Below are positions 1 to 30,115 of a stretch of 30,115 nucleotides of DNA, one piece after another; position 1 is the first letter of the stretch; each line of letters starts with the position of its first letter. Made by a program: the position numbers and the translations under genes. Source of the stretch: a virus; IMG/VR virus record IMGVR_UViG_3300033153_003684, positions 1-30,115 of that record; one strand, written 5' to 3'. Below the pieces are notes generated by a model. The model was not told where the DNA came from, ran no database searches, and was given only the letters and a program-made list of their open reading frames with translations.

Positions 1-609
1 AGTCTAGATAGAATCAGTTTAGTATCTGAACCAGCAATTGAAACAGATTTTTTCTATTTCTCTAAAGTTAATAAAGAATCTAATTTGAAATTTGCTATTG
101 AAAGTGAAGAGAAGAGAGTTGTTACTGGTGTAGCAATGATTCCTAATATGGATATTCTCAGACAAGATGAAGTAACAAAAGAATATTATAATGTATTTTT
201 TACTAAGGATACTATTTATAAGTGTGCTCAATTATTTTTTAAATCAAGTGATTCTGCTACAAACGAAAGTAATCTTGAACATCAGTTTATGATAGATGAT
301 GTTTCAGTTTTTGAAAGTTGGATAATTGATTCTGCTAATGGTAAAGGTGGAGGTAAGAACTTCGAAAATATTCCTGATGGTAGTTGGTTAGTTTCTTATA
401 AAATTGATAATGATGATGTATGGGAAAATTTCATTAAGACTGGTATAATCAAAGGATTCTCTGTTGAGGGAATGTTTATTCAGAATTTCAATAAACTAGT
501 TAAGAACACAGATGAACTATTCTTAAAAGAGCTTAAAGCCTTATTAGATTCAGACTTATCAGATAAACAGATATTTAATAAATTATCTAATCTGAAAACT
601 AAACACTAA
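1..609 (+). CDS. Prohead (capsid maturation) protease, XkdF-like serine protease, 5' partial
   Basis: This is probably the capsid maturation protease, which cleaves scaffold and capsid during head assembly. The reading frame is open to the left edge of the window, so the N-terminus is missing; a TTG at 85 is an internal codon and not the start. Counting from base 1, the visible residues include the start-of-domain text SLVSEPAIE, then an F/Y-F-x-K-D segment at about 65-70, NLEH with His94, a WIID segment at about 107-110, WLVSYKIDND at about 129-138 and GFSVEG with Ser154. The His and Ser are the likely catalytic pair of the XkdF/prohead-protease family. The gene lies directly before the scaffold-like and capsid genes, the expected order. 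Identification rests on motif pattern and context. Confidence 0.8.
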   Translation, partial: SLDRISLVSEPAIETDFFYFSKVNKESNLKFAIESEEKRVVTGVAMIPNMDILRQDEVTKEYYNVFFTKDTIYKCAQLFFKSSDSATNESNLEHQFMIDDVSVFESWIIDSANGKGGGKNFENIPDGSWLVSYKIDNDDVWENFIKTGIIKGFSVEGMFIQNFNKLVKNTDELFLKELKALLDSDLSDKQIFNKLSNLKTKH

Positions 610-634
610 TTGATTTTATCTGTTTTATAAAAAA
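601..634 (+). promoter_or_regulatory. Late promoter-like bipartite motif, copy 1
   Basis: AAACAC at 601-606, ten bases, then TATCTGTTTTATAAAAAA at 617-634. The motif ends 14 bases before the ATG of the scaffold-like gene (649). The left box overlaps the end of the protease gene. It is one of six copies with identical internal spacing. Confidence 0.7.
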
Positions 635-648
635 TAGGAAGTACTAAT

Positions 649-1314
649 ATGGATATTAAAAAGACAATAGACGAGTTAAGAACATTAGTTTCTTCAATTT
701 CTTTTAATTCTGAAACAGAACAACCAGAAGATATTAAATTTTTAGATATAACAGATGAAAATGGTAATATTTTAAGAGTTGAATCAGAAGAATTAGTTGT
801 AGGAGATGTTATTAAAATGGTTACTGATGATGTAGAAGTTGCTATTCCAGAAACAGAAATGAAATTAGAAGATGGTAGAACAATCAAGACAGACATTGAT
901 TCAAAAATCATTGAAATAATTGAAGTTGAAAAGGAAGAGGAAATTGAAACACCAGAAGTTGAAACAGAAGTAGCAGAAGTAGCAGAAGAAGAAATGAATG
1001 AAGTTGAAACACCAGAAATGGAAACAGAAACTCCTGATGAGATAGTTAATGAAGAAGAAGTTAAGGAAGAAAAAACAGAAGATTCTAATTTTGAAAATAG
1101 AATAGCTGATTTAGAAAATTTAATTAAAGAATTAATAACTAATCAAACAACAATGAATGAAGCTCAATTAAGCATTATTAACATTGTAGAAGAATTTGGT
1201 AAAACACCAGTTGAAGATAAAGTCAACTTGAAAACACTTTTCAATAAAACTGAAAAAAGTTCAAATAGAGATTCTGCTTTAGAATCAATTAGAAATTTTA
1301 GAAGTAAAAAATAA
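649..1314 (+). CDS. Acidic scaffold-like head assembly protein
   Basis: A 221-residue, very acidic protein between the protease and the major capsid protein, which is the usual place for a head scaffolding protein. Residues about 1-85 look folded. Residues about 85-145 are a low-complexity Glu/Thr/Val/Pro stretch with repeated VETPE-type units. Residues about 148-190 are predicted by eye to be helical or coiled-coil (IADLENLIKELI). The C-terminus is basic (SIRNFRSKK), as in scaffolds that bind capsid through a basic tail. The start follows a late promoter-like motif. No sequence family was recognised, so the function is inferred from composition and position. Confidence 0.6.
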   Translation: MDIKKTIDELRTLVSSISFNSETEQPEDIKFLDITDENGNILRVESEELVVGDVIKMVTDDVEVAIPETEMKLEDGRTIKTDIDSKIIEIIEVEKEEEIETPEVETEVAEVAEEEMNEVETPEMETETPDEIVNEEEVKEEKTEDSNFENRIADLENLIKELITNQTTMNEAQLSIINIVEEFGKTPVEDKVNLKTLFNKTEKSSNRDSALESIRNFRSKK

Positions 1315-1335
1315 TAAAAATAAAAGAAAAAAGAT

Positions 1336-2253
1336 ATGAGTTTAGATTTAACAGGATTATCAACTTGGACAGATGAGAACAAGTTAGAATTAATCAAAAA
1401 GTCAGTATTAAAAGGAAGAACTGCTGATATAATTAAAGTACAGGGTGGTATTAAGAATGCTGCTACTATTAACTTACTTGGTTCGACTTTAGTTGGTCAG
1501 GCTGGTGCTTGTGGATTCTCTTCATTAGGAGATACTGCTTTAACACAAAGAACTATCACAGTAAAGGATATAAAAATCAATGAATCAATTTGTTTAAATG
1601 ATTTAGAAGATTATTATACTTCAACTATGATGAATCCGGGTAGTTATAATGAAAATATTCCATTCGAGCAAATCTTCGCAGAAGAAAAAGCTGAATTGAT
1701 TCAATCAATGATTGAAGATATAGTATGGAAAGGTGATACAGCAGGTGCAGGCAATTTAGCTTTAGCTGATGGATTTATCAAATTATTTGATGGTTTAGCA
1801 GGTACTGTAGTAGATGGTGCTCCATTAGTAGTAGGTGGAATGACACCAGCGAATGCTATTGATTTAATTGATGAATTAGTAGGACAAATTCCAGCTGATA
1901 TAATCGATGCAGATGATTTAAAGATATTTATGTCATATTCTGATTATAGAACATATACTAAAGCATTAAGAGATGCAAACTTATTCCATTATGATGCTAA
2001 AGAAGGAGCAGAATTTAGAATTTTTGTACCAGGTGTAAATGTTGAAGTTGTAGCTGTAAGAGGTTTAAATGGTCAACAAGATATAGTTGTAGCTAACGCT
2101 TCTAACTTATATTTAGGTACTGATTTACTTAACGATTCTGAAAACTTCAAAATCTTTTATTCAGAAGATAATGATGAAGTAAGATTTATCGCTAAAATGA
2201 AAATTGGAGTTGAAGTAGCTATTCCAGAATTCATCGTGCATTATTCAGCATAA
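1336..2253 (+). CDS. Major capsid protein
   Basis: A 305-residue protein that most likely forms the icosahedral shell. It resembles Bacteroidota phage major capsid proteins: an N-terminal helical start (LTGLSTWTDENKLELIKKSVL), a central KDIKINESICLNDLEDYY segment, an EEKAELIQSMIEDIVWKGD helix at about 117-136, and a C-terminal beta-rich region ending IGVEVAIPEFIVHYSA. It is preceded by protease and scaffold genes and followed by a hairpin terminator, a common arrangement for the most strongly expressed virion gene. The leader is A-rich (aaaagaaaaaagat) with no Shine-Dalgarno sequence. Confidence 0.85.
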   Translation: MSLDLTGLSTWTDENKLELIKKSVLKGRTADIIKVQGGIKNAATINLLGSTLVGQAGACGFSSLGDTALTQRTITVKDIKINESICLNDLEDYYTSTMMNPGSYNENIPFEQIFAEEKAELIQSMIEDIVWKGDTAGAGNLALADGFIKLFDGLAGTVVDGAPLVVGGMTPANAIDLIDELVGQIPADIIDADDLKIFMSYSDYRTYTKALRDANLFHYDAKEGAEFRIFVPGVNVEVVAVRGLNGQQDIVVANASNLYLGTDLLNDSENFKIFYSEDNDEVRFIAKMKIGVEVAIPEFIVHYSA

Positions 2254-2283
2254 TAAATTGAATTAAAAATTAAAAATCTAAAT

Positions 2284-2314
2284 GGGATTAGTTTATAAAA
2301 ATTAATCCCTTTTT
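2284..2314 (+). terminator. Hairpin terminator after the capsid gene
   Basis: GGGATTA (2284-2290) pairs with TAATCCC (2303-2309) around a 12-base loop and is followed by a T-run. It lies between the capsid and tail-tube-like genes, and no promoter-like motif was seen after it, so partial read-through is likely. Confidence 0.75.
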
Positions 2315-2339
2315 AGAATAAAAATAAAAATATAAAAAT

Positions 2340-2852
2340 ATGGGATGTTTATTAACAGGCGGTTATCTTAACGGATGTAGAGATAATACAGGAGGAATAC
2401 AATGGGTAGCAATAGCTAATTTTGATTCAACTATAACTTATACTTTAGGAACTAATGATGTTATTGAAGGACTAAGTGCAGTAGGACCAACCTATTATAC
2501 TTTCCAACAAGAAATGGAAGTTGGAGAATTCACAGAAAAAATGACTGCTTCAACAGAGAATGGTACAGTAGTATATGAGCAATCTGTTACTTTAACTATG
2601 CATAAATTAGATGCAACATTAAAGAACACTTTGAAACTATTAGCACAAGGTAATTTATCAATTTTGATACTTGATCAACGTGGAATATATCACTTAATGG
2701 GAAAACAAAATGGAGTTAGAGCAACAGAAGGAAATAGTGGAGTTGGAAAAGCTTTATCTGACCTTAATGGTGTAACAATTACTTTAAGTGCAAAAGAACC
2801 AGCACCTAGTAATGAAGTTAATCAGACTTTAGCTGGATTTGTGATTTCATAA
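2340..2852 (+). CDS. Putative tail tube or other major virion protein
   Basis: A 170-residue protein starting MGCLLTGGYLNGC. It is rich in beta-type segments (YTFQQEMEVGEFTEKMTAS, VTLTMHKLDATLKNTLKLL, LSILILDQRGIYHLMG, GVTITLSAKEPA). This alternation is typical of tail-tube or decoration proteins in Bacteroidota phages. It lies one gene after the capsid protein and is bracketed by two terminators, so it may be expressed by read-through of the capsid terminator. No catalytic motif is visible. Tail tube is the best guess; a head decoration role is the alternative. Confidence 0.5.
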   Translation: MGCLLTGGYLNGCRDNTGGIQWVAIANFDSTITYTLGTNDVIEGLSAVGPTYYTFQQEMEVGEFTEKMTASTENGTVVYEQSVTLTMHKLDATLKNTLKLLAQGNLSILILDQRGIYHLMGKQNGVRATEGNSGVGKALSDLNGVTITLSAKEPAPSNEVNQTLAGFVIS

Positions 2853-2881
2853 TCTAGTCTTACAAAGATGTGTATAAAAGG

Positions 2882-2915
2882 ATGTTTAGTGATTAAAATC
2901 GCTAGGCATTTTTTT
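2882..2915 (+). terminator. Strong hairpin terminator
   Basis: A 12-base-pair stem (2882-2893 with 2898-2909, including G-T pairs), loop TAAA, then seven T. It ends the capsid/tail-tube transcript. The stem also covers the end of a minus-strand frame linked to the homing-endonuclease remnant. Confidence 0.85.
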
Positions 2916-2959
2916 GTCTCAGAAATTCTCTAAATTTCATTAAGGCTAATTGATACATA

Positions 2960-3205
2960 TTAGATGCTTCTAATTCTTCTATAAATGTACCTAATGATAT
3001 GGTCCAAGAAATGTATAGCAACTAATTTGTGTATTTGTAGTGTTGTTATTATATTATTATATGATAATCTTACGTGTAAATATCCACCCCTACCTACTGA
3101 ATTTTTCCTTATCATTTCCCTACCATATTTTAGTGATTTAACTCTACCTAACGAACTAATCTGATAATCACCTCCATAACCATTAATATCTTTCCATTCT
3201 TCCAT
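2960..3205 (-). pseudogene. NUMOD4/HNH homing endonuclease fragment
   Basis: The 81-residue frame begins EEWKDINGYGGDYQISSLGRVKSL, a clear NUMOD4 motif found at the N-terminus of phage HNH homing endonucleases. It continues with QIHKLVAIHFLDH, the point at which the HNH core (a DHIDGN-like segment) normally begins. Here the frame runs instead into IIRYIYRRIRSI and stops, so the catalytic HNH part is absent. A neighbouring frame shifted by one base continues open for about 33 codons (TISLGTFIEELEASNMYQLALMKFREF) and stops at 2902-2904. This could be a frameshifted tail or a deletion scar. The fragment sits alone and antisense between late genes, typical of a decayed homing insertion. Confidence 0.75.
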
Positions 3206-3210
3206 ATATC

Positions 3211-3223
3211 TTATATATTAAAT
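3211..3223 (-). promoter_or_regulatory. Early-type promoter-like box
   Basis: On the minus strand ATTTAATATATAA lies five bases before the ATG of the homing-endonuclease remnant. The same 13-mer is found at 7657-7669. It could be a promoter -7 box or only AT-rich leader. Confidence 0.35.
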
Positions 3224-3228
3224 TTGAT

Positions 3229-3262
3229 AAACAGTTTACATTTTTATCTGTTTTATAAAAAA
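3229..3262 (+). promoter_or_regulatory. Late promoter-like bipartite motif, copy 2
   Basis: AAACAG at 3229-3234, ten bases, then TATCTGTTTTATAAAAAA at 3245-3262. It ends 14 bases before the start at 3277 and would drive the 3277-6774 gene group. Confidence 0.75.
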
Positions 3263-3276
3263 GATATAATACAGTT

Positions 3277-3471
3277 ATGTTAGAATTAAGAAAGGAATAT
3301 AAAGGGAAATCTATATTTTTCAATCCTACAAGAACTACTTTAATTTTGGATGATTTAGATAAGAAAACTTATAAGTTTTATTCAGACAATGGATTAGATT
3401 ATTTATTTGTAGAAGTAAAATCAGTAAAACCAAAAATGGTTAAATATAAAGGAACTAAGAAAGATGATTAG
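3277..3471 (+). CDS. Small virion-region protein, unknown function
   Basis: A 64-residue basic protein (MLELRKEYKGKSIFFN...). I associate short proteins of this kind with Bacteroidota phage head-tail regions, but none has a function I can name. It is the first gene after late promoter-like copy 2, and its last eight bases overlap the start of the next gene, so the two are probably translationally coupled. No membrane segment or catalytic motif is visible. Confidence 0.7.
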   Translation: MLELRKEYKGKSIFFNPTRTTLILDDLDKKTYKFYSDNGLDYLFVEVKSVKPKMVKYKGTKKDD

Positions 3472-3832
3472 GTTGAAGAAATTAGAAACGAAAACAGTTG
3501 TCTTAACATTAAGAGAACGAGCAACTATTGCAGATGTTTATTACATTTTCAACTTGTATTCTAATGGGACACAAACTAATACTATATTCACAAGTGATGA
3601 TATATCACCTAGTGTAGAACGATATAATGCCTTTGAGTGGACAGAAGGAACTACATTTGATTTACCTATTGGTTCATATGATTATTCTGTATATCAAACT
3701 GATATTAATGGAAGTGTTGATATAACAGGTAGGAAAATAGTAGAAACTGGATTGTTAATTATCTATGATGATAATACTACTAATATTGCTTATAATGGAA
3801 CACAAACTATACCCGAATATAGTCCACAATAA
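3464..3832 (+). CDS. Beta-rich virion-associated protein
   Basis: 122 residues. The pattern KTVVLTLRERATIADVYYIFNLYS, then SDDISPSVERYNAFEWTEG, then IGSYDYSVYQTD and a final VETGLLIIYDD strand recalls a recurrent Bacteroidota phage structural family (TL-E, S-RYN-F, EG, G-Y-Y-VYE). That family is common near portal and neck genes, but its function is not established. It overlaps the previous gene by eight bases and is followed after 15 bases by the portal gene. Confidence 0.65.
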   Translation: MIRLKKLETKTVVLTLRERATIADVYYIFNLYSNGTQTNTIFTSDDISPSVERYNAFEWTEGTTFDLPIGSYDYSVYQTDINGSVDITGRKIVETGLLIIYDDNTTNIAYNGTQTIPEYSPQ

Positions 3833-3847
3833 AATAAAAATTAAGAA

Positions 3848-4978
3848 ATGAACGAAAATAATAATAACCAATTTAATTTTGGTATTGTAAATATGAATAT
3901 GGGAACACAGACACCTTCATTCAAAGAATCTTCTAATAAGAAATGGATTAATTTTGGGAATGATAATCTTTATCCACAATCTTCATTAGATAATTACCAT
4001 AATAAGAGTAATAAACATAAGGCTATTATAAATAAGAAAGCTGAAATGGTGGCTGGTAATGGATTTGAAGAGGTATTAAATCCTTCTATTCAATATACTA
4101 ATTTTATCAACAATGCTTTTGGGGAAAAGAGTCTAGAAGAAGTAGCTTTAAAGCTTGCTTATGACCAAGAAATACATTCAACATTTAGTCTTAAAATAAA
4201 ATGGAGTAGAGATGGTAGTATAATTGCTGCTGTTGATTATATTGGAACTGAGAAAGTTAGATTGTCTACAACTGATAATTCTTTTTACTTATCTAAAGAT
4301 TGGGAAAATTATAGAAAAGCGGATAACGAACCTTTTGAATTATCAGGTTTTTCACAATTAAATAAATTAGAAGTACCTATTCAGATTATGTATATTAAAC
4401 AAGATATTCCTGGATTTGATTATTATAATTTACCAGCATATTCTTCAACTATACCTTATATAATGAGTGATTGGGAAATAGGTCAATTTCATTATAATAG
4501 TATTACAAATGGATTTTCAGGTGGATTCTTAATTAACTTTGCAACTGGTGTACCCACGATGGAAGAGATGAAGGATGCACAAAAGAAGTTCATTAAAAAA
4601 TATACAGGTACATCAGGTCAGAAAATAGTAATGACTTATTCTAAAGGTCAAGATGAAGCACCAACTTTACAACCAATTACACTAGATGCAAGTGATGAAA
4701 GATTTATTATGTTAAATGAAATGATTACTAGTGAGATTTTCATAGGACACGGTGTTGTTTCACCAATGTTATTCGGTGTTAGAACAGAAGGTCAGTTAGG
4801 TGGAAGAGATGAAATGTTAGAAGCAATGGAATTGTTTCAAACTACTTATATTGATTACCAACAAAGAAAAATCGAAAGAGTCTTAAATAAACTAGCTAAG
4901 ATTAATGGAGTTATTGAGGAAATAAAATTAAAGAAATATGATTTATTTAAAGGGGATAATTCAGAAAATAAAAAATAA
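3848..4978 (+). CDS. Portal protein
   Basis: A 376-residue protein that would form the dodecameric DNA entry ring at one capsid vertex. It begins with an Asn-rich segment and then KKWINFGNDNLYPQSSLDNYHNKSNKHKAIINKKAEMVAGNGFE, the typical portal entry region. The clip/stem-like C-terminal part includes GHGVVSPMLFGVRTEGQLGGRDEMLEAMELFQTTYIDYQQRKIERVLNKLAKI, a well-known portal pattern. The position is unusual: it lies downstream of the capsid gene and about 12 kb upstream of the terminase. The last nine codons (KGDNSENKK) are encoded by a 25-base sequence also found at the 3' end of the acetyltransferase gene. Confidence 0.88.
   Translation: MNENNNNQFNFGIVNMNMGTQTPSFKESSNKKWINFGNDNLYPQSSLDNYHNKSNKHKAIINKKAEMVAGNGFEEVLNPSIQYTNFINNAFGEKSLEEVALKLAYDQEIHSTFSLKIKWSRDGSIIAAVDYIGTEKVRLSTTDNSFYLSKDWENYRKADNEPFELSGFSQLNKLEVPIQIMYIKQDIPGFDYYNLPAYSSTIPYIMSDWEIGQFHYNSITNGFSGGFLINFATGVPTMEEMKDAQKKFIKKYTGTSGQKIVMTYSKGQDEAPTLQPITLDASDERFIMLNEMITSEIFIGHGVVSPMLFGVRTEGQLGGRDEMLEAMELFQTTYIDYQQRKIERVLNKLAKINGVIEEIKLKKYDLFKGDNSENKK
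4952..4976 (+). repeat. 25-base dispersed repeat, copy A
   Basis: Begins GGGGATAATTCAG and is identical over 25 bases to the minus strand of 9979-10003. It encodes the C-terminus of the portal protein and runs into its stop codon. Confidence 0.85.
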
Positions 4979-4982
4979 GGAG
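4977..4982 (+). promoter_or_regulatory. Shine-Dalgarno-like site AAGGAG
   Basis: AAGGAG seven bases before the ATG at 4990. Canonical spacing, unusual here because nearly all other genes have only A-rich leaders. Confidence 0.5.
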
Positions 4983-4989
4983 AAGAAGA

Positions 4990-5511
4990 ATGAAAGCTAA
5001 ATTTATAGATGCAACATATATTAAAAAAAATTCACCGCTACAGGAGAATATAGATGAAAATATTTTATCACCATTAATATTAACTGCGCAGGAAATACAC
5101 ATTAAGAATAAATTAGGAACTGCTCTTTATGAGAGATTAATGATAGATGTTGATTTATTTATTACATTAGGCACACCTATTGTTTTACCTTATTCGACTT
5201 TACTAAACGATTATATAGCACCTTGTTTAAAGGAATGGACAATCTATGAAGTATTACCTTATATATCTTTAAAGATAACTAATAAAAGTGTGAGTAAAAG
5301 GAATTCGGAATTTAGTGTTCCAGCTGAGAATTTTGAAGTAAAAGAATTAAGAAATAGTGTAAGAGATGTAGCTGAATTATTTACAGAAAACTTAACTAAT
5401 TATTTGAAAGAAAATAAAGATAGTTTTCCAGAATATTGTAATCCAGGAAATGGGGTTGATACAATTAGACCTAATGATGATAACTTTTTCGGAGGTATTT
5501 ATTTAGGATAA
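4990..5511 (+). CDS. Head-tail connector/adaptor-like protein
   Basis: A 173-residue protein immediately after the portal gene. The N-terminus (AKFIDATYIKKNSPLQENIDENILSPLILTAQEIHIKNKLGTALYERL) matches the recurrent pattern of Bacteroidota phage adaptor-like proteins (F-I-YIK-N-T, EN-D-I, Q-I-I---LGT-LY--L). These are helical proteins thought to sit below the portal. The central segment is mainly helical and the C-terminus is Asn/Gly-rich. Assignment comes from motif recollection plus gene order. Confidence 0.65.
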   Translation: MKAKFIDATYIKKNSPLQENIDENILSPLILTAQEIHIKNKLGTALYERLMIDVDLFITLGTPIVLPYSTLLNDYIAPCLKEWTIYEVLPYISLKITNKSVSKRNSEFSVPAENFEVKELRNSVRDVAELFTENLTNYLKENKDSFPEYCNPGNGVDTIRPNDDNFFGGIYLG

Positions 5512-5517
5512 AAGATT

Positions 5518-5628
5518 ATGAAACGAACAAAATATAAAAATACTATTAACCGTAATAAGTTAAAGATATTCTTATCTAAGAATAAAGGAAAAAACAAGAG
5601 GAAAAATAAAAATGTTAGAAATAATTAA
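5518..5628 (+). CDS. Very small basic protein, unknown
   Basis: A 36-residue frame, MKRTKYKNTINRNKLKIFLSK..., with almost half Lys/Arg residues and no acidic residues. It starts six bases after the connector stop and its end overlaps the holin start by 17 bases. That fits a translated coupling peptide or a small nucleic-acid-binding protein. No family recognised; its reality rests on spacing and lack of a better use for the gap. Confidence 0.45.
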   Translation: MKRTKYKNTINRNKLKIFLSKNKGKNKRKNKNVRNN

Positions 5629-6091
5629 TTATATTAAATCTGCATTCGCTGCAGTTGCATTATTCATTTCAGTCGATGTTGACTTACTATATTTCTTACC
5701 AATTATAATGTGTATAGATGCATTATTTGGTATTATAGCTAGTCATAAAATGAAAGAGAAATTTGTTATGAAGAAATTCCAATGGGGATTCTTAAGTAAA
5801 TTTGCACTATTATTATTACCTGTTATAATAGCTTTAATTGGTACAGGTATTGGTTATGATTTAACACTAGTAATTGATTGGGCTATTAAGTTATTATTCA
5901 TTGCTGAGGGTTATTCTATCTTAGGTAATATGTACACTATGAGAACTGGTAAGAGACCTATTGAAGTTGATTTAATTTCTTTAGCTATTCTATGGGGTAG
6001 GAAATTAGTAGTGAAATTATTCAATTCAACAATGGTTAATATAGAGAAGAATTTAAATATAGAAGAAACTAAAGATGAAAAGAAGGATTAA
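5612..6091 (+). CDS. Phage holin (phage_holin_4-like)
   Basis: A 159-residue membrane protein expected to permeabilise the inner membrane at lysis. Hydrophobic segments are seen at about 8-20, 26-45, 60-82 and 88-105. The pattern CIDALFGIIASHK, KKFQWGFLSKFALLL and FIAEGYSILGNMYTMRTGKRP is characteristic of the toxin-secretion/lysis holin family. The C-terminal tail is charged (NIEETKDEKKD). It overlaps a basic 36-residue frame upstream and the next small membrane protein gene downstream, suggesting a coupled lysis cassette. The matching M15 endolysin is on the opposite strand at 7692-8072. Confidence 0.85.
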   Translation: MLEIINYIKSAFAAVALFISVDVDLLYFLPIIMCIDALFGIIASHKMKEKFVMKKFQWGFLSKFALLLLPVIIALIGTGIGYDLTLVIDWAIKLLFIAEGYSILGNMYTMRTGKRPIEVDLISLAILWGRKLVVKLFNSTMVNIEKNLNIEETKDEKKD

Positions 6092-6311
6092 GAATTTAAA
6101 TACTAATGCAGTATTAATCGGTATCGTTATATTATTTACTATTTATATAGTTGATTATAATAACAATAAAGCGAAAGGTAAAAGATTCACTTTTGAAGAT
6201 GGAATAGTCTTATATGAACTATTAGATAATGAAGATATCGATATAGATATAACAAAAATATACGGAGATAAACAAACAGATTTCCGTGAATATATAGAAA
6301 ATAAAAAATAA
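6075..6311 (+). CDS. Small single-span membrane protein, possible lysis accessory
   Basis: 78 residues: a basic N-terminus (MKRRIKNLNTN), one hydrophobic segment at about 12-27 (AVLIGIVILFTIYIVD), then an acidic soluble domain. It overlaps the holin gene by 17 bases. Topology and position suggest an i-spanin-like or antiholin-like partner, but there is no lipobox partner gene beside it and no family was recognised. Confidence 0.6.
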   Translation: MKRRIKNLNTNAVLIGIVILFTIYIVDYNNNKAKGKRFTFEDGIVLYELLDNEDIDIDITKIYGDKQTDFREYIENKK

Positions 6312-6318
6312 AATAAAT

Positions 6319-6774
6319 ATGGCACAAAGAACAGAAAACAACGCACCTTTTGGATTCAGAACATTCGGAAAAGTAATAGATGATATTACAGAATTATTCG
6401 GATTAACAGGTGGTGGTGGGGCATCATATACAGTATATAGATGTACATTAAAACAAACAGGTACAAATGCACCAGTTGCAACAGTAATAGAAAATACATT
6501 AAGTGGAACACCTGTATGGAGTAGAACATTTAATGGTGATTATACATTAACATTAGCAGGTGAATTTCCAGATGAAAATAAAGTAGTTATACTAACACCA
6601 ACTTCTGCTGGAACATTAAGTGGATTATCGAGAGATATTTATGCTGCTAGTAATTATGCAGATGTAAATGCAGTATATTTACAAACAGCTTGGATTGATA
6701 CTTCTGGTAGTTATACACCTTCAGATGATGTTATGTGGCAGCCTTCTTATTTTGAAGTAAGAGTATATGCTTAA
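6319..6774 (+). CDS. Putative virion or appendage protein
   Basis: 151 residues. The text YTVYRCTLKQTGTNAPVATVIENTLSGTPVWSRTFNGDYTLTL...FEVRVYA matches a repeated domain type that I recall from many Bacteroidota phage and prophage proteins (YK-Y-A-L-QTGT-APVATVLENTL...EIRVY), usually annotated as hypothetical. A poly-Gly hinge (TGGGGAS) at about 31-37 separates a short N-terminal helix from this beta domain, as in tail-spike or decoration subunits. It is the last gene before the strong terminator at 6841. Function is not established. Confidence 0.6.
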   Translation: MAQRTENNAPFGFRTFGKVIDDITELFGLTGGGGASYTVYRCTLKQTGTNAPVATVIENTLSGTPVWSRTFNGDYTLTLAGEFPDENKVVILTPTSAGTLSGLSRDIYAASNYADVNAVYLQTAWIDTSGSYTPSDDVMWQPSYFEVRVYA

Positions 6775-6840
6775 AAATATTAAAAATACAAACGCTTAGG
6801 ACCCGTTTAGTTACGTGGATTAAAACTTCACAAAAAGAAA

Positions 6841-6881
6841 GAAACCCAGAAGATATCGCTATCAGTCTGGGTTTCGTTTTT
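6841..6881. terminator. Strong bidirectional hairpin terminator
   Basis: GAAACCCAGA (6841-6850) pairs perfectly with TCTGGGTTTC (6866-6875), with an inner GATA/TATC pairing and a following GTTTTT. A-rich sequence before the stem gives a T-rich run on the other strand. It separates the convergent head/lysis operon and minus-strand accessory genes. Confidence 0.9.
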
Positions 6882-6894
6882 ATGAAAAATTATT

Positions 6895-7251
6895 TTATTC
6901 AAATGTGTATGTGTAGTGTGGTTCTTCGGTGTCACTCATTGCTAAGAAATCATCTATTACTATATCATTTTCTGTATCTTTTACTATGACTACTAGTATT
7001 AGATTTTTACTTATATCAATATCAATATGTTCCCCTTTATGTAATTGATAATTATATTCACTAACTCCATTATCTTCTACTGGTGCTTCATAAGATATCA
7101 AATGACCATCTGTATCTATTTCACATTCGCCTTTATAAGACGTTTCAATATGTACATCTCTAACTTCTCCTTGGTGAAAAACTGATTTCTCACAACTTAC
7201 AATTGTTAATCCTAATAACAATCCTACTAATACTTTTCTTAAATTTTTCAT
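6895..7251 (-). CDS. Phage-encoded lipoprotein, unknown function
   Basis: 118 residues with a clear lipoprotein signal: MKNLRK, hydrophobic VLVGLLLGLTIVS, then Cys20 in an L-x-I-V-S-C lipobox. The mature protein is small, acidic and beta-like (HIETSYKGECEIDTDGHLISYEA). It would be exported and lipid-anchored in the periplasm or outer membrane. Phage lipoproteins in such accessory positions often alter phage adsorption or superinfection, or act in lysis as outer-membrane spanins; nothing in the sequence decides between these. It is the last gene of the minus-strand run, ending 13 bases from the shared terminator. Confidence 0.8.
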   Translation of the reverse strand: MKNLRKVLVGLLLGLTIVSCEKSVFHQGEVRDVHIETSYKGECEIDTDGHLISYEAPVEDNGVSEYNYQLHKGEHIDIDISKNLILVVIVKDTENDIVIDDFLAMSDTEEPHYTYTFE

Positions 7252-7311
7252 AATTTCTTCTTTTTTTATATTTGTAAATATACTAACTTTTTATTAATAT
7301 TCAAAATTTAT

Positions 7312-7482
7312 TTACATTTTTAATTTATTTAATCGATAATAATTAAATCCTATTTGATTATCTTTATTAATTATACTTTCTAGATATCTTATATACTCAA
7401 ATAGTGTTGTTAAATCCTGTACCACTTCACTAGGGAATTTATATCCAAATGGCGGATTATCCTCTGTTATTTGGTCTTTCAT
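7312..7482 (-). CDS. Small unknown protein (56 aa)
   Basis: A 56-residue frame starting MKDQITEDNPPFGYKFPSEVVQDLTTLFEYIRYLE. Its ATG overlaps the TGA stop of the upstream gene (ATGA), a strong sign of a real, coupled gene pair. Mostly helical after residue 18; no family recognised. Confidence 0.6.
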   Translation of the reverse strand: MKDQITEDNPPFGYKFPSEVVQDLTTLFEYIRYLESIINKDNQIGFNYYRLNKLKM

Positions 7483-7637
7483 AGATTTATTATTATATTC
7501 AATTCATCTAATTTGTTTTTATTTAATAAATAGAAATCAATAACTTCTTTATCAATTATACCTTTTTTTATTTGAATTTCTATTAGTGAAAATGATTCTG
7601 ATACTTTCTTTTCTAAAATTCTTTTTAATTTTCTCAT
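7479..7637 (-). CDS. Small unknown protein (52 aa)
   Basis: A 52-residue basic frame (MRKLKRILEKKVSESFSLIEIQIKKGIIDKEVIDFYLLNK...) that overlaps the next gene by four bases (ATGA). It starts 19 bases downstream of an ATTTAATATATAA box. Helical, no recognised domain. Confidence 0.6.
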   Translation of the reverse strand: MRKLKRILEKKVSESFSLIEIQIKKGIIDKEVIDFYLLNKNKLDELNIIINL

Positions 7638-7656
7638 AACTTGTTGTTTCTTTATG

Positions 7657-7669
7657 TTATATATTAAAT
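7657..7669 (-). promoter_or_regulatory. Early-type promoter-like box
   Basis: Minus-strand ATTTAATATATAA, identical to the box at 3211-3223, 19 bases before the ATG at 7637. The preceding minus-strand TCTGTTTT also resembles part of the late motif. Confidence 0.4.
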
Positions 7670-7691
7670 CTGAAAACAGAAAAAGTTCATT

Positions 7692-8072
7692 TTACCATCT
7701 AGATTCTTTACTTCTATTGTCTATATGGGTAAAGTTATCATATTTACCAAGTCCTTTAATAGTTAAAAGGTTATCATCTATCATTTGTGTTATAATTTTA
7801 TAAGTTTCTTTAACTGTAATTCCTTCTACTACTATATCTAAAGCTGTTCCTAATAGATGTTGTGAACGTCTAGCACCACCAACACTCATATTATGATTTA
7901 TTGAACGATAAGCACTATTAATATGAATAGGTTTATCTATATAATCTCTAATTATTTGTACTTGTTCGGCTATCAATAGTATATTTCGGAATACTTTAAA
8001 AGGCATATCACCACCATCCTTTGAATGGAATTCTGATAATTTAAAATTCTTTGTAATGTTTACATCTTGCAT
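7692..8072 (-). CDS. M15-family peptidase, likely endolysin
   Basis: A 126-residue zinc peptidase of the M15 (D-Ala-D-Ala carboxypeptidase / L-Ala-D-Glu endopeptidase) type. It begins with the usual ITKNFKLSEFHSKDGG. The zinc site is visible: SQHLLGTALDI gives His72 and Asp79 (S-x-H-x-x-G-x-A-x-D), and FTHIDNR gives His116. SAYRS (Arg56) precedes it. It would cut peptidoglycan peptide bridges at lysis. There is no signal peptide, so release should depend on the holin at 5612-6091 on the other strand. Length matches single-domain Bacteroidota phage endolysins. Confidence 0.88.
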   Translation of the reverse strand: MQDVNITKNFKLSEFHSKDGGDMPFKVFRNILLIAEQVQIIRDYIDKPIHINSAYRSINHNMSVGGARRSQHLLGTALDIVVEGITVKETYKIITQMIDDNLLTIKGLGKYDNFTHIDNRSKESRW

Positions 8073-8081
8073 ATTTATATT

Positions 8082-8216
8082 TTATTTATTTTCTAATATA
8101 TTACGGAGGATTAAAAGAAATTGAAATTCTTCTCTATATTCTTCCATTTGTTCTTTAGTAATATCTTCTACTTCGTTATTATAGATGATGTTAATAAGCT
8201 TTCTTAATCTTTCCAT
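8082..8216 (-). CDS. Small unknown protein (44 aa)
   Basis: A 44-residue, Glu-rich helical frame (MERLRKLINIIYNNEVEDITKEQMEEYREE...). It fills the 160-base gap between the nuclease and endolysin genes, on the same strand, with ten bases to the endolysin start and 16 bases from the nuclease stop. Tight spacing supports it; no family recognised. Confidence 0.55.
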   Translation of the reverse strand: MERLRKLINIIYNNEVEDITKEQMEEYREEFQFLLILRNILENK

Positions 8217-8232
8217 AGTTTATATATTCAAA

Positions 8233-8925
8233 TTACTTTGCTCCATTCGTGAGAAGCCATCCCAGACTATTTTCAAAATCTTTACCTTCTTTAGCATACT
8301 CTAAAATCTTTCCTTTTCTTTCAAATGAATTAATTTCATTTGGTAATTGATAATTATTAAAAGTATCAATTCTACCACCATATTTTTTAAATAAACTATT
8401 AAACTCTCTACGAGTTACTTTATACATCATAGTAGCACTTCCATAATCACCACCTTGGATTACACAATGTTGGAAATTCTCTTCTAATAATTTAATTAGA
8501 TTACTTGGTTTAATTACATATACATTATCCTTCAAATATAAAGGGAAGAAGTAAACGAATAAATCTGCTTTAGTAACAAACACACCTGATGTCTTTCCAC
8601 CACAACTAACTTCGAATACAAGATTATCTGTTTTGGTTTCATAAAAATCTGTTTTAATTTCAGCTAATATTTTCTTACCTGTTATTCCAGATATATCACC
8701 TTTATGATGAACTGCAAAACAGACGTCATAGTCTTTCCACTTTGATTTTTGTCCAGGGTATTTGCTATGAGAATGATGATTAAAGTGTAAATCATATTTT
8801 TGTGTTAATATATTATTTTCAATATAATTTATCATTATACGTTCACCAAACATTCCTTTTTGATTATCTTTTTGGAATTGTTGACTTCTATTCCATCCTA
8901 TTTTATTATTATTATTTTCTTTCAT
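8233..8925 (-). CDS. PD-(D/E)XK-type nuclease
   Basis: 230 residues. The arrangement KDYDVCF (Asp67), KKILAEIKTDF (Glu89-x-Lys91) and NLVFEVSCGGKTSGVFVTKADLFVYFFP fits a PD-(D/E)XK restriction-like fold: the active-site Asp, then E-x-K on the next strand, then a T-K-A-D helix seen in several phage nucleases. An N-terminal MFGERIMINYIE helix could supply another acidic residue (Glu28). It would act on phage or host DNA, for instance in recombination, host DNA breakdown or junction resolution; the substrate cannot be read from the sequence. First gene of the endolysin run, preceded by a TATATATTAAAT box (minus-strand ATTTAATATATA). Confidence 0.65.
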   Translation of the reverse strand: MKENNNNKIGWNRSQQFQKDNQKGMFGERIMINYIENNILTQKYDLHFNHHSHSKYPGQKSKWKDYDVCFAVHHKGDISGITGKKILAEIKTDFYETKTDNLVFEVSCGGKTSGVFVTKADLFVYFFPLYLKDNVYVIKPSNLIKLLEENFQHCVIQGGDYGSATMMYKVTRREFNSLFKKYGGRIDTFNNYQLPNEINSFERKGKILEYAKEGKDFENSLGWLLTNGAK

Positions 8926-8929
8926 AGTA

Positions 8930-8941
8930 TATATATTAAAT
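8930..8941 (-). promoter_or_regulatory. Early-type promoter-like box
   Basis: Minus-strand ATTTAATATATA four bases before the nuclease start codon, similar to boxes at 3211 and 7657. Confidence 0.35.
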
Positions 8942-9026
8942 AATAAAACCGTTTTTTGAAACTTTTCTATATAAATAGAATATAATACTTATTACCTACC
9001 AAATGTTTTTCATAGGTTTTTTTTGT

Positions 9027-9057
9027 AAGGATGGTCTTAATTGATTATCCTTTTTTT
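9027..9057 (+). terminator. Hairpin with T-run, terminator-like
   Basis: AAGGATGGTC (9027-9036) pairs with GATTATCCTT (9043-9052, two G-T pairs) around TTAATT, then seven T. It is on the plus strand where no plus-strand gene is seen upstream, so it could end a small RNA. Confidence 0.6.
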
Positions 9058-9117
9058 ATTTCAATAATTATCCCTTTAAAATTTTGTTTATTAGATTGAT
9101 TATAGTATATTAACTAT

Positions 9118-9261
9118 ATGAAGAAAATAGAATTATTAAAAAGAATGTCAATTAAAGAATTGAATGAATCAAAAAAAGCAATATTAAAGATGTATGGGAG
9201 TAAAATAGAATTAAGATATAATTTAATTAAGAATATTGATGAAGAAATCTCACTTAGATAG
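9118..9261 (+). CDS. Small unknown protein (47 aa)
   Basis: A 47-residue plus-strand frame (MKKIELLKRMSIKELNESKKAILKMYGSKIELRYNLIK...) in a region of minus-strand genes. It is basic and helical and is followed within ten bases by a hairpin with a T-rich tail at 9271-9299, which supports a real monocistronic unit. No family recognised. Confidence 0.5.
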   Translation: MKKIELLKRMSIKELNESKKAILKMYGSKIELRYNLIKNIDEEISLR

Positions 9262-9270
9262 TTGATATAC

Positions 9271-9299
9271 AAGTAGTTATAAAATTACTTCTATATTTT
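9271..9299 (+). terminator. Hairpin terminator-like
   Basis: AAGTAGTT (9271-9278) pairs with AATTACTT (9283-9290, one G-T pair) with loop ATAA, followed by CTATATTTT. It closes the 47-residue gene. Confidence 0.55.
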
Positions 9300-9359
9300 G
9301 GTCATTTTTGAACATTTTAGCTGATATAGACCTTAGGAAAGTTGAAAATAATTGAAATT

Positions 9360-9402
9360 AGGGTATTTAGACCCCCTACAACTGCCCTTAAATAGCCTTT
9401 TT
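9360..9402 (+). terminator. Long-loop hairpin with T-run
   Basis: AGG-TATTTA (9360-9369) pairs with TAAATA-CCT (9389-9398) with one G-G mismatch and a C-rich 19-base loop, then TTTT. It lies between convergent units and may serve as a terminator or a structured RNA end. Confidence 0.4.
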
Positions 9403-9451
9403 ATAGTAAAAAATCAAGGTAAATTAAATGTTTGAAAAAGACATTAGAATA

Positions 9452-9769
9452 TTATCTATCTGAAATATTGGGGATTTTCTGGTATAAATTTATTTCTAAT
9501 TTTTCATCTTCATTTGAAAAGTAATCAGATAATATTAAGAAAATTTCCTTTCTCTTTGCTTGTGCTTTAGTCTTATATTCAAATAGAGGGATTAATATTA
9601 TATCTTCTTCTGTGTAATCAATACTATGTAAATAATCATATAAAGGCTTCTTATGTAATTTTCTGAATGAATATTGATGTTGATAAGTTCGTCTCTTTAA
9701 ATCCTTTGTATGACCATAATAGAGAATGTTATCTTCCCTATCTACTATCTTATATACTGTATGTGCCAT
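9452..9769 (-). CDS. GIY-YIG nuclease domain protein
   Basis: 105 residues, a single GIY-YIG domain. VYKIVDREDNILYYGHTKDLKRRTYQHQ gives the two signature strands (Y6-K-I and Y18-Y-G) followed by L-x-R-R (Arg26/27), and AKRKEIFLILSDY gives the catalytic Glu75 on the helix. It has no visible DNA-binding extension, so it may be a free-standing homing or segregation-type endonuclease, or a repair-like nuclease. It sits in the minus-strand accessory block downstream of an acetyltransferase gene. Confidence 0.8.
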   Translation of the reverse strand: MAHTVYKIVDREDNILYYGHTKDLKRRTYQHQYSFRKLHKKPLYDYLHSIDYTEEDIILIPLFEYKTKAQAKRKEIFLILSDYFSNEDEKLEINLYQKIPNISDR

Positions 9770-9770
9770 T

Positions 9771-9842
9771 CTATTTATATAATTCTTTTATAAGTATTCT
9801 AATTATAATAAGACCAATTGATATCCCTAGTATATACATCAT
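9771..9842 (-). CDS. Possible tiny membrane peptide (23 aa)
   Basis: Frame MMYILGISIGLIIIRILIKELYK, one hydrophobic helix with a basic end, stopping one base before the start codon of the GIY-YIG gene. Size alone makes it doubtful; AT-rich DNA produces hydrophobic frames easily. Confidence 0.25.
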   Translation of the reverse strand: MMYILGISIGLIIIRILIKELYK

Positions 9843-9955
9843 TATATTTTATTTTCTTTTATAATAACTAGCATTTATGGAACACTATCCAAGTTATTAA
9901 AATGATATCATAAATATCAATGTGTCTATAAAAAAATTCTTTTAGTTTGTTAAAT

Positions 9956-10360
9956 TTAGTTTTCATAATGTTTTTTTAATTTTTTATTTTCTGAATTATC
10001 CCCCTTAGATTTAAATTCTATTTTCATCCAATCAAATAACCAATTATCTTCATCAGTAGAATGGAATCTAAATCCAACCTTTTTATACAAACTAATTGCT
10101 TTGTGGTTATCATTCTTTACCATCAAATAAAGATTAGGATAGTTGAGTGACATAGCTTGCTTTAGAGCGTCCATTACAATCTCTTTACCATAACCTTTCC
10201 CTTGATAAATAGGATTGACGTAAACAGAAGATAAAGTGTAGTCAGACTGTTGTTCTTCTATTACGAATGAAGCTACGTATTCATCCATTAAATAATAAAT
10301 AGAATGATGTTGGATGTGATAATTCCACTGTTGACTATATTGGGTTCTTGTTAGTTTCAT
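9956..10360 (-). CDS. GNAT-family N-acetyltransferase
   Basis: 134 residues. Motif A, VYVNPIYQGKGYGKEIV, carries the acetyl-CoA loop Q53-G-K-G-Y-G58, and motif B, NDNHKAISLYKKVGF, completes the GNAT fold. The acceptor is unknown. Acetyltransferases in phages may modify host proteins, toxins or DNA-linked polyamines, but nothing here tells which. The C-terminal tail KGDNSENKKLKKHYEN comes from a repeated DNA segment shared with the portal gene 3' end, so the last residues may be a recombination-added extension. Confidence 0.8.
   Translation of the reverse strand: MKLTRTQYSQQWNYHIQHHSIYYLMDEYVASFVIEEQQSDYTLSSVYVNPIYQGKGYGKEIVMDALKQAMSLNYPNLYLMVKNDNHKAISLYKKVGFRFHSTDEDNWLFDWMKIEFKSKGDNSENKKLKKHYEN
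9979..10003 (-). repeat. 25-base dispersed repeat, copy B
   Basis: Minus strand identical over 25 bases to 4952-4976, inside the 3' end of the acetyltransferase gene. It begins with the dispersed GGGGATAATT 10-mer. Confidence 0.85.
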
Positions 10361-10372
10361 ATTAATTTTATT

Positions 10373-10397
10373 AATGTTTTCTTTCTTTACTTTAATG
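10373..10397 (-). repeat. Repeated A-rich leader, copy 1
   Basis: A 25-base leader (minus strand: CATTAAAGTAAAGAAAG then AAAACATT) 12 bases upstream of the acetyltransferase start. It differs by one base from 10646-10670. Confidence 0.6.
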
Positions 10398-10402
10398 GTC
10401 TA

Positions 10403-10645
10403 CTATAATAATTTAGATATTCTCATTTCTATTTTTTCTGATTCAGTTAGTTCTTTGTTCTTTTCGGTAATAAGAATTGATTCTACTTCAAGTAGTTCAT
10501 CTATTGTTAATTCAATATCGTGACCAAAATATGTTTTTCCATATTCTTGTTTCTCAGGATATTTATACATCTTGTACCAAACCCCTCCTTGTTCATATGC
10601 TACATCCTTACCTTTATTTATCTCTACTGCTCTTCCACAACTCAT
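10403..10645 (-). CDS. Unknown protein (80 aa)
   Basis: 80 residues, MSCGRAVEINKGKDVAYEQGGVWYKMYKYPEKQEYGKTYFGHDIELTIDELLEVESILITEKNKELTESEKIEMRISKLL. The N-terminal half looks beta-rich with aromatic residues and the C-terminal half is a charged helix. It starts directly after the repeated A-rich leader at 10646-10670. No family recognised. Confidence 0.6.
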   Translation of the reverse strand: MSCGRAVEINKGKDVAYEQGGVWYKMYKYPEKQEYGKTYFGHDIELTIDELLEVESILITEKNKELTESEKIEMRISKLL

Positions 10646-10670
10646 AATGTTTTCTTTCTTTATTTTAATG
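10646..10670 (-). repeat. Repeated A-rich leader, copy 2
   Basis: The same 25-base leader as 10373-10397 with one difference, abutting the ATG at 10645. Partial versions occur at 11056-11070 and 11382-11400. It probably acts as the ribosome-loading leader of this gene set. Confidence 0.65.
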
Positions 10671-10709
10671 TTTCTTTAAATAATTATTCAGTTAATTTCT
10701 ATTTATATG

Positions 10710-11027
10710 TTATATTACTTTTAAATATTTTTGATAAGCTTCTTTAACATTTATTAATTTCATATCTGATAGACTTGTGTTCTGCCTTAAATACAAATCA
10801 TATTCTTTGAATGTTAATTCTCCATTAATTAATCTAATTTCATATTCAAGAGAAGTGATATATCCCATTACAACACTACCATTTCCACCTAAATCCATAC
10901 CACCATAATCACTAGAATAATTACAACAGCCATCTAAATTTCGGATATAAGTATATATAATAGAGAAATCATCTATTTCTTCTGGTAATGTAATTTTTTC
11001 TTTTTTGTTCTTTTTAAACCAATTCAT
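10710..11027 (-). CDS. Unknown protein with N-terminus shared with its neighbour
   Basis: 105 residues. The first 18 residues (MNWFKKNKKEKITLPEEI) are almost the same as in the upstream gene, encoded by a 53-base direct repeat. The rest (YTYIRNLDGCCNYSSDYGGMDLGGNGSVVMGYITSLEYEIRLINGELTFKEYDLYLR) is different and Gly/Tyr-rich in the middle. The basic, amphipathic N-terminus could be a membrane-surface or protein-binding signal shared by both products. No family recognised. Confidence 0.6.
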   Translation of the reverse strand: MNWFKKNKKEKITLPEEIDDFSIIYTYIRNLDGCCNYSSDYGGMDLGGNGSVVMGYITSLEYEIRLINGELTFKEYDLYLRQNTSLSDMKLINVKEAYQKYLKVI

Positions 11028-11033
11028 AATGTT
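10981..11033 (-). repeat. 53-base direct repeat, copy 1
   Basis: Identical to 11335-11387. It covers the 5' end of the gene at 10710-11027, its start codon and six bases of leader. Confidence 0.9.
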
Positions 11034-11057
11034 CTGTTTTCTTTTATTTTCTTTTCT

Positions 11058-11381
11058 TTATTTTAATGTTTCTTTCTTTATATAATATTCTGATAATTTC
11101 TTTCTTAATTTTTGAACTTCAATATATTTATTTTCAATTCCTTTTATTGATTTTTTATATTCTTCAATTAATGTTTTTGATTCTAAATCTTTTATTTCCT
11201 TTCTTAAGATTAAAATACATTCTAATCGAATATCTTGTAAAGGTATATTTGATGTAAGGAAATCTGCTTCTAATTCTACTAGCCTTTTTATTACTATTGA
11301 CTCATCTGATACCTCGATAATATCTTCTATTTCATCTGGTAATGTAATTTTTTCTTTTTTGTTCTTTTTAAACCAATTCAT
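11058..11381 (-). CDS. Coiled-coil protein with N-terminus shared with its neighbour
   Basis: 107 residues from the ATG at 11381. The frame is open further upstream to 11486, but this ATG is preferred because it matches the start of the neighbouring paralogous N-terminus and follows the repeated A-rich leader. After MNWFKKNKKEKITLPDEIED the protein is nearly all charged helix (RLECILILRKEIKDLESKTLIEEYKKSIKGIENKYIEVQKLRKKLSEYY), probably coiled-coil. Its 3' end overlaps part of the leader of the next gene. No function can be named. Confidence 0.6.
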   Translation of the reverse strand: MNWFKKNKKEKITLPDEIEDIIEVSDESIVIKRLVELEADFLTSNIPLQDIRLECILILRKEIKDLESKTLIEEYKKSIKGIENKYIEVQKLRKKLSEYYIKKETLK

Positions 11382-11387
11382 AATGTT
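11335..11387 (-). repeat. 53-base direct repeat, copy 2
   Basis: Identical to 10981-11033, at the 5' end of the coiled-coil gene. Recent duplication or gene conversion is the simplest reading. Confidence 0.9.
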
Positions 11388-11397
11388 TTCTTTCTTT

Positions 11398-11407
11398 ATT
11401 ATATATA
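11398..11407 (-). promoter_or_regulatory. Early-type promoter-like box
   Basis: Minus-strand TATATATAAT, about 17 bases before the ATG at 11381; first box of the leftward accessory gene set. Confidence 0.4.
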
Positions 11408-11428
11408 TCAGATTTCTTTGTCTCCCTA

Positions 11429-11453
11429 ATCTAAGGGGGATAATTATCAAAAT
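11429..11453 (+). repeat. Dispersed GGGGATAATT motif (intergenic copy)
   Basis: ATCTAAGGGGGATAATT at 11429-11445 is identical to sites at 9994-10010 (minus strand) and 14169-14185. The extended GGGGATAATTATCAAAAT at 11436-11453 is identical to 17536-17553. Confidence 0.75.
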
Positions 11454-11552
11454 ATTCTCTCGCTCTTTCGGGCATCTACGAGCCACACATTCGAGAATAG
11501 ATTCTTTGGTCGTTATTATATTGTCTGTCAGTCTGTTTCAAGTCTAAACCTA

Positions 11553-11579
11553 TAATAATAATAATAATAATAATAATAA
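11553..11579 (+). repeat. TAA trinucleotide microsatellite, nine units
   Basis: Nine tandem TAA units between the divergent transcription units, about 200 bases before the polymerase-like gene. Confidence 0.9.
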
Positions 11580-11669
11580 GAAGGACATATATAGTATTTA
11601 ATAGTAATAGTTTATAATACGCCCAAAAAGACACATTTTATAGAATATGACCTAATATCAGAAGATAAG

Positions 11670-11685
11670 CCGCTTTCATAAGCGG
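11670..11685. other. GC-rich perfect hairpin
   Basis: CCGCTT, loop TCAT, AAGCGG. No T-run follows, so it is not a terminator; it stands out in AT-rich DNA and may be part of an origin or an RNA leader structure. Confidence 0.6.
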
Positions 11686-11747
11686 TGGATGAGACAATAA
11701 TAAATAGAAATAAATTACAAAAAAGGTAAACAAAGGAGTAAAGTTTT

Positions 11748-11757
11748 TATATATAAG
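11748..11757 (+). promoter_or_regulatory. Early-type promoter-like box
   Basis: TATATATAAG 20 bases before the start of the polymerase-like gene. An AAACAA lies upstream at about 11728. It resembles the early-type boxes at 13163, 13620 and 11398. Confidence 0.45.
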
Positions 11758-11777
11758 ACAAAGAAAGAAACAAAGAA

Positions 11778-13034
11778 ATGATAGAAATTATACCAATGAA
11801 CAACACAGGATTATTTGAAAGAGAATTATCCAATAAAGAAATTAAAAGATTAACAGTTGAACATTATTGTTTCGCTGTTGATATGACACTAATAAGTAAA
11901 CTAATAACAATTGAAAATAGACCAATTAATAATCAAAAATTATTCATAAGAAATATACTTGAATTTTTATCTTGGTTAGATAGTAATGAAAAGATAATGG
12001 ATACTGGTGATGGACAAATACACACACAAATTTTCAGAAGATTTTTTGGTAATAATCACACTAAAGGATATAAGACAATATTATCTGAATTAGAAATTAT
12101 TACAGCTATCCCACACGAAGATGGAACTTGGTTTTCATATAATAAAAAGAACACACCAGAAAATATGAAAGTAGATGCTGTATGTTCTAGATATAAAGTA
12201 CATAATACTTATTATGCTATGGATGAAATATGCTTAGTTGTTATTCCAGAGGGAAGAAAGAAATACACAAGAGATACAATCACTATTCAAGATGGATTAG
12301 AATTAGACAATCGATATATAAATACAATTGATAAAATAGAAATTAATACCGTACCTGCAATTAAAGGTGAAATTGAACATTGCATTAAAAACAATCTATC
12401 TTTATCTATATTACAAAGAAGAATATCAAGAATCTTCAATACTAAAAGAAGTCGTTCAATTAAAAAAGGTGGTAATGTTAGTAGAATATACCACACATTT
12501 AGTACTATAAGTAGAATATCAAGAAAACATTTATCTGTTAATTTTACTTCAATAGATATTAAAAATTGCCAACCACTTATATTAGTAGGATATCTAATGT
12601 CTAATGAATTGGGATATGATATCGATTATAAAAATGATTGTGAAGATGCTATATTCTATGAAAAGTTTTATGATTTATATTCACATATACAAGATGAAGA
12701 AGAAAGAAGATTAAAAGTTAAACAACATATTTATAAATTTTTATTTTTCGGATTCACTGAAAGAAGTAGAGTTAATAAAAGATTCAAAGAATTATATCCA
12801 ATTACTTGGCAAACTTTAAGTGAAATTAAAAAAACTGATATAAGTCTAGCTAATAGATTGCAAAATTTAGAAGGTGATTTATTCAATAAGCTAATTCCAG
12901 ATTTTAGTAAACATTACTTCACATTATTTGATGCGGTTTATTTTTCTGATTCAAGTGAGATAGGAACATTAACCAAAAGATTAGGTGAGTTATTCGCTGG
13001 ATTAGGATTGAAGGTTAGAGTAGAAATAAATTAA
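11778..13034 (+). CDS. Divergent polymerase-like replication protein
   Basis: 418 residues, not in a family that I can name with certainty. The C-terminal half carries an ordered set that resembles the palm of family A-type polymerases. GGNVSRIYHTFSTISRISRKHL lies at about 231-251. It is followed by SIDIKNCQPLIL (Asp260, a motif A-like D-x-K-x-x-Q-P), then KQHIYKFLFFGFTERSRVNKRFKELYP (315-341, like the motif B K...FG helix) and FTLFDAVYFS (Asp385, motif C-like). Residues 1-200 could be an accessory or DNA-binding domain. Proteins with D-I-K-N-x-Q-P are scattered in phages and plasmids, mostly annotated hypothetical. The gene is flanked on both sides by structured noncoding DNA, which fits a replication role. 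Start chosen at the ATG after an A-rich leader. Confidence 0.6.
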   Translation: MIEIIPMNNTGLFERELSNKEIKRLTVEHYCFAVDMTLISKLITIENRPINNQKLFIRNILEFLSWLDSNEKIMDTGDGQIHTQIFRRFFGNNHTKGYKTILSELEIITAIPHEDGTWFSYNKKNTPENMKVDAVCSRYKVHNTYYAMDEICLVVIPEGRKKYTRDTITIQDGLELDNRYINTIDKIEINTVPAIKGEIEHCIKNNLSLSILQRRISRIFNTKRSRSIKKGGNVSRIYHTFSTISRISRKHLSVNFTSIDIKNCQPLILVGYLMSNELGYDIDYKNDCEDAIFYEKFYDLYSHIQDEEERRLKVKQHIYKFLFFGFTERSRVNKRFKELYPITWQTLSEIKKTDISLANRLQNLEGDLFNKLIPDFSKHYFTLFDAVYFSDSSEIGTLTKRLGELFAGLGLKVRVEIN

Positions 13035-13053
13035 AAACATTATATTTGATTTA

Positions 13054-13144
13054 ATACTAATAGTATCCGCTGAAGCTGAATTTGCTGTTATTATACATTT
13101 AAATAAAGGGTATAATAATTGAAAATAAATCAACTTTATACCCT
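13054..13144. other. Noncoding inverted repeats downstream of the polymerase-like gene
   Basis: ATACT/AGTAT around AAT at 13054-13066, then AGGGTATAA (13107-13115) pairing with TTATACCCT (13136-13144) over a 20-base loop. No T-run follows on the plus strand, so these look like protein- or RNA-structure sites rather than a terminator. Confidence 0.5.
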
Positions 13145-13162
13145 AGGGACTATATAACATTA

Positions 13163-13172
13163 TATATATAAG
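13163..13172 (+). promoter_or_regulatory. Early-type promoter-like box
   Basis: TATATATAAG 38 bases before the zinc-finger gene start. Confidence 0.4.
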
Positions 13173-13210
13173 GTATAAGAAAAACAAACAAATAAATAAA
13201 CAAAGAAATT

Positions 13211-13465
13211 ATGAAATGTAAAAACACAAAATGTAACAAAGAATTTACTGGTAGAATAACAAAACAATATTGTTCAACTAAATGTAAAGATTTATCAAAA
13301 TCGATTAGGAATCATAGAAAAAACTATCAAGCTATACCACCAGCAGAATACAAAACAATTGATGAAATAACAGAACAAGAATGTATTGAATTAAATAAAC
13401 TAAGAGAAGAAGTAATGGGTTATTTATTTTCAAACGAAGAGAATACAATAATAGTAAAAAAATAA
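13211..13465 (+). CDS. Small zinc-ribbon protein
   Basis: 84 residues with an N-terminal treble-cleft or zinc-ribbon pattern: Cys3, Cys8, Cys21 and Cys25 (MKCKNTKCNKEF...QYCSTKCKDLSKSIRNHRKNY), typical of small nucleic-acid-binding or ribosome-linked zinc proteins. The rest is a charged helix. It follows the polymerase-like gene and its structured downstream region, preceded by an early-type box and a long A-rich leader. Possibly a transcription or replication accessory factor. Confidence 0.7.
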   Translation: MKCKNTKCNKEFTGRITKQYCSTKCKDLSKSIRNHRKNYQAIPPAEYKTIDEITEQECIELNKLREEVMGYLFSNEENTIIVKK

Positions 13466-13475
13466 ATAAAACGAT

Positions 13476-13562
13476 ATGATAACAATGATGGGATACTTTG
13501 TAATAGGAATGGGAATAAGATTTCTAATAACAAAAGATAAGAAAAGATATTTCTTAAAATAA
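13476..13562 (+). CDS. Tiny membrane protein (28 aa)
   Basis: Frame MITMMGYFVIGMGIRFLITKDKKRYFLK: one hydrophobic segment and a basic tail. It starts 11 bases after the zinc protein stop and ends 20 bases before a strong terminator, so position supports it. Function unknown. Confidence 0.45.
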   Translation: MITMMGYFVIGMGIRFLITKDKKRYFLK

Positions 13563-13581
13563 ATTATAATAAAAATAAACT

Positions 13582-13618
13582 AAAACCAATTTTTCAATAG
13601 TAGAGAGATTGGTTTTTT
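13582..13618 (+). terminator. Hairpin terminator
   Basis: AAAACCAAT (13582-13590) pairs with ATTGGTTTT (13608-13616), followed by further T. Closes the polymerase-like/zinc-protein unit. Confidence 0.85.
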
Positions 13619-13619
13619 G

Positions 13620-13629
13620 TATATATAAT
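13620..13629 (+). promoter_or_regulatory. Early-type promoter-like box
   Basis: TATATATAAT three bases before the ATG at 13632 and immediately after a terminator, so a promoter is needed here and this is the best candidate, although transcription would have to start at or upstream of the ATG. Confidence 0.4.
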
Positions 13630-13631
13630 CT

Positions 13632-14018
13632 ATGAGACAGACATTAACACTAAGAGAAGTATTAAGATTATTATTCATCCCATTACAATCAAAAGAAGAT
13701 ACAGTATTCTTATATGAAATACTAGCAGACGATATAGATAATATAGATAGATTAATCGTAGAAGAATCAGGATTTGTTATATTGGATTTATATGGTATGG
13801 AAAAATATGTAAGTTATTTAGATTTAGAATATTTCATTATACCACAAGCATTATTTGATAGACAAACAGTTATAGAAGAAGTAAGAAGAATAGAAATTGA
13901 ATTACTTGAATCAGAACTATCACAATTAGAAAAGAAGATAGCTACATTAGATAGTAATTTAGATTACTGGTTAGACTCATACAACCTTATCCTGAAAGAA
14001 ATAGACTTACTTGTATAG
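13632..14018 (+). CDS. Unknown protein with C-terminal coiled coil
   Basis: 128 residues. Residues 1-80 look like a small folded domain (TLREVLRLLFIPLQSKEDTVFLYEIL...VSYLDLEYFIIPQALFDRQTV); residues 80-125 form a heptad-rich helix (EIELLESELSQLEKKIATLDSNLDYWLDSYNLILKEIDLL). It begins just after a strong terminator and is followed by the sigma-like gene, so the two could be co-regulated; a partner or antagonist of the sigma-like protein is possible but speculative. Confidence 0.65.
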   Translation: MRQTLTLREVLRLLFIPLQSKEDTVFLYEILADDIDNIDRLIVEESGFVILDLYGMEKYVSYLDLEYFIIPQALFDRQTVIEEVRRIEIELLESELSQLEKKIATLDSNLDYWLDSYNLILKEIDLLV

Positions 14019-14085
14019 TCTTATATCAAATAATATTTTAAAGCCCTTAGAAGAGACGAGAGGAGGTATTTTTGATATATATATT

Positions 14086-14760
14086 ATGGAAACAAAAATA
14101 CTATCAAACTCAGAAATATTAGAAATAACATTAAAAGAAACAGATTACATTCAGATATGTGATAATATATCTAAGGGGGATAATTTAAAAATGGAATTAT
14201 TCCAAGAAGTAATGTTATCTATTATGAAGAAGAAGAATAAATTCCTAAATGATTTACATCAAAAGAAACAATTAAAATATTATATTATATTTATTCTCAA
14301 ACAAGAATGGTCAGGTAGTAATTCAAGTTTTAATAGAAATTTCAGACAGAAGAGAAACCAAGTTAAGATAGATATAAATGTTGATTTATCTACAATAGAT
14401 ATTTTCACAGAGAATTATAATGGAAAACTATTCAAGAAGTTAATTGAACTATCTGATGATGAATATAGTAATAAGATTAAATATTATTTATCTAATATAG
14501 ATAGAATATTATCAGAAGAAAAGTATTGGAATAATGGAATACAAGATTGGTATGGTAAAGAATTATTTGAAATGTATTTTAAATTGAATGATTATAATAT
14601 GATAGATGGTTATAAAAGAGATTTAGAATGTACATCACAAACAAGCAGTATGAGAAAGATAGAAAGAAGAACTGGTATAGACCACGTAAGCGTTTCCTTT
14701 TCTATTAGAGATACAAAGAAATATATTCAAGATATATTAAAAGAAGAAAAGATAATGTGA
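14086..14760 (+). CDS. Phage RNA polymerase sigma-factor-like protein
   Basis: 224 residues from the ATG at 14086. Residues about 34-90 (LKMELFQEVMLSIMKK...KQLKYYIIFILKQEWSGSNSSFNRNFRQKR) match the region 2-like part of small sigma-like proteins common in Bacteroidota phages (LFQEV, K-Y-I-I-Q, S-F-R-YR). Residues about 187-215 (SSMRKIERRTGIDHVSVSFSIRDTKKYI) form a region 4-like helix-turn-helix. It would redirect host RNA polymerase to phage promoters. A late promoter-like motif copy lies 17 bases after its stop, and the terminase and tail genes follow. The frame is open upstream to a TTG at 14011, overlapping the previous gene; the ATG is preferred. An AGGAGG at 14061-14066 lies 19 bases before the ATG, too far for normal use, and TATTTTTG at 14067-14074 matches the Bacteroidota -7 pattern TAnnTTTG. 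Confidence 0.7.
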   Translation: METKILSNSEILEITLKETDYIQICDNISKGDNLKMELFQEVMLSIMKKKNKFLNDLHQKKQLKYYIIFILKQEWSGSNSSFNRNFRQKRNQVKIDINVDLSTIDIFTENYNGKLFKKLIELSDDEYSNKIKYYLSNIDRILSEEKYWNNGIQDWYGKELFEMYFKLNDYNMIDGYKRDLECTSQTSSMRKIERRTGIDHVSVSFSIRDTKKYIQDILKEEKIM

Positions 14761-14761
14761 A

Positions 14762-14795
14762 AAACAAACAGCTAATTTATCTGTTTTATAAAAAA
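14762..14795 (+). promoter_or_regulatory. Late promoter-like bipartite motif, copy 3
   Basis: AAACAA at 14762-14767, ten bases, then TATCTGTTTTATAAAAAA at 14778-14795; 14 bases before the ATG at 14810. It follows the sigma-like gene and precedes the terminase operon. Confidence 0.75.
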
Positions 14796-14809
14796 CAACT
14801 ATACACACA

Positions 14810-15079
14810 ATGTTTACTATTTTAAAATTAATATTAATAACTTATGTTCTTTCTGATTTATTCAAAGTAATAGGAGAAATTATATCAGGGATAAAATCTA
14901 AATATAAATTAGTAAATATAATTAGATTATTATTAACATACGTTCTAAGCTGCGGAAAATGTAGTAGCTTCTGGTTTACATTAATTTATACACAGAACCT
15001 CTTATACGCTTCGCTAGTAGCAATAGTAATAAGTATAATAAAGATGTTAGAAGAAAAATATATTAAAGTTAAATTATGA
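14810..15079 (+). CDS. Small membrane protein with CxxC-x-x-FW motif (DUF1360-like)
   Basis: 89 residues with hydrophobic spans at about 3-25, 36-48 and 62-77. The segment LSCGKCSSFWFTLIY (Cys48, Cys51, Phe-Trp at 54-55) is the pattern of DUF1360-type small membrane proteins found in phages and bacteria. Function unknown; the CxxC pair could bind metal or form a disulfide near the membrane. First gene of the terminase transcript; its stop overlaps the start of the next gene (ATGA). Confidence 0.7.
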   Translation: MFTILKLILITYVLSDLFKVIGEIISGIKSKYKLVNIIRLLLTYVLSCGKCSSFWFTLIYTQNLLYASLVAIVISIIKMLEEKYIKVKL

Positions 15080-15291
15080 TAATAGTAGAAGAAGAAGACA
15101 TAGTAATATTTGAACATATCAATTCTTTAATATTCGCAACACCTAGTGATAGTTTATTAGCTAAGAATTTATGTGAGAAATATAAGATGGAAAATTGTAT
15201 AAGTTGTTCAAGTTGTCCTGAAATAACTAGAAGATTATTCAGTAAGATAAAAGATTATTATAAAATAAATAAAATTGAAGATGAAAAATAA
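15076..15291 (+). CDS. Small cysteine-rich unknown protein
   Basis: 71 residues. The notable feature is CEKYKMENCISCSSCPEITRRLFSKIKDYY, with four Cys within a 16-residue stretch, a possible zinc site, followed by a basic helix. Start overlaps the previous stop by four bases and the end overlaps the next gene by 11 bases, so it is tightly coupled within the terminase operon. No family can be named. Confidence 0.65.
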   Translation: MIIVEEEDIVIFEHINSLIFATPSDSLLAKNLCEKYKMENCISCSSCPEITRRLFSKIKDYYKINKIEDEK

Positions 15292-15841
15292 GAATAGATT
15301 ACAATCGATAAGAGATACAAGATTGGGGATTGATACATATCAGACAATGTTATCTAAGATGAAATTCGAAAGTATGGAAGAATATGATTTAATCGGAAAG
15401 GTTGAAGATATTTCTATTTATATAAACGAAGGAAATGTAGATGAAGATAAGATGGTTGAAGATGTAAGTAAACAAAAATTCTTACGAGAGAAATTCTTAA
15501 ACACAAGTGCAATTCATAATAGTCCAGAAGAAGATAGTTATTTAGATACAGGTGGTAAGGTAGTAAGATATAAATATGAAGGACCTCTTGATGATAAGAA
15601 TAGAGATTTTTGTTCACATATGTTAACAGTCTATTCAAATCAATATTTTAGAAAGGAAGATATTAATCAAATGTCTTTTTCTCATCCGAATTCAGACTTT
15701 AAGAGATATAGTTATTGGCAGTATTCAGGTTCATATGGATGTCGCCATAGATTTGTAGCATATGTATTTTCAGTTAGTGAAACTGATAGAGTACAAACGA
15801 CTGTTAAGCGTAGTGCTAAAGATAGTTCACCAAAGAATTAA
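15281..15841 (+). CDS. Head morphogenesis (gp7/Mu F-like C-terminal) protein
   Basis: 186 residues from the ATG at 15281 (an upstream TTG at 15275 is less likely). The C-terminal half has YKYEGPLDDKNRDFCSHMLTVYSNQYFRKEDINQMS, then YWQYSGSYGCRHRFVAYVF, giving Cys111, His113, Cys154 and His156. This is the metal-binding-like pattern of minor head proteins (G-L-D-x-x-x-R-x-F-C ... T/R-x-E-D-I ... G-x-x-G-C-x-H-R-W). Such proteins usually lie next to the portal; here the gene is upstream of the terminase and 10 kb from the portal. It lacks the longer N-terminal portion of classic gp7, so a shortened variant is likely. Confidence 0.6.
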   Translation: MKNKNRLQSIRDTRLGIDTYQTMLSKMKFESMEEYDLIGKVEDISIYINEGNVDEDKMVEDVSKQKFLREKFLNTSAIHNSPEEDSYLDTGGKVVRYKYEGPLDDKNRDFCSHMLTVYSNQYFRKEDINQMSFSHPNSDFKRYSYWQYSGSYGCRHRFVAYVFSVSETDRVQTTVKRSAKDSSPKN

Positions 15842-16095
15842 TGTCTTGGTCATATGATATACGAATAGGTAATCTATTAAGAACAACTAGTGAATGTTGT
15901 AGAATATTCTATATAGATTCAGATGATGAGTTTGTATTTAAACATAGATTATATGAAGGTAGGAAACTATCTTCTTTTTGGGGATATGAATTAGAATTAA
16001 TCTTAATTAATATAGAAGATTTTAATGAATTACCATATGCATCAAGAGAAAATATAAAAGAAATTAGAAGAATATTTGGATATAACATCCAATAA
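15841..16095 (+). CDS. Unknown protein of the IRIGN type
   Basis: 84 residues. The start SWSYDIRIGNLLRTTSECCRIFYIDSD and a following YEGRKLSSFWGYELELILI recall short proteins in Bacteroidota phages and prophages that begin with an LRIGNLV-type motif and contain a conserved EGI-LT-EWL region. Their role is not known. The ATG shares one base with the previous stop (TAATG), so translation is coupled. Confidence 0.6.
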   Translation: MSWSYDIRIGNLLRTTSECCRIFYIDSDDEFVFKHRLYEGRKLSSFWGYELELILINIEDFNELPYASRENIKEIRRIFGYNIQ

Positions 16096-16142
16096 TTTTT
16101 TGATTATAAAACGCTAGAAGTGAAGTAAAAAAAGTGAAACAA

Positions 16143-16517
16143 ATGAAAATAGATGTAATAGAAAAAGTAGTAGAAGAGATAATAAAACTAAGATATAATA
16201 AAGGTTATTCAACGGGTAATCTTGTGAAATATTTAAATAAGAAATATGATTTAAAAGCTACAAGAAGTTATGAATTAATTAGAATAGCAAGAGAAAAGAT
16301 TGGGGAATATAATTATATAACAAATGAAAATACTTTAGAAGACGCAATTGAAATGTTAGAACAAATGTTACAACGAGCATTAGATAATGAAAATGATAAA
16401 TTAGCATTAAGTATTCAACAGGAAATTAATAAAGTAAATCAACTATATATTCAGAAGATAGATATTACTTCCCAAGGAGAGAAAATAACAATTAATATAA
16501 ATGGAGATAAATCTTAA
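16143..16517 (+). CDS. Terminase small subunit
   Basis: 124 residues from the ATG at 16143 (a GTG at 16134 adds three residues). An N-terminal helix-turn-helix-like part (KGYSTGNLVKYLNKKYDLKATRSYELIRIAREKIGE) would bind the packaging site, followed by a helical oligomerisation part (LEDAIEMLEQMLQRALDNENDKLALSIQQEINKVNQLYIQK) and a short beta tail. It overlaps the large subunit gene by 17 bases, as usual for terminase pairs. The sequence family is not certain, but the architecture and position are convincing. Confidence 0.75.
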   Translation: MKIDVIEKVVEEIIKLRYNKGYSTGNLVKYLNKKYDLKATRSYELIRIAREKIGEYNYITNENTLEDAIEMLEQMLQRALDNENDKLALSIQQEINKVNQLYIQKIDITSQGEKITININGDKS

Positions 16518-17829
16518 TTTAACAAGCAAACAAGAAATAGCATTTGAATATCTAAATGATGATATAACAACAGAAGTATTATTCGGAGGGTCTGCTGGCG
16601 GTGGAAAATCTTTCTTTGGTTGTGCTTGGCTTATTGTTCAATGTGTTCAGTACCCAGGTACAAGATGGTTGATGGGACGTTCTAAATTAAAAGCTTTAAA
16701 ACAAACTACATTAAATACTTTCTTTGAGATATGTTCATTATGGGGATTAAATTCAGAACATTATAATTATAATCAACAATCAGGTGAAATAGAATTCTAT
16801 AATGGAAGTATAATAATCTTAAAGGATTTATTCTTATATCCATCTGACCCTAACTTTGATAGTCTTGGTTCATTGGAAATCACAGGAGCATTCATTGATG
16901 AGGTCAATCAACTAACAGAAAAAGCAAAGAATATAGTAGCTTCTAGAATGAGATATAAATTAGATGAATACAATCTAATACCAAAATTATTTATGTCTTG
17001 TAATCCTGCTAAGAATTGGGTATATAATGAATTTTATAAAAAAGATAAAGAAGGTTTATTAGAAGATTATAAAAGATTTATACCAGCCTTAGTTAGTGAT
17101 AATCCAAATATATCAAAACATTATATTACCCAATTAAAAAAATTAGATGATATAAGTAGAAGAAGATTATTATTAGGTGAATGGGAATATGAGGATAAAG
17201 CTGCTTTAATTAATTTCGATAATATAGTTGGTATATTCCAAGATTATAATTTAAATAAAAGTAATAACCCAGAAGATTATTATATAAGTGTTGATGTTGC
17301 TCGTAAGGGTAAAGATAAAGCAGTTGTTATGGTTTGGTATAAATATAATATAATCTCTATTCACACAAGAGGTATATCATTAATGAATGAATTAAAAGAT
17401 TTAATAGAAAGTTTAAAGAATAAATATAGAATAAACAATAGGAATATTATAATTGATGAAGATGGTATAGGCGGTGGTCTTGTAGATTTTATACAACATT
17501 CAAATGGGTTCATTAATAATAGTAAAGCCCTTAACGGGGATAATTATCAAAATTTAAAAACACAATGTTATTTTAAATTATCAGAACTTATTAATAATAA
17601 TGAGATTAAAATATTTGATTATACAATAGAAGAAAGAGAAAAGATTATTCAAGAACTATCTACTATTAAAAGAAAGAATATAGATAAAGATGGTAAGTTA
17701 CAAATAATTGGGAAGGATGATATTAAGAATCTTATTGGTAGGTCACCAGATTATTCAGACGCTATGATGATGAGAATGTATTTTGAATTTTCAGGAAACA
17801 CCCACGGAGGATTAACTTTCGTTATCTAA
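16501..17829 (+). CDS. Terminase large subunit
   Basis: 442-residue DNA-packaging motor. ATPase domain: Walker A GGSAGGGKS at 29-37, Walker B ITGAFIDE at 127-134 with catalytic Glu134, and coupling motif SCNP at 166-169. RNase H-like nuclease domain: SVDVARKGKDKAVVMVW (Asp265 and nearby acidic residues), IIIDEDGIGGG (Asp319) and SPDYSDAMMMR (Asp417/Asp420). It would pump DNA through the portal and cut concatemers. Full length for the family. It contains one GGGGATAATTATC site at 17536. Start is the first ATG, overlapping the small subunit gene. Confidence 0.95.
   Translation: MEINLNLTSKQEIAFEYLNDDITTEVLFGGSAGGGKSFFGCAWLIVQCVQYPGTRWLMGRSKLKALKQTTLNTFFEICSLWGLNSEHYNYNQQSGEIEFYNGSIIILKDLFLYPSDPNFDSLGSLEITGAFIDEVNQLTEKAKNIVASRMRYKLDEYNLIPKLFMSCNPAKNWVYNEFYKKDKEGLLEDYKRFIPALVSDNPNISKHYITQLKKLDDISRRRLLLGEWEYEDKAALINFDNIVGIFQDYNLNKSNNPEDYYISVDVARKGKDKAVVMVWYKYNIISIHTRGISLMNELKDLIESLKNKYRINNRNIIIDEDGIGGGLVDFIQHSNGFINNSKALNGDNYQNLKTQCYFKLSELINNNEIKIFDYTIEEREKIIQELSTIKRKNIDKDGKLQIIGKDDIKNLIGRSPDYSDAMMMRMYFEFSGNTHGGLTFVI
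17536..17553 (+). repeat. Dispersed GGGGATAATT motif inside the terminase gene
   Basis: GGGGATAATTATCAAAAT, identical over 18 bases to 11436-11453. Contains the palindrome GATAATTATC. Confidence 0.75.
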
Positions 17830-17863
17830 AAACAATTAAGTATTATATCTGTTTTATAAAAAA
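17830..17863 (+). promoter_or_regulatory. Late promoter-like bipartite motif, copy 4
   Basis: AAACAA directly after the terminase stop, ten bases, then TATCTGTTTTATAAAAAA at 17846-17863; 13 bases before the ATG at 17877. Its spacer is identical to that of copy 5. Confidence 0.75.
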
Positions 17864-17876
17864 ATATACACACATA

Positions 17877-18497
17877 ATGATTACATTAGAAATAGATAAT
17901 ATACAATATACTGCACCAGAGGGATGGCATGAAGTTAGTTTAGAATTGTTTGATAAGATAACAGAATTAAAAGATTTGGAATTATCAGGACTTCATTATT
18001 CAATTGCTTTAATGACATTCTTAATTGGTTGTGAATCAGTAGTAGTTAAGAAATTAGCAAGTGAAGATATAATGGTTTTGAATGATTTATTTAAATGGGT
18101 ATCAGAAGAAATCAAACCAAGAATGGTTGAATCAGTTTTGATTGAAGGAATCACCTATGCTTTTCCAACTAATTTAGATAAGTTAAGTTGGGGAGAGAAA
18201 GCAGATGCTGAATTGATTATCAAGACTGAAAATATGGAAACAATGAAAGGGCTAAGTAAATTACTAGCTTTATTATTACGACCAGCTACTTTAGTTTTAA
18301 ATACTGAATCTAATAAAGAAGAATTAATACTTGAAGAATATGGGATAGTGAATTATGAATATAGGCACGATTTGTTCTACAAGAATTTAAATATGAGTGA
18401 TGTGATGAAATTTAGGGATTTTTTTTTATCCATCGAACAAAACACTTCAAAGACTACGAGGGTTACTGGGGTAAGCAAAATAAAGATATTGAAGTAA
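17877..18497 (+). CDS. Tail assembly chaperone, zero-frame product
   Basis: 206 residues when no frameshift occurs. A tail assembly chaperone is expected directly before tail genes; it binds the tape measure protein during tail assembly. The protein is helical and acidic with a short beta start (ITLEIDNIQYTAPEGWHEVSLELFDKI) like other Bacteroidota phage chaperones. The key evidence is a run of nine T (18419-18427) that contains the classic slippery heptamer T TTT TTA in the correct phase, followed by a long open -1 frame. After the slip site the zero frame reads only a short, basic tail (SIEQNTSKTTRVTGVSKIKILK). Confidence 0.75.
   Translation: MITLEIDNIQYTAPEGWHEVSLELFDKITELKDLELSGLHYSIALMTFLIGCESVVVKKLASEDIMVLNDLFKWVSEEIKPRMVESVLIEGITYAFPTNLDKLSWGEKADAELIIKTENMETMKGLSKLLALLLRPATLVLNTESNKEELILEEYGIVNYEYRHDLFYKNLNMSDVMKFRDFFLSIEQNTSKTTRVTGVSKIKILK
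18419..18428 (+). promoter_or_regulatory. -1 ribosomal frameshift slippery site
   Basis: Nine T then A. In the zero frame the codons are GAT TTT TTT TTA, so T-TTT-TTA (18422-18428) fits X-XXY-YYZ. The -1 frame has a stop at 18413-18415, so a productive shift must occur after that point. Confidence 0.8.
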
Positions 18498-18709
18498 CAG
18501 AAGGGGAAGGTGGAAGAAGTGGATTATATAAAAGCTTTGATAGTGAGAAATGGATGTGGTTAATTATGACAGAGAAGTTAGTACAGATTTTCAATTGTCC
18601 AGAAGTAGAAGTATATAAATATAATTACATTCATTGTATAAATTACCTAGCAATGACAAAACAAAGAGATGAATATATTGCGAGTTTAGAAGCACAAGCA
18701 AGACAATAA
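18428..18709 (+). CDS. Tail assembly chaperone, -1 frame extension (GT-like)
   Basis: The -1 frame is open for about 93 codons after the slip and ends at TAA 18707-18709. The residues begin IHRTKHFKDYEGYWGKQNKDIEVTEGEGG and continue KSFDSEKWMWLIMTEKLVQIFNCPEVEVYKYNYIHCINYLAMTKQRDEYIASL, a helical domain with W-L-I--LA/V-x-x-P-E-V/I---Y of the kind seen in chaperone T domains. It has no well-placed start of its own. The fused product would be about 277 residues. The order (short G-like product, longer GT-like product) matches lambda-type tail assembly. Confidence 0.75.
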   Translation: MHRTKHFKDYEGYWGKQNKDIEVTEGEGGRSGLYKSFDSEKWMWLIMTEKLVQIFNCPEVEVYKYNYIHCINYLAMTKQRDEYIASLEAQARQ

Positions 18710-18724
18710 AAAAATAGAATAATA

Positions 18725-20059
18725 ATGGCAGTACCACAAACAAATACAACATTAATACAATTAGTAGATTTATTTAAAGATATAGCAGATAGGCATATGC
18801 AAATCAATGACTTTGGATTTGGGACTACTGATGAGATAGGAGAATCAAGAAGAATGTTATATCCTTATTTATGGATAACAGTAGTAGATGATTCCACATT
18901 AGTATTTGGTAGTGGTGGTATATCACATATCGATTTCTCACTTACACTTATTGTAGCAGATAAAGTAAATAATCAAACTAATAATGGGAATCAATTGGGA
19001 GAAGAATCTAACAATGGTTTAGAAGTTTCAAGCGATACCCAACAAATGATTTATGATATAATGGCTGAGTTATCTACACATCCAGGATATGATGATATGA
19101 ATATAAAAGTAACAAATGATATTACATTATCACCTGCTTGGGATGAAGATGATGGAAGAGTCAATGGTTGGACAGCTACATTAGATTTAAGAATGCCATT
19201 CAGATTAACTTATTGTAACGCACCCTTTTCTAATACTTATATACCTTCATTACCATTACCTTGTAATCCAGCAACTATTCTAAATAGTGATAGTTCTTAT
19301 TCAACAAGTGTAGCAAGTGGTGACACATTGATTTTACCTGATGGCTTGATTAATAATAGTGATAGTTCATATATTGTAAATTTACCAGCGACTAATGGTT
19401 TAACTATTCCAGATATTACACATACAGATTCAGATGGTAGTCCGATTACATTACCAGCCCAAACTCCTATGATATGTACACCAGGTGGGGTATCTGGACA
19501 TAATAATAAAGTATTTAAATCTGGTTGTACAACTTCTAGATTTACTAATGATGATGGTGTATTACAAATGGGTAATGGTGCAGACTTCTTAACATTAACA
19601 TATAATAATCATTTTGGAAATACTGATAGATTTACTGATAGAAATGGAGCACAAATATATCCAGATGGGATAGTATGTGATTGGTCAACTTGGAAAGAAG
19701 ATACTGGTTATTTTTTAGCTTATCAAAAAGATATGGAACCTAGAACTAGATTAGATATTTTACTAACAACTTCACCTTTTACAAGAGATGGATTTGGAGA
19801 TTGGTATGTACCTAATGTTTCTCAAGTATTGAATATTTGTAATTTTGGTATTATACCAGGAGCAATATTCCAGTGGTGGAATTATCCTCCATTTAATTAT
19901 GATGAATTAGCAAGTGGATTTGATGATAGATTTTGGACAAGTACATTTGCAAGTGGTAATGCTTATGTTATTTTGTATATAGGAGTTAGTACGAAAACAA
20001 ATTACTGGGGTACACATAAGACTAAATTAGTAAGAGAATTTAATGTAAGTGAATTATAA
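18725..20059 (+). CDS. Tail protein with neck-like N-terminus and Lcl/DUF1566-like C-terminus
   Basis: 444 residues in three parts. Residues about 1-170 (TLIQLVDLFKDIADRHMQINDFGFGTTDEIG...YPYLWITVVDDSTL...DLRMPFRLTYCN) resemble Bacteroidota phage tail-completion proteins. Residues about 180-260 repeat NSDSSY and G-x-T-L-I-L-P units, linker-like strands known from phage tail proteins. Residues about 310-444 (CDWSTWKEDTGYFLAY..., DGFGDWYVPNVSQVLNICNFG, DDRFWTSTFASGNAYVILYI, KLVREF) match the Lcl/DUF1566 pattern (W-x-x-P...EL ... FWTST ... A ... VR), a C-type-lectin-like fold often used for surface binding. This may be a virion-bound adhesion domain added to a neck protein. Confidence 0.65.
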   Translation: MAVPQTNTTLIQLVDLFKDIADRHMQINDFGFGTTDEIGESRRMLYPYLWITVVDDSTLVFGSGGISHIDFSLTLIVADKVNNQTNNGNQLGEESNNGLEVSSDTQQMIYDIMAELSTHPGYDDMNIKVTNDITLSPAWDEDDGRVNGWTATLDLRMPFRLTYCNAPFSNTYIPSLPLPCNPATILNSDSSYSTSVASGDTLILPDGLINNSDSSYIVNLPATNGLTIPDITHTDSDGSPITLPAQTPMICTPGGVSGHNNKVFKSGCTTSRFTNDDGVLQMGNGADFLTLTYNNHFGNTDRFTDRNGAQIYPDGIVCDWSTWKEDTGYFLAYQKDMEPRTRLDILLTTSPFTRDGFGDWYVPNVSQVLNICNFGIIPGAIFQWWNYPPFNYDELASGFDDRFWTSTFASGNAYVILYIGVSTKTNYWGTHKTKLVREFNVSEL

Positions 20060-20077
20060 AAATAAAAGAAAATAAAT

Positions 20078-20335
20078 ATGATATTTGAACATATAGGAAT
20101 AATAGAAATAGAAGAAGGATTAACATTAGAGAATCCTAAAATGGAATTACAATCAGTATATTACAATTTGATTACGAATGCATTTGAATTAGAAGTTCAT
20201 TTTTGGGAAACTAAATACAGACACAGTAGAATGTTTACAGCTAGTAATGATGTAACAGGAAGTCTTTCAATGGAACAAATAGTTACATTCGTAGGAACAC
20301 ATCCTATTTTATCACAATTTAATGTAATAGGATAA
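20078..20335 (+). CDS. Unknown small tail-region protein
   Basis: 85 residues (MIFEHIGIIEIEEGLTLENPKMELQSVYYNLITNAFELEVHFWETKYRHSRMF...). Beta-rich first half with an F-E-L-E-V-H-F-W strand. It is placed between two neck-type genes and its stop overlaps the next ATG by one base. No function recognised. Confidence 0.65.
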   Translation: MIFEHIGIIEIEEGLTLENPKMELQSVYYNLITNAFELEVHFWETKYRHSRMFTASNDVTGSLSMEQIVTFVGTHPILSQFNVIG

Positions 20336-20826
20336 TGGGTAAGAATATAATCAATGATAAAGAAGTTAAGAAAGCTTTAAATATCTATGGTAAAGATGTA
20401 GTAGCAGAATTAGCTAAACAACTTTTAAAGTTAGATAAGAAGGCTAGTGGTAAATTGATTAAGAGTCTTGATTATAAGATACGTCCTGTTGTTAAGAAGA
20501 TGGTTGTGATAATAGAATCGGAAGATTATTTACATTACGTTGATAAGGGAAGAAGACCTGGTAAGATGCCACCAATTAATGCTATATCTAAATGGGCTAG
20601 TATTAAAGGAATAAGTCAGAAGGCAGTATTTCCTATTGCTAAGAAGATAGGAAGACTAGGAATTAAACCAACACACGTATTAGATAAAACATTAAAGGCT
20701 TTGAATAAACAGAAACACTTTAGTATTTTAGAAGAGAGTATGAATGATTGGATTGATGATACGTTAGATAATATCGCTATGTCTTTATCTGAGAAAGGAA
20801 ACTTCGTAGTTGATTATAGACCATAA
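20335..20826 (+). CDS. HK97 gp10-like neck/tail-completion protein
   Basis: 163 residues. The central YLHYVDKGRRPGKMPPINAISKWASIKGISQKAVFPIAKKIGRLGIKPTHVL (about 65-115) is the hallmark of HK97 gp10-like proteins in Bacteroidota phages (Y-x-x-V-D-x-G-R-x-P-G-K-x-P-P ... W). These proteins act at the head-tail joint or tail end. Start overlaps the previous stop (TAATG); the next gene starts after a late promoter-like motif. Confidence 0.75.
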   Translation: MGKNIINDKEVKKALNIYGKDVVAELAKQLLKLDKKASGKLIKSLDYKIRPVVKKMVVIIESEDYLHYVDKGRRPGKMPPINAISKWASIKGISQKAVFPIAKKIGRLGIKPTHVLDKTLKALNKQKHFSILEESMNDWIDDTLDNIAMSLSEKGNFVVDYRP

Positions 20827-20859
20827 AACACTTAAGTATTATATCTGTTTTATAAAAAA
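20826..20859 (+). promoter_or_regulatory. Late promoter-like bipartite motif, copy 5
   Basis: AAACAC overlaps the neck gene stop by one base; ten bases; then TATCTGTTTTATAAAAAA at 20842-20859, 15 bases before the ATG at 20875. Confidence 0.75.
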
Positions 20860-20874
20860 GAAATAGTCAATAAT

Positions 20875-22353
20875 ATGATAACTAGATTATTAGAACCACA
20901 AGAATTTCAATCAGTATATAATGAACTAATGTTAGTATTAGATTCGGATAAGAAATTAGAAGATAAATTCCAATATGTAATAGATGTAACTATCGATGGT
21001 ACACCAATGAGTAGATTTAAAATACCATCTAATGCAGAAGGTTATGGTGTAATGGATTTACATAAACACATTGAACCTTTTGTAGATTATAATTTAGATA
21101 CAACTTCAAGTAATAATATTCACGAAAGAGTAGAAGAATCATATGCTGTTTATAATGTAGAATTATCAGAAGAATATGTTTATACTTGGGATTTTGGTGA
21201 CAATTATTGGGCAGGTGTTATAGTTTATGATGGTGATACATATAATAATATGACTGGTTTTAATTTAGGGACTACCCATTATTTCCAATTAGGTGATAGA
21301 GTTAAGATTACACAAGACACAGGTTTTTTACATCCAGAATATAATGGTATATTCACAGTTATAGATGTACCTGATGCTGTTAGTATAGTAGTTAATTTAA
21401 ATTATGAAGGTGCATCCCCTGTTAATCCAGGAGTAGGTGTAATAGCTTCTAATAGCGTTACTATTATTCCGAGTATAGTTACATTGACTAGTAATAAATT
21501 AGCTTTTAATGGGGTATTTAAATGGGAAGACGTTTCATTATGGAATTATTCTGTTTATAAAGCATATCAATTAGGTGGTAGTGGTAAGATGTTAAGTAAT
21601 ATGTACACCAATAGTGATGTTCAATTAGAAGATATATTTGATATTCATTTTTATAAAGAGACTAACAACTTATATTATACAAGAATAACAACTGATAATG
21701 GTGTATTTGATTTCTATAATCAATATCAAGTCAATTTAATTAACAATAAGTTTATTAAGGTTAAATGTTCACCGTGGCATTTAACTAATACAACACAAGT
21801 TCCAGTTATTATATCAGGGGCATTACCTGTTTTAGATTCTAATAGTACTTATTATGAAGTTAAGTTTATTGATAATTTATTAGGGAATAGTTCAGAGACT
21901 AGAAGATTCAATTTAGTAGCTCCTTGTAGTTTATATGAGACATATAGATTTATTTATTTAGATAAGTTTGGTGCATTTGCTTCCACTTCATTTAATAAGG
22001 TGAATAAGAAGAAGACTACAATCAAGAGAGATACTTATAAAAAGAACTATGGGAGTTATAATTCAGTTGCTAATACTTGGGGATATAGTATTTCTGATAG
22101 AGGAACAAAGAATTATAATATGGAAGTAGAAGATATCATTACTATTAATTCTGATTGGCAGAGTGAATTGAATGCTCAGAGAATTTTAGATATGTTAGAA
22201 TCACCAGAAGTTTATCACATAGATGAGAATAATAATATATATGGTATCAACATTTTAAATACAAGTTGGGATAAAAAACAAACAATCAATGATATTATTT
22301 TCAATTACACAATTGACTTTAAATATTCATTTAAAAATAAAGTAAATGTATAA
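20875..22353 (+). CDS. Tail/baseplate structural protein
   Basis: 492 residues. It looks like a large beta-rich distal tail protein: an N-terminal YVIDVTIDGTPMSRFKIPSNAEGYGVMDLHKHIEPFVDYNLD segment typical of Bacteroidota phage tail proteins, a small barrel insertion at about 140-190 (YFQLGDRVKITQDTGFLHPEYNGIFTVIDV) and a C-terminal half ending in beta strands (NDIIFNYTIDFKYSFKNKV). It has no catalytic signature. Its stop overlaps the next ATG by one base, so the two baseplate/fibre proteins are co-translated. Confidence 0.65.
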   Translation: MITRLLEPQEFQSVYNELMLVLDSDKKLEDKFQYVIDVTIDGTPMSRFKIPSNAEGYGVMDLHKHIEPFVDYNLDTTSSNNIHERVEESYAVYNVELSEEYVYTWDFGDNYWAGVIVYDGDTYNNMTGFNLGTTHYFQLGDRVKITQDTGFLHPEYNGIFTVIDVPDAVSIVVNLNYEGASPVNPGVGVIASNSVTIIPSIVTLTSNKLAFNGVFKWEDVSLWNYSVYKAYQLGGSGKMLSNMYTNSDVQLEDIFDIHFYKETNNLYYTRITTDNGVFDFYNQYQVNLINNKFIKVKCSPWHLTNTTQVPVIISGALPVLDSNSTYYEVKFIDNLLGNSSETRRFNLVAPCSLYETYRFIYLDKFGAFASTSFNKVNKKKTTIKRDTYKKNYGSYNSVANTWGYSISDRGTKNYNMEVEDIITINSDWQSELNAQRILDMLESPEVYHIDENNNIYGINILNTSWDKKQTINDIIFNYTIDFKYSFKNKVNV

Positions 22354-25300
22354 TGGGTAAAGTAGAAATATTAATATTATCTAATGGAGTATGGACACCT
22401 TTAGAAGTTAGACAAGATGCAATTGGATTTGGATTACAATTTTCAATTGATGATGTTAGAACACCTGAGAAGAGAAATTCTTCATATTCAAAGACTATTA
22501 AATTAGTTGGTTCGAAAAAGAATAATATGTTGATGGGACATTTATATGATGTACATTCAGACTTCTCTTATTTTAATCCGAATAATAAAAGTAAAGCAAG
22601 AATCTTAATTGATAGTACAACCGTATTAGATGGATTCTTACAATTAAAGTCTATTGATAAATTAAGTAATGTTGACCAACAAGGAAATAAGATAGAATAT
22701 AACGTTGTTGTATTTGATGATAATATTGATTTCTTTTCTGAATTAGGTGAGAAGAAATTAGAAGATTTAGATGTAAGTCAGTATAATCATATATATGGTA
22801 GGGAGAATATAATGTCTAGTTGGACTAATCAATGGTCTGCTGGTTATACTTATCCGATGTTAGAAAATGGGAATATTAAACAGACTTTATTAGGATATGT
22901 AACACAAACAGATTATAAGACAGAAGATTTCAAACCAGCATTTTATCATAAATGGTTACTTAATAAATGTGCAGAAGAAAGTGGATTTATTTTAAGTGGT
23001 TCTTTTATGGATAATGAAGTTTATAAAAAAGAAATTATCCCCTTTAACGGAGATGTTTATCCATTAAGACCAGAAGATTTATTAAGTAGAACATATGATG
23101 CTGGATTAACAGTAGATAAGATAATGAGTAATAGTATAATTGGTGCTTATCAAATAGATGCTCAGTTATATACAAATTTCAATGATGATTTTACCTTACC
23201 TTATTTTGATACAACTGCATCTTTTACATATGATAATAATTTAGCTGTTGTACCACCACATATGGTTGATGATTTATATTCTAAATGGACAGTTAATAAG
23301 GCTGGTGAATATTCTTTTAAAACTAAAATGAAGATTTCAGTTACATTTACACCTACACAAAATGGTACATTAAAAATAGCACAGAATTCAGCAGATTTAA
23401 ATGCTGGTACTGGAATAGTAGGTGATATGAATCTTCAAATAAGTTTAAATGAAGAATGGATAGGTGGTACAACAGCAGTTATAAATAGTTCACTAAGTGA
23501 TTTAGTAGCTTTTCCTGCTAGCACAACTACTGGTGTTCCATTTACATTAGATTTCCTTATTGATATTGAAACTAATAATGTAGATTTAATTCAAAATGAT
23601 ATATTAAGACAATTTATTCAGATTGATACAGTACCAGTTACTAGTGGTTATGATTATTTTGGTTATGATTATGGTGGGGGTACAGTAGATTTAATGACAA
23701 CTACTGTTACTATTAACAAAGTGTATGGAATAGGGGAAGAGTCTAATACTTTAAACATAGCTTTATCAGGAGAAATTACAGATGGTGACCAAGTTAATAT
23801 TTGGAATTCATTACCAAAGAACTTCAAACAGAAAGATTTATTCATTGATATAATCAGAAGATATAATGTATATATTTCAATAGACCCAGATGATAATAGA
23901 AAATTGATTTTAGATAGTAGAGATGATTACTATACTAACGCAGATATTCTTGACTGGTCTAAGAAGAAAGATTATTCAAGTCCTGATAATATTAAATTCT
24001 TAACTGAGTTGCAAAATAAGGAAGTATTATTTACTTATAAGAATGATACAAGTGCTCAAATTAATAATGGAAGAAAAGTATTAGATGAATATACTAAACG
24101 AACTGGTGATATTTATGGGCAACATACAATTGAATATAATAATGATTTCATATCAGGAAGTAAAAAGATTGAAAGTCCATTTAGTCCTAGTATGATTTTA
24201 TATCAATCTCAAACAGGTACTTTCGTTTCAGCAATTAATGCTATGAAGCCTAAGAGTAAACCAAGAGTTGTATTATATAATGGTTTAGTTAATTGTGAGA
24301 ATGCTAAGACTTGGAAGTTCAGAAGAAACAATGGTGGTACAATTGAATTTTATGACCATACTACTTATCCACAAGCTATTCATTATGATGATGCTATCTT
24401 ACCAGATGTAGATATTAATTTTGGACAATCTCCTTATGAAGAATATTCTCAAATTGAAAGAAGTACAGATAATAATCTATATAATAATTATTGGAGAAAT
24501 TTCGTTGAGCAAGTAGATGATGGTAAAATGATTACTAGTTATTTTGAGTTGAATGAATATGATATTAATAAGATTAGAAATAAATTCAATTATAAAATAT
24601 TAATAGAAAATGGTGGTGTGGCAAGTTATTATTTCATTAATAAAGTAATTGATTATAATCCAATTAGAAGTTCATTAACTAAAGTAGAATTACTTAAAAT
24701 AAAAGATGGTGTTGTATTTGAGAAAAGTACAGGAACAACTTTAATAGATGCAAGTCTTCCTGTTACAAGAGGATTAGATGTTGCTGGTAATGCTGGTAAT
24801 AATGTTGTTAATAATCCTTTAACTATTTTAAATGGAACTAGTAATAGAGTTAATACTACTGAGAGTGCTATTATAAATGGAAGTAATAATATAGTTGCTG
24901 ATGGTAGTAAATCTATCTATGTAGGTGGTGATAATAACTATGTTCCACCAGGAGTAGATAATGTTATTATAATGGGTGATAATATAACTGCAATAGAAAG
25001 TAATGTAGCTTATATCGGAACAGTTGAGATAAACGGAAATACAAATACTATTAATATCCCTGGTTTTACACCATCTGATTTACAAACAGTTATGGACATT
25101 GGTAGTACAGCGAGTATTATCACTGATATTGATTTAGACACTACAGGAAGTATAATTTATAAAATAAATGGTAGTGAAGTATTTAAATCAAATAGTGGAT
25201 TAGTAACATCATCAATAGGATTGAAGTCTTCGAGTATTATTTCTTCAGATAATGGTAGTGTAAATTCAAATAACTCTATTGTATGTGGTGGTAAAGATAA

Positions 25301-26294
25301 TATAATAGACCTTAGTAATAATGTATTAATTACAGGACAAGGTAATACAGCAACAACTTCGGTTGGTTCTTTTTTAACAGCAGGTTTTAATAATATAGAT
25401 ACTTCAAATTGGTCAACTATAAGTGGTGGTACAGGTAATAGTATAAATTCTTCTCATCGTTCGGTGATTTTTGGTGGTCTTACTAATACAATAGATGGTT
25501 CGTTTCGTTCGGTTATTTTATCAGGTGTTAATAATCTTATTGATTTTGGTTCGACAAAATCAGCAATATTTATAGGTGAAGATAATAATGTAACAGGAAC
25601 TTCTGATTCTTCTATCATAGGTGGTGGGTTCTCACATCTAATTACATTTTCTAATAATAGTATTTTGATGGGTGGTTATGATAATCTATTAAGTAATGCT
25701 GATTGGTGTGGTATTATTGGTGGACATAATAATACTATTAGTTCACAATCTAGTTGTTTCATTGGTGGTGGTACAGGTAATGATGTAACACAACATCGAA
25801 GTGGTATTATTGGTGGGGAAAATAACTCTGTAAGTGGTTCTCGTTCGGTAGTAATAGGTGGTAATTCACATACATTATCAGGTGTTCGTTCTGTAATACT
25901 TGGTGGTAGTGCGATTAATGGTATAGAAGATAATACTGTATATGTTCCAATTTTACAAGTGACTAAAAGTATAAGATTCGATGGTTATGGAACTCATCAT
26001 AAAATGGGATATCTTTCAATTGGTGCGTGGAATATGGATGTAAATGGGATAGTGAGTATCTTTCACGGTTTATCAGCAACCGAATGGAAGACTATCCACG
26101 GCGTTACTGTGATGATTAGAAATGATGTTGATAGTTTCAGAGGACAATTAGATTTTCAAGCTCATTCAAATAGTGGTGTTAATTCAACTTATATAGTATT
26201 ATCTAGAGTTGCTTTGGATTATTTTGATAATCCTGCATTTAGTTCGATTGGTGTCAATAGAGGTTATATAACTTTTTGGTACACACCAGATTAA
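22353..26294 (+). CDS. Large tail/fibre protein with YadA-like head repeats
   Basis: 1313 residues, the longest gene. The N-terminal ~450 residues (GVWTPLEVRQDAIGFGLQFSIDDVRTPEKRNSSYSKTIKLVGSKKNN...) resemble baseplate-anchored proteins of Bacteroidota phages. From about residue 820 to 1190 there are many short repeats of the form G-G-x-x-N-x-I followed by S-x-V-I-x-G-G (for example IIGGHNNTISSQSSCFIGGG and GIIGGENNSVSGSRSVVIGG), the left-handed parallel beta-roll of YadA-type trimeric adhesin heads. The last ~110 residues (RFDGYGTHHKMGYLSIGAWNMD...) form a distinct tip domain, the probable receptor-binding end. A trimeric, host-recognition fibre is the likely role. Confidence 0.75.
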   Translation: MGKVEILILSNGVWTPLEVRQDAIGFGLQFSIDDVRTPEKRNSSYSKTIKLVGSKKNNMLMGHLYDVHSDFSYFNPNNKSKARILIDSTTVLDGFLQLKSIDKLSNVDQQGNKIEYNVVVFDDNIDFFSELGEKKLEDLDVSQYNHIYGRENIMSSWTNQWSAGYTYPMLENGNIKQTLLGYVTQTDYKTEDFKPAFYHKWLLNKCAEESGFILSGSFMDNEVYKKEIIPFNGDVYPLRPEDLLSRTYDAGLTVDKIMSNSIIGAYQIDAQLYTNFNDDFTLPYFDTTASFTYDNNLAVVPPHMVDDLYSKWTVNKAGEYSFKTKMKISVTFTPTQNGTLKIAQNSADLNAGTGIVGDMNLQISLNEEWIGGTTAVINSSLSDLVAFPASTTTGVPFTLDFLIDIETNNVDLIQNDILRQFIQIDTVPVTSGYDYFGYDYGGGTVDLMTTTVTINKVYGIGEESNTLNIALSGEITDGDQVNIWNSLPKNFKQKDLFIDIIRRYNVYISIDPDDNRKLILDSRDDYYTNADILDWSKKKDYSSPDNIKFLTELQNKEVLFTYKNDTSAQINNGRKVLDEYTKRTGDIYGQHTIEYNNDFISGSKKIESPFSPSMILYQSQTGTFVSAINAMKPKSKPRVVLYNGLVNCENAKTWKFRRNNGGTIEFYDHTTYPQAIHYDDAILPDVDINFGQSPYEEYSQIERSTDNNLYNNYWRNFVEQVDDGKMITSYFELNEYDINKIRNKFNYKILIENGGVASYYFINKVIDYNPIRSSLTKVELLKIKDGVVFEKSTGTTLIDASLPVTRGLDVAGNAGNNVVNNPLTILNGTSNRVNTTESAIINGSNNIVADGSKSIYVGGDNNYVPPGVDNVIIMGDNITAIESNVAYIGTVEINGNTNTINIPGFTPSDLQTVMDIGSTASIITDIDLDTTGSIIYKINGSEVFKSNSGLVTSSIGLKSSSIISSDNGSVNSNNSIVCGGKDNIIDLSNNVLITGQGNTATTSVGSFLTAGFNNIDTSNWSTISGGTGNSINSSHRSVIFGGLTNTIDGSFRSVILSGVNNLIDFGSTKSAIFIGEDNNVTGTSDSSIIGGGFSHLITFSNNSILMGGYDNLLSNADWCGIIGGHNNTISSQSSCFIGGGTGNDVTQHRSGIIGGENNSVSGSRSVVIGGNSHTLSGVRSVILGGSAINGIEDNTVYVPILQVTKSIRFDGYGTHHKMGYLSIGAWNMDVNGIVSIFHGLSATEWKTIHGVTVMIRNDVDSFRGQLDFQAHSNSGVNSTYIVLSRVALDYFDNPAFSSIGVNRGYITFWYTPD

Positions 26295-26312
26295 AATAAT
26301 TAAATAATTAAA

Positions 26313-26564
26313 ATGACAACAACAGAAATAAGCAACACAGTAATAAACAGAGCTATTTATATAAATAGCAAATGGAAAGTATCAGTTACATTGAATGATT
26401 ATCCATATGGATTCAGAATTGAAGGAGCAGATGATATATCTGATACTGATTTATCTGATTTAATTTATCAGGAATTACTAACAACAGAAGTATATGTAGC
26501 ACCTGTGGTAGTTCCAATTGTTCAGAAAGAAACATTAGAGGGATTAGTACCAAGGCAAAAGTAA
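26313..26564 (+). CDS. Small protein downstream of the fibre gene
   Basis: 83 residues (MTTTEISNTVINRAIYINSKWKVSVTLNDYPYGFRIEGADDISDTDLSDLIYQELLTTEVYVAPVVVPIVQKETLEGLVPRQK). Acidic helix in the middle and a Val/Pro-rich tail. Located 18 bases after the fibre gene, so fibre chaperone or accessory is possible, but there is no motif to support it. Confidence 0.6.
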   Translation: MTTTEISNTVINRAIYINSKWKVSVTLNDYPYGFRIEGADDISDTDLSDLIYQELLTTEVYVAPVVVPIVQKETLEGLVPRQK

Positions 26565-26597
26565 AACAGTTATAGATTATATCTGTTTTATAAAAAA
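26564..26597 (+). promoter_or_regulatory. Late promoter-like bipartite motif, copy 6
   Basis: AAACAG overlaps the preceding stop by one base; ten bases; TATCTGTTTTATAAAAAA at 26580-26597; 13 bases before the ATG at 26611. Confidence 0.75.
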
Positions 26598-26610
26598 GAA
26601 AGTAATAGAA

Positions 26611-26748
26611 ATGAAAGAATTGAAAATGAAAATACATTTAGCTGAATGGTTTATAAAACCAGAATTAAAGAGATTAAATAGACAAATAGAATTTTCAATT
26701 TTGTTTATTACATTCAGAATTTTAAAAAAGAAAAAGAAACTACAATAA
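26611..26748 (+). CDS. Small basic protein (45 aa)
   Basis: Frame MKELKMKIHLAEWFIKPELKRLNRQIEFSILFITFRILKKKKKLQ: amphipathic basic helix, then a short hydrophobic stretch and a Lys-rich end. It starts 13 bases after late promoter-like copy 6, the same distance as other confirmed genes, and ends one base before the next ATG. That spacing is good support. Possibly membrane-associated; function unknown. Confidence 0.6.
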   Translation: MKELKMKIHLAEWFIKPELKRLNRQIEFSILFITFRILKKKKKLQ

Positions 26749-26749
26749 T

Positions 26750-27622
26750 ATGAATTATAATAATCAATATGAATTTTATAAGAGGGTAGAATTAGATGCT
26801 AATAATTATCTAATCACTTCTAACAGTCCAACACAACATACAGAAATAATTACAGAATTAGAAAAAATAGGAATTACTCAATTCTTCATTGAAGTAAATA
26901 AAGGTAACATAGCTGGTACAGTTCCGTTTAATAAGTTTGGTAGAAATGGAGATATCGATACAGGTCAAACAGAAGATATCTGGTCAGTTTCATCAACTTA
27001 TACTGGATTCCCAACCGAGGTGGAAACTTTAGAAGTATTTTCAACTAATGCTAATGATACAGCAGGTGGTACAGGTGCAAGAGATATAGTAATAACTAAT
27101 CTATTAGATGCTAGTTTCAATCCGATGCCTGATGTTTATTTAACTTTAAACGGAACTACACCAGTTAGTTTGGGTGCTGGTTTATATTCAAGATGTACAA
27201 GAATAGTAGTATTAACTGCTGGTAGTACAGGAGAGAATCAAGGTAATATAACGTTAAGACATACAACTACTACTAGTAATGTATTCGCAGTTATCACACC
27301 AGGAGATAATCAAACACAGATATTCGCATTTACTGTACCATTAGGAAAAACATTGTACATACCAAACTTTACTGTGATGATGACCAGGGCTAATGGTAGT
27401 GCAGGTAGTGCTAATATATCAGTTAAAGGTAAAATGGGAACTAATAATGTTTGGAATGTTATTAGAAATATAGATATAACAGATTCACAATCATATAAAT
27501 TTGATTCAACAGCTTATTTCGTAGTATCAGAAGGAATGGATATTGTAGCTACAATAAATTCTGTATCAGATAACAATACTAGGGTGACAGGGGAAGCAAA
27601 TGGTTTCTTAGTAGATAATTAA
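26750..27622 (+). CDS. Virion structural protein with repeated beta domains
   Basis: 290 residues. The text VPFNKFGRNGDIDTGQTEDIWSVSSTYTGFP, then LEVFSTNANDTAGGTGARDIVITNLLD, then VYLTLNGTTPVSLGAGLYSRCTRIVVLTAGSTGENQGNITLRHT is a widespread phage virion family pattern (FGRN---, E-IW, S---DT-GGTGAR-V-I-GL, LNGTT-V, R---V--AGS---N-G-I). It is seen in many marine phages without a proven role; an internal virion or appendage protein is likely. It follows directly after the small basic protein in the copy 6 transcript. Confidence 0.7.
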   Translation: MNYNNQYEFYKRVELDANNYLITSNSPTQHTEIITELEKIGITQFFIEVNKGNIAGTVPFNKFGRNGDIDTGQTEDIWSVSSTYTGFPTEVETLEVFSTNANDTAGGTGARDIVITNLLDASFNPMPDVYLTLNGTTPVSLGAGLYSRCTRIVVLTAGSTGENQGNITLRHTTTTSNVFAVITPGDNQTQIFAFTVPLGKTLYIPNFTVMMTRANGSAGSANISVKGKMGTNNVWNVIRNIDITDSQSYKFDSTAYFVVSEGMDIVATINSVSDNNTRVTGEANGFLVDN

Positions 27623-27635
27623 AATAATATTATAT

Positions 27636-28112
27636 ATGTATAAAACAGGAGATATATTTAATTGTACAAGTAAGTCTATAATATCTAAAATGATAAGATG
27701 GTTCACTAAATCTGATTATAGCCACACAGCTATGTTTATTGAGATATGGGGACAACCTTTTATAATTGAAAGTCAAGTAGATGGTGTTCATATCCATACA
27801 TTTGATGAATGGCAAAAGAAATATAAATATAATTATGTAGTAATGCGTGGTGATACTGGTGATGAAAAGGAATTTTCAATTAGAGCTATGTCATTATTGG
27901 GTAAGAAATATGATTTCAAATCTCTATTATTAACACAACCTATTAAATTAAAAACAGGGATAATTATAAATAAAAAAGATGGAAAATTAGATTCACTATT
28001 TTGTTCTGAATTTATTGCTTGGTGTTATAAGATTGATGACTTTCAGATGAGTCCAGAAGATTTATTCAGATGGCAAATAATGAGAGGATTTTTAAAAATA
28101 AATACAAAATAA
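27636..28112 (+). CDS. YiiX-like permuted papain-fold cysteine hydrolase
   Basis: 158 residues. YKTGDIFNCTSKSIISKMIRWFTKSDYSHTAMFIE gives the GD and catalytic-type His30 (SH-T-A-M-F), followed by Glu45 in IIESQVDGVHIH; LFCSEFIAWCY gives Cys123. The His-before-Cys order and the GDI(L/I)F/SH/CSEF pattern are those of the circularly permuted NlpC/P60-like YiiX family. It would cut cell-wall peptide or amide bonds. Position immediately before the tape-measure-like gene suggests a virion-associated enzyme that helps DNA entry, rather than the lysis endolysin. Confidence 0.75.
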   Translation: MYKTGDIFNCTSKSIISKMIRWFTKSDYSHTAMFIEIWGQPFIIESQVDGVHIHTFDEWQKKYKYNYVVMRGDTGDEKEFSIRAMSLLGKKYDFKSLLLTQPIKLKTGIIINKKDGKLDSLFCSEFIAWCYKIDDFQMSPEDLFRWQIMRGFLKINTK

Positions 28113-28113
28113 A

Positions 28114-30075
28114 ATGGCAAAGACAATAGCATTTAAGACCACATTAGATAATACTAATACTATTCAATCATTGGAGAGTATGGAAACTAATCTAGAGTCT
28201 TTAAAAGAACAGATAAGAAATACAACTGACCCAGCTGAATTCAAACGATTAGGTTCGGAAATTAAAGCATCTGAATCAGAAGTAAAGAATTTAAATAAAT
28301 CATTTGAAGGACTAGATTCAGAAGCACAAGCTGGTAAGATAGGACAACTAGCAGGTGGTATTGGTGCTATGGCTACAGCAGCTGCATTGGTTGTAGGTGA
28401 GAATGAAAACTTTGAAGCATTCTTTCAAACATTTGCAACTGGTATGGCGATAACACAAGCAGTTAAAGGAGCTATTGAAGCTTGGACTGCTGCACAAGAA
28501 GTATTAAATATAGTAATGACAGCCAATCCAATTGGACTTATTATAGTAGGTGTTGCTGCATTGATTGCAGGTATTGTTTTATTAGTAGTATATTTTGACC
28601 AGATAATAGATTATATGACAAACTTAAATGATGTTATCTTGATTTTATTAGGTCCAATAGGCTTATTAATCCTTGCTTATAAATTAATATACGCAGAAGA
28701 ATTAGAAGCAGAATCACAGAAGGAAGCTAATATCAAAAAAGAGAAAGCTAGGTCAGAACAAAGAATTAGAGATATAAAAAGAGAACGAAAAGAAAATGCT
28801 AAAGCTCATAAAGAAAGACAAAGTGCATTTGATTTACAGATAGAAACATTAGAAGCAGAAGGTAAAGCTTCATTTGCTGTTACTATGGCTAAGTTACAAG
28901 ATATATTAGATGAAAAGACTGCTATTTTAGAAGCATCACAAGCAATGTTCCAAGAGAAGTTAACTTATTACCAAAATATAGCTAAGTTACAAGGTCAGAG
29001 TGATGAAGAATTTAAAAAATCTATGTTAGCACAAGGAGTAGATTTCGATGCTTTAACAGAACAATTTAATAAAGGATTACAAAACCAAAAAGATGCAGCA
29101 CAGAGAGCTCAAAATGCTATTACCAAAGCTAATAGAGAACACAATGAAGAGAGAAGAGCTGAGAATAAGAAGACTTCTGATGATAAAATAGCACAAGAAG
29201 AAAAAGATTTAGCTCATATAATAGCAATTCAAGAAAAGATTGATGCTTTATCTATTGAACAAATAGAAAACGAACAAGAAAGAAATGATGCTAAAGCTCA
29301 AGCTAAGTTTGAAAAGATGGTTAAGAATTTAGATGATAGTAATGCTAAAGAATTAGAGTTAATCAAATTATATGAACAACAATTATTTGATACATTAGAT
29401 GCTAATCAACTTAAAGTAGATGAGGCTAATGAAGCTAAGAAATTAAAAGAACAAGCTGATAGGGATGCTGAGATTGAAGCAGAGAAAGAAAAGAATGAAG
29501 CTATATTCCAAAGTAAAATAGATGGTTATAATAAGAGTATAGACTTAGGAAAACAAGGATTGTCATCAGCAACTAATTTAGCTAATTCTATTTTCACTAT
29601 GACTGATAATATGGGTAAACAAGATGATGCTTCTAAATTAAAACGGGCTAAACGTCAATTCGAAATACAAAAGGGATTCTCAATTGCTGAGGCTGGTTTA
29701 AATACTGCAACTGCAATTGTTAAGGCTATTGCTCAATTTGGACCACCACCTTCACCATTAGGTATAGCAGGGATTGCTACTGCTGGTATAATAGGTGCTG
29801 CACAAATCGGTGCTATTGCTAGTGCTAAATTCTCAGGTGGTTCGGTAGGTTCTGTATCTGCTCCTAGTTCTTCTGTACCTAGTGCTAATACAGGTAGTGC
29901 TCCTGTACCATCTACTAATACTTTATTTAGTGTACCTGGTGCTGGAACAGAACAATTAGGTGAGGGTGCTGGTAGTACTCAATCAGCTCCTATACAAGCT
30001 TTCGTTGTTGAAAGTGATATAACAAACACACAGAATGAACTATCTAACTTACAACAGATGAGTGAAATAGGATAA
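28114..30075 (+). CDS. Tail tape measure-like protein
   Basis: 653 residues. N-terminal helical segment with coiled-coil character (about 15-65), a Gly/Ala hydrophobic stretch (about 75-165 and 170-200: TANPIGLIIVGVAALIAGIVLLVVYF, VILILLGPIGLLILAYKLIY), a long charged Lys/Glu/Ala-rich coiled-coil region (about 205-480), a second Gly/Ala hydrophobic part (about 515-570) and a low-complexity Ser/Pro/Thr tail. This layout is typical of tape measure proteins. By the usual relation of about 0.15 nm per residue it would predict a tail of roughly 100 nm. It lies about 10 kb after the tail assembly chaperone, an unusual distance. Confidence 0.75.
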   Translation: MAKTIAFKTTLDNTNTIQSLESMETNLESLKEQIRNTTDPAEFKRLGSEIKASESEVKNLNKSFEGLDSEAQAGKIGQLAGGIGAMATAAALVVGENENFEAFFQTFATGMAITQAVKGAIEAWTAAQEVLNIVMTANPIGLIIVGVAALIAGIVLLVVYFDQIIDYMTNLNDVILILLGPIGLLILAYKLIYAEELEAESQKEANIKKEKARSEQRIRDIKRERKENAKAHKERQSAFDLQIETLEAEGKASFAVTMAKLQDILDEKTAILEASQAMFQEKLTYYQNIAKLQGQSDEEFKKSMLAQGVDFDALTEQFNKGLQNQKDAAQRAQNAITKANREHNEERRAENKKTSDDKIAQEEKDLAHIIAIQEKIDALSIEQIENEQERNDAKAQAKFEKMVKNLDDSNAKELELIKLYEQQLFDTLDANQLKVDEANEAKKLKEQADRDAEIEAEKEKNEAIFQSKIDGYNKSIDLGKQGLSSATNLANSIFTMTDNMGKQDDASKLKRAKRQFEIQKGFSIAEAGLNTATAIVKAIAQFGPPPSPLGIAGIATAGIIGAAQIGAIASAKFSGGSVGSVSAPSSSVPSANTGSAPVPSTNTLFSVPGAGTEQLGEGAGSTQSAPIQAFVVESDITNTQNELSNLQQMSEIG

Positions 30076-30093
30076 AAAATAATAATAATTAAA

Positions 30094-30115
30094 ATGGAAA
30101 ATAAAGAAGAATTAA
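30094..30115 (+). CDS. Start of a further gene, cut by window edge
   Basis: ATG at 30094 then GAA AAT AAA GAA GAA TTA, after an A-rich leader, 18 bases after the tape-measure-like gene. Seven residues visible (MENKEEL); nothing can be said about function. Confidence 0.5.

Follow-up and report, generated by a model that had tools for sequence, protein, structure and literature searches.

The protein encoded at positions 11778 to 13034 of the window, by which we mean the whole 30,115-base virus record analyzed here, is almost certainly a family-A palm polymerase, as judged from its predicted fold and its active site, and its sequence indicates that the catalytic residues are intact. It belongs to a large, unannotated clade, recognizable by a D-x-x-N-[CS]-Q-P motif A, that is sister to divPolA2 and related to TV-Pol (2008). 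By family models, it is the only recognizable replication gene of the phage. We consider it quite probable that the enzyme makes DNA rather than RNA and somewhat likely that the phage uses it as a DNA polymerase to start or prime its own replication, with the host completing the rest.

The phage genome and the polymerase gene

The window is from a small phage of Bacteroidota and looks like a near-complete genome that was opened inside a protease-like gene. A tape-measure-like gene ends at position 30075, base 1 lies within an open protease-like frame, and the last bases (30076 to 30115) contain an ATG with a plausible N terminus that is slightly out of frame. The two ends almost join, but in different frames, and in the related phage L001 the tape-measure-like and protease-like genes are adjacent.

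The features on which the analysis depends are as follows.

11487 to 11777, no strand assigned: noncoding gap between a leftward gene block and the polymerase gene (gene orientation, GC-skew change)
11670 to 11685, no strand assigned: hairpin CCGCTT-TCAT-AAGCGG (stem search; fold z of -3.8 in a 120-nt span)
11778 to 13034, plus strand: family-A-like polymerase gene, 418 amino acids (open reading frame, homologues, AlphaFold2 model, PDB matches)
11934 to 12200, plus strand: N-terminal domain, residues 53 to 141, weakly winged-helix-like (separate AlphaFold2 model, pLDDT 83)
12483 to 12485, plus strand: Arg236, presumed counterpart of the TGR arginine (Pol I R668), located in the beta-hairpin that precedes the palm (invariant in 41 homologues)
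12555 to 12575, plus strand: motif A, DIKNCQP, residues 260 to 266, with D260 as predicted metal ligand (D260, N263, Q265, and P266 invariant)
12708 to 12752, plus strand: motif B/O-helix, R311xxxK315xxxY319xxxF323-F-G325 (conservation; helix 307 to 324 in the model)
12861 to 12872, plus strand: L-Q-N-L-E signature, Q362 to E365 (invariant in 33 homologues, partly ascertained because the signature formed part of a search pattern)
12927 to 12935, plus strand: motif C, F384-D385-A386 (D385 invariant)
13211 to 13465, plus strand: 84-amino-acid, four-cysteine zinc-finger-like protein directly downstream of the polymerase gene (sequence)

An earlier note, made from the letters of this DNA alone, had reported the open reading frame and its length together with D260, K315...F323-F324-G325 (12720 to 12752), and D385, and all of these are where it placed them. 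Searches of Pfam, PHROGs, and NCBIfam with the 418-residue protein returned nothing above chance, including no match to PF00476 or to PHROG 4756, and a PDB sequence-profile search with six sequences in the query also gave no match. The miss by PF00476 is a shortcoming of the Pfam model and not of the fold. Phage polymerases without the usual sequence signatures escape annotation, and the window protein is an example: its clade ranges from 30-kb to ~735-kb phages despite the absence of any significant Pfam, PHROG, or NCBIfam match. A PADLOC RT_III-A match (E = 4e-4, residues 240 to 345) was set aside because the fold is that of family A; it may come from the palm that is common to both.

Conservation of the active site

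Statements on residue conservation are based on 33 to 41 fetched homologues, which came from viral contigs, bacterial genomes, and jumbo-phage records. R236, D260, N263, Q265, P266, K315, Q362, E365, and D385 are unvarying in 34 aligned proteins, one row of which ends before residue 362. All of these except Q362 and E365 are also without exception in 16 close-clade and more than 25 distant proteins. In a set of 47 proteins (an enlarged set plus six divPolA2 proteins), D260, K315, and D385 are invariant, and the sole change at R236 is to Lys, in the divPolA2 protein of ICP1. The (R/K)xxxK pattern has one exception among the homologues (L016, with N), position 319 is Y or F in 40 of 41 homologues and W in the other, and motif C reads H-D-S/C/Q in the distant clade. 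DIKN[CS]QP was one of the search patterns, so the conservation of motif A is partly ascertained for some distant homologues. Six close members without DIKN, which were found by a second pattern, still keep N, Q, and P; the variants among such close homologues are DITN, DIIN, DIVN, and DVTN. D385 is absent from every search pattern used. Conservation of Asp260 and Asp385 among homologues was a check set beforehand, and both residues are invariant. With the motifs kept across both clades and the predicted fold that of family A, the order and spacing to which the earlier note drew attention go beyond chance.

By motif spacing rather than by coordinates, we take R236 to be equivalent to Pol I R668, D260 to D705, Q265 to E710, R311 to R754, K315 to K758, Y319 to F762, F323 to Y766, and D385 to D882. 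The Gln at the E710 steric-gate position, which normally contributes to keeping out RNA building blocks, is invariant in clade members and is the most unusual feature of the protein; it bears on the choice between DNA and RNA building blocks and on the origin of family-A primases.

Predicted structure

An AlphaFold2 model of the 418-residue protein, made from 34 sequences, has a pLDDT of 90.6 and a pTM of 0.85, and the predicted fold comprises a family-A palm, fingers, and probably a thumb. The best PDB structural matches are T7 DNA polymerase, Taq, Bst, Pol theta, and apPol, with Z of 12 to 15 over residues 163 to 418. Pol theta (Foldseek, VIA-align) reaches Z 15.0 over 235 residues at 3.4 Å, and Taq and T7 DNA polymerase each reach Z 13.2, with a matched span of ~163 to 418. 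The best 42 PDB matches are DNA polymerases without exception, and neither RNA polymerases nor archaeo-eukaryotic primases are among the PDB structural matches listed. The nearest viral models are uncultured phage proteins, followed by divPolA2-type proteins (e.g., Barba31A) and then by the replication protein of the Zamilon virophage (E = 3.8e-4). The family A-like palm that the earlier note proposed, and for which it named structure prediction and comparison with Pol I, T7 RNA polymerase, and primase-polymerases as a check, is present in the model along with the fingers. The palm, fingers, and thumb core is shared with bacterial Pol I and T7 DNA polymerase; unlike these enzymes, the window protein has only 418 residues, has no exonuclease domain, and is missed by PF00476.

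The N-terminal ~160 residues have a confident predicted fold. The order of elements in residues 53 to 141 is helix-strand-helix-helix-strand-strand, and many winged-helix DNA-binding proteins are among the best PDB matches to this domain, yet with Z ≤5.0. An assignment of the N terminus as a winged helix was not adopted, as the Foldseek E value of 0.6 is not significant.

Relationship to divPolA2 and TV-Pol

In profile-profile comparisons, the close and distant clades match each other with an E value of 1e-30, and the distant clade matches divPolA2 with an E value of 3e-15 over 346 columns with the motifs in register. The close clade alone matches divPolA2 weakly (probability 5%, E = 0.007). 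The earlier note missed divPolA2 and TV-Pol as sister groups; its description of the sequence as unlike known phage polymerases is correct as far as Pfam, PHROGs, and NCBIfam are concerned, but the profile comparison links the clade to divPolA2.

divPolA2 was described from phages of Vibrio, Rheinheimera, Aeromonas, and others (Virol J 2024; PMC11348598), and its representative AUR84708, with gate residue E, is PHROG 4756. Both groups have ~400 to 440 residues, an N-terminal globular domain, a family-A palm, and no exonuclease, and both have the hairpin Arg (Lys in ICP1), the motif A and motif C Asp residues, and RxxxK in register. They differ at the gate, which is E, H, or W in divPolA2 and always Q in the window clade, and at O-helix position +4, which is T, L, or M in divPolA2 and Y or F (W in one protein) in the window clade. 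They also differ in that a second, regular DNA polymerase is expected alongside divPolA2, whereas none is found in the window or in the other close-clade phage records; large-phage relatives often do encode one.

TV-Pol was described from virophages, mobile elements, and Microcystis phage Ma-LMM01 (Iyer et al. 2008; PMC2579912). The window clade has its Arg hairpin, two Asp residues, RxxxK, and minimal family-A core, and both groups are spread over mobile elements and phages. Fusion or linkage to a D5 helicase, which is common but not universal in TV-Pol, is missing in the window clade, with PF08706 absent from all 25 records searched. A 506-residue Ma-LMM01 protein beside a transposase, which we take to be a probable TV-Pol, was the top profile match, yet with an E value of only 0.01. 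Our search of the open-licence literature found no paper that describes the N-x-Q-P clade, and the database entry for one relative from an uncultured marine phage reads "Putative DNA polymerase I." We regard the window protein as a distinct variant within the poorly characterized divPolA2/TV-Pol-like mini-PolA group.

For divPolA2, repair or transcription was considered by the authors, who raised the possibility of an RNA polymerase on structural grounds (PMC11348598). A role as a single-subunit RNA polymerase, either for transcription of phage genes or for synthesis of an RNA primer or a transcript at the origin, would be consistent with the change from Glu to Gln at the steric gate in all members and with two weak matches of the distant member L047, one to RNA_pol PF00940 (E = 0.059) and one to a phage RNA polymerase PHROG (0.019). 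We nevertheless consider such an enzyme unlikely. T7-type RNA polymerases have Met at the F762/M635 position, where the window protein has Y319 and other members have Y, F, or W; the structural ranking contains DNA polymerases in all 42 top places; 418 residues leave little space for promoter-recognition and RNA-exit domains; and the relatives in L005 and L047 adjoin DNA replication genes. Profiles made from the single sequences of T7 RNA polymerase and T7 DNA polymerase were of no use for discrimination. DNA synthesis is favored because of the aromatic residue at the F762 position, the DNA-polymerase-first structural ranking, and the replication neighbors. Of the roles that the earlier note had offered (replicative, priming, or transcription polymerase), the analysis favors the initiation or priming of replication by DNA synthesis, and transcription is disfavored.

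Replication genes and gene neighborhood

The window has no match to PF00476, PF03796, PF01807, PF13155, PF08275, PF07733, PF00136, or PF08706, and for these eight Pfam families our search confirms the earlier note, which had seen no other replication gene. Models of PolA, PolB, PolC, DnaB, DnaG, and D5 likewise have no match in the window or in the close-clade phage records tested. Among large relatives, DnaB is found in 11 records and PolB in 11 records, and the only DnaG-type domains are those of one 511-kb phage. In L005 and L047 the gene is directly upstream of a PF00476 polymerase, with DnaB a few kilobases beyond. The mini and PF00476 polymerases are back to back at 9374 to 11815 in L005 and at 7476 to 10163 in L047, and this arrangement in two very different phages suggests a working pair.

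Directly downstream of the gene in L004 are an ExoX-C-like protein and then a DnaQ-type exonuclease. The ExoX-C-like neighbor recurs in L017, and DnaQ is encoded nearby in L001; DnaQ neighbors occur in two phages only (L001 and L004). A small cysteine-rich protein is encoded downstream of the gene in the window, L001, and L002, and in the window this 84-residue zinc-finger-like protein is a possible accessory protein. The window also encodes a 230-residue protein (8233 to 8925, minus strand) that has no Pfam match, has relatives in L002, L015, and L016, and reads like a PD-(D/E)XK-like nuclease.

Small phages can depend on host replication, and the lack of a helicase or primase in the window would be consistent with a polymerase for DNA repair, gap filling, or end processing in a phage that the host replicates. 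The PD-(D/E)XK-like protein would also fit, and repair is among the options of the divPolA2 authors (PMC11348598). We think that this is improbable, since the protein has no exonuclease domain and none was recognized elsewhere in the window, a sole polymerase in 30 kb that is dedicated to repair would be unusual, and replication accounts equally well for the DnaQ partners in L001 and L004. A role in replication is supported by the fact that in this near-whole genome no other polymerase, replicative helicase, or primase was found.

Two further proteins of the window were noted. Homologues of a 249-residue protein (14011 to 14760) are present in L001 and L004, and the one in L001 also has a relative in L017. 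A Sigma70_r2 match of the L001 homologue, although below threshold (E = 0.036), makes the protein a possible phage sigma-like factor. An 81-residue protein between structural genes (2960 to 3205, minus strand) resembles, by reading, a truncated NUMOD4/HNH homing endonuclease.

Distribution of the clade

Close-clade proteins are 31 to 45% identical to the window protein over the full length. They come from phage records of ~20 to 37 kb (L001, L002, L004, L011, and L020), short contigs (L015 to L017 and L019), and bacterial loci (L051 to L054, L056, and L058). Distant-clade proteins (L005, L008, L021 to L050, L059, and L060) are ~26 to 35% identical in the C-terminal half and reach phage records of up to 735 kb. 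The close relatives are found in ~30- to 32-kb Bacteroidota phages and in chromosomal loci linked to an integrase (L053 and L056) or a resolvase (L054); TV-Pol elements have a similar integrase or mobile-element setting (PMC2579912). The close clade forms a monophyletic group in the tree (local support of 0.84), with phage and chromosomal members intermixed, which suggests repeated movement. No homologue was found in the plasmid collection searched, and chromosomal copies are rare, being present in 2 of the 397 genomes sampled in the family of G031.

Three Flavobacterium copies are near defense genes (L051, 14479 to 20879; L052, 5897 to 9076; L058, 1663 to 4500). Gabija GajA/GajB (E values of ~1e-280 and 1e-250) and PDC-S73 are a few kilobases away in L051, the L052 copy adjoins a type III restriction gene, and the L058 copy adjoins HsdR (type I restriction). 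These neighbors would fit a host-interaction or defense-related polymerase whose phage copies are counterdefense or domesticated forms, but mobile elements also concentrate in defense islands, copies in L053, L054, and L056 are near an integrase or resolvase, chromosomal copies are rare, and no conserved defense partner was seen, and we therefore regard this as very improbable. In the L001 homologue, codon 20 is an in-frame stop, after which there is an ATG (9130 to 9190); the protein may lack its first 20 residues or may start elsewhere.

Proposed function in replication

We propose that the window protein, a compact family-A polymerase without an exonuclease that is found in ~30-kb Bacteroidota phages, starts or primes replication. 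Its predicted layout is an N-terminal domain of ~160 residues, a thumb-like helical segment, a hairpin with the template arginine, a palm with two metal-binding Asp residues, and fingers whose O-helix has (R/K)xxxK. The N-terminal domain would bind phage DNA, perhaps immediately upstream of the polymerase gene, and the polymerase would open phage replication by making primers or a first strand, either DNA or mixed; the product would be DNA and not long transcripts. The host helicase and polymerase III would then take over. Proteins of this kind also occur in large phages that have DnaB and a regular polymerase, and there they would have an auxiliary or priming role.

We infer a primase activity, and the priming role with it, from gene context and from analogy with CcPol. 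In Pol I, the residues at the E710 and Y766 positions make a Glu-Tyr contact. Gln at the gate and Phe at the Y766 position eliminate this contact, and sugar selection may therefore be relaxed, which would be useful in priming. The CcPol primase instead retains E and F at the positions equivalent to E710 and F762 (E174 and F225; PMC7581432), whereas the gate of the window protein is Gln. CcPol-MP is a family-A polymerase for which action as a DNA primase was shown in vitro (PMC7581432), and together with the PolA-SSB primases (PMC10061031) it represents family-A priming in mobile elements; for the window protein, priming is a proposal. CcPol also requires the OB-fold partner MP, whereas we identified no such partner for the window protein, and the 84-residue protein downstream is cysteine-rich and not obviously an OB-fold. 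The host could, moreover, supply DnaG, helicase, and all of the missing factors. More tentatively, the protein could be a replication starter in one piece, in which a winged-helix-like DNA-binding domain joined to a minimal Gln-gate polymerase would recognize the origin and prime without a primase; its users would be phages, small and jumbo alike, and integrative elements of Bacteroidota. A 30-kb phage with a sole detectable replication gene would make divPolA2-type function directly testable.

Upstream noncoding region

The gap at 11487 to 11777 is a candidate control region or origin. Of all perfect stems in the 30-kb record, that of the hairpin within this gap is the only one with ≥6 bp and ≥4 G/C. 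A retron-like upstream noncoding RNA was considered and rejected: several members have hairpins, but these differ in sequence and position, some look like terminators, and we claim no conserved RNA. Paired GC-rich hairpins are present upstream of the gene in L057 (9612 and 9852), L054 (5619 and 5856), L053 (9600 and 9810), and L019 (599 and 1460), and those of L057 and L019 are exact reverse complements within each pair, with complementary loops. Such pairs could be an origin, an element end, or a REP-like repeat. L001 has an inverted repeat of ~29 bp at ~8850 to 8970, ~250 bases upstream of the gene, with a fold z of -11.4.
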